From Legionella worsleiensis (GTDB lineage Bacteria > Pseudomonadota > Gammaproteobacteria > Legionellales > Legionellaceae), in assembly GCF_001467535.1 (NCBI RefSeq), contig NZ_LNZC01000004.1, forward strand, positions 1 to 64,000: DNA of 64,000 nt, in the 5' to 3' direction. Shown here piece by piece: positions 1-64,000 of the stretch; positions within the stretch are counted from its first letter, which is position 1, and each line of letters begins with the position of its first letter. The position numbers and the translations under genes are program-made. The notes beneath the pieces are model-generated. The model searched no databases and had not been told where the DNA came from. It was given only the letters and a program-made list of their open reading frames with translations.

Positions 1-30
1 TCTTCTTAATGAACCCGCCCCGAAGGCGTG

Positions 31-64
31 ATGCGTATTCTACTGATTTCCGTATCAGTGTCAA
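31..64 (-). promoter_or_regulatory. Strong sigma70-like promoter reading leftward
   Basis: On the minus strand there is TTGACA (59-64), a 16-nt spacer and TAGAAT (37-42), followed by a GC-rich stretch. The spacer contains a small inverted repeat (CTGAT/ATCAG). A near-consensus promoter followed by a GC-rich discriminator is typical of stable-RNA or ribosomal operons, so the gene it drives probably lies just left of the window. That product is not visible here. Confidence 0.45.
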
Positions 65-198
65 ATACTTTTTGCATTTTTTTTTATTGTTTTTTCAATA
101 TTAATTTACTCTAAACCATATCGATCTTGCACTACTCATGTTGAACATATTTTTTGCTTGATATATGCTTATTTCATATCTGTTTTAAGAGATCTCAC

Positions 199-738
199 AT
201 GAATAACATTGTTCTATTAGTCTTGATACTTATATTAAGTCACTCTTCCTTTGCCAACTCCATTATGCTTCAACCTAATGTTTCACCATTGGCTGCTGCG
301 TTAAGAACTGGGACGGATACGAATGGGACTGTACTGTATTTGTGTATTGCCAAACTATTTGACAGTATTCAACCGGGTAAAACATGGGCAGGGTATAATC
401 GTTGTAATGTTCCTTATGGTGGCAAGGAATACATAGTCGAACAGTTCTCTATTCCTGAGCAACACAGTTTTGGTTCTTTTAGCTGGGAACGACACCAACT
501 TAATGCAATTCCCATAGGGCGAGATACTGATGATAAACCTTTATATGTATGTCATACCGTTTTTAATGGAAGCATCCAGCCTGGAAAAACATGGCCTGGT
601 TATAATCACTGTAATATATCTTATGCCGGTCGTGAGATAATTACTGATTTTTTTCGGGTGTTAAGCAGACCCCAGGAAATTATTATCAAATCACCCGTCC
701 CGGAAGGACAAATAGGAACCATTCATCGGCACTATTAA
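199..738 (+). CDS. Secreted protein with two DUF3421-type repeats
   Basis: I start the gene at 199 because the protein then begins with a clean signal peptide (MNNIVLLVLILILSHSSFA); an in-frame start at 154 would put a charged stretch in front. After the signal peptide two repeats of about 50 residues share the pattern G-x-DT-(N/D)-x-x-x-LY-x-C, SIQPGKTW-(A/P)-GYN-x-CN and Y-(G/A)-G-(K/R)-E. This matches DUF3421, a domain known mainly from arthropod proteins and scattered bacteria; its function is not established. The product is probably periplasmic or exported. The gene stands alone. Its stop codon abuts the stop codon of convergent folA with no base between them. Confidence 0.75.
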   Translation: MNNIVLLVLILILSHSSFANSIMLQPNVSPLAAALRTGTDTNGTVLYLCIAKLFDSIQPGKTWAGYNRCNVPYGGKEYIVEQFSIPEQHSFGSFSWERHQLNAIPIGRDTDDKPLYVCHTVFNGSIQPGKTWPGYNHCNISYAGREIITDFFRVLSRPQEIIIKSPVPEGQIGTIHRHY

Positions 739-1230
739 TTAAGGGTGTAACCTTTCATAAACGAAAAACGTAATATCGTATTGATTCATTTCATCGTGCT
801 GTCTCAATTGCTCCTTTCGGCAGCACCACTCTGATTTATTGATTTCTGGAAAAAACACATCAGCAGGAAAACTATGATGTATTTTTGTGAGATAAATTCT
901 TTGTGCGAGACCTATGCTCTGAGAATACAAGTGAGCCCCCCCGATAATCATTACTTCGCTGTTCGCTGAGGTTAATGTTATTGCTTCTTCCAACGAGTTC
1001 AACACTGTTACGCCTTGTATCTCCATCATAGACTGGCTTAGTACTATATTTTCTCTTCCGGGCAATGGTCTTCCTATAGATTCAAAAGTTTTTCTTCCCA
1101 TAATAATGGGTTTGCCCATTGTTATTTGTTTGAAATACTGTAAATCCGCAGGCAAGTGACAGAGTAACTGATTGTTAAAACCTAAACCGCCTTGCTCATC
1201 AACAGCAGCGATTAAACTAATAATGCTCAT
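739..1230 (-). CDS. folA: Dihydrofolate reductase
   Basis: This 163-residue protein has the usual length and order of bacterial DHFR. The N-terminal ISLIAAVD strand is followed by the substrate loop LPADLQYFK, whose Asp is the catalytic acid, then GKPIIMGRKTFESIGRPLPGR for NADPH binding, and a C-terminal MIIGGAHLYSQ segment. It reduces dihydrofolate to tetrahydrofolate in the cytoplasm. The start ATG overlaps the pdxA stop by four bases (ATGA), which implies translational coupling. It is the last gene of the lptD-surA-pdxA-folA run. In many gammaproteobacteria ksgA and apaH follow pdxA; here folA takes that position. Confidence 0.95.
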   Translation of the reverse strand: MSIISLIAAVDEQGGLGFNNQLLCHLPADLQYFKQITMGKPIIMGRKTFESIGRPLPGRENIVLSQSMMEIQGVTVLNSLEEAITLTSANSEVMIIGGAHLYSQSIGLAQRIYLTKIHHSFPADVFFPEINKSEWCCRKEQLRQHDEMNQYDITFFVYERLHP

Positions 1231-2204
1231 ACCCTATTCCTTGATTTAGCCATTTCAGCAGCCATAGTCACTGCGGCAAGTAAACTTCCGTGATCCGCTG
1301 CATTTTTACCCGCTAATTCCAAAGCGGTGCCGTGGTCAACTGAAGTTCGTATTATAGGTAAACCAAGCGTTACGTTAACTGATTGATTAAAACCTGCATA
1401 TTTAAGTACAGGCAGTCCTTGATCGTGGTACATGGCGACATAGGCATCACAGGCATCTTGATTTTTTTCAACAAACATGGTATCTGCGGACAGAGGCCCT
1501 CGTACATCAATCCCTTGCTCTCTCAATACCAGCAGTGAAGGGCTGATGATTTCTATTTCTTCACGCCCCAAGTATCCTGACTCACCGGCGTGAGGGTTTA
1601 AACCAGCTACTTTTATTATGGGATTTATAATACCAAAGTCATGTGCTAAAGAATGATGAAGCATGGTTATTACTTTAATTATTAATGAGGGGGATATAGC
1701 ATCTGGAACCAAACGTAATGGAAGATGTGTCGTCATAAGTGCTACTTTCATTGTCTGACACGCAAGCATCATAACAACTTGATCGACATTGAAAAACTGA
1801 GCAAAAAACTCGGTATGACCTGAAAAGGCAATACCAGCAGAATTAATATTGGCTTTGTGTACTGGAGCAGTCACTAGTGCTGAAAAATCACCCTGACTAC
1901 AAAGGGTTGCACCAAGCGTTAAAAGTTCTATCACGTACGCTGCATTTTCTGGATTTAGCTCCCCTGGAATAACCTGACCTGGGCAAGACACGGGTAAAAC
2001 GGTCAGAGATCCCTGTTCCGTTTTAACTCCCTTGGCAGCATTATATTCATAAAAATTGATTGGTTTTGATAATTGCATCGCCCTTGATTTCAAGACATGT
2101 AAATCACCTAAAACAACAATTGGAATAGAAGAGGCTGCGAGCTCTAAACATAAATCGGGACCTATTCCTGCAGGTTCACCACTGCTAACCAGCAGTGGTT
2201 TCAT
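1227..2204 (-). CDS. pdxA: 4-hydroxythreonine-4-phosphate dehydrogenase
   Basis: This is a 325-residue PdxA of normal length. Family signatures visible are GEPAGIGPDL at the N-terminus, VTAPVHKANIN and SGHTEFFA in the middle, the metal-site segment LNPHAGESG, and MYHDQGLPVLK near the end, followed by TSVDHGTALELAG. The enzyme oxidises 4-phosphohydroxy-L-threonine in the DXP-dependent branch of pyridoxal phosphate synthesis. It overlaps surA and folA by four bases on either side, so it is translated as part of one operon. The surA-pdxA linkage is conserved in gammaproteobacteria. Confidence 0.95.
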   Translation of the reverse strand: MKPLLVSSGEPAGIGPDLCLELAASSIPIVVLGDLHVLKSRAMQLSKPINFYEYNAAKGVKTEQGSLTVLPVSCPGQVIPGELNPENAAYVIELLTLGATLCSQGDFSALVTAPVHKANINSAGIAFSGHTEFFAQFFNVDQVVMMLACQTMKVALMTTHLPLRLVPDAISPSLIIKVITMLHHSLAHDFGIINPIIKVAGLNPHAGESGYLGREEIEIISPSLLVLREQGIDVRGPLSADTMFVEKNQDACDAYVAMYHDQGLPVLKYAGFNQSVNVTLGLPIIRTSVDHGTALELAGKNAADHGSLLAAVTMAAEMAKSRNRV

Positions 2205-3490
2205 GCTAAATCCTTATCGATGATATTCACATATGCTTCTGTTCGTAAATGTTGTTGCCAATTTTGGACTGCTTCTGCAAATTTGCGTTGTTGTAAAAAC
2301 TGCCTGACCTGTTGACGCTTGAATGATGCCGAATCATCTATTTGCTTACGGGCAATCACTTCAATTAAATGCCAGCCGAATTGAGTTTTCACTGGTTGAC
2401 TTACTTTATGGAGTGGCAAATTATTCATTGTTTTTTCGAATTGAGGAACTAACTCACCTGGGCTGACCCAACCTAGATCGCCTCCTTTCACGGCGCTCGC
2501 AGCATCTAAAGAATATTGTTTTGCCATTAGCGCAAAATCTTTTCCAGCTTTGATTTGCTGGTATATATTTTTAGCTTGTTTCAATGAGTCTGCAGGCAAC
2601 ATGCTGGCATCGGGCTTTAATAGTATGTGGCGAACGTGTGTCTTTGTTACCACATGATGCTGATTATCGCCTCCTTTGGCCACCAATTTAATTAATTGAA
2701 AACCATTACTCGCACGAATAGGCCCAGCAACCTGACCAACTTTCATTTTAACCACTTCTTTAGCAAAAATTTCAGGTAACTCAGCTAAATGCCGCTCCCC
2801 CAAATCGCCCCCTTCCAAAGCCAATTCACCACTGGATTCTTCTATTGCCAATCGACTGAAATCGTCACCTTTTCTTATTTTTGCCAATAATTTATCTGCA
2901 TTTGCCCGTGCGCTTTTAATTTCTTCTGAAGTAGGTTCTTCACTCAAAGGGATGACTATGTTTTGTAAATGAAAAGTAACCGATGAGTAATCAATTGTAT
3001 TTTCAGTTTTTAAATACTGCTCTACTTGCTCTTTGGTTACTTGAACGTCTTTACCAACGGCTTTTTGTTGTAAACGACTAATCAACATTTCTTTACGTAT
3101 ATTTTGCCTGTACTCCTGCCAAGTAATCCCTTGCTTGGTAATCTCTTCACGTAATTGAGACAGTGTTAAGTTATTCATCTTGGCTACTCGTTCAATTGCT
3201 TCATTGAGCTCTGTGGTGTCTACGGTAATTCCATGTTGTTTGGCGAGTTGCATTTGCAAATCAACATCTATCAAATGCTGCAAAACCTGCTTACGCAAAA
3301 CAGACTCTTCGGGGACTTGCATTTTTTGAGCAATTATTTGTTTCCTGGATAATTCAACCTGCGCATCCAACTCACTGGATGTAATCACACCATCATTCAC
3401 AATTGCAACAACTTTGTCTAACAACTGTTTTCCCTCAGCACAATTTAATCCTGAAAGTAAAACACACAACAATGCCAACTTTTTAAACAT
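2201..3490 (-). CDS. surA: Periplasmic peptidyl-prolyl isomerase and outer-membrane chaperone SurA
   Basis: The 429-residue product begins with a signal peptide ending near LNCAEG. It then has the SurA N-terminal chaperone module (DKVVAIVNDGVITSSELD) and two parvulin domains, recognisable by EGGDLGERHLAELPE at about residues 222-236 and KGGDLGWVSPGELVPQFE at about 330-350. It escorts unfolded beta-barrel proteins such as LptD, encoded immediately upstream, through the periplasm. The gene lies about 84 bp downstream of lptD and overlaps pdxA. Length and domain order match the family, with no sign of damage. Confidence 0.95.
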   Translation of the reverse strand: MFKKLALLCVLLSGLNCAEGKQLLDKVVAIVNDGVITSSELDAQVELSRKQIIAQKMQVPEESVLRKQVLQHLIDVDLQMQLAKQHGITVDTTELNEAIERVAKMNNLTLSQLREEITKQGITWQEYRQNIRKEMLISRLQQKAVGKDVQVTKEQVEQYLKTENTIDYSSVTFHLQNIVIPLSEEPTSEEIKSARANADKLLAKIRKGDDFSRLAIEESSGELALEGGDLGERHLAELPEIFAKEVVKMKVGQVAGPIRASNGFQLIKLVAKGGDNQHHVVTKTHVRHILLKPDASMLPADSLKQAKNIYQQIKAGKDFALMAKQYSLDAASAVKGGDLGWVSPGELVPQFEKTMNNLPLHKVSQPVKTQFGWHLIEVIARKQIDDSASFKRQQVRQFLQQRKFAEAVQNWQQHLRTEAYVNIIDKDLA

Positions 3491-3574
3491 GCCTTAATCC
3501 TCATCTACTCTTTGTTGCGCAATTTAGGTTATTATTAATCAAAATACAAGCAACTTTGGTTTATTCTATCCTAA

Positions 3575-6127
3575 TCAACGACGGAATGGGTCGTTGTAAC
3601 CTGGTATGTAGGTGCTCAGTATATTATACGGATCACTATTTGCCACTGATCCTAATCCTTTTAGTAATAATTGCAAATATACATTGTTATTATATTGAGG
3701 CTCAAAATTACCATTTAAATTTTTAAACGTTCGTCCTCCCATGACTCTAAACGCCCAGCAGCAACTGTCATACTGAACCCCAAAGAAAGACATCATACTG
3801 TAGTTTTTACTAATATTCTGGCTATAAGCTCCAATACTGCTCCATTTTTCAGTTAATGGCCATGAATATGCAATAATGCCCTGATTCAACGCATTATTTG
3901 CTGTGCCATTATTTCTTACCGCAGTGACATCTCCGTTAACCAAATAACTATAGCCACCACTGATTATGGCATTGGGTATGGGTTGATAATGCAGGTTTAA
4001 ATCAGCATTATTTGTTGCTCTTGTTGCAGGATCCCAGATGTAATCGCCCGTTATAGCCCATAATGGTGAAATGCGATAAACAGCTCGTGTTGCAATAGGT
4101 GAAGTGCCGAATGTTGACGATAAATTTCCAAAAGCATTGGGATCATCAACACAATAACCAGTAGGACTTTGACATAATTGTACTTTTCTTTCTGAAAAAT
4201 ACTTGATTTGACCTATAGTAAAATTAGCTCGCTCTGCTCCGGTTTCTTCAGATAACCAACGAGTAGTCAATGCATAGGCCAATTGGTTGGCATCACCTAT
4301 CCTGTCGAAGCCAGAAAATCGGTTGGTTCTAAACAGTTGATCGGCATTAAATATCATAAATCCTGAATCATAAACAGGAATAGGCGTTTGATTTTGAAAT
4401 GGAACACGTAAATAATAGAGCCTTGGCTCTAAAGTTTGAGTATATGACTCTCCCTTTAACAATACATCACGCTCAAAAAACAGCCCACTGTCTACACTAA
4501 ATCGGGGAATAGTACGATTAAAATCCTGATGATATGAACCCAAAACCGTGCTGTCTTGTACACTGTAATAATTTTCCACAAATTGAGCAGATGGAGTAAT
4601 GTACCCCCATGATCTCATCATAGGAACTGAAACTACAGGATTAAGATGAAATCGAGGTCCTTGAGGCATTCTTAAGGGTGACAGCTCCCATAGCTCCACT
4701 GGCCAATGAAATTGATCATATTGACCGAGAATTTTCACGTTGGCATTAAACGGTAAATCGTAATAATAACCATTGGCCATTAACTGGGGTAAACGCTCAT
4801 AAACTGGTGAAAGGCGTATTTCATTAACCGGCTGCAGAGTTTGATAGCTTTGCCCCATTCCTTTAAAAGTCCAATTTTCCGTGGTGTAAATTAAATCAGC
4901 CTGACGTTGCAACTGCCTTTGCGTGATCATGACCAGATTTGAACTAAAATCCTGAAAATAATAATCGTCAGACACCTGCTCCAGATTTATATTCATCTGC
5001 ACATCAGGTGTAAAATAAGTTTTATTTAAAATACCTAAAGACCAACGATTTGCTGAATTTCCACGTAGACTGGGATATTGGAGTTCGTTATTCTTTAAAA
5101 AAGTACCAAAAGCTTTATCATCGGGTAAAAAACTGCCATCTATTTGTCCTGTACTGTTTCCAGTCAGATAGCGAAACTGCCCGCCCATCATCACGCCACG
5201 CTCGGAATACAAATGCGGTTCTATGACCATGTCATAGTTAGGCGCCATGTTCCAATAATAAGGTAACCCCAAATCAAAACCGCCAACATTTGAATATCCT
5301 GTAAGCGGCATCAAAAAGCCTGATTTTCGCTCTTTATTGGTAGGAAAACTTAAATAGGGCGTATAAAAAACCGGCCAATCACGAATTCGGATTACTGCAT
5401 TACGAGCAACGCCTTTTGCTTTTGCATCATCTAAAGTCAGCGTTTCGGCTTCAATATTCCATGCATTATCCTGAGGCGCACAGGTGGTATATGTCGCTTT
5501 ACGCAACAGATAGTCTTTATTCGCAAAACGTCGGATCAAACTGGCCCTACCCCAGGCAGGAAGAAGAGCATTATTACGATAGATATTAAAACGGTAAAGA
5601 ACATCTTCCGTTAGCCCTGATTTATCTTGAGGATTAATCACTGCTTTACGTGCAATCATTAATCGTTCGGGTTCTAAATATTTAACATCCCCCAAAAACT
5701 CAATTTTTGTAACCTGATTGGTTTTTGCGTCCCTGTACACATTGGCAGTTTGTGCATTAACTACACGTTGACCTTGCTGTACTTCAACACGACCTGAAAG
5801 TGTCGAGGGTTTATCACGGTAAAAAGAAGCTCTGTCGGCCAAAATACGTACTTCATCGGTATTTGCCAAAGGAGTAACAGTAATTGGCTGGTAAGAACCA
5901 AGACATACAGGAGAACTTTGCTCCGCTTGCCACCCCAAACATTGGGCAAATTTAGCTCGGATAGCATCGGTTAAATCAACATCTCGGGCAACAACGCAGG
6001 CTTGAACAGGTTCATAGATCAACGAAGCAGAATAAGCCATGCCATGATAAATCAACAGAGCCATTAATAGTGTTGTAAGGCCTGCGCTAATTAAAAGCCA
6101 TTTGGATGAATTCAAGAATTGCAGCAT
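3575..6127 (-). CDS. lptD: LPS-assembly outer membrane protein LptD
   Basis: The product builds the outer-membrane translocon that inserts lipopolysaccharide, together with LptE. I chose the ATG at 6127 (850 residues) because it gives a membrane signal sequence (LLISAGLTTLLMALLIY); an upstream in-frame start at 6235 would overlap the divergent gene. The N-terminal half has the OstA/LptA-like jellyroll (ILADRASFYRDKPSTLSGRV), followed by the long LptD beta-barrel, with NKERKSGFLMP and the C-terminal adjacent cysteines in YDSCCWAF. That CC pair and the N-terminal Cys residues match the disulfides known to be needed for LptD maturation. It heads the surA-pdxA-folA operon. Confidence 0.93.
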   Translation of the reverse strand: MLQFLNSSKWLLISAGLTTLLMALLIYHGMAYSASLIYEPVQACVVARDVDLTDAIRAKFAQCLGWQAEQSSPVCLGSYQPITVTPLANTDEVRILADRASFYRDKPSTLSGRVEVQQGQRVVNAQTANVYRDAKTNQVTKIEFLGDVKYLEPERLMIARKAVINPQDKSGLTEDVLYRFNIYRNNALLPAWGRASLIRRFANKDYLLRKATYTTCAPQDNAWNIEAETLTLDDAKAKGVARNAVIRIRDWPVFYTPYLSFPTNKERKSGFLMPLTGYSNVGGFDLGLPYYWNMAPNYDMVIEPHLYSERGVMMGGQFRYLTGNSTGQIDGSFLPDDKAFGTFLKNNELQYPSLRGNSANRWSLGILNKTYFTPDVQMNINLEQVSDDYYFQDFSSNLVMITQRQLQRQADLIYTTENWTFKGMGQSYQTLQPVNEIRLSPVYERLPQLMANGYYYDLPFNANVKILGQYDQFHWPVELWELSPLRMPQGPRFHLNPVVSVPMMRSWGYITPSAQFVENYYSVQDSTVLGSYHQDFNRTIPRFSVDSGLFFERDVLLKGESYTQTLEPRLYYLRVPFQNQTPIPVYDSGFMIFNADQLFRTNRFSGFDRIGDANQLAYALTTRWLSEETGAERANFTIGQIKYFSERKVQLCQSPTGYCVDDPNAFGNLSSTFGTSPIATRAVYRISPLWAITGDYIWDPATRATNNADLNLHYQPIPNAIISGGYSYLVNGDVTAVRNNGTANNALNQGIIAYSWPLTEKWSSIGAYSQNISKNYSMMSFFGVQYDSCCWAFRVMGGRTFKNLNGNFEPQYNNNVYLQLLLKGLGSVANSDPYNILSTYIPGYNDPFRR

Positions 6128-6317
6128 GTTTTTTTGGGAAGTTTTAAAAAAACAATGGGCTCGGTATCGAAATAAGACGATTCGTGAAAAAAAATTAAGA
6201 AGCTTCTTATAAAACCTGATGTTCACTGCAAACAAAATGCCTTATGATGCATACAATTACTCTCGTTTAATCCGAGAATATCAATTGTTAGCCGATAATA
6301 AAGTTGGGAAGTATAAC

Positions 6318-7301
6318 ATGCATGAACGAGAAAACGCACTGAAAGTATGGCTGGAAGACATTATTCCGCAGAAAGATTTCCATATAGAGGCCCTAACAGG
6401 AGATGCCAGCTTTAGACGGTACTTTCGTGTTCGCTACAATGGCCAATCATTTATTGTCATGGATGCTCCCCCCGAAAAAGAAGCGATAAAGCCCTTTTTG
6501 CATTTTGCTGAAACAATAGCTCAAGCAGGAGTGAACACCCCCGAAATTCTGGCAGTAAACCATGAACAGGGATTTTTATTACTTGGTGATTTTGGCGACC
6601 AGCTTCTTTTGGGAAAGCTTAGGGAAAATACCGCAGATAAATACTATCACGAAGCAATAAACGCTCTGCTTAAACTGCAAAAATGTTCTCTCGACGATCC
6701 TCAATTACCTGCTTTTAATAAACAATTCATGCTCAATGAGATGTCCCTTTGTACTGAGTGGTTTTTTAAAGCCTATCTTAATATAAATCTGCAGGATGAA
6801 GAATCACTCATGCTCAAACAGACTATGGAATGGATTGCCAGTCAGGTGACAACGCAGCCTTTAACCTTTATTCATAGAGATTATCATTCCCGTAATTTGA
6901 TGTTACTTGCCGAAACCGATAAGCTGGTGCTGGGAGTTATTGACTTTCAAGATGCGATGATTGGCCCTATAACCTATGATTTAGTTTCTCTGCTTAAGGA
7001 TTGTTATATCGTGTGGCCAAGAGACAAGGTTGTGGAATGGACTCGCTTTTTTTATGAACACTATCCATGCGCTCATGATACCTATAGTTTTTCTGAATTT
7101 ATAAGAGCCTTTGATATTTGTGGCGTACAAAGACATTTAAAAGTATTAGGCGTTTTTTGTCGTTTGTATTTACGAGACAATAAGCCCGGCTATTTAAATG
7201 ATTTGCCGCTAACTCTAAATTACGTTCTTGAATGTGCCGAAATGTATGAGGAACTTCATCCTCTCTTTCATTTTCTCCAAAAGCGAGTCTTTTTACCATG
7301 A
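6318..7301 (+). CDS. amgK: Aminoglycoside phosphotransferase-fold sugar kinase, AmgK-like
   Basis: The start at 6318 is preferred because GGGAAG lies about eight bases upstream and the protein then begins as AmgK proteins do (ALKVWLED...). An open frame extends to 6219. Motifs are GDASFRRYFRV near the N-terminus, the APH catalytic loop FIHRDYHSRNLM at about residue 190, and the metal-binding GVIDFQDAMIGP. AmgK phosphorylates the anomeric position of MurNAc and GlcNAc in the cell-wall recycling pathway that bypasses de novo UDP-MurNAc synthesis. It overlaps the murU start by four bases, and that pairing strongly supports the assignment. It is divergent from lptD. Confidence 0.88.
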   Translation: MHERENALKVWLEDIIPQKDFHIEALTGDASFRRYFRVRYNGQSFIVMDAPPEKEAIKPFLHFAETIAQAGVNTPEILAVNHEQGFLLLGDFGDQLLLGKLRENTADKYYHEAINALLKLQKCSLDDPQLPAFNKQFMLNEMSLCTEWFFKAYLNINLQDEESLMLKQTMEWIASQVTTQPLTFIHRDYHSRNLMLLAETDKLVLGVIDFQDAMIGPITYDLVSLLKDCYIVWPRDKVVEWTRFFYEHYPCAHDTYSFSEFIRAFDICGVQRHLKVLGVFCRLYLRDNKPGYLNDLPLTLNYVLECAEMYEELHPLFHFLQKRVFLP

Positions 7302-7960
7302 AAGTTGCCATGATCCTTGCAGCAGGAAGAGGCGAGCGCTTAAAGCCACTCACTGATAGTCAACCCAAAGCACTGTGTATGGTTCACAACAAACCGCTTA
7401 TTGAACACCACGTCATTAACCTGGCAAAGGCGGGCTTTGAGAAACTGGTCATAAACCATGCGTACCTGGGTGGCCAGATCAGGCAATATTTAGGCAATGG
7501 ACACCGTTATGGCGTATCGATTTGCTATTCACCTGAACCGCCAGGAGGTTTGGAAACCGGCGGAGGTATTGTTAACGCCTTACCATTACTGGGAAATACT
7601 CCTTTTTTGGCAGTCAATGCAGACATTTACACTGATTTCGATTTTTCACTAATCAATATGCAAACAAAACAGCTTATTCATTTGGTTTTGACCAAGAGTA
7701 ATCCTGAATTAAACCATCACGGAGATTTTAGCCTGGTGAATCAGGATCAACTGTGTAATGACAATCCTGAATTTACTTTTGCCGGAATTGCTGTTTACCA
7801 TCCTCAGATTTTTCATCAATGCAAGCAAGGGCGATATTCGCTGACCCCTCTTTTAAGACAATTTGCGTCACAAAATAAAGCCACGGGATTCCTCTATCAC
7901 GGCAAATGGTTTGACATAGGCTCTATGGAACGACTCAAGGCAGCAAATAGAAGCATCTAG
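7298..7960 (+). CDS. murU: N-acetylmuramate alpha-1-phosphate uridylyltransferase, MurU-like
   Basis: This is a 220-residue nucleotidyltransferase with the signature MILAAGRGERLKPLTDSQPKAL at the N-terminus, GGLETGGGI around residue 85, and FLAVNADIYTDFDF as the metal-binding Asp segment. MurU makes UDP-MurNAc from MurNAc-1-phosphate, the step following AmgK. The ATG overlaps the end of amgK, so the two are translationally coupled. Length fits MurU rather than the longer GlmU. By homology alone it could be another sugar-1-phosphate nucleotidyltransferase; the operon partner decides the call. Confidence 0.87.
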   Translation: MKVAMILAAGRGERLKPLTDSQPKALCMVHNKPLIEHHVINLAKAGFEKLVINHAYLGGQIRQYLGNGHRYGVSICYSPEPPGGLETGGGIVNALPLLGNTPFLAVNADIYTDFDFSLINMQTKQLIHLVLTKSNPELNHHGDFSLVNQDQLCNDNPEFTFAGIAVYHPQIFHQCKQGRYSLTPLLRQFASQNKATGFLYHGKWFDIGSMERLKAANRSI

Positions 7961-8078
7961 CCGGGAATTTACCTTGTTATCAACCCAGACCAGGGAACAC
8001 TGGAGCTAGTTCCAGCGCTACTCACCTGATAGGTTAGAACACCGCAATAACCAACCGCTTTGTATTATGAAGATGCGG

Positions 8079-8846
8079 TTAGCTCCCCGCAGACATCCCA
8101 CCTGAGGGAGATATTGTGGGTTCAATTTCATTTGTTTTTTCTGCAACCGGTTGTTTGGCGGCTTGGGATACTTGCTCAACACTTTGAACCGTTTCGGGAA
8201 CACTATATTCCTCTGGATAATCGTGCAATTGCACGGCAATATTCACCCCTTTTTCCTGCATGTATGTCTTAAAACCAGCGTCTTCGCTCATCATTTTTTT
8301 AATCAAATCCTCTCGATTTGCATGAACTTGAGCCCCATTAGCAGCAGTTATTAACTCACCATCGTAATCAATTTCGTAAATAGTTCCGTCTTTGGATAAC
8401 TTGTTTTGCTTTGCAAACCAGGCAGTTAACAGTGTATCCAAAGATGCAATTTGCTCTGACGGCAGCGCACTTCCGTCAGCAGCACTGTATCCTCGCAACA
8501 ATTGACCAGAGCTTCCGAATGCAATATCGAGATTGATTGAATTGTCGATTTGACCTGATAGTTTTTGTGCAGCTGCACTTGCCAGATTTTCCTGCATGTT
8601 CTGGAAATCGGTTAAATACCTCTGTTCGCCCAACCAGGGTTGAGTATTGGCGGTAAGTTTGTGACGCACAAATTCGGCATACTCATTCACTTTGTCCATA
8701 ATATCCTGACATTCTTTGAGCATTTTTGTATCGATCAGAAGCTGGCGGAATTGTTGGGCAAAATACTCTGCTCCTTCGATTGACGATCCTGCCAGACTCA
8801 TACACTGTAAAAGAGTTTCTTTAGGGGGCAGTGGTTTTTGGGCCAT
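8079..8846 (-). CDS. Uncharacterised protein, candidate secreted effector
   Basis: I do not recognise this 255-residue protein as a named family. It has no signal peptide and no membrane segment. Its first 110 residues look helical (FAQQFRQLLIDTKML, DKVNEYAEFVRHKL). The middle is mixed and acidic, and the last 45 residues are low-complexity and rich in Glu, Ser, Thr and Pro, ending SPSGGMSAGS. An acidic stretch (EKTNEIEP) followed by small polar residues resembles the C-terminal translocation signal of Dot/Icm effectors, so an effector role is possible but unproven. It stands alone between murU and fadE, with GC and codon use similar to its neighbours. Confidence 0.6.
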   Translation of the reverse strand: MAQKPLPPKETLLQCMSLAGSSIEGAEYFAQQFRQLLIDTKMLKECQDIMDKVNEYAEFVRHKLTANTQPWLGEQRYLTDFQNMQENLASAAAQKLSGQIDNSINLDIAFGSSGQLLRGYSAADGSALPSEQIASLDTLLTAWFAKQNKLSKDGTIYEIDYDGELITAANGAQVHANREDLIKKMMSEDAGFKTYMQEKGVNIAVQLHDYPEEYSVPETVQSVEQVSQAAKQPVAEKTNEIEPTISPSGGMSAGS

Positions 8847-8950
8847 ATTCTTAATCTCTCTAATGCGGTTACCGTAATGTAATTGACAGAATCATTTAAG
8901 CAATGCAAAAACATCAGTAACATTCACTTGTATTTTGCCTTTATTATAGC

Positions 8951-8981
8951 AAACCAGCCCCCTGATTCAGGCAGCTGGTTT
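8951..8981 (-). terminator. Inverted repeat downstream of fadE
   Basis: AAACCAGC at 8951-8958 is matched exactly by GCTGGTTT at 8974-8981, with an inner CCTG/CAGG pairing. It lies 30 bases after the fadE stop. There is no long T-run on the minus strand, so intrinsic termination is only likely, not certain. Confidence 0.4.
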
Positions 8982-9010
8982 ATCTGTCTAATGTTAATAA
9001 AATGTAAATT

Positions 9011-11449
9011 TTACATAAACGGTGTTTTGATGGTATCAATAACCGAATTAAACGTTTTCTTTTTCATAGAATCAAAGGTGAATTCATCAACCAAAACGGC
9101 ATCCCAACGAGCATCTTCAACAGCAAGCAACTCATTCATTTCCTGTTGCGTTAATTGCCCTTTTTCGACTTTTTCCTGTAATTTTGCCTTGAGCTTGCCG
9201 AATTTATAGCGTTTTAAATCATTGACCTTTGCAGCAAGTCCTTCAGTTTGAATAATCAACTGCAGTGCGTGTTCCATACGGTCAACTGGCTGCTGGGGAT
9301 CACCACTTAAAAAGACGATTTTTTTCAAACGCTCACGATAGTGATTGTTGCCAGCCATTAATTTCGCTAATTTTCGCTCCAGTTTATCACCGGGATAGTG
9401 CATGGTTTGTCCAAAAGGAAAGGCCAAAACACGAGCAATAAAACCTAATATACGTGAAGGGAAATTATGACAGAGAGCAATCATGGATTTTTGCGCATGA
9501 TAAAAACAATAACGAACCGCCCATTGTGCGTGCAGTTGCTCGTCCGGGTGTTCCTGGTTCAACTGCACAGTGCGCAGAGCGGCCATAGCCATATACAAAT
9601 AAGACATACCGTCAGCTAAGCGTGCGGAAACACGTTCCTTTCTCTTCAAATCACCACCCAGATAAATCAAAGAGAAATCAGCAAGCCAGGCGTAAGCATG
9701 GCTCAACCGAGCCAAGCGCTTGTATTCCCGTTTCATTGAACTTTGAGGAACAGAGATAAATAACCCGCCAGTCCAAGCAGAACACACCGTTTTAGCCAGA
9801 TTTTGCATAAAATAGTGAATATGCTTCCAGATTATTTCACCAAATGCTTCTTTATTTTCGGCCGCAACAGCATAAAATTCGTCACGAATATAGGGATGAC
9901 AAGCCATAGATCCCTGGCCAAAAATCAGCAGGTTTCTAGTCATCACATTAGCACCCTCCACAGTAATGGAGATAGGAAGACTTTGATAAAAATTATTCAA
10001 ATAGTTACGAGGGCCTATGACTACAGCACGTCCTGCATGCACATCCATAGCCGAATTAACGGCTGTTCGTGCAAGCTCTGTATTGAAATATTTAGTAATT
10101 GCTGAAGCGACTGAAGGTTTTTTATGCTCATTTACCGCTGCTACGGTCAATAAACGAGTTGCGTTAATTAAATAATTTAAGCCGGCGATTTCAGCTAACT
10201 TCTCTTCTATACCTTCAAACTGCGCAATTTCAACATTAAACTGACGACGGATGCGCGCAAAAGCGCCTGATGACAGATAGGATACTGAAGAAGAGCCCGC
10301 ACCGAGAGCAGGTAAAGAAATAGAACGCCCTATAGATAAACATTCAACCAACATTTGCCAACCAGAACCCGCATTTTTTTGACCTCCGATAATTGAGGTT
10401 ATGGGCACAAAAATATCTTTGCCACGGATGGTACCATTCATAAAAGGTTGTTCTGCGGGCAGATGCCTGTTGCCTATCTCCAAATGTTCTGTGTCTCTGG
10501 GAATCAGTATACAGGTAATCCCTTCTTCTCCCTCACCTTGCAATAAACCATCAGGGTCTTTCAGATTAACGGCAAGGCCGATTAAGGTAGCCACCGGAGC
10601 CAAGGTTATCCAACGTTTGTCCAGGGTAATATTCAAACCTAAAACGGTTTTGCCTTCAATTTTCTTTTTAACGACTACAGCCTCAGACTGGATAGAAGTC
10701 GCATCACTGCCAGCTCCTGGTTCTGTCAACGCAAAACAAGGAACCTCAATTCCTCTGGCAAGTCGTGGTAAATAGTATGCTTTTTGCTCTTCAGTTCCGT
10801 AAAAATTAAGTAACTCGCCTGGGCCCAGAGAATTAGGTACCATAACGGTCACTGCAGCAACTCCTGAACGGGTCGCCAATTTCATCACAATATCCGAGTG
10901 AGCACGAGCCGAAAAACCTTTACCGCCAAACTCTTTAGGTATCACCAACCCCATAAAACCTTTTTCTTTAATGTAGCTCCATGCTTTTGCTGGTAAATCA
11001 TGCTCCTGACTGATTTCCCATTCATCAAGCATATTGCATAAAACCTGGGTTTCATTATCAAGAAATGATTGCTCTTCTGCGGAAAGTTCGGTGTTTATTT
11101 TAGATAATCTGTCCCAGTCGGGTGTACCGGTAAAAATATCCTTTTCTAACCAAGTATCGCCAGCGTTTAATGCTTGCTCTTCAGTTTTGGATAGTTTAGG
11201 AATCGATTTTTTTGCAGTTCGGTATAAAAATTCTGCGATAAATGCACGCACTGGCTCAAATTGAACGATAACGATGGCAAGAACGATAACTGTCCACAGC
11301 ACTATTCCTGCTATCCATGGAAGACCAAAACCAAAAGTCGCCGTAATCAAATAACCAACGCTGCCAATTTCCCATATCAGCGGATTTATGGCTCTGTATA
11401 GCACTACAAGAGTAAAAACCAAATAGACTAAAAAAAGTAATAATGCCAT
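9011..11449 (-). CDS. fadE: Acyl-CoA dehydrogenase, FadE type
   Basis: The 812-residue product matches the long FadE class rather than the 380-residue classical enzymes. Residues 1-75 contain two to three hydrophobic membrane segments. The acyl-CoA dehydrogenase core follows, with CFALTEPGAGSDA for flavin and substrate binding and the MNGTIRGKDIFVP segment. The C-terminal third is the extra helical domain specific to FadE. It catalyses the first oxidation of fatty-acid beta-oxidation at the inner membrane. It is monocistronic and divergent from the CYTH-like gene at 11560. Confidence 0.92.
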   Translation of the reverse strand: MALLLFLVYLVFTLVVLYRAINPLIWEIGSVGYLITATFGFGLPWIAGIVLWTVIVLAIVIVQFEPVRAFIAEFLYRTAKKSIPKLSKTEEQALNAGDTWLEKDIFTGTPDWDRLSKINTELSAEEQSFLDNETQVLCNMLDEWEISQEHDLPAKAWSYIKEKGFMGLVIPKEFGGKGFSARAHSDIVMKLATRSGVAAVTVMVPNSLGPGELLNFYGTEEQKAYYLPRLARGIEVPCFALTEPGAGSDATSIQSEAVVVKKKIEGKTVLGLNITLDKRWITLAPVATLIGLAVNLKDPDGLLQGEGEEGITCILIPRDTEHLEIGNRHLPAEQPFMNGTIRGKDIFVPITSIIGGQKNAGSGWQMLVECLSIGRSISLPALGAGSSSVSYLSSGAFARIRRQFNVEIAQFEGIEEKLAEIAGLNYLINATRLLTVAAVNEHKKPSVASAITKYFNTELARTAVNSAMDVHAGRAVVIGPRNYLNNFYQSLPISITVEGANVMTRNLLIFGQGSMACHPYIRDEFYAVAAENKEAFGEIIWKHIHYFMQNLAKTVCSAWTGGLFISVPQSSMKREYKRLARLSHAYAWLADFSLIYLGGDLKRKERVSARLADGMSYLYMAMAALRTVQLNQEHPDEQLHAQWAVRYCFYHAQKSMIALCHNFPSRILGFIARVLAFPFGQTMHYPGDKLERKLAKLMAGNNHYRERLKKIVFLSGDPQQPVDRMEHALQLIIQTEGLAAKVNDLKRYKFGKLKAKLQEKVEKGQLTQQEMNELLAVEDARWDAVLVDEFTFDSMKKKTFNSVIDTIKTPFM

Positions 11450-11559
11450 AACGATACCTTCCTTTGCTTTTTTATTATTGCAGGGTTGATAACTAGTATA
11501 TACCCTTTACACTTAATTTTGCGAGTATCATAATATTCTCTTTAAGAGGCGATTAGAGC

Positions 11560-12186
11560 ATGACCCAAAGACTAGTTTGGAATTTTGAATTTTCAGCCAA
11601 CAACCCTGTTCTGTTGTCCGATGATGCTGCGGATGATCAGAGTGACGTAAAATGGGAGCGTCGTTTTTTTTGGACGGAACAAGAAATCATCCATTTAACG
11701 TGTATCGATCAGGCATTATTGGACCTGGCCAATTATCAGCAAAAACACAAAGAAGATACCTACTATATTCTCCCTGATTCTAACCTGAATATTAAACTCA
11801 GACGCAATGAGTTATGGTATAAGCCCATACTCAAAGAAACTGCCTCAGCAACTGGATTTGGAACAAAAATAAATCTGGATGCGCTGCATAACATGCCCGA
11901 TAAGGGAAACCATCTTGCCGTCGATTATTTAAATTCTATTGCGCAGAACGCACGAAAAAAAGGCATAGAAGTCTTTGTCAAAAAGGAAGCATTTATATAT
12001 AAGTTTCACACCACACCACATATAAAACTGGAGCTGGCTCGCCTGGAGGTCAATCAAAACATCTATTTTAGTGCGTGTATTGAAGGCAAATCCCTGTCCT
12101 TGGTAGAGTATATCAGTGAACAGATGCTGGGCAAGCAGACATCCTGCGAATACGTGTTATTCCTGAAAAGTATCCTTAAATCATGA
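11560..12186 (+). CDS. Uncharacterised CYTH-like protein upstream of chrA half and ppk
   Basis: This 208-residue soluble protein has alternating charged strands reminiscent of the CYTH/triphosphate-tunnel fold: WERRFFW near residue 32, IKLRRNELWYKP near 85, a KEAFIYKF strand near 147 and KLELARLEV near 160. CYTH proteins bind triphosphate or polyphosphate, and a polyphosphate kinase lies 670 bases downstream, which makes the idea attractive. However, the canonical ExExK start is not exact (ERR), so I hold it as a guess. Its stop overlaps the next start by four bases (ATGA), indicating translational coupling to the ChrA-like gene. Confidence 0.55.
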   Translation: MTQRLVWNFEFSANNPVLLSDDAADDQSDVKWERRFFWTEQEIIHLTCIDQALLDLANYQQKHKEDTYYILPDSNLNIKLRRNELWYKPILKETASATGFGTKINLDALHNMPDKGNHLAVDYLNSIAQNARKKGIEVFVKKEAFIYKFHTTPHIKLELARLEVNQNIYFSACIEGKSLSLVEYISEQMLGKQTSCEYVLFLKSILKS

Positions 12187-12716
12187 TAAAAACATTATTA
12201 AACATAATATACAGCTTTGGAAAAATTGGCATCATCTCTTTGGGTGGTGGCAATTCTATGCTAAAGCTTTTGGAATACGAGGCAGTTAATTACCGACATT
12301 GGGTAGAAAATGATGAATTTATACGCATGTTAGGAACGAGCTTTTTATTTCCTGGATTAACCGCAGTAAAATTATCAGCTCTGATAGGATATAAAGCCGG
12401 CGGGGCTTTAGGATTGATTCTTGCTGTACTGTGCCTCAATTTGCCAGGCTTGATTATGGCCGTTCTGGGCTATCATTGGTTAAGCACACATAACGGGCCA
12501 ATAACACGAAAAATTATGGTTTCAGTTCAGTATGGCGCATTAGCGCTGTTGGCTGCAGCTACTTTTTCTGTAGCCCAGGGCGTCATTAACATGCATTATT
12601 CCATACCTATAGCGCTGATTACTATTTTATTTTTTATCGTATTGGCTGTTTGGAATGTGTCACCGTTTTATGGTTTTCTGGGATTCATCGCTGTATGCTT
12701 TTTTTTAGTACGTTGA
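12183..12716 (+). CDS. Single-domain chromate transporter family protein (ChrA half)
   Basis: This 177-residue membrane protein has the CHR-domain hallmarks: FGKIGIISLGGG at the N-terminus, LGTSFLFPGLTAVKLSALIGYKAGG and LCLNLPGLIMAVLGYHWL. About six hydrophobic segments are visible. Full ChrA proteins carry two such domains, while short-chain CHR proteins are usually encoded as adjacent pairs. Here only one domain is present and no partner is adjacent, so the protein may act as a homodimer, or the partner is elsewhere. The substrate is unproven; many CHR-family members have no shown chromate role. It is coupled to the upstream CYTH-like gene. Confidence 0.75.
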   Translation: MIKTLLNIIYSFGKIGIISLGGGNSMLKLLEYEAVNYRHWVENDEFIRMLGTSFLFPGLTAVKLSALIGYKAGGALGLILAVLCLNLPGLIMAVLGYHWLSTHNGPITRKIMVSVQYGALALLAAATFSVAQGVINMHYSIPIALITILFFIVLAVWNVSPFYGFLGFIAVCFFLVR

Positions 12717-12859
12717 GACCATCTCTTTGAATCGTCAAAAGTACTTAATGCCAAAAGCAGGGGTAATTAAGGGCGAAATGACAGTGAAATGAATACTAAA
12801 ACGCATTGATGGGTTGAGTTTTTGTGGATTAAGCTCTAACCTGATTTATAAAGAAGAAG

Positions 12860-14944
12860 ATGGAGTTCGCCTTGGATACTACTCTGGATAATCCAGAATA
12901 TTATATCAATAGAGAGTTTTCTGCTATTGCATTTAACGAACGAGTACTCATGCTGGCAAATGATGAACGTGTTCCTTTGTTAGAGCGCATGCGGTTTTTG
13001 AGTATTTGCAGCAGTAATCTTGACGAATTTTTTGAAATTCGTGTTGCCGGGCTTAAAGAAAAAATTGCTCTGTCTTCCAGCAAGCTGACTATTGATGGTT
13101 TGCGTGCAGACGAAGCGTTTAGCCAAATAAGCCAAAGAGCCCATCTTTTAATAGACCAACTTTACAGTATATTCAATAAACAACTATTACCCGCTTTACG
13201 TAAAGAAAATATTCATTTTCTTGAGACACATCAGTGGACTGATGACATTCATTTATGGGCAAAACACTACTTCAAAAATGAAATAATGCCCGTTATGAGC
13301 CCCATTGCTTTGGACTTAGCTCACCCTCTACCCAGATTAATCAACAAAAGTCTTAACTTTATTATTTCGTTAAGCGGCAAAGACGCCTTTAACCGTAGTA
13401 TTGATTATGCTGTAGTGCATGCCCCACGCTCTATTCCTCGAATGATTCATTTGCCCTCGGAATTATGTGGTGATGCCCATTATTTCGTTTATTTATCTTC
13501 TATCATCAAAACTCATGTCAACAGCTTATTTCCCGGGATGGAGATTAGTGGATGCTATTCTTTTCGCCTGACACGAAATAGCGATCTGTTTTTGAGAGAA
13601 GAAGAAATTGATGATTTGGCCAAAGCAGTGCAAAGAGAAATTTTTTCTCGTCATTACGGGCATGTCGTTCGCTTAGAGATTGAGCAAAAATGCCCTGAAA
13701 AAATTGTGGATTTTCTTTTACAAAAATATCATCTGCGTCATGAAGATACTTACTACTGCGATGGCCCTGTTAATCTTCAGCGCTACATGTCAGCCATCAA
13801 CAGTATAGACAGACCGGACCTTAATTATCCTGTTTTTAACGCTCAATACCCTAAGCTTCCCAAGACCCATAGAAATCTGTTTAATGTTCTTGATGAGCAG
13901 GATATCTTATTACATCATCCTTACCAAAGTTTTGATTTGGTTATTGATTTTATCAGGCAAGCCGCATCTGACCCTAATGTTTTGGCAATTAATCAGACAC
14001 TTTATCGAACGCACCCTGAATCGGTAATCGTCGATGCGCTGGTGAATGCCGCACACTCTGGCAAAGAAGTAACCGCTATTATCGAACTTCGTGCTCGTTT
14101 TAACGAAGAATCCAATTTAAAAATGGCTAATAAACTGCATGCAGCAGGCATTCTGGTGCTTTATGGTGTTGTGGGATACAAAACTCATGCAAAAATGACG
14201 CTGGTGGTCAGAAGAACTCACGGTAAGTTAAAACGTTATGTGCATTTAAGCACTGGAAATTATCACGAACAAACCGCCAAACGCTATACTGATTTGGGAT
14301 TGTTAACCGCAGAACCAACAATTACAGCCGATGCGCATCTAATTTTTCAACAGTTAACCGGGTTAGGAAAAGTTGTTAAATTAAAGGCGCTTAGCCATTC
14401 TCCCTTTACGCTGCAAAAAACACTCCTGCATTATATAGAACAATGCAGTGCGGCTGTGGCCGAAGGTAAAGACTGTGAAATTATGCTCAAAGTCAATGGA
14501 CTTACCGATAAAGTCATGATTCAGGCTCTATACAAAGCATCACAAGCAGGAGTAAAGATTAATCTTCTGGTTAGAGGGGTCTGCTGTTTAAAACCGGGAA
14601 TGCCAGGGGTTTCTGAAAACATCAGAGTGCTATCCTTTATTGGCCGCTTTCTCGAGCACCATAGAATTTTCTACTTTAGAATCAATGAAGAAGAGCATTT
14701 TTTTTGCGCCAGTGCTGATTTAATGGAGCGCAATTTATATCATCGTATAGAAATTATGTTTCCTATACTTGATGAGGAGTGTAAAAAGCGCGTCAAAAAT
14801 GAAATCTTGAAAAACTACCTTAAAGACAACAGTAATATCTGGGAAATGCAAAGCGATGGCACCTATAAACCGACCACTCAAGGCAATCACTGCGCTCAGG
14901 AAAAATTGATAGAACTTTATGAAGAAAAAGACATCCCCATATAA
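12860..14944 (+). CDS. ppk: Polyphosphate kinase 1
   Basis: The 694-residue product has PPK1 length and domains. The N-terminal helical domain (YINREFSAIAFNERVL, SNLDEFFEIRVAGL) is followed by head and two catalytic PLD-like domains. The segment YKTHAKMTLVVRR carries the autophosphorylated His region, and STGNYHEQTAKRYTDLGLLTA is a highly conserved PPK1 signature. It reversibly polymerises ATP gamma-phosphate into polyphosphate. A purine-rich AAGAAGA precedes the start. The 143 bases between the ChrA-like gene and ppk suggest a separate promoter, though cotranscription is possible. Confidence 0.95.
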   Translation: MEFALDTTLDNPEYYINREFSAIAFNERVLMLANDERVPLLERMRFLSICSSNLDEFFEIRVAGLKEKIALSSSKLTIDGLRADEAFSQISQRAHLLIDQLYSIFNKQLLPALRKENIHFLETHQWTDDIHLWAKHYFKNEIMPVMSPIALDLAHPLPRLINKSLNFIISLSGKDAFNRSIDYAVVHAPRSIPRMIHLPSELCGDAHYFVYLSSIIKTHVNSLFPGMEISGCYSFRLTRNSDLFLREEEIDDLAKAVQREIFSRHYGHVVRLEIEQKCPEKIVDFLLQKYHLRHEDTYYCDGPVNLQRYMSAINSIDRPDLNYPVFNAQYPKLPKTHRNLFNVLDEQDILLHHPYQSFDLVIDFIRQAASDPNVLAINQTLYRTHPESVIVDALVNAAHSGKEVTAIIELRARFNEESNLKMANKLHAAGILVLYGVVGYKTHAKMTLVVRRTHGKLKRYVHLSTGNYHEQTAKRYTDLGLLTAEPTITADAHLIFQQLTGLGKVVKLKALSHSPFTLQKTLLHYIEQCSAAVAEGKDCEIMLKVNGLTDKVMIQALYKASQAGVKINLLVRGVCCLKPGMPGVSENIRVLSFIGRFLEHHRIFYFRINEEEHFFCASADLMERNLYHRIEIMFPILDEECKKRVKNEILKNYLKDNSNIWEMQSDGTYKPTTQGNHCAQEKLIELYEEKDIPI

Positions 14945-14982
14945 TCAACCCTCAAAGTTGTTATAAAAACACTAAACGCCAG

Positions 14983-15966
14983 TTAAAAAATGAGCGTTTT
15001 ATTCAACTTACCCGGTTCTTCTCTTGCAAGCCGGGGTACTAAATAACCGGGCAACACACTTTGTAGCTGCTGATAAATTTCTTGCGCTCTTACAAACGGT
15101 ATATCAAAATGAGTCGCTCCCTTCACTTTATCAAGCAGATGAAGGTAATAAGGTAATACACCACCGGCAAACAAAGCATGACTTAATGCAGCTAAAATAT
15201 TAGGATCGTCATTGATGCCTTTTAATAAAACGCTCTGATTAAGCAACAAACACCCGACGTTCTTGAGTTCAGTACAGGCTTTATAGACGCTATCATCCAG
15301 CTCTTGCTCATGATTACAATGCAATACTACAACTTTTTTTAAACGTGTTGACGCTAAAATGGCCAGAAAATCAGGGTCTATGCGCTCAGGAAAGACAACA
15401 GGAACTCGAGAGTGTATCCTCAAAGTTGTTACATGATGAATAGAGTCTAATTGTTTGATTAATTCGTTTAACACCAAATCAGAGGCAAGCAAAGGATCGC
15501 CCCCACTCAGTATAACCTCGGTTATTGATGGATCATTGGCGATATAAGCACAAATCTCTTTCCATCCATTGCGACCGGGATTGTTTTCCTGATAAGGGAA
15601 ATGCCTTCTGAAGCAGTAACGGCAATTAACCGCACACACCCCAGTGACCGTAAGTAATACCCGCCCATGATACTTGTGAATTAGCCCTTTTAAGGGGTTG
15701 GTATGCGATTCATCAAGAGGATCTACAGTATAGGCCTCATTAATGACCAACTCATCCTCTAAGGCCAGAACCTGTAACAATAAGGGATCTTGCGGATTAC
15801 CTTTTTGCATCCGGCGAGCAAAACTCAAGGGAATTCGTGATACAAACTCCTTTTCAGCTCCCAGGCTTCCCAAGCTATCAGGCAATTCCAGATACGATAA
15901 TAAATCAGAAGCGTTAGTGAACCCTTGCGCTAATTTTTTTTGCCAACTCAAAGAGGTATCTCGCAT
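14983..15966 (-). CDS. epmB: EF-P beta-lysylation enzyme EpmB (lysine 2,3-aminomutase)
   Basis: This 327-residue radical-SAM protein contains CAVNCRYCFRRHFPY, whose CxxxCxxC ligates the 4Fe-4S cluster, and ILSGGDPLLASD, a strongly conserved aminomutase motif. EpmB turns (S)-alpha-lysine into (R)-beta-lysine for attachment to elongation factor P. It lies divergently next to efp with only 71 bases to the preferred efp start, which supports this function over catabolic lysine aminomutase. The partner ligase epmA is not in this window. Confidence 0.93.
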   Translation of the reverse strand: MRDTSLSWQKKLAQGFTNASDLLSYLELPDSLGSLGAEKEFVSRIPLSFARRMQKGNPQDPLLLQVLALEDELVINEAYTVDPLDESHTNPLKGLIHKYHGRVLLTVTGVCAVNCRYCFRRHFPYQENNPGRNGWKEICAYIANDPSITEVILSGGDPLLASDLVLNELIKQLDSIHHVTTLRIHSRVPVVFPERIDPDFLAILASTRLKKVVVLHCNHEQELDDSVYKACTELKNVGCLLLNQSVLLKGINDDPNILAALSHALFAGGVLPYYLHLLDKVKGATHFDIPFVRAQEIYQQLQSVLPGYLVPRLAREEPGKLNKTLIF

Positions 15967-16037
15967 TAATTATACAGACTTGATAAACTGTGCGAACTTT
16001 AGCGAAAATACAGCAAAATCTCAACTATGGAGCACAG

Positions 16038-16607
16038 ATGGCAATCTATAGCACTAATGAATTTAAAAATGGCTTAAAAGTAATGGTAGATGATGCTCCT
16101 TGCAGCATTCTTGACTGTGAATTTGTTAAACCGGGAAAAGGCCAGGCTTTTACCCGCGTTAAAATTCGCAATTTAAAAACAGGAAGAGTTGTAGAACGTA
16201 CCTTCAAATCAGGTGATACCCTACCGTCTGCTGACGTGGCAGATATGGAAATGCAATATCTTTATAATGACGGGGAACAGTGGCACTTTATGGTTCCTGA
16301 CAACTTCGAACAGTATGCGATAAATGAAGCGGTTCTTGCAGATGCGGCACTGTGGTTAAAAGAGCAAGATATTTGCATAGTCACTTTATGGAACAATGAA
16401 CCCATACAAGTATTACCTCCAACTTTTGTTATTTTAGAAATCGTTGAAACCGATCCCGGTTTAAAAGGGGACACATCTGGCGGTGGCGGTAAACCTGCAA
16501 AACTGGAAACAGGAGCGGTAGTTCGCGTGCCTCTGTTTGTGCAAACAGGTGAACTAATTAAAGTGGATACTCGTAAGGGCGAATACGTTTCACGAGCGAA
16601 AGAATAA
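16038..16607 (+). CDS. efp: Translation elongation factor P
   Basis: I start at 16038 ([12 protein letters not shown]), giving the usual 189 residues; a frame extends to 15990 but lacks family similarity. GGAG lies upstream at the right distance. The modified loop reads [11 protein letters not shown], with Lys34 in the position lysylated in the EpmA/EpmB pathway, consistent with the divergent epmB. EF-P relieves ribosome stalling at polyproline stretches. The three beta-barrel domains and a [11 protein letters not shown] loop are intact. Confidence 0.95.
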
Positions 16608-16634
16608 TCTAAAGCAGAGTAATGTTTGTTAAGT

Positions 16635-16673
16635 TGCCAATGAATTACTGTTAACCAGAGCAGTTCATTGGCA
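16635..16673 (+). terminator. Hairpin between efp and the convergent lipoprotein gene
   Basis: TGCCAATGAA (16635-16644) is perfectly complementary to TTCATTGGCA (16664-16673), with a 19-nt loop. It lies between two convergent genes and could serve both, though T-runs are weak. Confidence 0.5.
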
Positions 16674-16696
16674 CAGATATTATATATTCAGATATC

Positions 16697-16933
16697 CTAA
16701 AATCCATTGTAGTAACCGCCACCCCAATAACCGTAATTATCTACCCAATAGCTGGAATAATAATAGTTATTTCCCCAGTAAGGTCTGTTATTGTAGTAAC
16801 CGACAGAATAGACATAGTCATTACTGTAACCAGGGTCATAAGCCACGGTATCTATAGAAACAGTCTCTACCACACAACCGTTAAGTAACAACAATGGAAT
16901 ACTTAAAACCAGAGTTAGCATTAACTTGTTCAT
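16697..16933 (-). CDS. Small Tyr/Asn/Gly-rich lipoprotein
   Basis: The start at 16933 follows GGGAAG by about six bases and gives a lipoprotein signal peptide ending LLLLNGC, with Cys as the predicted acylation site. The mature part of about 60 residues is dominated by Tyr, Asn, Gly and Trp (YYNNRPYWGNNYYYSSYW). Such aromatic-rich short lipoproteins occur in Legionella and relatives, but I know no function. Location is probably the outer membrane or periplasmic face. It is monocistronic. Confidence 0.7.
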   Translation of the reverse strand: MNKLMLTLVLSIPLLLLNGCVVETVSIDTVAYDPGYSNDYVYSVGYYNNRPYWGNNYYYSSYWVDNYGYWGGGYYNGF

Positions 16934-17459
16934 GATCGCTTCCCAGCACAATTGTCGCATCTTAATTATACATCATGAATCAATATTGCTCAAATGATAG
17001 AGCCCTAAAAGAAGTCAAAATGCAACTAACCTATTCATAATTCATATAAAATTTATATTGAAGAGATTAAGAGAAGTAATATCATCAGTTAAAAAGCCCA
17101 TGTTCATGCAAATAGAACACAGGCTGTTTGAAGTATAATAATGGGAGTTAATTAAGTACAGGCAACGACTCCCCGAAATCTGAGCCGCAACTGAAAATAA
17201 AACGGAGGTATATGCAGAGCTTAAGGTTTCCTGCTCAAAACAGGCTTACACACCACTCTTCAAAGCAACCCCCTCTCGTGGGATTATTTACTGGTTCAGT
17301 CAGGATCAGTCATTACCTATATGTCTTAATCATAGACCACCGAAATCAAAATTGGCAAATATTTATACAAAAAATACCGGGCTCACCAATAAAACGTCAT
17401 TAAAAACAATGAGATATGACCAATTTATTCGCCACGTAAATCCCAGGATCCGTTCTGAA
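16934..17459. other. Long intergenic region with one weak small ORF
   Basis: About 525 bases without a convincing gene. The one possible ORF is 17212-17403 on the plus strand, 63 codons, which has a good GGAGG seven bases before its ATG. Its protein has no recognisable feature, so it is listed separately at low confidence. No repeat, RNA or clear terminator was seen in the rest. Confidence 0.5.
17212..17403 (+). CDS. Possible small ORF with good ribosome binding site
   Basis: The only supporting feature is CGGAGG shortly before the ATG. The 63-residue product is basic, with a short hydrophobic stretch (ISHYLYVLII), and resembles nothing I know. It may be chance. Confidence 0.25.
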   Translation: MQSLRFPAQNRLTHHSSKQPPLVGLFTGSVRISHYLYVLIIDHRNQNWQIFIQKIPGSPIKRH

Positions 17460-18239
17460 TTACTCAGAACGAGGATGACGGTATAAATGATTAGCAGACG
17501 CTTGCACAGTAGGCATGATGATCATCTGTTCAATATCGACATGCTGAGGTCGAGTGATGCAATAAAGTACTGCATCAGCAACATCATCTGCCAATAAAGG
17601 CTGAAATTCTTTATAAAAATCCTGTGCTCTTTTTTTATCATTCCAGCGTACTTCACTAAATTCGGTATGGACAGCTCCCGGAGCTATCTCTGTTACTCTG
17701 ACACCACTGCCAAGCATATCCAATCGCATGGATTTTGATAGAGCATGAACGGCATGTTTTGTTGCGGAATAAACATTTCCATTAGGATAACATTCATGAC
17801 CCGCAATAGACCCAATATTAACAACATGACCCTGCTGTCTGGCGAGCATTCCCGGAATCACCTCTCTGCTGACGTAAAGCAATCCTTTAATATTTGTATC
17901 AATCATGGTATCCCAATGCGTTTCAACACCTTGGTTTATAGGCAAAGTATCCAGGGCAAGTCCTGCGTTATTGATCAAAACATCAATAGCCTGCCACTGT
18001 GTCGGTAAGGAATTTAACTGATTTTTGACCTGTTCTTTATCCCTGACATCGAGAGGGACAACGTGATTTTGATTTTGATAACGCTCATTCAACTCATGAG
18101 CCAAAACGTCCAAACGCTCGGTTCGCCTTGCACTTAAAATAAGGTGCGCTCCGTTTGCGGCACATGAATGCGCACATGCCTCACCAATACCACTGGATGC
18201 ACCAGTAATTAAGACAATTTTATTTGTTAAAAAGTTCAT
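17460..18239 (-). CDS. Short-chain dehydrogenase/reductase, YdfG-like
   Basis: The 259-residue protein is a classical SDR. LITGASSGIGEACA is the nucleotide-binding glycine motif, NNAGLAL follows, and the active site has GSIAG with YSATK (Tyr and Lys). The overall sequence resembles the NADP-dependent 3-hydroxy acid dehydrogenase YdfG group, which oxidises serine, allo-threonine and related hydroxy acids, but substrate cannot be read from sequence. It stands alone and is divergent from the methyltransferase gene at 18485. Confidence 0.85.
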   Translation of the reverse strand: MNFLTNKIVLITGASSGIGEACAHSCAANGAHLILSARRTERLDVLAHELNERYQNQNHVVPLDVRDKEQVKNQLNSLPTQWQAIDVLINNAGLALDTLPINQGVETHWDTMIDTNIKGLLYVSREVIPGMLARQQGHVVNIGSIAGHECYPNGNVYSATKHAVHALSKSMRLDMLGSGVRVTEIAPGAVHTEFSEVRWNDKKRAQDFYKEFQPLLADDVADAVLYCITRPQHVDIEQMIIMPTVQASANHLYRHPRSE

Positions 18240-18484
18240 TTAAATGCCTCGACAATAGATAACTCTCGGCACCAGGGCACGAAGAATTAAACAGAATTCA
18301 TGACAAACAATGATTGCAAACTATACCCTATTCTTCAATACAATATGCAAGACAATAAAATGAGAAGTGTACCAAGCGTCAACCTAAAAATAATAGACAT
18401 TACAGTTCATTAAGAGCTATATTATTTTTTGGTTGTTTACGGAATCACGAATCAAAAATCGGCAGTTAACTAAATGGAGTTATT

Positions 18485-19258
18485 ATGTCACAGAGCGATT
18501 GGCCAGCGCATGATTACGCAGTTGGCTCTTATATTCAGGCATTAGTCGCCGATCAGTATCTTCCTCATCTTAACCTGGCGCCAACAGATAACGTGCTGGA
18601 TGTTGGTTGTGGTAATGGAGCCTACTCACGAAAAATTCTTAAAAAAGTACCACAAGGTTCGGTATTGGGTGTTGATCCATCAGAAAACATGCTCAAATTG
18701 GCACAAGAAGTCACTGCAGAATACCCCAACTTTGCAATCAAAAAAGACAATGTCACAAGCATGAATTTCAAAGAGCAATTTGATTTCGTTGTGTCATTCT
18801 GGTGCCTTCAATGGACTACTGATATTTTTAAATCATTTGAAAATATCATTAACGCTCTAAAAAAAGGCGGCACATTTTTTACGTTGTTTCCATCAGGCGA
18901 TGATCCCTTCATCAAGAGCTATTATGCACTAAGAGATTCTGGCAGATACAGTGCACTATCTGATTTTAAACCGCCAATAAACTACTCACAATTAATTAAT
19001 CTTAATCAGCAACTTGAACCCTTAAAATGCTCAAAACTCAATATCGAGTTATTACAGCAAACATTGGTTTTGCCTGAACTGGATGTATTTCGCAAGTTCG
19101 TCAATGGGATTGCATTTTATCAAGGGCAATTAGCCGAAACAGAGATCAAAGAGCTTAATGAAGCCATGGTTCAGTATTTTGACGCTGAATGTCGAAATCT
19201 GTATCAGGGTGAATATCAATTTAATTTTGCAATTTATTGCGTTAGCGGAGAAAAATAA
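18485..19258 (+). CDS. Class I SAM-dependent methyltransferase
   Basis: The 257-residue product carries motif I VLDVGCGNGAYS at about residue 38, the acidic VLGVDPSENML end of strand two, and FDFVVSFWCLQW as motif IV. This is the methyltransferase type 11 group related to trans-aconitate methyltransferase and BioC. Nothing nearby indicates biotin or aconitate metabolism, so the substrate remains unknown. GGAG lies just upstream of the start. The gene precedes the two giant orphan genes by 150 bases in the same orientation, but shared transcription is not evident. Confidence 0.82.
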   Translation: MSQSDWPAHDYAVGSYIQALVADQYLPHLNLAPTDNVLDVGCGNGAYSRKILKKVPQGSVLGVDPSENMLKLAQEVTAEYPNFAIKKDNVTSMNFKEQFDFVVSFWCLQWTTDIFKSFENIINALKKGGTFFTLFPSGDDPFIKSYYALRDSGRYSALSDFKPPINYSQLINLNQQLEPLKCSKLNIELLQQTLVLPELDVFRKFVNGIAFYQGQLAETEIKELNEAMVQYFDAECRNLYQGEYQFNFAIYCVSGEK

Positions 19259-19408
19259 AGCCTGACATCAGAAAAGAGATCATTATCTGCATGTCGGATA
19301 CAGGATAAAACCTGGTGAGTGCGAACTCAGATGATTTCAGCCTCGCTGTCTGCTAATCGCTTCAATTTATTGTCATTCTTCTAATGTTAATTACAGGACG
19401 TTATTATC

Positions 19409-22400
19409 ATGCCAAGAGAAAACCTTTCAGCACCATGTTTCATGACTACCTCGGCTGTACCCGGAACTGTGGGTTCATCAATTAGCGGTGCTCTTGCGGG
19501 TACCCAACAATCAGGACGCATATCATCCAGAGTATTGCAAGAAAGTAATATGGGACAACGCAATTCACTGCTGCAAGCACTCAATATTTTATGTGATGGC
19601 AATGGCCAATTTCGCAATGAACAGATTCCAGGGTTAAACCTCTTTCCCGATGATCTTCAAGGCTTGCTTGGTTTAATACATCAAGGTGCCGCATCTGCTG
19701 TTGAAAGCGCTTTGCTTGGGCCGGTGATGACCGCTTGCCATACTGCGCAATTACCTCTGGACGTCAAAGCGTGTATTGCAGGGCTTTTACATTCAATTGA
19801 TGATTACAAACCGTTTTCACAAACACAAAGAGCCTCTACGCTAGACAGAGCCCAAGAACTTAAAGACAAACACAATGGATTGTCGGCGAATACTCATGCC
19901 TTATGGGCGAACATACATCATATAACAGATCAATTGAATCAAAATATTGGTCGTGATTTTGCGCACCAAGACAGTGCGGCAAAATCCCACAAACTGTTGG
20001 CCAAATTCAGTGCCAACAGTGCGGCGGCAAGTTCTTTGGGCACAGCCAGCCTTATGGCTTTTGTAGTAGATACTCTTGGTGCAGCCCTCCGTGAATTGAG
20101 TGCTACGGTTGTTTTTAGCCATGAAGAATCAAGTCAACCCAGAGAACATAATGTTTATCAGATCTTCCAGGAATGTTGTGCTGCCTTTTTTCAAAGCAAG
20201 AACAGTAACGAATCATTAATGGCTCTGCGCAGGCTTGAAGAGGCGCTTTTAAACTTTGAACATGCTGCAGAAATGCAAGAACACCATAGTGTTACCAGCC
20301 CAGCATTGTCGGTATTCATCCGAATGATAACCTCTTTGCCTTTTATAAAATCACTACAGGCAGTCAATTCTTCCGTGCTGGCCGTCACTGCAGCAGAACA
20401 CGCCTTAACGCAAGATAAAAAAGAATTTTCGCAAAATACTCAAGAGTCTGCGGCTAAAGCAAGTCTTATCAAAGATGTCTCTGGAGGCGATGCGGTGCAT
20501 CACTCGCAGCATATTATTGATTTTTGTCATCAGGTTGATAAAGCGATTGAGCATATTGATGCCCTACTGCACGAAACCCCAAGACATGAATTGATTGCCT
20601 CAAGCGCCATAGGTACCATGCGCAGTCATTCCGCATTGCTGGTCGGATCAAGTCTTATTCCCGGTTTTATTGGCGTGATTGCGCGTGAATTAAGCGGCAG
20701 CACCGACTTTACCCGCAATGATCAGGGAAGCGGCGCCGAAAGCAAGGTCGTGTTACAAACCCGCAAGGAGATGACCGGTGCAGATTTGGATGAACTGTTA
20801 TCCCGAGTATGTGCTCTGCAAAAAAGGCTTGAGCGCTGCGAGCAATTAGGTGTATCCGCTCCTGTCGTCTTGGGAATGGGTGAAGCCATTACATCAGGCT
20901 CACTGATTGCTTCCTTAAACGTGGTTGCCGGCATGTATTCTGCTTTGCGGGAGCTCCGGACTTTGGCGCAAAGCCCTAGCGCCCCGCTCCAGCTTGATGA
21001 AGCAGAGCGACTCAGGGCTAAAGAGTATGCAGAATCCGTCCTGCACTCTAATCAGGAAAGTGCCCAACTTAGCGGAACAGGCCCTGTATCTGAGCAACTG
21101 TCACTGAATCAGCATCTGCATAGTGTGATGGAAAAAGTAGTATTAACTCATCGCTCCTACCGCAATTTTATTCAGCCCCATATGGAACGAAATGATTTAG
21201 ATTCAGCAGGTCAATCCACCATAGCCTTTTCTCAAGCCAATAGCACCGGATTTTTGTTAGGTTCTTTGGGTACACTGGCACTTGTAGGATTACAAAGCGG
21301 CATCAGTGTTAGCGCATTATTTGGCGGATTACGCTACAGTCTTGCTTTAAAAAGAGCCAGTGATGGTGTTGACAAAACACAACTCGATAATGGATGTAAA
21401 TCCAATCTCAGTTTTGCCTGTAACACCACAAGGCTTGCAGAGGAATCGGCAGACTCCTCTTCAGCGGCTCAATCCAGCTCGCATGCCACATACAGCTTGG
21501 CTGAAGCTGCGTTTTCTCGTTCATTAACTGTAGCATTATGTCATTCAGGAGCTTTAAAAGAGATGCTGCGTCGCATGGTCGCAGAAGAACTGGCTGTATT
21601 GGAAGACGACAAACAAATACCCGCTCCAGGATATTCAGACAGTGCCCTTGTGTCGGATGCAATGATGCCTCGATTACATGGTCAAATAGCTAAAGTGTTG
21701 CGAGATGCAGAAGCACATCATAATCCCATCCCTGGACTGAACGAAGCAATGGCATCACAATTGGCTAAAGTAACACAATCCAGTATTACTGCGGCATTAA
21801 GCTCTCACAGCGCACTCATTACACCCGTTTTAAAATCTATAGTCGTTGCAAAAAAAGCCAGTGTGATCCAGGATGAAATGAAACATGAAGGCATTTCTGC
21901 GCAAAGCATTATCAGCCAAGTCATCAGCGAATCATTAAACGTGATCCAGGCATTTACTATCAACTTTAAAGACGAAATGCTGCACATGAGAGATCCTATT
22001 AAACACAGCTCAACCATTCAACTGTCCGCTGAGTCTATAGCAACCAATACCGTTGCATCTTGTGCCGTGTCTTTATTGTGTGAAGAATTATTCGAAATCT
22101 GCTTAAGCCGCTCTCTTACGCTTCTTGATAAAGAAAAAATCACGTTATTCTCACAAAAATCAGGGGAGTTAACCTATCAAGAGGCGTTGTTCGCTCATGA
22201 AGCAATAACGCAAGACAGCGCCCTTGGACAAGAGGCGCACTTTAGCCATGCCATTTCGGCTTTACGGTTAACCCTATCGCATTTAGGGGTATCGCTCAAG
22301 AATGTAGCCAGCGAAATGGAATTAAGGCCTAATTTGCTTCAGGACGGATTGGATATGCATACGGCACAACGCAGCTTAATACGAGCCATGACGTCAGTAT

Positions 22401-23494
22401 TCAGCCACTGCAGCGCAGCCATGTTAAGTCTTTCCGCACTTTTACCCGTTGCCCCCTTGTCCTCTGCTGGAAGTGTTGATTCATTAAGGGAACTGGTCCA
22501 TCTCATAGATAAAGAACTGGTTCTAAAGCCCGTCCACAGTAGCGCCCAGTCATCACAAGATTGCGGTTCCGAAAGCAGTTTGATAACGGGTATAGGCACC
22601 GATTGCGTTTCCAGCATGCTCTTGACAATCACCAAACTATTATTACAAGCCTCTGTAATGGGTTTGGATACTTCATTGTCTGTAGCCAAAATTATGGAGA
22701 TCCTGTGTCTTCATCCAAGACCCGATGAAGCTTTAGTACTTGAATTACGCGCCATGTCTCAACCTAATGGCTGCTCGGCTAATGTAAACGAACTGGCACA
22801 AAGCAATCTGGTCGCAGGAAGCGTTGCCACAGCAGGAATGTCGCTAGCTAGCCAAACTGGTCATTCTTCTGCGACCGAAGACTCCTTGCGGAGGTTTCAA
22901 CATGCCGTAGATCAACGTATTGATCAAATTGCTCTTCTTGATGATGAAGAACAGCCCAATACATTAAATTTAAAACGCTTTTACGAACTATTGATTCGGC
23001 TGATGGTTGATGGTTCGGGTAGCGATGATGCCTTTAAAGAAATCATACAAAGATTTCACCGTGGCGGTATTATTTTATCAAGCTATCACAGCGATCACGG
23101 TGGAATTGTCGAGAGTAAAAGAACGCATAAAATCAACAGTTTGATTTCCCAGAACAGTTTTCAAGGATGTGATGATGCTGATGCAGTATTAAAAACCTTT
23201 ATAGACAGAGCCTATCATCTGGAACACTCACCGAATTCTCTTCTGGATAAGCTGAAATCGGAATTGCTAAGACACGAACACTTAAGTGAAAAAACGCAAC
23301 AAAGTTGGGAGTATATAGTCAGTAAAGTTTGTGACCGATTACGTTCCGAGTGCGTTCGCAACAGCCTGTTTAGTCGGGGTGAAAACACTCTCTCCCAGCG
23401 AAAAATAGCAGAAAAAAAAGAGAAACTGCTTCATGATTGGCTTTCTCCAAAAGCAGATGATGACGCAATAGTATCGCCAAATAATTCTTTTTAA
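19409..23494 (+). CDS. Giant orphan protein with recurring Gly/Ala/Ser-rich hydrophobic modules
   Basis: I do not recognise this 1361-residue protein. No signal peptide or enzymatic motif is visible. The sequence alternates polar helical stretches with hydrophobic, Gly/Ala/Ser-rich segments, often followed by an (A/S)-x-REL motif: about residues 200-231 (LGAALRELS), 396-431 (IGVIARELS), 489-520 (MYSALRELR), 604-648, 876-906 and 998-1037 (VDSLRELV). These look like divergent copies of one module. The hydrophobic segments could be membrane hairpins or the core of a helical repeat. The C-terminus ends in a charged and polar tail (LSPKADDDAIVSPNNSF), compatible with a Dot/Icm substrate. It is followed 17 bases later by the next giant gene, so the two are probably an operon. 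Confidence 0.75.
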   Translation: MPRENLSAPCFMTTSAVPGTVGSSISGALAGTQQSGRISSRVLQESNMGQRNSLLQALNILCDGNGQFRNEQIPGLNLFPDDLQGLLGLIHQGAASAVESALLGPVMTACHTAQLPLDVKACIAGLLHSIDDYKPFSQTQRASTLDRAQELKDKHNGLSANTHALWANIHHITDQLNQNIGRDFAHQDSAAKSHKLLAKFSANSAAASSLGTASLMAFVVDTLGAALRELSATVVFSHEESSQPREHNVYQIFQECCAAFFQSKNSNESLMALRRLEEALLNFEHAAEMQEHHSVTSPALSVFIRMITSLPFIKSLQAVNSSVLAVTAAEHALTQDKKEFSQNTQESAAKASLIKDVSGGDAVHHSQHIIDFCHQVDKAIEHIDALLHETPRHELIASSAIGTMRSHSALLVGSSLIPGFIGVIARELSGSTDFTRNDQGSGAESKVVLQTRKEMTGADLDELLSRVCALQKRLERCEQLGVSAPVVLGMGEAITSGSLIASLNVVAGMYSALRELRTLAQSPSAPLQLDEAERLRAKEYAESVLHSNQESAQLSGTGPVSEQLSLNQHLHSVMEKVVLTHRSYRNFIQPHMERNDLDSAGQSTIAFSQANSTGFLLGSLGTLALVGLQSGISVSALFGGLRYSLALKRASDGVDKTQLDNGCKSNLSFACNTTRLAEESADSSSAAQSSSHATYSLAEAAFSRSLTVALCHSGALKEMLRRMVAEELAVLEDDKQIPAPGYSDSALVSDAMMPRLHGQIAKVLRDAEAHHNPIPGLNEAMASQLAKVTQSSITAALSSHSALITPVLKSIVVAKKASVIQDEMKHEGISAQSIISQVISESLNVIQAFTINFKDEMLHMRDPIKHSSTIQLSAESIATNTVASCAVSLLCEELFEICLSRSLTLLDKEKITLFSQKSGELTYQEALFAHEAITQDSALGQEAHFSHAISALRLTLSHLGVSLKNVASEMELRPNLLQDGLDMHTAQRSLIRAMTSVFSHCSAAMLSLSALLPVAPLSSAGSVDSLRELVHLIDKELVLKPVHSSAQSSQDCGSESSLITGIGTDCVSSMLLTITKLLLQASVMGLDTSLSVAKIMEILCLHPRPDEALVLELRAMSQPNGCSANVNELAQSNLVAGSVATAGMSLASQTGHSSATEDSLRRFQHAVDQRIDQIALLDDEEQPNTLNLKRFYELLIRLMVDGSGSDDAFKEIIQRFHRGGIILSSYHSDHGGIVESKRTHKINSLISQNSFQGCDDADAVLKTFIDRAYHLEHSPNSLLDKLKSELLRHEHLSEKTQQSWEYIVSKVCDRLRSECVRNSLFSRGENTLSQRKIAEKKEKLLHDWLSPKADDDAIVSPNNSF

Positions 23495-23511
23495 TTTAAC
23501 CAGGCGGTTTT

Positions 23512-26500
23512 ATGCCAAATGTTCTATCTGCTTCCGACTTCAACGCATTAGTTGATTCGCTTCCTCATGTATTTCGTAATCAATGCATCAACGAGGGTGC
23601 TGTCTTAGCGCAAGCGTTCCCCTTATTGAATTTAATTTGTCCTCATAGAGAGGAGCTGAATCGGTTAAGTATAGGACTCAATGCGCCAGAAACTCCTGTC
23701 AGTAAGGATTTGGTAAGGCGTTTAGCCCCCATAATTATGGAATTAGAGGGCAATTTTGATTATGACGCCTTATTCCCCTGTCGGCTTCCCATAGTTTTAA
23801 GTGAATTCCCCAAACACAGCCGCATCATTAATCAGGCTATTCAACGATTTAATCACATCATAGAGGCCTATCATAAAGGTGAAATTAATACCCTTGCCAC
23901 AACACCCTTGGAACTCCACTATAAAAACATTCTTACAGCAATTAAAGAACAGGTTTTTTACAAAGACAGCGATTCATTTTGGCAATTAAATTGCGATAAC
24001 GAATCCTTGTGGCAGTTAATAAGCATGATGGCCGGATGGTCAAAAATATCACCTATAGTGATTCTTAACATGCAACAAAGTAACGCTGCTGCAGCCTCAT
24101 CAGAGCACACAGAAACAGCAAGCACTATAGAATTTCAGAACATTCCCGTTGCGATTACTGATGCCCCTCAGGAGATCAAACCTGTAAGCAAAAATCCATT
24201 TACTCTGGATTACAGTTATAATTTTAATCGAGCCGGGCGCCTGGATACCGAAACAAATTTCTTACTGCTCAATGCATTTGGTATGAAATTTGGTGGACAT
24301 TTTGATGCCCAGGTCAAATACCCTCCACGTTTTATTCCTCTGGATCAACTGCATGCCATTATTCGCCGCCAACTGTCTCATCGAATGGACGTATGGCCGA
24401 CTGAATCATTTCAATTATGGTTAGAAACCAGCCTTGTTCAACTTGGGGTTGAATTCATCCCCAAAAACAAAAAGGACAGCTCCAAAGACTTACTAGTTAA
24501 TCCTTTTTTAAAAGAGCCCATCAGTTTTTTAAGTCCAGAAAAAATCCGGACCGTACTCATTAAAGCGCTATGCAATTTTACCGATGAGGAATTTCAGCCG
24601 AGTCACTCTGAACTGGATATTCTGTCACAATATCTGTTTGAACTTCTTCAAGGATTTCAAGCGAATCCAGGATTGGCATTAGGCATTGGCGCAAATTGGG
24701 ATGGAACCGTAAATCTGTCAAATGAAGCAGGGGCTTATGCGTTTAAATTCAAAGAATCCAGAGCCGATTGGGGTAGGCGATTTAAACAATTAAGCCTACA
24801 CAGGCAAGGACCTTCTGAAGCGAGAATGAATGCGGCTATTGGAGTTCAATTTGAGCTGCAATCACTCTTAACTGACTTTGACTACATGAGTCAATTGCAA
24901 CCCTCTGAATACAGGGAGGTTATCTATAATGCTCTTGTTGATAATCTGGTCACAGAACTTTTACCCGAACCCGCCTATTTCGAAAATGACCGGTACCCCA
25001 AATACAAAAAGCAGCATATTATCAAGCGTAACGAAAATGGTTTAAGTGAGATAATCAGTTTTTTAGTAGCAAGTAAGCAAGGAACTTTTTTCAAAGGGCG
25101 AGATGGTGTAGAAAAGCAAACACCTATGTATCGAAGAGCAGGAACTCTGGACGTTCAGGCATTTCCTAAAAACACAACCTGTAGCGAACAATCCAAAGCC
25201 AGTTATGCGGGTAATCCCCTGGGTCCGCTGCACCTGCAATTTACGCAAGCCATGTATCGTAATGTCAGAGGACACATTGTTTATGATCCCATAGCGCCAG
25301 ATCAATTTCTGGAAGATGCTTTTTATGGTCAGGTTATCCGGGGAGAAAACGAGGACTATCTGCCATTTATGGGCGTTGTTCCCAAGAATTTTGACCGCTT
25401 TTTCAAGCAACCCAAAGAACTGTGTGCCTCTTTTGTCATTCGTATGCTGCACTCATCACGAATTATGGAATATTGCCCCACATTTAAGACTACTTACGAG
25501 CGCATCAAAACACGATTTTTACCTGACCCGCAAAAAAGCCCGCCTGCCTTGCCCGAATCATGCAACGGCTATTTGGCTGAAAAATACCAACAACTCGTTA
25601 ATGCGCTGACTAATCCCGATCGCCACTTCACTGAATGTCAAAAGATCTTTTACAGCGTCTTTAAAAACCTAATCTACAGTCTGTATGACTTAGGCCGTGA
25701 TGATCAACAGTTCAAACAAGGTTTCCTGACTTTTATTCATTCTCTACATGCGTTTTATCCGGCAAGCAAAGCCCAATGCGACAAACTAATCCGTGATCTT
25801 ACCGTAACGAAACCAGTTGATGTATCTCCTGAGGCGATAACACAATTTGACCTCAGATTAAATTTTTTACGTGATTTGACCGCATATTTTTATCCCCAAC
25901 CTACCGAAACCCTGGCTCAGGAAATCGCTGCGCAAGCCAAACTTCATGTAAAACCTTTATTAAAAACACAAGCAATAACTGCATATTTTAACTTACAAAA
26001 ACAAAGCCAACAGGAAAATTTATCAAGAAAACAAACCCCGGGAATGCTCTATGCCGCACTAAAACATGGGGGACCATCAAGAACAGTAGTCCATGATTAC
26101 GAACAAATGCACAATTATAATTTTCCATCCTACTACCGAGATCCCGATGGCACTCCCCAAGGAGAACCTCAACTCCATGATAGCCTCATCGATTGGGGAG
26201 CCAAACACTTGGGTGCCGGCTTACAAATTCTGCACAAATACCATCTTTTTGCACTAATCCACAATCCAATCTATCAAACCTTTACTCGTGCAAAACAACA
26301 TGCTGCAGCACATCAAGAAGACCGCTTAAAGCCCTTATGGGTATTCAAAGGAGTTCTGGAGGGTTTATTCTGGCACGGAATTATTATTGGATTATGGCAA
26401 ACGGTAACCACTCCATTGCAAATGCTTGGCGATTTTTTTAATTGGCAATTAGCCTATTTGCATAAAAGCCACAGCAGGGTAATGGAGCATCCTTTAATAC

Positions 26501-28209
26501 TCCCAGCAGCTCCGGCTAATGAATTGAATACCAAAACACAAGCTGCTGCTGATTCTCGTGATCATTTGTTGCGCTTATTACGAAAACGCAATTCCCTGGA
26601 TAGCAAAAAAAAATCGGTATTTGCCTACACGATAAAACTGATTCAAGTTTTATACCCTCAGCTCAATGCAGACGATCTTACCCTTTGTAATCATCAATTA
26701 CGCAGCGATTTTCCTATAACAGCTAAAGAATGGAGCACGCTATTTGCGCCCATTTTAAAACCGGCAAAAGATCCCGACTTGTCTGCCTTGCTGCATCGCC
26801 ACAATGAAGCCATTAATAACAGCCTGATTCAAGCCGTCTATCAAAGCATTACGCATCCGGATTTTACAAGAGAGCAACAAAGCCTGCGCAAACGTATGCA
26901 ATCAGCCTTTTCACTTAATGCCAAACAAAATGAGGTACTGAAACAGCTTATCGCCTCATTCAAAAATCTATCACCAGAAAAAAAACGGGATTACATCGAA
27001 TTATTTCAATTTAACGGGTTGCTCTACAAGGCATTACAAAAACGTGATCGACTCATCCAGAAAGTACAAAACTATATGCTGCAAGTATTTGATGAACAAT
27101 GGATACGAACCCTGCTCTTTAATCACTACATTGACCGGTTCATTACTGAATTAACCCCGCAGACCCTCGAACATACTTTATCCATGATGCCCGATAACTT
27201 AAAGTGGCCATTGCACCAACTACTGATATCAAATAATACGCATGACCTTGAGGACTACGCATTAAATGAAAATCAAACGACTTTGCTAATCAAAATACTC
27301 GCCATAGTGCGTCTGATTGAACAGCCAGAACACAAAGAAACCTTGTTAAATCAGTGCACCTGGCATGAAGGATCTCACGAAGGCAACATCAGTATTAAAG
27401 AAAAAGCCCATAATAAATGGGCTCAATTTGCAAAAAGAGAACTTAACCATCAGCTCTTATCCTGTAGTGAGGTGGAACACATTATCAACTGCCTCAAAGA
27501 TCACCTGTCGTCTTATGACGATTTAATCCCCCTAATCAACAGATTAGAGCATAATTACCGTTCATTAGACACCAACGAAAGCCTGGATTTATTCTATGAA
27601 ACAAGCTGTACATTAAAACACAGAGTGCATGAATATCTGTTGATGCAGCCGAAAATTCAGGTGGAGAAAGCGAAAACCCTGCTTAAAAACTTTTTGAACA
27701 TTACCATGAATGCGGTAATAAACGCACGCCTGGATCAGATGGAAGTACTGGATATCGGAATAACGCAAAATCCATTACTCACAAGCCAAGCCATAGAAGC
27801 ATGGTTAACCGCTCTCCAACGCAATAACCGTCATTTGCGCTCTCTTTTGGAACAGCAACTGCATCAAGCGCCCTCATTGGATCATACTTTGTGGCGCTGC
27901 AAATGTATTTTTCAAGTACTGGAACAAGGACATCCAGAACAACGAGTCAAAAATACCGGAATGCAAACCTTATTGCGATACTGGAGCCAACATAAAGACA
28001 ATGTGACGCTTAGCGGAGATCATTACATTAATCCAGAACCCAGCAAATCCAATAAAAGTACTTATGCCAATTTATTCAATGATTCAATAACCATGCACCA
28101 TGCCATGACACGAGTGAGGGATAAATTACCAAGACTGTCCATTTTCAACGCTCCTCGTAAAATGGAGCCTGCTTCAGCCAGTGATAGTGCACAACATACC
28201 CCGACATAA
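23512..28209 (+). CDS. Giant orphan protein, second gene of the pair
   Basis: The 1565-residue product is unrecognised. AGGCGG stands seven bases before its ATG, and the gene begins 17 bases after the preceding giant gene. It is largely polar and looks mixed alpha/beta in its first half (for example ANWDGTVNLSNEAGAYAFKF at about residues 396-415). A single hydrophobic stretch around residues 945-990 (VLEGLFWHGIIIGLWQTV) might be a membrane anchor or hairpin. The last 500 residues are strongly helical with many Leu, Gln and His residues. The C-terminus (MEPASASDSAQHTPT) is short, polar and small-residue rich, as in Legionella translocated proteins. The function is unknown; the tight pairing with the upstream gene suggests the products work together. 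Confidence 0.75.
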   Translation: MPNVLSASDFNALVDSLPHVFRNQCINEGAVLAQAFPLLNLICPHREELNRLSIGLNAPETPVSKDLVRRLAPIIMELEGNFDYDALFPCRLPIVLSEFPKHSRIINQAIQRFNHIIEAYHKGEINTLATTPLELHYKNILTAIKEQVFYKDSDSFWQLNCDNESLWQLISMMAGWSKISPIVILNMQQSNAAAASSEHTETASTIEFQNIPVAITDAPQEIKPVSKNPFTLDYSYNFNRAGRLDTETNFLLLNAFGMKFGGHFDAQVKYPPRFIPLDQLHAIIRRQLSHRMDVWPTESFQLWLETSLVQLGVEFIPKNKKDSSKDLLVNPFLKEPISFLSPEKIRTVLIKALCNFTDEEFQPSHSELDILSQYLFELLQGFQANPGLALGIGANWDGTVNLSNEAGAYAFKFKESRADWGRRFKQLSLHRQGPSEARMNAAIGVQFELQSLLTDFDYMSQLQPSEYREVIYNALVDNLVTELLPEPAYFENDRYPKYKKQHIIKRNENGLSEIISFLVASKQGTFFKGRDGVEKQTPMYRRAGTLDVQAFPKNTTCSEQSKASYAGNPLGPLHLQFTQAMYRNVRGHIVYDPIAPDQFLEDAFYGQVIRGENEDYLPFMGVVPKNFDRFFKQPKELCASFVIRMLHSSRIMEYCPTFKTTYERIKTRFLPDPQKSPPALPESCNGYLAEKYQQLVNALTNPDRHFTECQKIFYSVFKNLIYSLYDLGRDDQQFKQGFLTFIHSLHAFYPASKAQCDKLIRDLTVTKPVDVSPEAITQFDLRLNFLRDLTAYFYPQPTETLAQEIAAQAKLHVKPLLKTQAITAYFNLQKQSQQENLSRKQTPGMLYAALKHGGPSRTVVHDYEQMHNYNFPSYYRDPDGTPQGEPQLHDSLIDWGAKHLGAGLQILHKYHLFALIHNPIYQTFTRAKQHAAAHQEDRLKPLWVFKGVLEGLFWHGIIIGLWQTVTTPLQMLGDFFNWQLAYLHKSHSRVMEHPLILPAAPANELNTKTQAAADSRDHLLRLLRKRNSLDSKKKSVFAYTIKLIQVLYPQLNADDLTLCNHQLRSDFPITAKEWSTLFAPILKPAKDPDLSALLHRHNEAINNSLIQAVYQSITHPDFTREQQSLRKRMQSAFSLNAKQNEVLKQLIASFKNLSPEKKRDYIELFQFNGLLYKALQKRDRLIQKVQNYMLQVFDEQWIRTLLFNHYIDRFITELTPQTLEHTLSMMPDNLKWPLHQLLISNNTHDLEDYALNENQTTLLIKILAIVRLIEQPEHKETLLNQCTWHEGSHEGNISIKEKAHNKWAQFAKRELNHQLLSCSEVEHIINCLKDHLSSYDDLIPLINRLEHNYRSLDTNESLDLFYETSCTLKHRVHEYLLMQPKIQVEKAKTLLKNFLNITMNAVINARLDQMEVLDIGITQNPLLTSQAIEAWLTALQRNNRHLRSLLEQQLHQAPSLDHTLWRCKCIFQVLEQGHPEQRVKNTGMQTLLRYWSQHKDNVTLSGDHYINPEPSKSNKSTYANLFNDSITMHHAMTRVRDKLPRLSIFNAPRKMEPASASDSAQHTPT

Positions 28210-28249
28210 CGACTTAAAATACAACTGAGCGCTTCTATGTTTCGCTTGA

Positions 28250-29317
28250 TTATGCGTTCATTTTTAATTGCGCAAAATGCCGTTGTCTATGTTTATAAAG
28301 CAAAACTGAAATGAGCCAACTGAACATAAAAACAGTAATGATAAGGTATCCAAGAAAATCAAAATGACTGTTAATCTCTTTAACTAAATTCCAAACCCCG
28401 CCATTTGCCTTAATCTTAGGTGCAAGCAAACCAAGAACCTCGACAGTACCCAAAAAAATTGCGACAAGCACCGAAATCAACGTGATGGTTGCGTTGTAAT
28501 AAAGTTTTCGTATCGGTTTCACAAAAGCCCAACCGTAAGCGCTGACCATAAGCATACTGTCTGAGGTGTCTATCAGGGTCATTCCTGCGGTGAATAATGC
28601 GGGAAAAGTTAAAACAGACCATAAGGGCAAGCCATGCACAATTTCAGTGGCGGTAATCCCTAATAAGATAATTTCACTTGCCGTGTCAAAACCAAGTCCA
28701 AATAAAAAACCCAGAGGATACATGTGCCAGCTGTGGCTTATTAATCGAATGAAGTGTCGAAAGCGACTGGTGCTAAGGCTACCACTGCGACTTATCCACT
28801 GCTCTATCTCTTCTCGATGACCGCAATGTTCTCTGTTCACTTGCCGGAGTACTCGCAAAACAGAAATAAACAAAGACAAATTAATCAAGGCGATAAATAA
28901 TAAAAATAATGCAGAAACAGATGTAAACAAAACACTGGTTATTTCCTGCAAGCGGGTGATATTGCTTTGCAATACAGCAGTGGTTGTGAGGGCAAGACCA
29001 ACTGTTGCCACAAAGACAACTGTTGAGTGACCAAGTGAAAAAAATAAACCTGCTGCAACCGGTTTTTTACCTTCCTGCATCAATTTACGTGTTACGTTAT
29101 CTATGGCGGCAATGTGATCTGCATCAACCGCATGCCGTAAACCGAAAGTATAGGCCAATACTGCCGTACTGAACAAAACAGGATGATCATGAAAAACATA
29201 AAACGTCCATAGCCAGACTAAAATATGATAAAGAAATAAGACCGTGTAAATGCCCATAATTTTACTGCGCAGGCCATCACCAGAGTCGCTAAACATTGTA
29301 CGCAGATAGCGGTGCAT
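28250..29317 (-). CDS. Nickel/cobalt transporter, NiCoT family
   Basis: The protein is about 355 residues with eight or so hydrophobic segments. The family signature in helix II reads RHAVDADHIAAIDN (HX4DH), and LGFDTASEI is the second NiCoT motif, followed by GMTLIDTSDSMLM. These residues identify a one-component secondary transporter for Ni(II) or Co(II) uptake in the inner membrane; which metal cannot be told. I place the start at 29317, since the codon before it is TTG. The gene is convergent with the second giant gene and has no urease or hydrogenase neighbours in the window. Confidence 0.92.
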   Translation of the reverse strand: MHRYLRTMFSDSGDGLRSKIMGIYTVLFLYHILVWLWTFYVFHDHPVLFSTAVLAYTFGLRHAVDADHIAAIDNVTRKLMQEGKKPVAAGLFFSLGHSTVVFVATVGLALTTTAVLQSNITRLQEITSVLFTSVSALFLLFIALINLSLFISVLRVLRQVNREHCGHREEIEQWISRSGSLSTSRFRHFIRLISHSWHMYPLGFLFGLGFDTASEIILLGITATEIVHGLPLWSVLTFPALFTAGMTLIDTSDSMLMVSAYGWAFVKPIRKLYYNATITLISVLVAIFLGTVEVLGLLAPKIKANGGVWNLVKEINSHFDFLGYLIITVFMFSWLISVLLYKHRQRHFAQLKMNA

Positions 29318-29413
29318 CAAAAATACCTTTCAAAAATTCATCGTAAAAAACGATACAGGCGCCCCTCACACGACAGACTCAAAAAAAAGAATAATCACCT
29401 CGCCCCAAAGAGG

Positions 29414-30013
29414 TTAACGGGCAATTTTATCAGATTTCAATGCAATAAGTGATTTAGCCATATCCTGAGTAAAAGAATTTAAATTAGAATTCATACTTTC
29501 AACCAAGGCATCTACCGTAAGAATGGCAGTGTGCAGGTGATAATAACGATCATATTTTTTCAGGACATTATCCTGTCTTGAGATAGAGTAACTGGCACGC
29601 AAACTACTGTCACCGTGCTTGTCTATCTTAAATTCAGCGATATCTATTTGGAGCGTGTAATCAGGCTTAAAATCGATATCCCAGGGAGCGTCTTCTATAA
29701 CGATACCCGGTATGAGTGTATTTAAATTAGTCTTAATGACTCCCTTAATGTTTTTATCCAGTGATTCGGCCCATTGATGAAATTCATCCAGGGTTACCCG
29801 GTTTAACCCGTCATGAATCACCAGTTGCGGTTTTTCAGTAAACGCAGGTGTATGAATGGGCTCAAGGCCAATAGTCAAAAAAGTATGCCCGGCAACAGGC
29901 ACTGATTTGAATGGAAGAGGATGTAACAAGTAAAATTCTGGCTGCTTGCTTCGCCCACAAGCACACAGCATGAATCCCAAGACTGTAATAACAACCAACC
30001 GACTCATGCTCAT
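29414..30013 (-). CDS. ABC-type transport auxiliary lipoprotein, PqiC/DUF330-like
   Basis: This 199-residue lipoprotein has the signal peptide VVITVLGFMLCACG, with Cys as acylation site. The mature part has the PqiC-like features FYLLHPLP, ITRPQLVIHDGLNRV-type strands (here EKPQLVIHDGLNRV) and FDPRATLEVEV-like DYTLQIDIAEF. Such proteins sit in the outer membrane and partner MCE proteins that bridge the periplasm. It overlaps the MCE gene upstream by four bases. It is the last gene of the lipid-transport operon. Confidence 0.8.
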   Translation of the reverse strand: MSMSRLVVITVLGFMLCACGRSKQPEFYLLHPLPFKSVPVAGHTFLTIGLEPIHTPAFTEKPQLVIHDGLNRVTLDEFHQWAESLDKNIKGVIKTNLNTLIPGIVIEDAPWDIDFKPDYTLQIDIAEFKIDKHGDSSLRASYSISRQDNVLKKYDRYYHLHTAILTVDALVESMNSNLNSFTQDMAKSLIALKSDKIAR

Positions 30014-30756
30014 CGTTTACCTCGCAGCAAAGACTCAGGATTTCGTGATAAATAATCGGTCAAATTTTGAGTGGAGGAGGCAGCATCTGCAATTTTTTGC
30101 ATGGTCAAACTAAAGTAGGTCATGGCTGGAGGAAGGTTTCTATCCATACGCATCGCCAATAGGGACATATTATTACTCATGGCCTGGATGGACTGAATTA
30201 AATCACTCACCTCTTTGGACGTAATCAGTGTTTTAAAGGCATCAAAGGACAATTTAGCCGATTTAATGGAGTCATCAAGAGTCGTGGATTTTTCAACACG
30301 GCTTCGGGTAGGGAATACCGGATAGCCATTAAAAAAGATATCATTGGCTGGTGTATAAGTATCCATTTTCACGAGTTCAATTTCTGCATTACCGGTTATA
30401 AAATTCGGGGTCGAAACCTGAGCAACGTAGCCGTTATCGATTAACAGATGAATGGGATTTTGTGTAAATCCAAGATTTTTTTCTACAAAAAACTGGACAT
30501 AAACAGGAATCCTTACCTTATTCATTGTTTTGTTTTCTGTTATTTCTATCAGTTTAACCTCACCAATTTTGACACCTCTGTAAGTAACAGGAGTCGTTGA
30601 GTTTAAACCTTTCAGGGATCCCTTGAAAAACATCACATACATTTGTGAGCGGGCATGAATGAATTCTTGATAAAAAAAGACGGCCGCCATAGTCATCAAG
30701 ATGAACGCCCCCACAACGAACATACCTATTGATGTGTAAAATTTTTCAGAACGCAT
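30010..30756 (-). CDS. MCE-domain (MlaD-type) lipid transport protein
   Basis: The 248-residue protein has one N-terminal membrane helix (IGMFVVGAFILMTMAAVFF), then a single MCE domain with GSLKGLNSTTPVTYRGVKIGEV, the classic motif in which GLN...V...GV.VG repeats. A helical tail follows, as in MlaD and related subunits. It should anchor in the inner membrane and form a hexameric lipid channel. It lies eight bases after the permease-like gene and overlaps the lipoprotein gene. No ATPase gene accompanies it. Confidence 0.88.
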   Translation of the reverse strand: MRSEKFYTSIGMFVVGAFILMTMAAVFFYQEFIHARSQMYVMFFKGSLKGLNSTTPVTYRGVKIGEVKLIEITENKTMNKVRIPVYVQFFVEKNLGFTQNPIHLLIDNGYVAQVSTPNFITGNAEIELVKMDTYTPANDIFFNGYPVFPTRSRVEKSTTLDDSIKSAKLSFDAFKTLITSKEVSDLIQSIQAMSNNMSLLAMRMDRNLPPAMTYFSLTMQKIADAASSTQNLTDYLSRNPESLLRGKR

Positions 30757-30764
30757 CTTTTTCC

Positions 30765-31529
30765 CTAAAGATTGATAAAAATAATTGAGACACTACTTAC
30801 CGTTAACCACAAAGATCCACGCGTTAAAATTCGCGAAACCGCTCTACGCAACGGCACATGTCGAGTGGCAACCATGTAATAGTAATATCCTGCCGTAAAA
30901 CTGACAATGGAACAATACAGCAAAGTTTTAGCAACTGAACTAAGAAAGACAAATACGGTTGTGGTTCGTTCCAAATCCAGTAAGAACATATAATTACTTA
31001 CATTAAAAAAATTATGGAACGTCAAATACATGCTTAAAAAAATAATTAATATCAGATAGATGTATAGTAATAATCCCGTCGCATTGACGCCAATAATGAT
31101 TGGCAGGATGTATTCCAGAATGACATCCTGTGGGGAGCGCTGCAATTTGGTAATTTTAATCCGGGCGTTAATGATATTCAAAGAAACCTGCACACATAAA
31201 ACAAAACCAATGATTATGGGCAAGAAGTCCTGAACCAAAAGTGTTTGTGCAATAGACAGCGCTTTATCCTGTATATTGAAATTCTGCAAAACCGTATAAC
31301 TGTTAATCGATAAGGACATGGTCATTAACGCACAAATGATAATCAGGGGCAGGACTAAAGAAACACCGGAGTAATACAGAATTTTCCATACATTTTGCCA
31401 GGAAATGGACAAATTTCGGGTAACGATATTTTTGATGCTGTGACTTAAATGGCCAATAAAACTTAAAAAAAAGTAAACAGACCTTATAAACCGTATAAAA
31501 TAAGTCCCAATGCGATTAAAAACATACAT
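30765..31529 (-). CDS. Degenerate MlaE-like permease
   Basis: I start at 31529 because AGGGA precedes it; the frame is open to 31601. The 254-residue product has five or six hydrophobic segments and the position in front of an MCE gene expected of an MlaE permease. The C-terminal half (SSVAKTLLYCSIVSFTAGYYYY, then RAVSRILTRGSLWLTVSSV) aligns by eye with the MlaE ending. However, the cytosolic coupling segment that in MlaE reads like ELG-x-M-x-x-TEQ is here NARIKITKLQRSPQD, so the contact for an MlaF-type ATPase looks lost. With no ATPase gene present, energised transport is doubtful. Confidence 0.7.
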   Translation of the reverse strand: MYVFNRIGTYFIRFIRSVYFFLSFIGHLSHSIKNIVTRNLSISWQNVWKILYYSGVSLVLPLIIICALMTMSLSINSYTVLQNFNIQDKALSIAQTLLVQDFLPIIIGFVLCVQVSLNIINARIKITKLQRSPQDVILEYILPIIIGVNATGLLLYIYLILIIFLSMYLTFHNFFNVSNYMFLLDLERTTTVFVFLSSVAKTLLYCSIVSFTAGYYYYMVATRHVPLRRAVSRILTRGSLWLTVSSVSIIFINL

Positions 31530-31604
31530 TATAAAATTGTCCCTATCATTATTTGTTATCCTTAAGTGTGTTGCAGTACAACCAATCGGATTAATCAGCA
31601 AACT

Positions 31605-32255
31605 TCATTTACTGGTTAAATCAATTACCCGCTTAACAAATGTTGGGCCAGGATCCGTTTTATCCGTTTGGTAGGCCGGATCTTTTTCAAGCCAAAGAGG
31701 TGTGTTTTTATAATCAAGGTACTCATTGTGGCCAATAACATGGCGAATAGTAGGGTATTTTTTCTTTAAATAACACACCAAAAACGCATTCGCTTTTACC
31801 TGTTCTGCCGTTAAATCATCGTTACCGTCCACGCCGCCAATATTTTCTATGCCTATGGCATAATGATTTAGGCCAATGACATGCCGAGCCATCCAGGTTT
31901 CAGGCATCAGCTGATAAATGCGTCCATCTCTATCCACTACAAAATGGCTTGAAACATTTAACTCACCGGGGAGATCATTTCGCCTTGGTGAATTAATGGG
32001 TAACTTAGGCGAATCAAATATTCTAAATGTAACATCCAGTGATGGGATACACGTCCAATGCAACACAATCATTTTGGGCTCAATTTCGATGGACTGGGAA
32101 TCGATGCCATAATGAGTGAGCTGGTAATCACGAGTCAGGGCTATACGTTCCTTGCCAAATTGAATGGGTTTTTGATGAATGATTTGCGGATCATGGCATG
32201 AAAACGCATAGGCAAAGCGACATATAAAAAATAACAGCGACAAAATAATATTCAT
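31605..32255 (-). CDS. Secreted N-acetylmuramoyl-L-alanine amidase (Amidase_2)
   Basis: The protein is about 216 residues with a signal peptide ending FAYAFSC. It has Zn ligands typical of the T7-lysozyme/AmiD group: IVLHWTC, SSHFVVDRDGRIYQL, RHVIGLNHYAIGIENIGG and the distal HVIGHNEYLD with KTDPGPTF. It cleaves the amide bond between MurNAc and the stem peptide, probably for cell-wall recycling. The codon before the chosen ATG is GTG. It lies 75 bases upstream of the MlaE-like gene on the same strand and may head that operon. Confidence 0.88.
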   Translation of the reverse strand: MNIILSLLFFICRFAYAFSCHDPQIIHQKPIQFGKERIALTRDYQLTHYGIDSQSIEIEPKMIVLHWTCIPSLDVTFRIFDSPKLPINSPRRNDLPGELNVSSHFVVDRDGRIYQLMPETWMARHVIGLNHYAIGIENIGGVDGNDDLTAEQVKANAFLVCYLKKKYPTIRHVIGHNEYLDYKNTPLWLEKDPAYQTDKTDPGPTFVKRVIDLTSK

Positions 32256-32411
32256 CACGGGAATAGGCTCGCTAAAAGGAACTCATAATGAACTGATTAT
32301 AAACCTTAAATTTATGAATAAGTTAGTAAATTAGAGTTCTATTTTCATCTCATTTTACAAAATGACCTTTTTAGACTAAATAATAAACATGTACCTTCAC
32401 TTAGAGCACTA

Positions 32412-33815
32412 ATGAAAAAATGGACCGGGTTACTTGCATCTTTATTAATACTCGTTTTACTTGCTTATTACTTCATGGGATTTTTGGTAGAGCGCACCCT
32501 CAACAAAAATGTTGAGGCATTGTATAAGACACCTTTAGCAAGTTTAACCCTCAAGAATTACCAACGGGGCTGGTTCTCATCATGTGCTAGCCTTGTTTTA
32601 GAAATGCACATACCTGCTCAGCAAGTTACCGATGAAAACGGAAACATAAGAAACAACCTTCCGGTGGATTTAAAGATTCAATTCCCGCTGGCTATCAATC
32701 ATGGGCCATTCGTGATAACCGACTCGGGGATGCGCTTTGGCTTAGGATATGTATCGACCAAACCGCAAACACGTTATGGCGCATTATTAAACTACAGTAA
32801 CGATATGGTGTTTAAGTATTCGCTACCCGCAATTATTACCCAAGGCAAAACAGGCTCTCAGGATTATCAATTCGAATGGTTGGGGCTTAGAGCCGTTCTT
32901 AAAATATCGCCGGGTATAAATAAAATTAAAGGTTCTTGGAACATCAATGGCTTCAACGGCGAGGCAAATCATGTCTCCTTTAAACTGGGTAAAGTACAGC
33001 ATCATTTTGAATTGTACTATAAAGATGGGTTGTGGACGGGGCAAACTCGTTTATCCATCCCCTATTTCACGCTCAGTACGAATAATACTCAAGTCATTGA
33101 AATAGACCAGTTTAAACTGAAATTAGGATCAGATATCAATGATAAGCTGTTGGATTATAACGTAGGACTAAAACTTAAGAAATTATGGGTTAACAATCAG
33201 ATTTACGGGCCTGGATCGCTCAAGTTGAGTATAAAAAAACTGGATCCATCCGCTATGGCGAATATCAACCGTTTGCAGCGAACCATGTTAGAAAATAATC
33301 AACATCCTGAGCTCAATATGCTGGCCTTGCTTGCCGAGTTACCCAAACTGTTGTCCAGAGGCTCAGAATTTGAACTGTCCGAAATGTACTTAACAGTACC
33401 TCAGGGAAAAATAACGGGTAACCTGAAGATAACCTTACCACCAAACGACCTGAACGATCCCGCACAAATAATCAAAAAAGCATATGGCGAGGGACAATTC
33501 AAAGCACCGGCAGCGACTGTTAAAGCACTCATAGCCGCATCATTAGCCAATAATTCTCCAGATGACCTGACGCAATCCAATGATGCGGCTCAGGGAGTCA
33601 CAGCACGAGATCCCGTACCGGAATCCCCAAAAGACGCAATTGCGGTTAGTAATACTTCAACCACTGAAAATCAAGTAGAAAACATCTTGAAAAAATACAT
33701 CAATCAAGGTCTTTTAAAGGTTGAGGGAGATTATTACATCGTGGATATTAAAATAGAGAATCAACAATTGTTTATCAACAAAACACTGTTTAATCCCGAA
33801 ATGCTAAACCAATAA
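32412..33815 (+). CDS. DUF945/YdgA family protein
   Basis: The 467-residue protein has an N-terminal signal anchor (GLLASLLILVLLAYYFMGFLV) followed by YdgA-like sequence, including the early LTLKNYQRGWFSSCASLVLEM strand pattern characteristic of DUF945. The body is beta-rich and AsmA-like, and the last 60 residues (LKKYINQGLLKVEGDYYIVDIKIENQQL) complete the family domain. It is expected to be anchored in the inner membrane facing the periplasm. Its function is not defined. It is divergent from the amidase and ends at a strong hairpin. Confidence 0.85.
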   Translation: MKKWTGLLASLLILVLLAYYFMGFLVERTLNKNVEALYKTPLASLTLKNYQRGWFSSCASLVLEMHIPAQQVTDENGNIRNNLPVDLKIQFPLAINHGPFVITDSGMRFGLGYVSTKPQTRYGALLNYSNDMVFKYSLPAIITQGKTGSQDYQFEWLGLRAVLKISPGINKIKGSWNINGFNGEANHVSFKLGKVQHHFELYYKDGLWTGQTRLSIPYFTLSTNNTQVIEIDQFKLKLGSDINDKLLDYNVGLKLKKLWVNNQIYGPGSLKLSIKKLDPSAMANINRLQRTMLENNQHPELNMLALLAELPKLLSRGSEFELSEMYLTVPQGKITGNLKITLPPNDLNDPAQIIKKAYGEGQFKAPAATVKALIAASLANNSPDDLTQSNDAAQGVTARDPVPESPKDAIAVSNTSTTENQVENILKKYINQGLLKVEGDYYIVDIKIENQQLFINKTLFNPEMLNQ

Positions 33816-33829
33816 CATAAAAAAAGGCC

Positions 33830-33868
33830 AATCGCCGGGCTTTCTCTCTTAAGAGAAAGCTGGCGATT
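33830..33868. terminator. Bidirectional terminator hairpin
   Basis: AATCGCC (33830) and GGCTTTCTCT pair with AGAGAAAGC and GGCGATT (to 33868), a stem of about 16 bp with a one-base mismatch. An A-run precedes it and a T-rich stretch follows, so it can terminate both the DUF945 gene and the convergent beta-lactamase-like gene. Confidence 0.8.
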
Positions 33869-33886
33869 TATGTTTATGGTCTTTGT

Positions 33887-34969
33887 TTAACGATGCGCTG
33901 CCGTCATAAAATGATCATAAATGGCTCGACTGGCCAGTGCAATTGCTCGACTCCTTGAATAATCACTGGCAGCCTGGGATTTGACGTAAACCGCAATCGC
34001 AATATGTCCTTTGTTTTCGGGGAGAGTGATAATTCCCACATCACTGGCAAATCGAAACAGTTTTTTTGAACCCGGATAGTTTAAATAATCCTGTTCATCT
34101 ATCGCCCAAGTGCCTGTTTTATGTGCCACTTTAACATGACTCGGTAATAAACCTTTAATTCTGCTGCGGCCTGTTCTGCACTGCTCCATGATATTAATCA
34201 ATATTTTAGAACTGGATGCCGAAAGGGCTTCTTTTTTATATAACTTGACCAGAAGTTTTGCCATTTCATCAGGCGTGGTTGTATCACGTTTGTCCTTTTC
34301 AAAACGCTGCCAAGCCAACATTTTATTTTTAAGTGGAATGCTGTTGAATATTTTTTTCCAGGAGTAAACGGAACGAGGTGTATTCATTAACGCATGATCT
34401 ACATGATTGGTATCCATAAACATCTCAAGAATGGAGCGGTTAATTAAAATATTTTTAAAACCAAGTTCATACATCCATTTGGTTACATACTCAGGACCAT
34501 TCACCGTATGCAAAATGGTATCACTTGCACTGTTATCACTATCAGTAAGCATGTATTTGAGAATTTGCTGCATTGACATACTGATTTTTTTTCTTTCACA
34601 GGCATGATGTAAAGATCCTGACCCAGGAACAGCATTACTTAACCCCAATTTGATGATACGATTTAAAGAGTCCTTTTTTTGGTCTACTCGATGCAAGAAA
34701 GCCATGGCAATGGGCAATTTGATAGTACTTGCCATAAAAAATCGCTGGGTACTGTTGTGAGATATAACCTTATTATTTTCAATATGAATGGCTGAAATAC
34801 CGATTATTGCATTGGATTTTTTCTCTATAGCTGCAATTTTTTTGGCTATCTCAGCATCGCCTTGGGCAGCAAATGCCTTAAAAGAACTCAGGAAACAAAA
34901 AAGAGCATACAGAACAAAAAGCCCTGTTTTCATGAGTACGGTTTTTGGAGCAAATAATGTAATATTCAT
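33887..34969 (-). CDS. Class A beta-lactamase-like serine hydrolase
   Basis: The protein has a signal peptide (LFVLYALFCFLSSFKAFA) and the serine penicillin-recognition motifs: STIKLP (SxxK, nucleophile Ser), SDN in LTDSDNSASD, and HKTGTW near the C-terminus. It may instead start at an internal ATG at 34933, which gives a more compact signal peptide. The omega loop does not show a clean ExxLN; the nearest Glu is in ILEMFMDTNH. At 360 residues with an insertion after SDN it is longer than TEM-type enzymes. It could be a true beta-lactamase or a penicillin-binding hydrolase. It is monocistronic. Confidence 0.82.
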   Translation of the reverse strand: MNITLFAPKTVLMKTGLFVLYALFCFLSSFKAFAAQGDAEIAKKIAAIEKKSNAIIGISAIHIENNKVISHNSTQRFFMASTIKLPIAMAFLHRVDQKKDSLNRIIKLGLSNAVPGSGSLHHACERKKISMSMQQILKYMLTDSDNSASDTILHTVNGPEYVTKWMYELGFKNILINRSILEMFMDTNHVDHALMNTPRSVYSWKKIFNSIPLKNKMLAWQRFEKDKRDTTTPDEMAKLLVKLYKKEALSASSSKILINIMEQCRTGRSRIKGLLPSHVKVAHKTGTWAIDEQDYLNYPGSKKLFRFASDVGIITLPENKGHIAIAVYVKSQAASDYSRSRAIALASRAIYDHFMTAAHR

Positions 34970-35193
34970 AAAATACTCTTTATCCCTGGTTCATTATTCA
35001 TCGAAACCCACCCCTCTTTTAATACCATTATTTAATAATTACACTAAATTTAGTAGCACTTTTGCGGATATATTTTTTGCAGGAGCAATCACCATTACTC
35101 CTTTAATGGAAATGACTAAACTCAGGGGATGTTCACGTAGTAAAGCTGATTGCACATCGAATAACAACAACCGCTTACTCAGAGAATATTTTT

Positions 35194-35727
35194 TTACTGC
35201 AAAACACAATCGTCAGCACATGCCTTCCAGTTCACCTGTTCAAGCGCATTACTGGTAATCCTGACTTTCGTTAGATTACGATGCGAATTATCCAGTAAAA
35301 TAACATGTGCCGCAGTCACATGCTTACCCGAATATTTAAGCGCAATTCCTGCGATACCCAATTGATGCAAGGGACGATATTCCAGAATGTCTTTATGCTT
35401 TAAATAACGCCCAAAATAATAATCTTTAAAATCTGGGCTATCCATAGCAATGTACCCTTTCTTTTTTGCATCATAACTCTGCAGCTGTTGCAGTGAGCTT
35501 ATAAAATACAGTTTATTACTTTTGGGTACTGCTTTTAAAAAAATAAGCGCATCGCCATTCAGCAAGCTTTGCGATGTTACCGAGCGATGTCGGCCATCAT
35601 AATCAAAAGCCAGTACGGTTGAATTTAAAATTGGGCCTATTCGATGTGCGGGGCTTTGTTGAAAAAACAAATAAAACCCTATCCCTAAAATAAAAAAAAG
35701 CACTAGTCCCTTCAATCCCATAATCAT
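35194..35727 (-). CDS. Membrane-anchored hypothetical protein
   Basis: I do not recognise this 177-residue protein. It has one N-terminal hydrophobic helix (LKGLVLFFILGIGFYLFF) and then a soluble, probably periplasmic domain with many short beta-strands, ending KACADDCVLQ, where two Cys could form a disulfide. An internal ATG at 35721 is an equally good start. It is transcribed away from the GIY-YIG region and toward the beta-lactamase-like gene on the same strand, separated by 224 bases in which I saw no gene. Confidence 0.55.
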   Translation of the reverse strand: MIMGLKGLVLFFILGIGFYLFFQQSPAHRIGPILNSTVLAFDYDGRHRSVTSQSLLNGDALIFLKAVPKSNKLYFISSLQQLQSYDAKKKGYIAMDSPDFKDYYFGRYLKHKDILEYRPLHQLGIAGIALKYSGKHVTAAHVILLDNSHRNLTKVRITSNALEQVNWKACADDCVLQ

Positions 35728-35882
35728 CCTTAATGAATAGATACCTTCCTGGCGTTTCGCAAATTCAGTACAGTGTATTGAAATTTAACTGTATGGAAAG
35801 CCCTAACCCATGAATAATTATAGCTTATTTTATGCGTCAAGAAGCGAATATAAGTCGCATGATCCCAGATGGATATTAGGGT

Positions 35883-35934
35883 GTGTTGACAATTGCTCCC
35901 GCCTACGTGCCTCGACTTGTTCGAGGCATCCAAG
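35883..35934 (+). repeat. REP-like hairpin element, left copy of pair flanking GIY-YIG gene
   Basis: The core is CCTACGT (35902-35908), a 19-nt hairpin with a 7-bp stem and 5-nt loop (35909-35927), then ATCCA (35928-35932), preceded by GTGTTGACAATTGC. It is an inverted near-copy of 36386-36439, with one compensated stem pair (A-T here, G-C there). Confidence 0.9.
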
Positions 35935-35943
35935 AGATCTCGA

Positions 35944-36234
35944 TTAAGAACAAATTTCCTCATACAGATCACGCCACTCGGGATTAAGATCTTCAATCAA
36001 ATTAATTTTCCATTGTCTGCACCAGTTTTTAAAACGTTTTTCACGTCGAGCGGCTTCCAGGTAAGTTGAATGCATTTCGTAATAGACCAACATAGGAACA
36101 GTATACCGAGCAGTAAATCCTGATATTAATTTATTTTTGTGCTCCCAAACCCGTTTGATCACATCAGACATTGATCCGACATATAGAGTGCCATTGCGCT
36201 TACTCGCCATCATATAGACGTAAAATACGTTCAT
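35944..36234 (-). CDS. Small GIY-YIG nuclease domain protein
   Basis: This 96-residue protein is a free-standing GIY-YIG/URI domain (UPF0213 type). The two Tyr strands read FYVYMMAS and TLYVGS, the catalytic Arg lies in RVWEHKN, and the Glu is in YLEAARREKRFKNWCRQWK, with the C-terminal basic helix complete. Such proteins are of unknown in-vivo role; related domains cut DNA in homing endonucleases and UvrC. Notably the gene is bracketed closely by two inverted copies of a hairpin element, ten bases after one and about 150 bases before the other. Confidence 0.88.
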   Translation of the reverse strand: MNVFYVYMMASKRNGTLYVGSMSDVIKRVWEHKNKLISGFTARYTVPMLVYYEMHSTYLEAARREKRFKNWCRQWKINLIEDLNPEWRDLYEEICS

Positions 36235-36385
36235 TTATTCTTCCTTGTTATCGAGTTTTGGATTCGCTTGAATAATATCATTCAAATTGAACTGATTACA
36301 GAAGAGTAGGCTTGTCATAAATCCTTTGTTGTAGCATGATTTCGCTCTTTTTAATCAACGGATTAATGCCTTTAATTTGAGCATC

Positions 36386-36439
36386 CTTGGATGCCTCGGA
36401 CAAGCCGAGGCACGTAGGCGGGGGGGCAATTGTCAACAC
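36386..36439 (-). repeat. REP-like hairpin element, right copy of pair flanking GIY-YIG gene
   Basis: In minus orientation it reads GTGTTGACAATTG, a C-run, CCTACGT (36412-36418), the hairpin 36393-36411, and ATCCA (36388-36392). It matches the left copy except for one compensated stem pair and a longer C-run. Confidence 0.9.
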
Positions 36440-36523
36440 GTATAAGGGAGGATGAGCCCATATCATTGCCTATTTTTTAGACAAAAATTGAAGGATGACA
36501 GCGATAACGCCCTAACACTCACT

Positions 36524-36970
36524 CTAATTACCTGATTTGGCAAAATGACACGCAGCGCAAAGACCTTTTATTTCTACGGTACAATTAATAATTGAAAAAT
36601 CGATGGTGTTAGCAGATTCTGTTACAGCACTAAAATCAATAACACACTCCAGTTCTTTAACAAAATCACATTGATTACAAATAAGAAATTGAGCTTGTCC
36701 CACGTGGTGTCCATGCAAACAGGCAACATAAGACTTAAGACTGTCTATACAATGAACAAAGCCTTCCTGATGCCAGAACTGTATGGCTCGATAAACCGTC
36801 GGCGGTTTAGGATTGACCATTTCCAAAGACAATCGCTGTAATATATCGTAAGCGCCTAGCGGTTTTCTCTCATCGACCAAAATTTTGAGAACACGCTCCC
36901 TTGGCTCTGTAAATCGGTAGCCATGGTTCACACAATGTTTGTATGCTCTATCCAACAAATGATGCTTCAT
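36524..36970 (-). CDS. zur: Zinc uptake regulator, Fur family
   Basis: The 148-residue protein has the Fur fold. The winged helix contains GYRFTEPRERVLKIL and PKPPTVYRAIQFWHQEGFVH, the latter nearly identical in pattern to Zur rather than Fur. The structural zinc site is formed by CNQC and CAAC near the C-terminus. Zur represses zinc-acquisition genes when zinc is plentiful. The ATG at 36970 is preferred; the codon before is TTG. It is divergent from the P-type ATPase gene, with a perfect palindromic Zur-box candidate between them. Confidence 0.9.
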   Translation of the reverse strand: MKHHLLDRAYKHCVNHGYRFTEPRERVLKILVDERKPLGAYDILQRLSLEMVNPKPPTVYRAIQFWHQEGFVHCIDSLKSYVACLHGHHVGQAQFLICNQCDFVKELECVIDFSAVTESANTIDFSIINCTVEIKGLCAACHFAKSGN

Positions 36971-37124
36971 CAACGGTCTATACTATGGGTTTAATTATCT
37001 GGACGTTTTATTTTATCACACTCTTGATATCAATGAACGCAAATCACACCAAGAACTCTGCACCTCTCATAAATTCAATATAGTGTTTAAAAATTATGTA
37101 GTCTTACTTGCTCTTTAGCAATTG

Positions 37125-37143
37125 AGTGTTATATTATAACACT
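37125..37143. promoter_or_regulatory. Candidate Zur box
   Basis: AGTGTTATATTATAACACT is a perfect 19-bp palindrome centred at 37134, 65 bases before the ATPase start. The core TGTTATA-N-TATAACA matches the gammaproteobacterial Zur operator pattern. The adjacent divergent gene is zur itself. Confidence 0.8.
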
Positions 37144-37207
37144 TTTGAAGGTTGCCTTAAAAAATCTTCATCAGGCTCTCTCTTATCATTATCAATAGAG
37201 GAAAAGC

Positions 37208-39808
37208 ATGTACTATTATAACTTTCGCTTTCATCTTTCTGATGAAATGCACGATCTTGAAACGGCAAACATTGAAGGAATTTTGAATGCTGCTAAGGAG
37301 TTAGGCGTAGTACGTATTGCCATAGACAACAGCAAAACTCACAAAAGTCTTAGCGTATTGTCTGCATCCAAAGACCAACACTTGGTGCACAGACAACTTA
37401 GTGATCTGCTGTTAAAGGAAAAAATTGTTTTAGATGAACTTTTAGAGTCGGAACGGTTTGCGAACACAGAAGAAAAAAAAGAAAAACATCATGCCCACCA
37501 TTCCCCAGTAAAACAGACCAAACAGACGAAGACACATTCAAAAAAAACGAAAAAAACTCACCACCATAACCATAACCATAACCATAACCATAGCCATAGC
37601 CATAGCCATAGCCACCATCATGACCATGATCATCATGAAAATCATTGGCTAAAAGCATCGCTAGGATTAATCTGGGGTATAGGCTTACTTATCCTGTCTA
37701 TTGCCAGTTTGAACATCCCTTTAATCGCCTATTACGTCATCACCGGACTGACTGCCTTGATGACCCTGTATCTGGGGTGGTCTGTATATCAATCTGCCTG
37801 GAACAACTTAAAGAAGCTTAATTGGGATACCGCAACCCTTTACACGATCAGTACGTTAACCATAGTAGGGGTATCTATAACCAGTATGTTTGTTCCTGGA
37901 TTGCCAATGATGTTTGAGGCTGCTCCTTTAGTATTAGGCTTTTGGCACCTGGGCGAAGGAATAGAGCATGGCTTGATTGATAAAATCAATAAAAAACTCG
38001 ATGTTAGAGACTGCCTAAACCCCTTGGTTCAGTTAAAAGGGCAAGCCAATAAAGAAACGTCTATCAAACAACTCATGCCAAACGACATCATCATTCTTGA
38101 TAAAAACGAGATAATTCCTGTTGATGGTATAGTCACCCGCAAAACGCTGCTCTATACCACTCGCATTAACGGCTCTCCCAAGCCACGCTGGTTTAATCCA
38201 GGAGATAGGGTAAAGGCAGGCATGCAACTGGCCGAAAGTGAGTCCTCTTTAGAACTGCGTGTTACAAAAACATTTCAAAATTCCTTTCTTTCATTAATCG
38301 CCAAAAATGTGAATAAAGCCAATCAAGAAAAAGCGCCAATTGAGCTCTTTGCCAATAGGGTACTGTACTATTTTATTCCGGGGTTACTGGGCGTTGCTTT
38401 AGTATCTGGATTAACTATTGGTTTATTATTTACCCCCGCTATTGCGATCCAATGTGTTATCTCGGTACTGGTGAGCGCCTGTCCCTGCGCTTTAAGCCTG
38501 ATTACACCCCTGGCAGTTAAAATTGGCATGAATAAAACCTCGGAACAAGGGATCCATGTAAAAAACGGTAAAACATTACAAGCCGCAGCGGATATAGACA
38601 CTGTAGTTTTTGATTTGAATGGTACTCTCACTGAAGGCTCTATTGCCTTGGAATCCATCCATATTTTGGATGAGGAATTATTGGGGCAAATTGCGCTTTT
38701 GGAAACGCAATCGCCTCATCCAGCAGCAAAAGTTATTGCGGCATATATAAACGAAAAATACCCTGGCGTGAGTGAATCATTAACCCTGACCTCAGTCGAT
38801 ACAAGCCATCACTCGGGTATTAAAGGCATCATCAATGGGGAGCAATTCATTATTGGCAACAACAACATGCTAAAAGCCAATAACATCACACAAATCAATG
38901 CACCATTCGATAATCCTGAAAACGGTTCCATTTACCTGGTGCGAGGAACAACTGTTATCGGTCAAATTGCATTAACCGATCCTTTACGTTCAGATGCGCT
39001 AGCCACGGTAAGCCAGCTCAAACGCCTTGGTAAAACAGTGCATCTTTGTACAGGAGCAGATCAAGCAACAGCAGAACGATACGCTGCTCTTTTAGGCATA
39101 GAGAAAACCAACATTGCAGCAAATACAGTGGGAATTTCGACTGAACCCGATAAACAATCAAAAACACGTTATCTCGAGCAACTGCAAGCCAAAGGATGCA
39201 AGGTGGCTATGGTTGGTGATGCGGCTAATGATCTTGCAGCCATAGCGTCTGCTGATATCGGTATTGCGGTTAAATCAACCATCGGTGATTCCATCACCCA
39301 AAACGAAGCTGGCATAGTGTTAGAACAAGGAACATTATTCCCTATTGCCTCAGCATTTGATGTGGCCAAAAAAACCAAACAAACTATTTTTCAAAATCTG
39401 TTCTTAAGCCTTGCCTACAATACAGGGATCACTCTAGTTGCAGCAGGATTGTTTGTTGCCGTAGGTTTTGCCTTGAATCCGGTGCTGGGGGTTGCGTTAA
39501 TGGTGATTGAATCAACACTGATTTTAGCTAATCTTTATCGTTTCAAACAACAAAATAGTCTTACCCTTGCATCAGCAAACAAACCAGTACCCAAGTCAAA
39601 CCACGTTGATAACTCGACTACGCACATACTAAACAGTTTAAATCATCGTTCTCAACCTGATTTAGATTTACTCAAAACCCACGGCTCATTCTCTGCGCCG
39701 GTTCACACATCAACCGTGTTTACATCAGAAACACAAAAAACCTCCAGTAAGAATTTAACTGACGTGGATACTGCCCTTCTCAGTAATAGCGCTACACAGT
39801 ATGCTTGA
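37208..39808 (+). CDS. His-rich P1B-type ATPase with altered catalytic motifs
   Basis: The 866-residue protein has an N-terminal domain of about 80 residues, a linker with a long His tract (HN and HS dipeptides, about residues 119-141), and a P1B-type ATPase core. The metal-binding CPC is at residues 425-427 (SACPCALSL). The phosphorylation segment is FDLNGTLTEG with Asp469, whereas the family has DKTGT. The actuator TGE motif appears as NGSP near residue 320, and the hinge reads GDAAND instead of GDGxND. The N-domain HP motif (SPHPAAK) is present. A C-terminal polar tail of about 80 residues follows. A Zur box in front suggests induction in zinc starvation, hence zinc mobilisation rather than detoxification. 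Confidence 0.8.
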   Translation: MYYYNFRFHLSDEMHDLETANIEGILNAAKELGVVRIAIDNSKTHKSLSVLSASKDQHLVHRQLSDLLLKEKIVLDELLESERFANTEEKKEKHHAHHSPVKQTKQTKTHSKKTKKTHHHNHNHNHNHSHSHSHSHHHDHDHHENHWLKASLGLIWGIGLLILSIASLNIPLIAYYVITGLTALMTLYLGWSVYQSAWNNLKKLNWDTATLYTISTLTIVGVSITSMFVPGLPMMFEAAPLVLGFWHLGEGIEHGLIDKINKKLDVRDCLNPLVQLKGQANKETSIKQLMPNDIIILDKNEIIPVDGIVTRKTLLYTTRINGSPKPRWFNPGDRVKAGMQLAESESSLELRVTKTFQNSFLSLIAKNVNKANQEKAPIELFANRVLYYFIPGLLGVALVSGLTIGLLFTPAIAIQCVISVLVSACPCALSLITPLAVKIGMNKTSEQGIHVKNGKTLQAAADIDTVVFDLNGTLTEGSIALESIHILDEELLGQIALLETQSPHPAAKVIAAYINEKYPGVSESLTLTSVDTSHHSGIKGIINGEQFIIGNNNMLKANNITQINAPFDNPENGSIYLVRGTTVIGQIALTDPLRSDALATVSQLKRLGKTVHLCTGADQATAERYAALLGIEKTNIAANTVGISTEPDKQSKTRYLEQLQAKGCKVAMVGDAANDLAAIASADIGIAVKSTIGDSITQNEAGIVLEQGTLFPIASAFDVAKKTKQTIFQNLFLSLAYNTGITLVAAGLFVAVGFALNPVLGVALMVIESTLILANLYRFKQQNSLTLASANKPVPKSNHVDNSTTHILNSLNHRSQPDLDLLKTHGSFSAPVHTSTVFTSETQKTSSKNLTDVDTALLSNSATQYA
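37565..37612 (+). repeat. Hexanucleotide repeats encoding the His tract
   Basis: Four CATAAC units are followed by four CATAGC units, coding (His-Asn)4(His-Ser)4. Six-base units change length without shifting frame, so the metal-binding tract can vary by slippage. Confidence 0.9.
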
Positions 39809-39861
39809 ATAAAACAAAGAGCCATTCCCTAATGTGACAAGGAATGGCTGCTCCATTAATT

Positions 39862-40224
39862 TCAGCGTGCGCTATCTCGCAAGGATTTTAAAAGATGCTC
39901 ATAGTGTTCCTCAGCAAAACCTAAAGCCAAAATACGGTTATCCTGCACCAGAACAGGTCGCTTGATTAAGGAGGGGTTGGCGATAATAAAATCAATTTGT
40001 TGCAGACTGCTTAATCCTTCATAATGATCTTTGTATTTGCGGTACGTCGTTCCCTTCTTGTTAATCGGCAGCTCCCCGGCAAATTCACCCCAGAGCTTAA
40101 TTTGCTCTTTTGTTGGCGGTGTTTTTTTGAAATCAATAAATTCGTAGACTACTTGATGATGTTCCAAAAATTTACGTGCTTTTTTAACGGTATCGCAATT
40201 GGGTATGGCAAACATTGAAATCAT
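39862..40224 (-). CDS. ArsC/Spx-family thioredoxin-fold protein, YffB-like
   Basis: The 120-residue product begins MFAIPNCDTVKKARKFLEHH, matching the YffB group with a single active Cys, and continues with YEFIDFKKTPPT and the conserved LPINKKGTTYRK and SLIKRPVLV strands. These proteins resemble glutathione-dependent arsenate reductases and Spx, but most have no demonstrated arsenate activity. An ATG nine bases further in (40215) could be the true start. It is monocistronic and convergent with the ATPase gene. Confidence 0.85.
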   Translation of the reverse strand: MISMFAIPNCDTVKKARKFLEHHQVVYEFIDFKKTPPTKEQIKLWGEFAGELPINKKGTTYRKYKDHYEGLSSLQQIDFIIANPSLIKRPVLVQDNRILALGFAEEHYEHLLKSLRDSAR

Positions 40225-40305
40225 TTCTAATCCAAAGTACTTAAAATCAGGCTATATTATCGTTATCCTGATGTAATGCAACGAATTGTTTCTTCAAAAC
40301 AGTTA

Positions 40306-41376
40306 TCACGTCATCAAAGAATGAGAGACGGGGTTTTGTTCGTAATCATCCTTTTTATCAGGCAATCCTTGAGCGAGATGTCGAGCTATTCCTCGATGTT
40401 CTGATTGGGTAAAAATAGAGGCGCTTAACAAAGGGCTTTGCGAAGAACTGCTCGCACAAGAGGCGTCAGACTCAAATTCCCCTATTGCTTGCAGCTTAAG
40501 CGATGCGCATGACTCTACCAAGTCATGAAATTTTTTGTCATCTGGACCTTCATAAAATCCGCTAAGCTCCGCCCATAATTGCTCTTTGAGGGGCTCCTTA
40601 ATTAACTCCCATAACGGTTCTTTTAATTGCTGAATTTCCCCCGTTGACTGACTGTAATCAGCTGCTGGCTTTAAAACCGCCCTACCTTGCAGGTACTGTA
40701 GGCAAACACCAGACAGAATTTTGATTTTTCGGGATTCAATTTCACGCTCTAATGCGGAGTCAAAATCAATAAACTCCTGAGTACAGGGGTCGTAAATAAA
40801 TACATTTCCCTTATTCAGTTCATAATACCAGCCATGCACCTTCAAATCGCCTCTTTGTATTTTATCTAAAATAAGGGGATATGATTTTAAATGTTCCATT
40901 TGCTGCACAATATTCTTTTTGGTTGCCATTTCAAGTTCTTGCAGAGGGTCACGTAGTCCAGATGTTCTTGCCTCTTCAACAGCGTTTAATGCGGCTTGCG
41001 AATGAGAAAGCCAGGATGCAACAGAAGGTAAATGCTCTTCAATATGAGGTGTTAACAATCCTTTCATGGCACCGCAATTTGAATGCCCACAAATGATGAC
41101 ATCTTTTATATTCAGCACTTTAAAGGTGTATTCAAGCGCTGCAGTCTCGCTAAACGCAGAGGGATAAGGTGGAATAATATTCCCTATATTTCGGATGGTA
41201 AATAAATCGCCGGGATAAGCCTGGGTAATAAGACTAGGGACTATTCGTGAGTCAGAACAGGTAATAAAGAGTGTTTCAGGATTTTGCTCGCAACTGAGTT
41301 GTTCAAACAAAGTCTTCATTTCCTGAAATGATTTTTCTTTAAACCGAGATAATCCAAACAGCAACTCCATGAACAT
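40306..41376 (-). CDS. Beta-class carbonic anhydrase with long C-terminal extension
   Basis: I use the ATG at 41376, which follows GGAAATATA; the frame runs on to a TTG at 41427. Residues 1-200 are a beta-carbonic anhydrase: Zn ligands are in TCSDSRIVP (Cys, Asp-Arg dyad) and CGHSNCGAM (His, Cys), with RNIGNIIPPY between. It interconverts CO2 and bicarbonate in the cytoplasm. About 140 further residues after the catalytic domain are Ser-, Glu- and Lys-rich with helical stretches and no recognisable fold, ending QNPVSHSLMT. Family members usually end near 220 residues. Confidence 0.88.
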   Translation of the reverse strand: MFMELLFGLSRFKEKSFQEMKTLFEQLSCEQNPETLFITCSDSRIVPSLITQAYPGDLFTIRNIGNIIPPYPSAFSETAALEYTFKVLNIKDVIICGHSNCGAMKGLLTPHIEEHLPSVASWLSHSQAALNAVEEARTSGLRDPLQELEMATKKNIVQQMEHLKSYPLILDKIQRGDLKVHGWYYELNKGNVFIYDPCTQEFIDFDSALEREIESRKIKILSGVCLQYLQGRAVLKPAADYSQSTGEIQQLKEPLWELIKEPLKEQLWAELSGFYEGPDDKKFHDLVESCASLKLQAIGEFESDASCASSSSQSPLLSASIFTQSEHRGIARHLAQGLPDKKDDYEQNPVSHSLMT

Positions 41377-41427
41377 TATATTTCCATCTTTTTGATGAAG
41401 AAAAAATATCGTAAAGCTATGTTTCAA

Positions 41428-42280
41428 TTTTGTAAATACGCTTATTGGGATTAGGCCACTCTAACTACAACATCAAATCAATCATCAAGGAATAAATAAC
41501 CTCTTACTCTAAACCATCTGTTTACCCGTTTTGCATGGGATGCAGGCAAATTAGGCACGTCTTCAGTGTTCTACGATACCCGCAGAGCACGTGTAGGCAC
41601 TATTACGCCCCTGGAAACAAATCATTTTTACTTAAATGAGCTTGTTGCATCGCTAGCCTATCATTTTGATTATGCCTAAATGATTTTTTTAGGGAGACCT
41701 GATTGGGCATGATTTTTAAAATCATAACCCGTTGATTTCAGCTACCTTCCGATAAAAATAAAACCTCAGCATTTACTAAAAATATAGAGCCTCAATCCAC
41801 AGCAGAATTATCGAGGCTCTTGATTGGCTAACGAATTTGACGATTTTTTAGAGGATGGTTCAGGCTGTGCCTAGAAATCACTTGCGGGACAGAACATAAA
41901 AGTTCATTCAGGACAAGATGATTCATCCGATTAAATACCCTACATTTGCCCAGGACAACACGCAGTAAAGCAATTTAAAACCAAATCCGTATAACTTAAA
42001 ATTCATTCCTGCAGAAAGCAGCATACCCGTGCAATACAAACTGCCTGAAACGGTACTTTTACAATCTAATTTTTTGTTTGAATATCTCATTAAAGCTCCT
42101 TGGGGAATATTAAATTGTGCTTGCTCATTTATCACGCCTCTACAGGATTTAGAAAAAGCCAGAATCGTGATGATTTCCATGGTGCATGGCGATTATCGTT
42201 TAGTTTCCTGTTTATTTCTATTGTTGTACGAAAATACCTGAGCTAGAATGAAAAACACACTATATTCAGGGTAGAATGTT
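41428..42280. other. Gene-poor 850-bp region with an outer-membrane protein remnant
   Basis: The region holds the remnant at 41500-41679 and a hairpin with AGAGCCTC (41786) paired to GAGGCTCT (41813). Small overlapping ORFs on both strands at 41923-42241 have no family features and I do not support them. The last 40 bases carry the katG leader. Confidence 0.6.
41500..41679 (+). pseudogene. C-terminal remnant of a beta-barrel outer membrane protein
   Basis: A 59-codon frame lacking a start reads FTRFAWDAGKLGTSSVFYDT, continues with LETNHFYLNELVASLAYHFDYA and stops. Alternating hydrophobic strands ending in an aromatic residue, and the FYLNELVA pattern, resemble the end of Legionella outer-membrane barrel proteins. 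No upstream part is visible, so it is a decayed fragment. Confidence 0.5.
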
Positions 42281-44521
42281 ATGTATAAGGATAAAAAACA
42301 GGTGTTAAAGCGCAGCATTGCTCTCATGATACTTCCTTTAATTACTCACTCGTCTTTAGCCGGCGAGGCAGTAACTAATGATTACTGGTGGCCCAAAAAG
42401 CTTGACCTAAGCCCTCTTCGTCAAAATGACGCTCGTTCAAATCCAGCCGGTTCCTCGTTCAATTATGCCCAAGAATTTAACAGTCTGGACTTGAATGCTG
42501 TTGTAGAGGATTTGAAACAACTGATGACTACATCTCAAGATTGGTGGCCTGCGGATTATGGTAATTACGGTCCATTCTTTATTCGGATGACCTGGCACAG
42601 CGCAGGTACCTATCGTGCCATAGATGGGCTTGGCGGTGCAGATGGCGGCTATCAACGTTTTGCCCCCCTAAACAGTTGGCCAGACAATGCCAATCTGGAT
42701 AAAGCACGGCGACTGCTTTGGCCGGTGAAACAAAAATACGGCAACAAAATTTCCTGGGCAGATTTATTAGTGCTTGCTGGAAATGTCGCAGTAGATTCCA
42801 TGGGATTTAAGACCCTGGGTTTTGCCGGTGGTCGTGTAGACGCCTGGGAGCCTGAGTACGTGAACTGGGGAGCAAAAGAATGGCTTGCCAGCAATCGTCT
42901 GGATGATGGGAAAGGCAATTTACCCAAACCTTTGGCGGCTACCCAAATGGGATTGATATACGTCAATCCGGAAGGTCCGAATGGAAACCCTGACCCTTTG
43001 GCAGCAGCCAAGGATATACGTGAAGCATTTGGCCGTATGGGAATGGATGACGAAGAAACTGTAGCGCTTATTGCTGGAGGACATGCCTTTGGTAAGGCGC
43101 ATGGAGCAGCAAGCCCATCTCAATACGTGGGGCCAGCGCCCGAAGCTGCCAGTTTGGAAGAGCAAGGGTTAGGCTGGAAAAATACCTATCAAACCGGCAA
43201 AGGTGCAGATGCGATTACTAGCGGATTGGAAGGTGCCTGGACAGTAACACCAACTCATTGGTCACACAATTATCTACAAAATCTCTATCGTTTTACTTGG
43301 GTACAAACCAAAAGCCCAGGAGGCGCAATTCAATGGCAACCCAGTGACGCCAGCGCTGCTCAATTTGTTCCTGATGCTTATGTAGCCAATAAACGCCATG
43401 CTCCCATGATGTTTACAACCGATTTGGCTCTGCGATTCGATCCGGTCTATCAAAAAATTACCCAACGCTTCATGGAGCATCCCAAAGAGCTGGAACAAGC
43501 CTTTGCTAAAGCCTGGTTCAAATTATTACACCGAGATATGGGGCCAAGCTCTCGTTATTTAGGCTCTATGGTTCCTCAAGAGCAGTTCGTCTGGCAAGAT
43601 CCTGTTCCGCCTGTAGACCATCAACTGGTCGATGCTCAAGATATAACGGCGCTTAAAGTTCAGGTATTAAATTCTGGACTGACTGTTCCTGAATTAATTC
43701 GCACTGCCTGGGCATCTGCATCAAGTTTTCGTGGCACTGATATGAGAGGCGGGGCAAATGGAGCACGAATTCGACTGGCACCACAAAAAGACTGGTTGGC
43801 CAATAACCCGGAAGAACTGACTCGAGTCCTTAACAAACTGGAACAGATACAGGGTAATTTTAATAAAGCGCAAACGGGCAATAAGAAAATATCACTTGCT
43901 GATCTCATCGTTCTGGCCGGTTCTGCTGCTTTGGAAAAAGCAGCAAAAGATGGAGGTAATCCCGTAGATGTTCCATTTACGCCAGGGCGAACTGATGCCT
44001 CGCAAGAACAAACTGACGTGCAGTCTTTTTCTTATTTGATGCCAACCGCTGATGGATTTCGTAATTATTATCAACAAGATAATACTCAATCTCCTGAAGA
44101 GTTATTAGTCAAAAAAGCAAGCCTGCTCAAATTGTCAGTACCTGAAATGACTGTTTTGGTTGGTGGTATGCGCGCTTTAAATGCGAATACAAAACAAACC
44201 GAATACGGAGTCTTCACAAAAAATCCGGGTGTATTAACCAATGACTTTTTTGTGAATCTGCTGGATATGTCAACAAAATGGCAAAAATCGTCCACCGATG
44301 GTCTTTATGAGGGTGTGGATACAAAAACAGGCCAAATAAAATGGAAAGCAACTGCAGCCGACCTAATCTTTGGATCCAACTCGGAGTTACGTGCTGTTGC
44401 TGAATTTTATGCAACTGATGGCATAAACAAACAATTTACTCAGGATTTTGTTAATGCTTGGGTAAAAGTAATGAATCTTGATCGTTTTGATCTGCAAAAA
44501 AAGCAAACTCAAGGCGCTTAG
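42281..44521 (+). CDS. katG: Periplasmic catalase-peroxidase
   Basis: The 746-residue protein is a bifunctional heme catalase-peroxidase. The distal site [11 protein letters not shown] carries Arg, Trp and His; the proximal His is in [10 protein letters not shown]; and Tyr of LIYVNPEGP forms the Met-Tyr-Trp adduct with that Trp, needed for catalase activity. The N- and C-terminal halves show the gene-duplication architecture. Unlike most KatG, it starts with a signal peptide ([19 protein letters not shown]), placing it in the periplasm. Legionella is known to have one periplasmic and one cytosolic catalase-peroxidase. It is monocistronic, and a strong terminator follows. Confidence 0.95.
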
Positions 44522-44551
44522 CTAAGACCCTCCTTTGTAGTATCAAAGATA

Positions 44552-44585
44552 CCTAAGCAACCCTGCTGAAGCCGGGTTGCTTAGG
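44552..44585. terminator. Terminator between katG and convergent small gene
   Basis: CCTAAGCAACCC and GGGTTGCTTAGG form a perfect 12-bp stem with a 10-nt loop, positioned between two convergent stop codons. Confidence 0.75.
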
Positions 44586-44599
44586 ATTTGGCTGGGTAG

Positions 44600-44833
44600 T
44601 TATCGAGGCGAATAATGCGTTCCTTGTTCGGCCTCAAGTGCTGACTCCATATTTTGTCTGTAAGAACTAATCAAGCTCGACAAGCGCTGCAGTTCTTCTT
44701 GTGCCTGATGTTTGGACAAAGTTCCTTCGGTTCGTTGGCGCGAAACCAATTCTTTTTGAGCCTCAAAATTTTGTATGGCATCATGAAAGTCTTGCGCTGT
44801 TAAGTGATAATCTTTAGAAAATTTTCGAAACAT
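44600..44833 (-). CDS. Small helical hypothetical protein
   Basis: The 77-residue product is highly charged and predicted helical throughout (FHDAIQNFEAQKELVSRQRTEG, then ELQRLSSLISSYRQNMESALEAEQ), with heptad-like spacing suggesting a short coiled coil. AAAGAGAG precedes the ATG. I recognise no family. It is convergent with katG and shares the terminator with it. Confidence 0.6.
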   Translation of the reverse strand: MFRKFSKDYHLTAQDFHDAIQNFEAQKELVSRQRTEGTLSKHQAQEELQRLSSLISSYRQNMESALEAEQGTHYSPR

Positions 44834-45048
44834 GGTTCTCTCTTTTGGTATATCGAGGTTATATAGTAACTCCTGCCTTTTTTAAGTTCAATTTATAATG
44901 GCTTTGCTTTTTTTGAATTAATGATGATCATTGCTTTTACAAACCCGTTGTATCTTTTCAGCCCAAAAAAACTGGTGCCTTAAACTAAACACTGGGACAC
45001 TTTGGCTATGGGTTTCTGTTTTAAATTAATCAAAGGCCAATAACGATC

Positions 45049-45681
45049 TTAGTGCCAAGTTACCTTAAATGAATAACTATCCCAGCGTAATTCAGCAGAA
45101 GTGTGTTTGGATATTGAGGTGACTCCTGCCGGGGTTCCTGTATAAATAATATCTCCAGACTTTAAGGGAAAAAATTGGCTGATATAAACCAATAAATCCA
45201 CGGGACACATCATCATATCCGAACCTTTAGCGCATTGCTTGAGAGTACCATTAATGAACAATTGGAATTCAACATTCAAGTACTCTTGAAACTGATGATA
45301 GGGAATCCATGGCCCCAAAACAGCAGCATCTGGAAAAACTTTGGCAGTAGTCCAGGGATGCCCCTGTTTTTTTAACTCGGACTGACGTGTTCTTAGAGTC
45401 ATATCGAGGCCAAGAGTGACCTCTGAAATGGCATTACGGGCCTCTTCATAGGACATTTTATAGCCATCATGAGCGACGCGAAGTACAATTTCACATTCAG
45501 GCTGTACCGCATTATCTGCATTGGGCAAATCAAGATGGAGATGATCTCCCCAGGCAGGAGCTTGGTTGAGGACGCTGGATGGTTTTAAAAATAATACCGG
45601 TTGTTCTGGAATTGCGTCACCAAGCTCTCTGGCATGATCGAGATAATTTTTTCCGACACATACTATTTTATCAATAGACAT
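45049..45681 (-). CDS. Fumarylacetoacetate hydrolase-family enzyme
   Basis: The 210-residue protein belongs to the compact FAH family (YcgM/FAHD1-like). It opens with VCVGKNYLDHARELG, followed by PVLFLKPSSVL, then the metal ligands of CEIVLRVA (two Glu) and the Asp of LGLDMTLR, with GDIIYTGTPAGV near the end. Family members hydrolyse acylpyruvates or decarboxylate oxaloacetate; the substrate here is not determined. It stands alone at the edge of the accessory region. Confidence 0.88.
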   Translation of the reverse strand: MSIDKIVCVGKNYLDHARELGDAIPEQPVLFLKPSSVLNQAPAWGDHLHLDLPNADNAVQPECEIVLRVAHDGYKMSYEEARNAISEVTLGLDMTLRTRQSELKKQGHPWTTAKVFPDAAVLGPWIPYHQFQEYLNVEFQLFINGTLKQCAKGSDMMMCPVDLLVYISQFFPLKSGDIIYTGTPAGVTSISKHTSAELRWDSYSFKVTWH

Positions 45682-45707
45682 AGAAATTTATACCTTTTTG
45701 CATACAG

Positions 45708-45869
45708 TTAATGAAGCTTGGCGTTTATTGCCTCTATAGTTTGCCAAAATTGTTCTATTGCTTCCGATTCAGGCATAAAGATTCTAGCAAAAAATCGTGA
45801 ATAAACAGAACCAAAACCTGAGTACCTAAACTCTGAAGGTATGGGAATTATCGAATATCTTTTTGGCAA
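45708..45869 (-). pseudogene. Short coding remnant, family unknown
   Basis: A frame with a coherent amino-acid composition (SEFRYSGFGSVYSRFFARIF, then EAIEQFWQTIEAINAKLH) ends in TAA at 45708. A stop lies just upstream of 45869, and there is no good start. It is probably the 3' end of a decayed gene. I recognise no family. Confidence 0.35.
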
Positions 45870-45904
45870 TTAAAAATAGAATCAACGGTGCAATTTCAGG
45901 TCTG

Positions 45905-46105
45905 ATAATATGACAGGGTAAACGCATCTAAACGTATTATCTAAGACCAATATGCCTACGTTCTGCGCTTTATGCGCAGAATCCAGATCTTAGCCTGCAC
46001 TAAGATCGCATGGATCCTGCGCATAAAGCGCAGGACGTAGGCAAAAGGGTGGAGATTTATGTTCATAATTTAGATGCGTTTGCCCTGGATAATATGATTG
46101 GTGTC
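45905..46105. repeat. Large palindromic BIME-like element
   Basis: Two inverted hairpin units face each other. The left unit is CCTACGT (45955-45961), hairpin 45962-45980 and ATCCA. The right unit, inverted, is TGGAT (46011), hairpin 46016-46034 and ACGTAGG (46035-46041). Between them lies a third 8-bp hairpin GATCTTAG/CTAAGATC (45986-46007). Outside, CAGGGTAAACGCATCTAAA is repeated inverted near 46065-46090. Geometry and flanks match the pair around the GIY-YIG gene. Confidence 0.85.
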
Positions 46106-46238
46106 GTTTAAAAGCAATCGATAGTGATATACTAACAGCTTTGCTGATTTTACAATAAGTTGCCAGATCTCGTTTGGCTTAAGGATATTGCAACTTTTGG
46201 TGAATTGGTTGACATGTTGTATGGAGCACAACTAATCT

Positions 46239-46664
46239 ATGAAGAAAACCATTTTTGATGATATTGATAATTTAGAAAAAGAAGCCGTTCTTTTTGGTCT
46301 AAAATGGGAAACCAAAGCCCAAATTATGGAACAAATTCGCAATGAGTGCCTGGAAATAGAAGAACATCTGGAATCAAAAGACAACAGAACAGCCTTGCAA
46401 GATGAAATAGGTGATCTACTGCATGCGGCCTTTTCTTTATGCACTTATTGCAACTTTGATACTGAGCTTACCCTCCGAAAAAGCCTGGATAAATTTGAAC
46501 ATCGTTTAAACGCTATGAAGGCCATTGCGAAAGAGCAAGGGTTAGAAAATCTACAAGGCAAATCATTTGATGAATTGATGCGCTATTGGAAATTGGCAAA
46601 ACAAAGAACCTTAATTCCAGAAACCGCAAGTGTAAGTGGTACCAAAAAAACGCTCCAGCCATGA
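46239..46664 (+). CDS. MazG-like nucleotide pyrophosphohydrolase
   Basis: The 141-residue protein is an all-alpha NTP-pyrophosphatase. The Mg-binding helix reads IRNECLEIEEHLE and is followed by LQDEIGDLLHAAFSL, the classic EExxE...ExxD arrangement. Single-domain MazG proteins hydrolyse NTPs to NMP and pyrophosphate and may clean the nucleotide pool or moderate alarmones. It corresponds to one MazG domain. It is followed in the same frame, 21 bases after its stop, by a small zinc-ribbon ORF. Confidence 0.88.
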   Translation: MKKTIFDDIDNLEKEAVLFGLKWETKAQIMEQIRNECLEIEEHLESKDNRTALQDEIGDLLHAAFSLCTYCNFDTELTLRKSLDKFEHRLNAMKAIAKEQGLENLQGKSFDELMRYWKLAKQRTLIPETASVSGTKKTLQP

Positions 46665-46685
46665 GAAAAGATCCAACAAAAAGAG

Positions 46686-46835
46686 TTGATTTTAAATAAT
46701 GTCTGGTGTGGTCAATGCAGAGATGTATGCAGAATGAACCATCCAGTTGCCATAGAAAATGGCAACACAATTTCTCTTGCAGGCGAATGTGCACTATGCG
46801 GAGCAAAGGTTGCCAGGTATCTGGAAGAAGCATAA
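46686..46835 (+). CDS. Small zinc-ribbon ORF after mazG
   Basis: This 49-codon ORF starts at TTG with AAAGAG in front and reads through VWCGQCRDVCR, MNHPVAIENGN and ECALCGAKVARYLEEA. Two CxxC pairs spaced about 28 residues apart form a plausible zinc ribbon. It is in the same frame as the MazG gene, so the two may once have been one longer protein or are translationally linked. The start codon is uncertain. Confidence 0.55.
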   Translation: MILNNVWCGQCRDVCRMNHPVAIENGNTISLAGECALCGAKVARYLEEA

Positions 46836-47161
46836 AAAATAATTATGCGGATCTTAGTAATATACCGTTTGCGAGGAACCAAACTTAAAAAACATTCTTA
46901 TTCATTTAATTGTTAATGTATTTGTAAATTAAACCCATGTCCCAGTTTAACAAGGATCTTTGGTGGCCAGGAATGATTTTAACGATTGAGGCGGCGTCCA
47001 TAACATTTACTATCTAATTGATTGATAATAAATAATTATTTGAATGTGATTTTTGAAAAAGCCCTCAAATAGGCACCTGTTTGTGGAGTGTTACCCTTGG
47101 AATTGAACCAAATTCCACATTTCCACAAAAGCAAAACTCAATACAGACTCCTCATGGTATC
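46836..47161. other. Intergenic region, no gene seen
   Basis: About 325 AT-rich bases lie between the zinc-ribbon ORF and the convergent CoiA-like gene. I see no ORF, strong hairpin or repeat here. Confidence 0.5.
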
Positions 47162-48052
47162 TTATTTCGGATAGAGCATTTCAGCAACCAAACAACATAT
47201 AAGTCTGTGATCCTCAACATGAAAAATTGATGGATCAATACTATCCTGTTTTCCAATAAAAAATAACCATCCTTTCTGCTTGTCTCCACGTTTATCGGCT
47301 TCTATAGCTTCTAATCTGGCAATTTCTATTTCTTTAGTAACATAGTTTCGTTTTGCTGTTCCCCAGTCTTTCCAATTGATTCTGACTTTGTAAGAGCAGC
47401 TAAACCCTTTTTCTCCCCATTCACCAGCATTCAATTGAATATCTAAATGATCACTGTCTACAACCAGGGCTTTCCAACTAATAGGCGCATAAAAAATTTT
47501 TAGTTGTGGGTAAAGTATAATTTGATTTCTTTTAAGAGACCAAAAAACATATTGATAAGTATTACTCGAAATCCCCGGCACAGTTAAAGGAAGATCACGA
47601 TCAAAGGGAAAATTGATAAATACACGGCAAATTTGTCGTATAGTTGATACAGTTCGACAATGGTCGTTATTCTCTGTATTGATTAGCTTAAATTGAATTG
47701 ATTGAGATTCACTTATATGAGATGAACCCTTACAAATAGCAGCGACTACAGGGCGCTTGTCATGCAACACCAGTTTTCTTGGAAAATTGCCAGGGAAACC
47801 ATCTTGAGTGGTAATACGCTCTTTTCTTGCTCGCTTAACTAACTCAATTTCACCATCAACATCACAATCAATTTTATGTCCTTGTTTTGCACTAAAATAA
47901 GGACGCTTTTTATTTTGTGGATGATATGAACAAGGAGTAACTATTGCATTACAACCTCTGCAAATATAATTATTAGCATTGATAGGCGATAGAAGCCATA
48001 ACTGTTCAGCTTCAATGATTTTACCAGTAGATATATCGCGCGCAGAGTCCAT
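47162..48052 (-). CDS. CoiA-like zinc-finger hypothetical protein
   Basis: The 296-residue protein has an N-terminal Cys/His cluster of the type found in competence protein CoiA and related nuclease-associated domains: YICRGCNAIVTPCSYHP, then RPYFSAKQGHKIDC, within residues 30-65. The remaining 230 residues contain mostly beta segments and no catalytic motif I can name. It is divergent from the HTH-ImmA regulator, with 148 bases between them, and lies in an accessory block, so an involvement in foreign-DNA processing or defence is possible but unproven. Confidence 0.6.
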   Translation of the reverse strand: MDSARDISTGKIIEAEQLWLLSPINANNYICRGCNAIVTPCSYHPQNKKRPYFSAKQGHKIDCDVDGEIELVKRARKERITTQDGFPGNFPRKLVLHDKRPVVAAICKGSSHISESQSIQFKLINTENNDHCRTVSTIRQICRVFINFPFDRDLPLTVPGISSNTYQYVFWSLKRNQIILYPQLKIFYAPISWKALVVDSDHLDIQLNAGEWGEKGFSCSYKVRINWKDWGTAKRNYVTKEIEIARLEAIEADKRGDKQKGWLFFIGKQDSIDPSIFHVEDHRLICCLVAEMLYPK

Positions 48053-48147
48053 ATATTTCTTCTTATTATTACTATTATCAGCATCTTAAAATGTTCTTCT
48101 GTTTGCGAACAACGAACACCTGTGGTGAATATATCAAATAAATTTAA

Positions 48148-48186
48148 AGTTTACAAAAATATGGTATATAATTATAAATGTAAACT
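48148..48186. promoter_or_regulatory. Promoter and inverted-repeat operator of the HTH-ImmA gene
   Basis: A perfect inverted repeat AGTTTACA (48148-48155) and TGTAAACT (48179-48186) overlaps a promoter with -35 TTTACA (48150), a 17-bp spacer and -10 TATAAA (48173-48178). This layout fits autorepression by the XRE domain of the downstream protein. Confidence 0.65.
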
Positions 48187-48200
48187 ATGAGGATTGATCA

Positions 48201-49265
48201 ATGTTAGGTAATCGAATTCAAAGAGCGCGAAAAGCATCAGGCTTGTCTCTGCGTAATTTGGGAGAGCAAATTGCGCTGAGCCATGCTGCTGTTAAAAAAT
48301 ATGAAGATAATGAGGTGACTCCTTCTTCAGATGTTCTTATCAAGCTGGCGAAGGCGCTTCACGTCAAAGTGGAGTATTTTTTTAGACCAGAGCGTTTTAC
48401 TTTGAAAAACATCCAATACCGGAAGCACGCTGATATGCCCGCACACCAACTGGAAGAGATCAGTGCAATAGTATTAGATCAAATTGAACGCCGTGTTGAA
48501 CTTGAAGGTTTATTCCCAACCCCACCAGTGCAACCATTTTCAATTAAGAACTTGCCTAAGATAATCAATCATTTTGATGACATTGAAAAGTTAGCAGACC
48601 AGATCCGCAGAAAATGGAATTTAGGCTCTGATCCTATTCCTGATTTAATCGATATATTTGAAGAGAATGGTATAAAAGTATTCCAACTTGACAATGAGCA
48701 ATATCCAAAAATTGATGGACTTTATGTAAAGGTCAATGAAATTCCTATTTTCGTTGTTAGTAATCAAAGCCCTGGTGATCGGCAACGATTTACCTTAGCG
48801 CATGAACTAGGTCACCTTCTCTTAGATAGTCGTCTTGGGGATAATTTGGATATTGAGAGTTGCTGCAATAGATTTGCAGGTGCATTCCTGTTACCAAGAC
48901 AGTCTCTTATAAACGTTTTAGGAGTACACCGTAATTCTATTGAACCACGTGAGCTAAGTTTGCTGAAGCAAGAATTTGGGATTAGTATGACCAGTATTCT
49001 GCACCGCGCGGAAGAAACTGGAATTATCTCTAATAATATTTATCGTCAAATACGTGCGGAATTTAATGATCGTGGATGGTCTAAAAAAGAACCAGGTGAA
49101 CAATACCCTAAAGAAATAGCTCACATTTTTGAACAAATGATTTTTCATGCTATTGCTGAACAATATATTGGTGAATCTAAAGCCGCTGAACTAATGAATC
49201 TGCCGCTCGAATCATTTAGATCTTTGCGTGCTATGGAGAGCCAAGATGTTGCTTGTTATAAGTGA
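48201..49265 (+). CDS. XRE-HTH and ImmA/IrrE metallopeptidase fusion
   Basis: The 354-residue protein combines an N-terminal Cro/C1-type HTH (IQRARKASGLSLRNLGEQI, then YEDNEVTPSSDVLIKLAKAL) with an ImmA/IrrE-family peptidase carrying FTLAHELGHLLLD, the HExxH zinc site, at about residue 195. A helical C-terminal domain follows. Such fusions repress their own operon and can be inactivated or act by proteolysis, and they are commonly coupled to a toxin gene. Here the stop overlaps the PIN-domain gene. It is probably the antitoxin of the pair. Confidence 0.88.
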   Translation: MLGNRIQRARKASGLSLRNLGEQIALSHAAVKKYEDNEVTPSSDVLIKLAKALHVKVEYFFRPERFTLKNIQYRKHADMPAHQLEEISAIVLDQIERRVELEGLFPTPPVQPFSIKNLPKIINHFDDIEKLADQIRRKWNLGSDPIPDLIDIFEENGIKVFQLDNEQYPKIDGLYVKVNEIPIFVVSNQSPGDRQRFTLAHELGHLLLDSRLGDNLDIESCCNRFAGAFLLPRQSLINVLGVHRNSIEPRELSLLKQEFGISMTSILHRAEETGIISNNIYRQIRAEFNDRGWSKKEPGEQYPKEIAHIFEQMIFHAIAEQYIGESKAAELMNLPLESFRSLRAMESQDVACYK

Positions 49266-49728
49266 TGCATGTGTATTAATTGATATTGAATGTGGCGATT
49301 TAACGAACTTAATGTTTAGCTTGTCATACCAATTTGCAGTACCCGATACCTTATTTGCTGAAGAGCTAGAGGAAAGACATGCTCACCTATCGCAGCTTGG
49401 ATTAATATGTAAAACAATGAGTGGTGATTTAGTTGCAGAAGCTTACGGTCTTCATCAAAAATATGTGAGGCCAAGTGTTAACGATATGCTTGCACTAATA
49501 CTTGCTAAACATGAGGGTTGCCAACTGTTAACGGGTGATAAAGCTCTGCGTGATGCAGCCAAAGATTTGAATGTTGAGGTACATGGCACTATATGGCTTG
49601 TTAAACAGATGCTTGCGGACAAGAAAATTACCGTTGAAGTTGCACGAGTTGCTTTTCAGCGAATGAGAGATTCTGGCAGTCGATTACCTTGGAGCGAGGT
49701 GGAGAAGTTATTAACTAACACGCAGTAA
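49246..49728 (+). CDS. PIN-domain protein, probable toxin
   Basis: The 160-residue protein starts MLLVISDACVLIDIE, whose Asp residues open a PIN nuclease site. A further acidic residue lies in FAEELEE, and the C-terminal PIN Asp set is in VNDMLALILAKHEGCQLLTGDKALRDAA. I use 49246, which overlaps the upstream gene by 20 bases; an in-frame alternative start lies at 49228. PIN nucleases degrade RNA in VapC-type toxins. The pairing with an HTH-ImmA protein is a known toxin-antitoxin-like arrangement. Confidence 0.82.
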   Translation: MLLVISDACVLIDIECGDLTNLMFSLSYQFAVPDTLFAEELEERHAHLSQLGLICKTMSGDLVAEAYGLHQKYVRPSVNDMLALILAKHEGCQLLTGDKALRDAAKDLNVEVHGTIWLVKQMLADKKITVEVARVAFQRMRDSGSRLPWSEVEKLLTNTQ

Positions 49729-49750
49729 TGATTTTGCTCTCAAGAAAATA

Positions 49751-50748
49751 GAGGGTCAGATCTTGCCCTTTGCCTCTCGCATATAATGTTGTTTTATAAT
49801 TCTACTAATTCTTGAATAATGAAGCCCAAAATGTTTTCCAATTTCCTTCATAGAATACAATCCACTTTTATATAAACTATATATTGCCTCATCTCGATTG
49901 TCTGGCATTCGTTCATATTCTTCAATTGCAATGCCTTTAATTAAATCAGGTAAATGAGTCCTGGAAATATCTGTAAAATCAATTGTAGGCTTAACATAGC
50001 TCACTGCCCTGGAAATAAACTCATCCGAACCAAGATATATTTGATGCTTTAGATCAAGCAACGGACTTTTCTTACTTAAACCAGCATCAACGAATTGTTC
50101 ATAGTTTATTAATGCCTCTGATTTAATAGAACCAAATGATGATAAAAGCCAATCAACAGTCAGCCATGATGGAACTGATGCTCTACCACTTGTTGCTAAA
50201 TAACTACTCCAATGCCACTCACCTGCCTTTTCAACCATCTTTGCTCTAACAGGATTTAATACTAGGTAACGTGACAACTCCAATAGACAACTGTCTTTCT
50301 CAACCAGTATAGATTTATAGCGACCTTGCAGGACATGCCCAATACGCTTGTGTGATGTATTAAATTTCTGAGTGGATACACCGTTTTGGTAACGCATTCC
50401 TTTTGAAAGATTACCGAGCGGAGTTTCAATCAGTAAATGGTAATGATTTGTCATTAGACAATACGAATGGCATAACCACTGGTATTTTAAACAAACATCA
50501 CCCAAAATAGATAAAAAATTTTCTCTGTCTTCATCTGATAAATAGATCGCCTCTTTTCTATTTCCTCGACTGGTGATGTGATAGAGCCCACCAGCAAACT
50601 CAATGCGCAAAGGTCTTGCCATCGCTAATCCTGGACTTGCTTGATTCCTTTTGAAAGAAAATTAATGCACTGGGAAATAATTATCAAGAGTTAATTCCAA
50701 GCTTGATGACATTTATGGATTAAGGCAAAAAGCAAGATCTGACCCCTC
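49751..50748. mobile_element. RAYT transposable unit with inverted ends
   Basis: GAGGGTCAGATCTTGC (49751-) is matched inverted by GCAAGATCTGACCCCTC (ending 50748), with further similarity inwards (CCTTTGCC against TTTTTGCC). The two ends enclose the transposase gene. No target duplication was identified. Confidence 0.75.
49756..50622 (-). CDS. REP-associated tyrosine transposase (Y1, IS200/IS605 superfamily)
   Basis: The 288-residue protein has the RAYT/TnpA-REP pattern. ARPLRIEFAGGLYHITSRGN at the start is followed by the HUH pair in CLMTNHYHLLIETP, then LSRYLVLNPVRAKMV, with the nucleophilic Tyr expected in that segment, and GEWHWSSYLA. The C-terminus carries a helix-turn-helix (IGKHFGLHYSRISRIIKQHY). 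Such enzymes handle short hairpin repeats. Hairpin elements with matching geometry occur elsewhere in the window, though a direct link is only inferred. Confidence 0.9.
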   Translation of the reverse strand: MARPLRIEFAGGLYHITSRGNRKEAIYLSDEDRENFLSILGDVCLKYQWLCHSYCLMTNHYHLLIETPLGNLSKGMRYQNGVSTQKFNTSHKRIGHVLQGRYKSILVEKDSCLLELSRYLVLNPVRAKMVEKAGEWHWSSYLATSGRASVPSWLTVDWLLSSFGSIKSEALINYEQFVDAGLSKKSPLLDLKHQIYLGSDEFISRAVSYVKPTIDFTDISRTHLPDLIKGIAIEEYERMPDNRDEAIYSLYKSGLYSMKEIGKHFGLHYSRISRIIKQHYMREAKGKI

Positions 50749-50914
50749 GGTGTGGTTAATTGTCCCTTAGTTTACAAATTGGTGCCATTATAAATTTTTT
50801 TATTAATTAAAGAAAGCGGCATTTCCTTTATTAAGGATATTGCTTAATAAAGATCTTTACGTTAAATTAATTGTTAATTAAATGAACCTCTATTTATTTT
50901 ATTAATGGACAAAG

Positions 50915-52087
50915 ATGACTGCATATATTGAGAGAGTGGGTGAACAGATTCAAAGTTCAGTAGCGGGAGAAATTTACGCAGCATATGTACCAAAACCGCT
51001 TTCCCCTTATCCACCGATTGAAATGGATAAAATATATCCGCTCCTTGATCAAGCAAATATCGCCCTAGGTCGATTAGATGGTTTAAGTATTATTTTACCC
51101 GATCCATCATTATTTCTATACATGTACATAAGAAAGGAAGCTGTTTTATCCTCTCAAATAGAGGGAACTCAGTCATCTTTATCAGATTTATTATTATATG
51201 AAAATCAGGAAGTTTCTGGTGTACCTAATCAAGATGTTATAGAGGTTTCTAATTATGTAGCAGCAATGGAGCATGGCCTAGAGCGTATCAAAGGGGGATT
51301 CCCTCTTTCATTAAGACTGATTCGTGAAATGCATGAAATGTTATTAAGCCGAGGCCGTGGCAGCTCTAAACAACCTGGTGAATTTCGTTGCTCACAAAAT
51401 TGGATTGGTGGCACACGACCTGGTAATGCTAAATTTGTTCCCCCTCCTCCAGAAAGATTAATGGAGACTTTAGACTCTCTGGAAAAATTCCTACACGATG
51501 AGACAATTAAATTACCCACCTTAATTAAAGCTGCTCTTGCACATCATCAATTTGAAACTATCCATCCCTTTTTAGACGGGAATGGCCGTTTAGGACGGCT
51601 GCTCATAACCTTTATTTTATGTGTAGATGGAATAATGGCTCAACCGATGCTGTATTTAAGTCTCTACTTTAAAGCTAACCGCCAACATTATTACGAGCAT
51701 CTACAGCTTGTCAGGGATTCAGGAGACTGGGAAGAATGGTTGCAATTTTTCCTTAAGGGCGTAATCGAAACGGCAAATCAGGCTGTCACTACAGCTCAAT
51801 CAATTCTTAGGCTTTTTAAAGAAGATAGACTGCATATAGAATCTGCGGGGAAATCATCTGCATCAATGTTAGTTGTGCATTATTATTTGCAGAGACATCC
51901 TACAGCTAATAGCAAAAGGATTGTAGAAAATTGTAATCTTTCATTACCAACAGCCAATAGCTCTCTAAAACAATTAGTCACGCTTGGCATAGTAAAAGAG
52001 AGCACTGGCAAGGCTCGAAATAAAATCTATGTGTATCAAAAATACCTTGATATCTTAAGTGAAGGTGCGACCCCTTTACCCGTTTAA
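50915..52087 (+). CDS. Fic-domain AMP transferase with winged helix
   Basis: The 390-residue protein has a Fic_N region, the catalytic loop IHPFLDGNGRLGRLL (full HxFxDGNGRxxR) at about residue 215, and a C-terminal winged-helix (NSKRIVENCNLSLPTANSSLKQL). An N-terminal inhibitory motif, SSQIEG, matches (S/T)xxxE(G/N), as in class II Fic proteins, so it should be auto-inhibited. Fic enzymes attach AMP to Tyr or Thr of target proteins. The target is unknown. No separate antitoxin gene is next to it. Confidence 0.9.
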   Translation: MTAYIERVGEQIQSSVAGEIYAAYVPKPLSPYPPIEMDKIYPLLDQANIALGRLDGLSIILPDPSLFLYMYIRKEAVLSSQIEGTQSSLSDLLLYENQEVSGVPNQDVIEVSNYVAAMEHGLERIKGGFPLSLRLIREMHEMLLSRGRGSSKQPGEFRCSQNWIGGTRPGNAKFVPPPPERLMETLDSLEKFLHDETIKLPTLIKAALAHHQFETIHPFLDGNGRLGRLLITFILCVDGIMAQPMLYLSLYFKANRQHYYEHLQLVRDSGDWEEWLQFFLKGVIETANQAVTTAQSILRLFKEDRLHIESAGKSSASMLVVHYYLQRHPTANSKRIVENCNLSLPTANSSLKQLVTLGIVKESTGKARNKIYVYQKYLDILSEGATPLPV

Positions 52088-52277
52088 ATTCTCTAGCAAG
52101 CGAATCCTGGTTGCTTGCAACCAGGATTTGTCCAAATTATCTTTGGTTGAATCGGGGCAAACATTCCCAGACCCATAAGGTTTTTTATTAGGCTACGCTC
52201 GCTGATTAAAAAAGTAATACCGGTCTGGTAGTTATGGTTAACAATATTTGAAAGATTTAAAAACGCAGGTAGAAGAT

Positions 52278-52760
52278 ATGAACACAATAGTATCAATTGA
52301 AAAAGTCATTAAGAAAATTCCAAGAGGAAGGATTTTTTTTGTGGACTCAATTTATAAGAAGTATCCAATTAAGCTTGTGCAACGTGTTTTATTGCGGTTA
52401 GTAAAAAACAATGAAGTGGGTACTATATGTCGTGGTATATATTTTAGACCAGAAAAAAATCGCTTTCTGACCGATCGTCCAATTCCGCCAAGTACAGACA
52501 AAATCATAAAAGCTGTGTCTAAGAAAACAGGTGAAACAATAACGGTTCATCCTGCTGTAGCTCTGAATCAGATTGGTCTTAGTACGCAAATCCCTGTTCG
52601 CAAAATTTACTATACGACTGGTCGCTCACGTTATATCAAGATTAATAGTGAAAATAGAATTAAACTTGTGCATGTAAGTCCTAGAAAAATAGTCATGCCA
52701 AATACAGTAACATGTCATGTGGTTACTGCCTTGTGGCATGAGGGTAAGGAATATTGTTGA
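52278..52760 (+). CDS. DUF6088/AbiEi-like orphan antitoxin protein
   Basis: The 160-residue protein starts MNTIVSIEKVIKKIPRGRIF and contains LRLVKNNEVGTICRGIYFRP, the wing of an AbiEi-like winged helix, then ETITVHPAVALNQIGLSTQ. This is the pattern of DUF6088/type IV antitoxins that normally precede an AbiEii nucleotidyltransferase toxin gene. Here no toxin gene follows, and the ORF ends early after ALWHEGKEYC, so it may be 3'-truncated. GTAGAAGAT precedes the ATG. Confidence 0.72.
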   Translation: MNTIVSIEKVIKKIPRGRIFFVDSIYKKYPIKLVQRVLLRLVKNNEVGTICRGIYFRPEKNRFLTDRPIPPSTDKIIKAVSKKTGETITVHPAVALNQIGLSTQIPVRKIYYTTGRSRYIKINSENRIKLVHVSPRKIVMPNTVTCHVVTALWHEGKEYC

Positions 52761-52920
52761 TTTCCTCAAAAAGGGAGAAACTCTCCCAGAGGATTACCGA
52801 TTTCGCTTATTCAATTCTTGCCATAAATCCGAATTAATTTGGCCAGGTAAAAATAACAACATCTGTAAAGCAGAATTGCCAATTTAAGACGTCATTAGTT
52901 ACTGACAAAGTAAACCAATT

Positions 52921-53232
52921 TTAAATACTACCTGCTTTCTCGATAACAAGTATTCTCGCAATCCCTTGTGGATGAGCTACGTGCTCGCACCCTTCTTTCA
53001 AATAACATATATCTCCGACCTTTAATTCTTTTTGATTTTCTATCCCCCCCTCAAGGTAGTGCATAATTACGTGCCCTTCCAGAACGACAAAAACTTCATC
53101 TCCATCATTTTTATGCCAAACGTATGGTTGATCTGTCCAATGCAGTCTAATGGTCGCACCAGATATTTGAGCAATATCCAGTGCCTGCCAAGCAAAATCG
53201 CCAGTAAATAATGATGATTTGATTATTTGCAT
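52921..53232 (-). CDS. Cupin-fold protein
   Basis: The 103-residue single-domain cupin has the two cupin motifs VWHKNDGDEVFVVLEGHVIMHY and VGDICYLKEGCEHVAHP. The start at 53232 follows GAGG. The His/Glu set suggests a metal site. The biochemical role of such short cupins is not readable from sequence. It is in the accessory region and on the same strand as the broken gene to its right. Confidence 0.75.
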   Translation of the reverse strand: MQIIKSSLFTGDFAWQALDIAQISGATIRLHWTDQPYVWHKNDGDEVFVVLEGHVIMHYLEGGIENQKELKVGDICYLKEGCEHVAHPQGIARILVIEKAGSI

Positions 53233-53294
53233 AATCCTCAAGTATTCCGATAAAAATTTTTAGTATAATACCGAAATTCAAAATTTTCTCCGGG

Positions 53295-54293
53295 TTATTT
53301 GGTTAGGCAGTGAATTTCGTCACTGAGTTCGACGGCTGGCCTAGGTCTGGTGATCAGTATTTCTGGATTTATATATTCAATATTATATTCAAGTAAGCCG
53401 CCATGACATTCTGGTGTGATCGCTATCACTAGAGGAACGTCTTTTTTGTTAACAGCCTCTAGTTGCATCATGGACGTACCTGTCATTGCGTCACAGAGTA
53501 TATTGAATTTTCCAATTAAGTGTTCAGTTTTCAAAGGAGTAGAATTTGCTAGGATCAAATGATAGTCAACTAGAAGTTTATTGCGTTTCCTTGTAGCTTT
53601 TAATAAACCACCAGCATGATCAGCACAAATCTCTATCGCTAATGATTGAGTTTCACTAAACTGTATTATATTTCTATTGGTACCGGGCTGAAAAAACGTA
53701 CTGCCTTGCACAAATGGAGCACGAACAATTGAGCTATTGGGTAAAGTATATTCAAAAGTAGGAAAGCGCTTATCCACTGTATTCAATATTATTCCCTCTC
53801 TGAATAGATAACAAACATTCCGTACTACAATAATTTTGTCTTCAGAGCTTTTAATTTTAGACCTATCGGGATAAGTAATTAAATTATCTTCTTCAATGGT
53901 ATAAGGTTTCTTGATGTGAGAGTCGTCTTGAAAACGTTGCGCAATTTTTTTCAGCTTAGGTAACACATCTTCATCATGATATTCTTTAGAGAAGGCGTAC
54001 GGAAAAATGATAACAGAATTTGGGTTTAACAGAGTAAATTCTTTTAAACTCTCCTAGATCAATAGATGTTCTTCATAATCAATAACTTGCGAATTGGTAT
54101 CGTCTATTCGAGTGATTGCATTTTCATGACTGACCAAAATGATCCTCGCATTAGGAAATCTTTGTTTTGCTAGGTCGTATTTCTGTTGAAAAATATTCAC
54201 GTATAACTGCATTTTTTCGGTGAACGAAGTAAATTTTGGACTGGTTTCGTCAGAAAGTTTGGAGAAATTAAAACTCAATATAATAGTTTTCAT
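53295..54293 (-). pseudogene. Nitrilase-like gene interrupted by one in-frame amber codon
   Basis: Two open frames, 54293-54054 and 53966-53295, are in the same phase. The 29 codons between them are open and coding-like (ESLKEFTLLNPNSVIIFPYA). Only a TAG at 54054-54056 separates them. The joined product is about 332 residues. RIILVSHENAI, KRFPTFEYTLP and LAIEICADHAGGLL are arranged like the Glu, Lys and Cys regions of carbon-nitrogen hydrolases, but the fit is loose. Either it is a recent pseudogene or the stop is read through. Confidence 0.7.
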
Positions 54294-54462
54294 GCAAGCT
54301 CTAAATCTAAGTAAAGTTAATATGGATATGACTATATTTTAACCAAATTTAGATTTTGTTACAAATTAATTATACACCACAATGGTTTTTTAATTTGAGG
54401 ATTGTATTATAATAGGACAATACTGGCTCTATATATTTGATCTCGAGGCAATATAAGAAGCA

Positions 54463-54528
54463 AGATACTGTCTTTAAAAGCAAGCAACCTTTTAATGAAA
54501 ATTTTGCTTGCTTTTAAAGACAGTATCT
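54463..54528. repeat. Perfect 25-bp inverted repeat
   Basis: AGATACTGTCTTTAAAAGC (54463-) extends to 54487 and is matched exactly by its complement at 54504-54528, with a 16-nt loop. Its right arm overlaps a 24-bp repeat that recurs next to the tmRNA gene. Confidence 0.9.
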
Positions 54529-54539
54529 ACGCTTGCTGA
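54516..54539 (+). repeat. 24-bp repeat, copy B (inverted relative to copy at tmRNA flank)
   Basis: AAAGACAGTATCTACGCTTG and four more bases match the complement of 55728-55751 perfectly. The two copies flank the TipAL regulator gene and terminator in opposite orientation. Confidence 0.9.
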
Positions 54540-54614
54540 GTTTTGTTTTGAAAAAAAATTTTTTAATTAATTTCAACATATTAATTTCCCTTATAAAAAT
54601 AAATAAAAAAAGTG

Positions 54615-54645
54615 TTGACCTTAACGTTACGTCATCTTTTATTGT
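54615..54645 (+). promoter_or_regulatory. MerR-type promoter with 19-bp spacer
   Basis: -35 TTGACC (54615-54620), 19-bp spacer and -10 TATTGT (54640-54645). TGACCTTAACGTTACGTCA (54616-54634) is an imperfect dyad in the spacer. The long spacer and dyad are typical of MerR-family autoregulation. Confidence 0.75.
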
Positions 54646-54672
54646 GTGTTTAGTCAGTTAGAGGAATACCTA

Positions 54673-55431
54673 ATGTCTTACACGGTTAATAAATTAGCTC
54701 GTATCTCCGGAGTTAGTGCTCGCACCCTTCGCTTTTATGATGAAATTGGATTATTAAAACCAGCCTTTTATGGCGATAACCAATATCGTTACTATAAGGA
54801 AGAGCAGCTCCTGATGTTACAACAAATTTTATTTTTTCGTGAGCTTGGTTTCCCTCTTTCCGATATTCAACAGATTTTGAGCACTAATGATTTTGATAAA
54901 ATTGAATCATTAAAAGCCCATAAATCCAGGCTTCAATCTGATATAGATCGGACTAAAACTCTGCTAAAGACGATTGATAAAACTATTAAGTATTTAAAAG
55001 GTGAAACAAAAATGAAAAACGCAGAATTATATTATGGCTTTGATTCTGAAAAACAGAAGGAGCATGAAAAATATCTTGTTAAAGAGGGTATTGTTACTCA
55101 AGAGTTTTTGAATAAATGTAACGAGAATGTTAAAAATTGGAGTAATAAAGAAAAGAATGCCTTTATACAAGACATAGAACGCATTATGGATGAGGTTATT
55201 GCAGCCATTGAAAAGGAGGCAGCTCCATCCGATAGAAGTGTTCAAGCTCTAATGAAGCAACATTATGTATGGCTTGAGCGGACATGGACACCTAGCCATG
55301 CAAGCTATCTTGGACTAACTGAGCTTTATCAAACACCCGAGTTTAGAAAATTTTACGATACAAGACATCCTAAATTGCTTGAATTTATGGTGGAGGCGAT
55401 GAAAATATTTGCAGAACATGAGTTATCTTAG
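54673..55431 (+). CDS. MerR-family regulator with TipAS drug-binding domain
   Basis: The 252-residue protein begins YTVNKLARISGVSARTLRFY, the MerR winged helix, continues with RYYKEEQLLMLQQILFFRELG and a coiled-coil dimer helix, and ends in a TipAS domain (WSNKEKNAFIQDIERIMDE, LMKQHYVWLERTWTPSHASYLGLTELY). TipAL proteins activate promoters upon binding thiopeptide or other antibiotics. I place the start at 54673; the frame extends to 54646 but MSYTVNKL is the family start. The gene has its own MerR promoter, a terminator after it, and inverted 24-bp repeats around it. Confidence 0.9.
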   Translation: MSYTVNKLARISGVSARTLRFYDEIGLLKPAFYGDNQYRYYKEEQLLMLQQILFFRELGFPLSDIQQILSTNDFDKIESLKAHKSRLQSDIDRTKTLLKTIDKTIKYLKGETKMKNAELYYGFDSEKQKEHEKYLVKEGIVTQEFLNKCNENVKNWSNKEKNAFIQDIERIMDEVIAAIEKEAAPSDRSVQALMKQHYVWLERTWTPSHASYLGLTELYQTPEFRKFYDTRHPKLLEFMVEAMKIFAEHELS

Positions 55432-55439
55432 ATAAATAT

Positions 55440-55466
55440 CCTGCCGAACATTCGGCAGGTCTTTTT
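55440..55466 (+). terminator. Rho-independent terminator of TipAL gene
   Basis: CCTGCCGAACATTCGGCAGG followed by TCTTTTT: a 9-bp stem with a 2-nt core and a T-run, nine bases after the stop codon. Confidence 0.9.
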
Positions 55467-55489
55467 AAAGATGCATAATAAGATGCTAA

Positions 55490-55751
55490 TTACAATGTTT
55501 CACTCAGTACTTGGTCAATCATTCGTCTAGCGAACTTTGCTAAAACAGGATTTGAGTTTTTATAATAAGGCAGCATAATAACCGCTATTGACAAAGCCCA
55601 TCCACGTCCTCTTTCCCAAGTATCATCATCAATCTGGTCTAGATTTTCTCTAAATATTTTTCTTGAGTTGGCATTAGGTAAGCTCCAAGCAATAATAAGA
55701 TCACAAACAGGGTCGCCATTACCAACGTCAGCAAGCGTAGATACTGTCTTT
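55490..55751 (-). pseudogene. C-terminal fragment of an aminoglycoside phosphotransferase-like protein
   Basis: Read on the minus strand, the sequence ending at TAA 55490 encodes GNGDPVCDLIIAWSLP, then LDQIDDDTWERGRGWALSIA and ends VLSETL. GDPxCDLxxAW with RGRGWAL is a signature of the C-terminal lobe of APH-family kinases. The catalytic half is missing: the frame runs into the tmRNA 3' flank within about 20 codons. It is a truncated gene, probably cut by integration or rearrangement at the tmRNA locus. Confidence 0.7.
55728..55751 (-). repeat. 24-bp repeat, copy C at tmRNA 3' flank
   Basis: On the minus strand this block begins 13 bases after the tmRNA CCA end and is identical to 54516-54539 on the plus strand. 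It is a candidate attachment core or invertible-segment arm. Confidence 0.85.
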
Positions 55752-55763
55752 GGACAGTCAATA

Positions 55764-56168
55764 TGGTGGAGGCGGCGGGAATCGAACCCGCGTCCGCAAA
55801 TCCTCTGCCTTCAGCTCTACATGCGTAGCCTTGTCTTTTGATTTAACTGTGCATTCTCCGACAGGCAGGATACTACACAGCGATTCCCTGAGTTTCGCAC
55901 CTTAATTCGGGATGGATTAAGACACTAGCTTATCTCTTATGACCGTTGATTCGATACCGATAAGCGGGCTCGGTCGAACGGGATACTGGGTTTATTGGCC
56001 AGTACACAGTGATGGTTCAACTAAAGTGCTTATTAGGCAGCGATAGCTTCTCCACCAGCAAAGTTTTCATCGTTTGCGTTTATATTTAGTTGAGTCTGAT
56101 TTACGAGAGTTCTCATTCTCGGCATGCACCTCTGGTTTTGTAACCCACGTCGAAGCCAGGTCGCCCCC
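55764..56168 (-). ncRNA. ssrA: Transfer-messenger RNA
   Basis: The RNA begins GGGGGCGACCTGGCTTCGAC and ends CCCGCCGCCTCCACCA; the ends form a 7-bp acceptor stem with one G-U pair, and the tRNA-like T-arm GGTTCGATTCC is present. The tag frame (56077-56033 on the minus strand) reads ANDENFAGGEAIAA followed by TAA, with Ala as resume codon, matching the known Legionella tag. It rescues stalled ribosomes with SmpB. The 405-nt length is normal to slightly long. Its 3' end is a well-known integration site, and accessory DNA abuts it here. Confidence 0.97.
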
Positions 56169-56183
56169 AATTCGTACACTTTA

Positions 56184-56189
56184 ATTATA
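56184..56189 (-). promoter_or_regulatory. ssrA -10 box
   Basis: TATAAT on the minus strand, 16 bases before the mature tmRNA 5' end. Transcription should start a few bases upstream of the RNase P processing site. A -35 box is not clear. Confidence 0.55.
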
Positions 56190-56323
56190 ACATAAAATCA
56201 CAAGGTAAAATCATCCTGTTGTGAAATTTTATCAAATGGTATCTTCCCGCATTAATGACCGGGAGAAAACAAGCATTTTCTCCCGATCATTGATTCTTTT
56301 TTATGCTTTTTAACGATTGAATG

Positions 56324-58345
56324 CTATTCAGATTGAATACCATTATGACGCAGCAGGGCATCAACGGTGGCGGCACGACCTCTGAATTGCTTGTATGCGG
56401 ATGCTGCATTTTGCGAGCCGCCTACTTCTAAAATACACTTCAAAAAATCATGACCGGTCTTGGAGTTGAATATTCCTTCTTCTTCAAATCGAGAAAAAGC
56501 GTCACTGGATAATACTTCAGCCCAACTGTAGCTGTAGTATCCTGCAGCATAACCACCACTGAAAATATGGCTGAAACTGTGCTGAAACCGGTTGTAGGGT
56601 GCTACAGGGATAATGCTGGTTTTACAACGAACATCAGCAAGTATATCAGCCACCAAGGAGTTTGAATTACCTTTAAATTCCTGATGAATACGAAAATCAA
56701 ACATGGAAAACTCCATCTGTCTGAGCATGGCCATGGCAGATTGGAAGTTTTTTGCAGCCAACAAACGTTCAAATAACGCTGCCGGGAGTGGTTCACCTGT
56801 ATCTACGTGAGCCGTTAACAAAGACAAGGCGCTTTGTTCCCAACACCAGTTTTCAAAAAATTGGCTGGGTAATTCAACCGCATCCCATTCTACCCCATTA
56901 ATTCCTGAGGCGCTTAAGTAATCAACCTGGGTTAGTAAGTGATGCAAGCAGTGTCCAAACTCATGAAACAAAATGATTACTTCATCATGTGATAAGGTTG
57001 CTGGCTTCGTTGATGATGTTTTAGCGAAATTACAGGTCAGGGTAGCAATAGGAAGTTGTAAGGTTCCATCTTCAAGCCGTCTTCTGCTTTGCAGCGAATC
57101 CATCCAGGCACCGCCTCGCTTATTCGGTCTGGCATATAAATCGGTATACACATAACCTCTAACCTGATTGTGTTCATCAATAACTCCAAAACATTGGACG
57201 TCTTTATGCCACACATCAACACCAGGAATTTCTTCTATTGTCATTCCATACAGTTTTTTAACTATGGCAAATAAACCCTGCATTACTGTAGGTTGAGGAA
57301 AATACGGGCGCAACTCCTCCTGCGATAACGTAAAGAGATTCTGTCTTCTTTTTTCGGATAAAAAAGCAACATCCCATGGTTTTACAGGTGCTAGAGCAAA
57401 TTGTTCTGCGGCAAACTGTTCTAGTTGAGCAAATTCATGCTGTGCTTGATTCCGGGCTTTATTAATCAAATCCGTCATAAACTGAATGACCTGATCCGTT
57501 GACTCCGCCATTTTAGTGGCCAGCGAGAGTTCTGCGTAATTATTGAACCCGAGTAACTGAGCTTTTTCATGACGCAATGCCAGTTGTTCGTTAATTAAAT
57601 CTGTATTGTCAAAAGAACCGGCATTAGGCCCCTGATCTGAGGCTCTTGTGACATAGGCCTTATAGATTTCTTCACGTAAGCTCCTGTCTTGTGCGTGAGT
57701 AATAACCGCTTGAAAACAGGGATACTCCAAAGTCAAAATATAACCGTCTTGACCTTTCTCTTCAGCCAGCGCCCTTGCCGTATTCATGGCATGTTCTGGC
57801 AATCCGGCCAATCGATTGGCATCGGTAATGTGCATGGTAAACGCCTGTGTGGCATCGAGCACATTATTGCCAAACTGACTAGACAGCTCAGCTAAACGGG
57901 CTTGAATTGCTTCGAAACGTTTTTTTTGTTCGCTGGAAAGCGCAACGCCAGATAACTCGAAATCAAGCAGACTGTCCTCGATTATTTTCTGTTGTGCTGA
58001 GTTTAAAGCGTGTTTATCAATAGATTTAATCGCTTCATACAACTGATGATTGTGACCTATTGCAGCTTCATAGGCGGATAACAATGGCAAACACGCATCA
58101 TAACAGTCACGCAAAGCCTTGGAGTCCATGACTCCATGCAAATGAGCCATAGGCGACCAAAATCGCTCCAGCGAATCAGCCAGATCATCCAGAGGATACA
58201 TCAGATTATCCCAGGTATAATGCTGATTTTCCTTAAGGACAGAATCTATTTGTTCCAAATGACTTTTTAATAAGGCTTCCAAATGAGACTTAAATCCAGC
58301 AATGTCTATATGGCTAAATTGTGGTAATCCGACTGGCGATGACAT
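56324..58345 (-). CDS. prlC: Oligopeptidase A
   Basis: The 673-residue protein is an M3-family zinc metallopeptidase. LFHEFGHCLHHLL carries HExxH, with the third ligand Glu in the following GVEWDAVELPSQF helix. The start at 58345 follows AAGG; an in-frame alternative is 58387. PrlC degrades small peptides such as cleaved signal peptides in the cytoplasm. Length and order match the E. coli protein. It is transcribed on the same strand as the tmRNA gene, upstream of it. Confidence 0.93.
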   Translation of the reverse strand: MSSPVGLPQFSHIDIAGFKSHLEALLKSHLEQIDSVLKENQHYTWDNLMYPLDDLADSLERFWSPMAHLHGVMDSKALRDCYDACLPLLSAYEAAIGHNHQLYEAIKSIDKHALNSAQQKIIEDSLLDFELSGVALSSEQKKRFEAIQARLAELSSQFGNNVLDATQAFTMHITDANRLAGLPEHAMNTARALAEEKGQDGYILTLEYPCFQAVITHAQDRSLREEIYKAYVTRASDQGPNAGSFDNTDLINEQLALRHEKAQLLGFNNYAELSLATKMAESTDQVIQFMTDLINKARNQAQHEFAQLEQFAAEQFALAPVKPWDVAFLSEKRRQNLFTLSQEELRPYFPQPTVMQGLFAIVKKLYGMTIEEIPGVDVWHKDVQCFGVIDEHNQVRGYVYTDLYARPNKRGGAWMDSLQSRRRLEDGTLQLPIATLTCNFAKTSSTKPATLSHDEVIILFHEFGHCLHHLLTQVDYLSASGINGVEWDAVELPSQFFENWCWEQSALSLLTAHVDTGEPLPAALFERLLAAKNFQSAMAMLRQMEFSMFDFRIHQEFKGNSNSLVADILADVRCKTSIIPVAPYNRFQHSFSHIFSGGYAAGYYSYSWAEVLSSDAFSRFEEEGIFNSKTGHDFLKCILEVGGSQNAASAYKQFRGRAATVDALLRHNGIQSE

Positions 58346-58404
58346 GTTATACCTTGATCTGATTATTGGTGCTTCAAAGCATAGCACATCAAGTGATGAA
58401 CACT

Positions 58405-59730
58405 CTATCCATAACGCAACGAAGTCCGATCGTCGCTGGGAAGATCTGCTGTATTTTCCAAAACAGTGTCGCCTTTAACCTGGTCATTATTGTTTTTGGC
58501 AAACACCCCAAACCGGGTAACGCCAGAGGGTTTTTCAACCGTATCATTAGGCCGAAACTGCTCCAAATTACGAGTAAGCGCAAAGGAAGCCATCCATATG
58601 GCGATCAACGAAACAGCACCAATGAAAGGGATAACTGCATTTGCGGCCAGAAATGGGAGAGCAAGACACATAGCCCAAAACACCGCTACAGTACCGGCAA
58701 GAACTAGTCCTAATCTTAAGGTTTCAAACTCGATACGGTGCTTAAGAAAGTGCTGATATTCTTCAATGGCATTTTTGGTTACGTCATCATCACAAGCCAG
58801 ATAGATTTTTTTATAATCATTTTGCACGCCATAAAGCCTGTTAAGTTCAATAAACATCCTTAAACTGGCATTGGCAACATCAAAAGCAAAAGCGATCATG
58901 GTGAAATAAAAAGATAAGGGAGCCAAGGCGCCTACTAATACAAAACAATTAAGCAACCCCACTCCTACCCAAACCAAATCATTACCCAGTTCAAACCAAC
59001 GGCGTTGTATTTGCGCCTGAAAACGAATATGCCAGTCCAGTTCCTGCTCTAGTGCATTTACGTCAGACCACGCAATACTGTGTTTTGCTAAAAGAAAAAG
59101 GTTAGTGGTCAAACGTGGGATGAAAAAACACCAGGCAATATAGTCAAAAAAAGGATTAGTATAAAAATCCATCAGCCGAACAAATTCTTTGTATTGTGGA
59201 GAACCGGTTACAACGAGATTTAAAAAATTTAAAAATCGTTTCGTACGAGTAAGAAAGAGTCTGAGCCAATTCAGCTGGGCGGTATTATCCCGGATGTATT
59301 GTGCGAATGAAAATTCAGGTTGTTCTGGATTTTTTATCCTTTCTTCAGGAAGAAAAGTCATCCCCGCCATGTCCTCAAGCAACGCTTTGTAAATTTGTTG
59401 ATGTCGGCGTAACCGCTCAACTTCACGAGGAACAACGAGATAATTAAGGTAAATTTCCTCTAACAATTGCGCCAACATTAAGGCAGTTTGTAACTCGCCA
59501 ATGACTTGTTTGGCGTTTATTTGCTTGGGATGATCAAAGTGATGCCTGATTTGATGGCATAAAATGCTGTATTCCATATTCAGCACGGGATGATGCAATA
59601 CAATTTTTTTATAAAAATCAGAACCAAGAAGCTTGATGCGCTTATCAAAAGACCATTGCAGAGAATTACCCTCTGCCATTTGGGGCAAATCTGGAACAAT
59701 GCTGCGTAAGCGCAAGATAACTGGCATCAT
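58405..59730 (-). CDS. Multi-pass membrane protein of unknown function
   Basis: I do not recognise this 441-residue protein. The first 230 residues are soluble and mostly helical, with Arg-rich stretches. Two long hydrophobic regions follow at about residues 248-292 and 343-390, each long enough for two membrane passes (LVWVGVGLLNCFVLVGALAP; LVLAGTVAVFWAMCLALPF). The last 45 residues are polar and Asp-rich, ending LPSDDRTSLRYG. The polar tail and paired hairpins resemble some membrane-inserting Legionella effectors, but there is no direct evidence. It is divergent from tkt. Confidence 0.65.
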   Translation of the reverse strand: MMPVILRLRSIVPDLPQMAEGNSLQWSFDKRIKLLGSDFYKKIVLHHPVLNMEYSILCHQIRHHFDHPKQINAKQVIGELQTALMLAQLLEEIYLNYLVVPREVERLRRHQQIYKALLEDMAGMTFLPEERIKNPEQPEFSFAQYIRDNTAQLNWLRLFLTRTKRFLNFLNLVVTGSPQYKEFVRLMDFYTNPFFDYIAWCFFIPRLTTNLFLLAKHSIAWSDVNALEQELDWHIRFQAQIQRRWFELGNDLVWVGVGLLNCFVLVGALAPLSFYFTMIAFAFDVANASLRMFIELNRLYGVQNDYKKIYLACDDDVTKNAIEEYQHFLKHRIEFETLRLGLVLAGTVAVFWAMCLALPFLAANAVIPFIGAVSLIAIWMASFALTRNLEQFRPNDTVEKPSGVTRFGVFAKNNNDQVKGDTVLENTADLPSDDRTSLRYG

Positions 59731-59989
59731 GATGTCCTGAAATTACCTATTGAATATCCAATTTGTTTTATTGGTCTTAATTATTGGCTTCTGTATAAAA
59801 ATATTCCATCCAATTGAGAATAGGGATACAAAAACAGGCGCATTATGACAAAAAATGGACAATAAGTAAAATTTTAAAAACATTAAAGTATAGAATTTAC
59901 ATCAGTTACAACTAAAAATGAATGGTTTTCTTGCTGATTTATGCCTTCTGAGCGACAATAGCGCCTCAGTTAAATGCATAAGAGTTCGC

Positions 59990-61996
59990 ATGAATCTTTC
60001 TAAAGAATTAGCAAATGCTGTTCGTATATTAAGCGTTGATGCCGTAAACCAGGCTCAATCCGGTCACCCTGGAATGCCATTAGGTATGGCGGATATAGCT
60101 ACTGTTTTATGGAAAAAATTCTTGAAATTTAATCCACGAAATCCCCAATGGTTCAACAGAGACCGGTTTGTGTTATCTAACGGACACGGTTCCATGCTGC
60201 TCTACTCCCTTCTTTACCTGACAGGATATAATTTATCTCTTGACGAACTTAAAAATTTTCGCCAGCTGCATTCTAAAACGCCCGGTCATCCAGAGTATGG
60301 ACATACCCCCGGAGTAGAAACTACGACAGGCCCCTTAGGGCAAGGCTTGGCTAATGCGGTGGGTATGGCTTTAGCCGAAAAAATACTGGCCAGTCAGTTC
60401 AATCGTGATCAATTTGAACTCGTCAATCATCACACCTATGCTTTTGCAGGAGACGGTTGCCTGATGGAAGGTATTTCGCACGAGGCCTGTTCACTGGCGG
60501 GCACTCTGCAACTGGGAAAACTTATCGTATTTTACGATGATAATGGCATATCCATTGATGGTAAAGTTGAAGCCTGGTTTACTGATGATACTGTTGCCCG
60601 TTTCAGAGCATACAACTGGCAAGTGATTGAACAGGTTGATGGCCACGACATGAATGCCATTGAACAGGCCATCATTGAAGCCCGTGCCAATACAACGCAA
60701 CCTACTCTCATTCAGTGCAAAACCATCATTGGACTGGGATCTTCTGTTGCCGGGAGTGAAAAATCGCACGGCTCGCCACTGAGTGCTGATGACATTCGGC
60801 AAGTAAGGGAATTTTTCAACTGGCCACATGCACCTTTCGTCATTCCTGATGCTCTTGCCCAACAATGGAACCATATAGAGCAAGGTGAGAAGGAAGAACA
60901 GCACTGGTTGCAACTGCACCATGAATACCAACAATGCTATCCTGAGAAAAACTACGAATTTTTACGCCGTATTAATGGCGACCTGCCCGACAACTGGCAA
61001 GAAGCTTCTGCAGCCTTTATCAATCAATGCCGAACAAACCAAAAGGCAATAGCGACAAGAAAAGCATCCCAACAGTGTATTGAATACTTTGCCGCTTTGT
61101 TACCCGAAATGCTTGGTGGCTCGGCTGATCTGACCGGCTCCAACAACACCGACTGGTCAGGAAGCAAGGCGATAACACCTAAAGATTATTCTGGAAACTA
61201 TGTGTATTATGGGGTGAGAGAATTTGCAATGGCAGCCATCATGAATGGTCTTGCTGTTCATGGTGGATTCATTCCTTATGGTGGTACCTTCCTGGTATTT
61301 TCAGATTATGCACGTAACGCTGTTCGTTTGAGTGCGTTAATGAAGCAAAGAGTCATTTATGTCTTTACTCATGATTCAATAGGATTGGGAGAAGATGGCC
61401 CAACCCACCAGCCTGTAGAGCATGCCGCCATGTTGCGTATGACTCCAGACATGACCGTCTGGCGCCCTGCTGATTTAATGGAAACCGCAGTTGCCTGGCA
61501 AGATTCTCTAGCCCATCATAACGGGCCTGCGTCTTTACTTCTGTCACGTCAAAATCTACCCGCTCTACCTCACAGTGAGCAGGCCGCTGAGTTAATTAAA
61601 AAAGGCGGATACATTATCAAAGATTGCAATGGAACACCGAATGCAATACTGATAGCAACCGGTTCGGAAGTACATCTGGCCCTTTTAGCCGCCGAAGAAG
61701 CTGCAGCGAAAGGATTAAAAATCAGAGTAGTATCCATGCCCTGCGGTGAGCGATTTCTTGCCCAGGAACTTTCCTATAAAAATGAAGTATTACCTGATAA
61801 TGTTCGAATTCGTATCGCTATAGAAGCAGGCAGCACTGCCTATTGGTATCAATTTGTGGGGCTGGATGGCGCAGTGATAGGTTTAGACAGTTTTGGCGTT
61901 TCTGCACCAGCAGCAGCAGCTTATACCAGCCTGGGAATTACTCAGGAACGTATTTTGAACACTTTGGAACGATTAATAAAACAAACACTAGTGTAA
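59990..61996 (+). CDS. tkt: Transketolase
   Basis: The start at 59990 (MNLSKELANAVRILSVDAVN) gives 668 residues, the usual length; the frame extends to 59918 without family similarity. Thiamine diphosphate binding is shown by GHPGMPLG, FVLSNGHGSML and GDGCLMEGISHEA. The pyrimidine domain has YGGTFLVFSDYAR and THDSIGLGEDGPTHQPVEH. Transketolase transfers two-carbon units in the pentose phosphate pathway. It is followed by gap and pgk in the same orientation. Confidence 0.95.
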   Translation: MNLSKELANAVRILSVDAVNQAQSGHPGMPLGMADIATVLWKKFLKFNPRNPQWFNRDRFVLSNGHGSMLLYSLLYLTGYNLSLDELKNFRQLHSKTPGHPEYGHTPGVETTTGPLGQGLANAVGMALAEKILASQFNRDQFELVNHHTYAFAGDGCLMEGISHEACSLAGTLQLGKLIVFYDDNGISIDGKVEAWFTDDTVARFRAYNWQVIEQVDGHDMNAIEQAIIEARANTTQPTLIQCKTIIGLGSSVAGSEKSHGSPLSADDIRQVREFFNWPHAPFVIPDALAQQWNHIEQGEKEEQHWLQLHHEYQQCYPEKNYEFLRRINGDLPDNWQEASAAFINQCRTNQKAIATRKASQQCIEYFAALLPEMLGGSADLTGSNNTDWSGSKAITPKDYSGNYVYYGVREFAMAAIMNGLAVHGGFIPYGGTFLVFSDYARNAVRLSALMKQRVIYVFTHDSIGLGEDGPTHQPVEHAAMLRMTPDMTVWRPADLMETAVAWQDSLAHHNGPASLLLSRQNLPALPHSEQAAELIKKGGYIIKDCNGTPNAILIATGSEVHLALLAAEEAAAKGLKIRVVSMPCGERFLAQELSYKNEVLPDNVRIRIAIEAGSTAYWYQFVGLDGAVIGLDSFGVSAPAAAAYTSLGITQERILNTLERLIKQTLV

Positions 61997-62074
61997 CCCG
62001 CACCTTTTAAACATCAAAAGGATATACTTGCGAAAAACAGGTATGAGTAGGGCACCTCAAATCGGAGAAATAGC

Positions 62075-63067
62075 ATGGCAATACGAGTCGCGATTAATGG
62101 CTATGGTCGCATTGGTCGTTGTATTTTACGTTCAATTTTTGAATACAACAGACAAAATGAATTTGAAGTTGTGGCAATCAATGATTTATCAGGAATAGAT
62201 GTCACCGCACATTTAACCCGTCACGATTCGACACATGGTCATTTTGGATCAAGTGTATCAGTTGAAGGGAATACACTCATTGTTGATGGCCATAAAATTC
62301 AGGTTATAGCAGAACGTAACCCGTTAAATTTACCCTGGAACACTTTGGATATTGATATTGTGTTTGAATGTACCGGTTTCTTCACCACCAGAGATGCAGC
62401 GATGCAACACATTACTGCCGGGGCTAAAAAGGTACTGATTTCAGCGCCAGGCAAAGAGGTCGATGCCACCATTGTTTATGGAGTCAACCATCATCTTCTG
62501 AAAGCAAGCGACAAGATAGTATCTAACGCATCGTGCACCACTAATTGCCTTGCTCCAGTTGTCAAACCATTACATGACGCATTGGGAATAGAACATGGCC
62601 TGGTTAACACAGTTCATGCCTATACCAAAGATCAAATGTTGCTTGACGGCAGCCACAAAGATTTACGCCGCGCTCGTTCAGCGACGCAATCAATTATTCC
62701 AACCAAAACAGGTGCTGCGGCAGCTGTAGGCCTTGTTTTACCAGAGCTAGCCGGTAAGCTGGATGGTTTTGCCATGCGTGTTCCTGTTCTTAATGTTTCG
62801 GTAATTGATTTAACCTTTACCGCAAAACGCAACACAACCGTTGAAGAAGTAAATAGTATTGTTCGCCAGGCAAAAAGCCGTATTTTACAAATAAACGATG
62901 ACCCATTAGTGTCTTGTGATTTTAACCACAATCCCGCATCATCAATATTTGATGCAACTCAAACGAAAGTATTAGGTAACCTCGTTAAAATCGTTGCCTG
63001 GTATGACAATGAATGGGGATTCTCCAATCGTATGCTCGACACAGCCCACCAAATGATGAATTGTTGA
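62075..63067 (+). CDS. gap: Glyceraldehyde-3-phosphate dehydrogenase
   Basis: The 330-residue protein has the Rossmann NAD motif [13 protein letters not shown] at the N-terminus, the catalytic Cys in [12 protein letters not shown], and [11 protein letters not shown] and [12 protein letters not shown] signatures. It oxidises glyceraldehyde-3-phosphate with phosphate to 1,3-bisphosphoglycerate. It follows tkt by 78 bases and precedes pgk by ten, which is the common gammaproteobacterial order. Whether it is GapA or Epd (erythrose-4-phosphate dehydrogenase) type cannot be fully decided, although a pgk neighbour occurs with both. Confidence 0.93.
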
Positions 63068-63077
63068 GGGATAACTC

Positions 63078-64000
63078 ATGAATCTGATTAAAATGAGTGA
63101 CATAGACCTTGCGGGTAAACGAGTTTTAATTCGCGAAGATCTTAATGTGCCCATTAAAGACGGGATAATTACCAGCGACCAAAGGTTGCGTGCCGCATTA
63201 CCAACGTTGACTTCAGCACTGGATGCTGGTGCGGCGGTAATGGTACTCTCACACCTGGGACGACCCGAAGAAGGCCGCTACGAAAGCCGCTTTTCGTTAG
63301 AGCCTGTTGCAGATTATCTTCAGAAAAATCTTGACTACCCCGTCCGTTTTGTTAGTGAATATCTTGATGGTATTGAGATTAAACCCGGTGAATTGGTTAT
63401 TTGCGAAAATGTTCGATTTAATCCTGGTGAAAAAAGTAATGATGAACATCTGGCAAAAAAATTAGCCCAATTGTGCGACGTATTCGTGATGGATGCTTTT
63501 GGAACCGCTCACAGGGCACAAGCATCAACTTATGGTGTTGCCCAATATGCTCCTGTAGCTGTGGCCGGTCCATTATTAGTTCGTGAGCTTGAAGCATTAC
63601 AGCATGTTCTTAAAAATCCGCAAAAACCTATTGTTGCCGTTGTTGGCGGAGCAAAAGTCTCAACCAAACTCAGTTTACTCAAACAACTGGTTGGCATGGT
63701 AGATTATTTAATTCCAGGTGGAGGAATAGCCAATACGTTTCTTAAAGCCCAGGGATTTGAAATAGGTGTATCCTTGTATGAGCCTGATTTACTGGATGAA
63801 GCACGCCAGATCCTGAAACTGGCAGAAGAAAAAGGGTGTAAGATTCCTTTGCCTAAAGATGTAGTGGTTGGTAAAACATTTAGTGAAACATGCCCAGCCT
63901 TTAACAAAACATTAGCGAATGTTGCGACTGACGACATGATTCTCGATATTGGGCCTATGACCATCAGTGATTATGTGGACATCATTGATGAGGCAAAAAC
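63078..64000 (+). CDS. pgk: Phosphoglycerate kinase, 5' part
   Basis: The frame begins [20 protein letters not shown] and runs off the window after 307 codons of an expected 390 or so. PGK motifs are [36 protein letters not shown] and [13 protein letters not shown]. It makes ATP from 1,3-bisphosphoglycerate in glycolysis. GAGGGA lies just before the start, and the gene is ten bases after gap, so the two are probably cotranscribed. Confidence 0.95.

What the first reader, a model, noticed from the sequence alone, without database searches (positions are those of the whole stretch)
35883..46105. A family of REP-like hairpins with fixed flanks and covarying stems
Four elements share the layout CCTACGT + 7-bp stem + 5-nt loop + ATCCA: 35902-35932, 36388-36418, 45955-45985 and 46011-46041. 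The two pairs use unrelated stems (GCCTCGA/G versus T/CCTGCGC), and within each pair a stem pair changes by compensation (A-T to G-C; T-A to C-G). That argues for selection on the folded single strand, as for transposase-recognised REP sequences. A RAYT transposase is present in the same window. The feet contain GTAG or GGAT tetranucleotides on the two sides of the hairpin.
Basis: partly seen in the sequence, partly recalled or inferred. Interest (0 to 1): 0.8.

Follow-up and report, generated by a model that had tools for sequence, protein, structure and literature searches.

The report
Hairpin repeats paired with GIY-YIG nuclease

Summary
The four 31-mers are where stated. The genome has 79 exact CCTACGT-N19-ATCCA hits; the reversed pattern has none. 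Across the genus the feet stay fixed while stems vary with compensation: among 150 listed hits from other genomes, 34 of 93 distinct ones are fully paired (shuffled mean 2.1, maximum 8), with 22 different perfect stems.

The interpretation changes. Pair 1 (35902/36388) brackets a GIY-YIG gene (35947-36234, minus strand) in a deleted IS5-type element; relatives keep transposase, GIY-YIG gene and hairpins together. Pair 2 (45955/46011) lies in a 174-bp ISAs1-type MITE with 10-bp duplications, present about 40 times. The window's RAYT-like gene has its own unrelated inverted repeats. None of the Y1 transposases checked lay within 1.5-2 kb of a hairpin. GIY-YIG genes often do, also outside the genus, with feet CGTC...CCA.

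Most likely these are a CGT-tagged variant of CGTC REPs and the single-strand sites of a small Ssn-like GIY-YIG nuclease, carried by DDE transposons. Cleavage is untested; one hairpin-rich genome (27 hits) shows no GIY-YIG at the cut-off used.

The parts
35902..35932 (+). hairpin B-left: CCTACGT + 7-bp stem GCCTCGA + loop CTTGT + ATCCA
36388..36418 (-). hairpin B-right, inverted, stem GCCTCGG, loop CTTGT
35947..36234 (-). GIY-YIG nuclease gene, 96 aa, intact; its stop codon lies 15 bp from hairpin B-left
   Evidence: (PF01541, E 3e-14, 53 bits)
35879..35895 (+). left IS5-type terminal repeat GGGTGTGTTGACAATTG, preceded by TA
36427..36440 (-). right end: inner part of the same terminal repeat (CAATTGTCAACACG); the outermost bases are changed, so this copy has a defective end
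   Evidence: read by eye against the copies
45914..46087 (.). 174-bp MITE with 19-bp terminal repeats CAGGG[TC]AAACGCATCTAAA (45914-45932 and 46069-46087)
45904..45913 (.). target site duplication GATAATATGA, left copy
46088..46097 (.). target site duplication GATAATATGA, right copy
45955..45985 (+). hairpin A-left: stem TCTGCGC, loop TTTAT
46011..46041 (-). hairpin A-right, inverted, stem CCTGCGC, loop TTTAT

Best explanation
The hairpins are sites for a small GIY-YIG nuclease that reads folded single-stranded DNA: constant feet (CGT on one side, ATCCA on the other) and hairpin shape, with a stem free in sequence as long as it pairs. Nuclease gene and hairpins form a module: the gene is bracketed by two inverted hairpins. 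In this genus the module rides on an IS5-family insertion sequence (ends, transposase, GIY-YIG gene, hairpins just inside the ends), and hairpin pairs have also been built into short non-autonomous elements, among them the 174-bp ISAs1-type MITE. The copies in the window are a transposase-less IS5-type derivative with an intact nuclease gene (pair 1) and one MITE copy (pair 2). Shown: fixed feet, covariation, inverted pairing, adjacency of GIY-YIG genes, purifying selection on the gene, the IS5 and ISAs1 frames. Inferred: that the protein binds and cuts the hairpin as single strand, and that this helps the element to spread, to be kept, or to influence DNA taken up by transformation.
For: Covariation on hits chosen by feet alone: 534 of 651 stem cells Watson-Crick against 359 (sd 8) shuffled; all four Watson-Crick pairs at stem position 1. 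Own genome: of 15 CTTGT-type hairpins in the 10 loci fetched by hairpin alone (L066-L075), 12 lie within 300 bp of a GIY-YIG frame or remnant; with the 8 loci fetched through the GIY-YIG search it is 26 of 29. Genus: 24 loci with a transposase over 50% alike (21 distinct places): GIY-YIG in 19 (16 of 21), hairpin in 18 (15 of 21); 6 loci with a distant IS5 transposase (under 45%): no hairpin, and no GIY-YIG except one 28%-identity hit 1.1 kb away. Outside the genus: 26 of 73 GIY-YIG loci have an inverted hairpin pair within 400 bp, against 0 of 50 far windows and 0 of 73 shuffles; 33 of 78 have a TGG-hairpin-ACG/ACA within 120 bp 3' of the gene, against 0 of 68 far windows and 0 of 1560 shuffles. 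Catalytic-type residues (Y7, Y18, R28, H32, E65, N84) invariant in 25 aligned sequences (their roles recalled). dN/dS 0.05-0.19 in 17 of 19 comparisons; the other two were dropped. Hairpin number per genome follows GIY-YIG number (Spearman 0.40, p 0.007, n 45), not Y1 number (0.10, p 0.50).
Against: No cleavage data. G004 has 27 hits but no GIY-YIG match at E<=1e-8, only a remnant in L205; G001 has 11 hits and none. In the sample of 38 genus hairpins only 5 loci held a clear GIY-YIG stretch (a sixth at 28% identity). None of the 40 fetched ISAs1-MITE loci (487 bp each) holds GIY-YIG. 47 of 73 and 45 of 78 GIY-YIG loci showed no hairpin by the criteria used. Gene and hairpins are linked on one element, so adjacency alone does not prove recognition. 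Several dS values are near saturation.
Confidence: 0.7

Rival explanations
1. REP/RAYT: the hairpins are REP sequences recognised and moved by the tyrosine transposase in the window.
For: A Y1 transposase is present; hairpins and inverted dimers resemble REPs and REPINs.
Against: Its own inverted repeats are unrelated. No hairpin within 1.5 kb of the three Y1 loci of the genome nor within 2 kb of 37 Y1 genes in other genomes (capped lists). G004, G021, G032 and G043 have 27, 23, 43 and 24 hits and no Y1 match. GTAG is not directly 5' of the palindrome, as the REPs described in PMC8266576 have it (passages).
Confidence: 0.05
2. The hairpins are structural ends of the transposons (subterminal repeats, or terminators/insulators against transcription), and the GIY-YIG gene is an unrelated passenger.
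For: In the IS5-type elements the hairpins lie just inside the terminal repeats, and one follows the GIY-YIG stop codon by about 15 bp.
Against: The same feet occur in elements with different ends (IS5-type, ISAs1-type, TGTAGCCTGG-type) and in pairs without a detectable outer repeat; the distant IS5 loci checked lack them (6 of 6); outside the genus hairpins flank GIY-YIG genes with no IS5 frame noticed (transposases were not searched there); the unpaired feet are conserved, which a terminator would not need, and no T run was seen.
Confidence: 0.17
3. Compensatory stem changes arise by mutation alone: template switching between hairpin arms copies one arm onto the other, without selection on the fold.
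For: Stems of 7 bp with short loops are classic substrates for such correction (recalled). Within the MITE family two-sided changes are few: 3 of 79 arms, against 14 with a one-sided wobble and 3 broken.
Against: It does not explain why 12 foot positions outside the stem stay fixed across 41 of 45 genomes while stems change; one-sided changes in the MITEs mostly keep a G-T wobble (14 of 17).
Confidence: 0.15

Closest known systems
CGTC-tagged REPs, including dRS3 of Neisseria (Di Nocera et al. 2013, PMC3733652: abstract, sections 6, 7, 14 and passages seen)
   Same: Unpaired CGT tag, short perfect stem, 5-nt loop, CCA tail, heterogeneous stems, frequent inverted dimers with differing arms. [quoted passage not shown]
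   Different: Here the fourth tag base is part of the variable stem, the stem is 7 bp (8-9 there) and lacks the AT/AT first two pairs, so the AT before CCA is unpaired. Here the repeats ride in IS5- and ISAs1-type elements.
Ssn family of site-specific single-strand GIY-YIG nucleases and the meningococcal NTS repeat (Nature Communications 2025; recalled; not held; not found by searches)
   Same: Small GIY-YIG protein linked to a multi-copy short repeat around its gene.
   Different: Homology with the meningococcal protein and cleavage were not tested here; an IS5 or ISAs1 carrier is not something I recall from that work.
QMITE2 of Coxiella burnetii (PMC5896051, passages seen)
   Same: 150-190-bp MITE with 7-11-nt direct repeats that contains a REP, described there as GTAG-type.
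   Different: No sequence could be compared; no ISAs1 or GIY-YIG mention in the main text for ISAs1 (0 occurrences), GIY-YIG not looked up there.
REP/RAYT systems and REPINs (PMC8266576 passages; other papers seen as listing only)
   Same: Dispersed hairpins, inverted doublets, nuclease-type partner acting on folded single strand.
   Different: Other feet (no GTAG directly 5' of the palindrome) and another enzyme class next to the repeats.
IS5-family (NCBIfam NF033580) and ISAs1-family (NF033564) insertion sequences
   Same: Transposases over the curated cut-offs in relatives (182 and 207 bits against 110; 232 and 80 against 70); TA before the IS5-type ends; 10-bp duplications for the MITE.
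   Different: Extra GIY-YIG gene and subterminal hairpins; that neither is usual for these families is recalled.

Membership tests
GTAG REP / RAYT system | GTAG directly 5' of the palindrome | tested here: not met
   Feet are CCTACGT / ATCCA; GTAG lies 3' of the hairpin on the other strand; requirement from passages of PMC8266576
GTAG REP / RAYT system | REPs next to a RAYT gene | tested here: not met
   3 own Y1 loci without hairpin within 1.5 kb, one of them cut by a contig end; 0 of 37 listed Y1 genes within 2 kb
CGTC REP superfamily | unpaired CGTC tag at one end | tested here: not met
   CGT is fixed; the fourth base is the first stem base and takes all four letters. The paper allows TGTC and CCTC variants
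CGTC REP superfamily | 8-9-bp stem starting with paired AT | tested here: not met
   7-bp stem without it in the genus; met in loci outside the genus, e.g. CGTCATTCCGGCGAAAGCCGGAATCCAG
CGTC REP superfamily | CCA tail, 4-5-nt loop, inverted dimers | tested here: met
   ATCCA tail and 5-nt loop (the search pattern fixes tail and length); 25 of 38 sampled loci have an inverted partner
Ssn-type GIY-YIG nuclease | GIY-YIG domain | tested here: met
   PF01541, 53.4 bits against cut-off 22.6
Ssn-type GIY-YIG nuclease | gene bracketed by its repeat (recalled) | tested here: met
   window copy; 26 of 73 relatives' loci
Ssn-type GIY-YIG nuclease | site-specific cutting of single-stranded DNA | not testable with these tools
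   needs biochemistry
Ssn-type GIY-YIG nuclease | sequence homology with the characterised meningococcal protein | not tested
   no such sequence was fetched
IS5-family insertion sequence (carrier of pair 1) | IS5 transposase between TA-flanked terminal repeats | tested here: inconclusive
   met in relatives (L159, L160, L166, L161); the window copy shows no transposase and its right end is degenerate; TA precedes 9 of 9 ends after dropping one chance match
ISAs1-type MITE (pair 2) | ends shared with an ISAs1-transposase element | tested here: inconclusive
   one matching end lies beside an ISAs1 frame in L194 and in L189; a complete ISAs1 element with both ends was not seen
ISAs1-type MITE (pair 2) | terminal repeats and 8-10-bp target duplication (range recalled) | tested here: met
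   39 of 40 fetched loci have both ends; 35 of 39 match at 8 or more of 10 flanking bases, 25 at all ten

The most novel reading that the evidence does not exclude
CGT/CGTC-tagged REPs have a dedicated enzyme after all: a GIY-YIG nuclease that reads hairpin shape plus feet on single strands. In Legionellaceae this module has merged with a DDE insertion sequence, giving a transposon with two engines: a double-strand transposase for jumping and a single-strand hairpin nuclease that favours the element's spread or retention during replication or natural transformation, in the way TnpB serves IS605-type elements (comparison recalled).
Probability: 0.27. Interest if true: 0.8.

Novelty: new variant of a known kind. 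Interest (0 to 1): 0.62.

Why it matters
A 2013 survey left open which enzyme, if any, serves CGTC-type REPs. The data here point to small GIY-YIG nucleases as their partner in several phyla, give a testable code (fixed feet, free but paired stem), and show the hairpins riding in two families of classical transposons. If cleavage is shown, hundreds of dispersed hairpins per genome become predictable single-strand cut sites, which bears on transformation, replication and the spread of small repeats.

Tried and rejected
RAYT as partner: rejected. Two-mismatch foot pattern: useless, control equal. Hairpins as Rfam RNAs: nothing at gathering score over either pair; the only two hits in the window lie elsewhere. 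Autonomous IS5-type or ISAs1-type element in this genome with matching ends: none recognised among the end hits; the assembly is a 31-contig draft, so copies at contig breaks could be missed; a decayed distant IS5 frame exists (L271). Pairs without any outer repeat as a separate REPIN-like class: left open; outer flanks of 22 pairs were compared, 3 scored 13 or more and others 9-12, but mismatched controls also reach 13 in 20 of 462, so weak ends are not decidable. Structure prediction of the GIY-YIG protein: not run, the machine was busy three times. PDB search: weak hits only (best 0.00026 to a WD-40 designed or repeat protein, UPF0213 1ywl at 0.056), not used. Dropped rows: L161 (read on the wrong strand) and L164 (infinite dS), and L094 and L167 appear to be the same gene counted twice; L076 (no stem at the searched place). 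The decay of transposases beside intact GIY-YIG genes was not used as evidence because those loci were picked by their GIY-YIG match. The control for one search had 1 reversed hit.
Full report
Observation. The four elements are present exactly as described. The pattern CCTACGT-N19-ATCCA has 79 exact hits in the 3.07-Mb genome and its reversed form none. By hand count 63 hits have stems of the (T/C)CTGCGC-TTTAT type (family A), 14 of the GCC(T/G)(C/T)GG-CTTGT type (family B), and 2 are not hairpins. Allowing two mismatches drowns the signal (246 hits against 245 in the control).

Covariation. In 45 genomes of the genus (own genome included) the pattern occurs in 41. The listing is capped; of the 150 listed hits from G001-G019, 93 are distinct. 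The search fixes only the feet, so the stems are a fair test: 534 of 651 stem cells are Watson-Crick against 359 (sd 8.4, maximum 387) after dealing the 3' arms anew, 34 of 93 are fully paired against a mean of 2.1 (maximum 8), there are 22 different perfect stems, and stem position 1 shows C-G, G-C, A-T and T-A. Related copies inflate such counts, but the range of stems is beyond one event. Inside the own genome the picture is different: the T-A/C-G asymmetry of pair 2 is carried by nearly every MITE copy, so it is one old change; of 79 arms, 20 have further changes: 3 two-sided, 14 with a one-sided wobble, 3 broken.

Pair 2 is part of a MITE. The outer sequence CAGGG(T/C)AAACGCATCTAAA occurs 87 times with up to three mismatches and never reversed. 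Of 40 loci fetched round family-A hairpins, 39 have both ends, 174 bp apart in 38 and 173 in one; the fortieth shows one end only. The flanking ten bases agree at all ten positions in 25 of 39 and at eight or more in 35 of 39. In the window the element is 45914-46087 with GATAATATGA on both sides, between the ORFs at 45049-45681 and 46239-46664. In two other genomes of the genus a near-identical end lies beside an ISAs1-family transposase frame (L194, L189), so the MITE is of ISAs1 type; no complete ISAs1 element with these ends was seen. Another genome (L191) has a similar element with other stems and the same kind of feet.

Pair 1 brackets a GIY-YIG gene. The 96-codon frame 35947-36234 (minus) is a GIY-YIG protein (PF01541, 53 bits, cut-off 22.6). 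Fourteen PF01541 matches exist in the genome; eight have a family-B hairpin within the fetched flank on at least one side, two are parts of long frames (625 and 471 aa), two have other long inverted repeats (L010, L012), two show none of this kind. Starting from hairpins instead (L066-L075), 12 of 15 family-B hairpins lie within 300 bp of a GIY-YIG frame or remnant; together with the loci found through the gene it is 26 of 29. Most copies in this genome are decayed. The element has outer ends GGG(T/C)(C/G)TGTTGACAATT with TA before 9 of 9 ends (one chance match dropped).

The full-length carrier. In relatives (L159 Fluoribacter gormanii, L160, L161, L166) the same ends enclose, in order, a hairpin, an IS5-family transposase (NF033580, 182 and 207 bits, cut-off 110), the GIY-YIG gene and an inverted hairpin. 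In genome G025 a 253-codon transposase frame without stops recurs in near-identical copies. Of 16 further GIY-YIG copies fetched from G025 and G021, 16 match the transposase, 9 show two hairpins and 7 one, some because the fetched stretch ends too early (these were chosen by the GIY-YIG match and show layout only). Searching from the transposase, 24 loci with more than 50% identity (21 distinct places, some already known from the GIY-YIG search) have GIY-YIG in 19 and hairpins in 18; 6 loci with a distant IS5 transposase have no hairpin and no convincing GIY-YIG. So hairpins and nuclease gene go together within one IS5 lineage.

Beyond the genus. Of 80 GIY-YIG loci from named genomes (99 relatives were found, the best 80 kept), 73 have at least 100 bp on both sides; 26 carry an inverted hairpin pair within 400 bp, against 0 of 50 windows further out and 0 of 73 shuffles. 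In 78 loci with at least 60 bp downstream, 33 have a TGG-hairpin-ACG/ACA within 120 bp 3' of the gene, against 0 of 68 far windows and 0 of 1560 shuffles. Hosts include Nitrospinae, Chloroflexota and many Alphaproteobacteria; their hairpins are of the CGTC...CCA kind. The GIY-YIG frame evolves under constraint (dN/dS 0.05-0.19 against 17 of 19 relatives; two dropped; some dS near saturation), and Y7, Y18, R28, H32, E65 and N84 are invariant in 25 sequences.

Against the RAYT reading. The window's Y1 protein (49756-50622) scores 68 bits for NF047646, below the cut-off of 80, and lies between its own 23-nt inverted repeats (49753-49775 / 50723-50745). Per genome, hairpin number follows GIY-YIG number (Spearman 0.40, p 0.007) and not Y1 number (0.10, p 0.50; n 45); 21 of 23 genomes with five or more hairpins have GIY-YIG matches, 14 of 23 have Y1; among the 22 others it is 12 and 14.

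Against my reading. G004 has 27 hits, no GIY-YIG match at E<=1e-8 and no Y1; G001 has 11 and no GIY-YIG. In a systematic sample of every fourth listed hit (38 loci), 5 held a clear GIY-YIG stretch, 1 a doubtful one; 25 held a second, inverted hairpin; 13 showed an IS5-type end; 1 locus had no hairpin at all. Many hairpins therefore live away from the gene, as REPs do. Some pairs have a third kind of end (TGTAGCCTGG...), some no end that can be told from chance. Linkage on one element does not prove that the protein reads the hairpin.

Mechanism. Fixed unpaired feet plus a stem free in sequence but bound to pair is what a protein reading a folded single strand would leave behind. The enzyme consistently next to such hairpins is a small GIY-YIG nuclease. 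From memory, a 2025 paper describes Ssn nucleases of this class that cut single strands at a repeated sequence in Neisseria; that paper is not held here. The 2013 survey equates Neisseria dRS3 with CGTC-1 REPs and found no enzyme for CGTC REPs. The simplest joint reading is that the hairpins here are a CGT-tagged sister form of CGTC REPs and the sites of a GIY-YIG nuclease. What cutting achieves (spread into new sites, retention of the element, control of incoming DNA) is open.

Novelty. Hairpins with fixed feet, CGTC REPs, GIY-YIG site nucleases (recalled) and MITEs are each known. I did not find in print the feet variant described here, a GIY-YIG passenger with hairpins in an IS5-family element, or the link between CGTC REPs and GIY-YIG genes (searches of an open-licence library only; the recalled Ssn paper probably covers part of the last).

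Noticed in passing
window 49756-50622 (-), repeats 49753-49775 and 50723-50745: RAYT-like Y1 transposase bracketed by its own 23-nt inverted repeats GGGTCAGATCTTGC..., resembling the TIR-flanked type (TIRYT) described in PMC3733652.
   Followed up: partly
L010:900-951 and 1817-1868: A second GIY-YIG gene type (155-aa frame) of the same genome sits between 52-nt inverted repeats (96% complementary) of another sequence.
   Followed up: no
L012:900-944 and 1780-1824: A third GIY-YIG copy (one stop) between 45-nt inverted repeats ending in ...CCTCTGGATG.
   Followed up: no
L206, L218, L230: Hairpin pairs whose outer flanks share ends like TGTAGCCTGGGTGAAGG, a third carrier type.
   Followed up: partly
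G000:C27:237528-237608 and G000:C22:31470-31672: Very short elements (81 and 203 bp) with IS5-type ends in the own genome.
   Followed up: no
window 17155-17247 (-) and 55764-56168 (-): Legionella RNA LPR10 and tmRNA (Rfam matches).
   Followed up: no
G019, about 20 places: A distant IS5-family element in about 20 copies with the same score and identity; the two copies looked at have no hairpins and no convincing GIY-YIG gene.
   Followed up: partly
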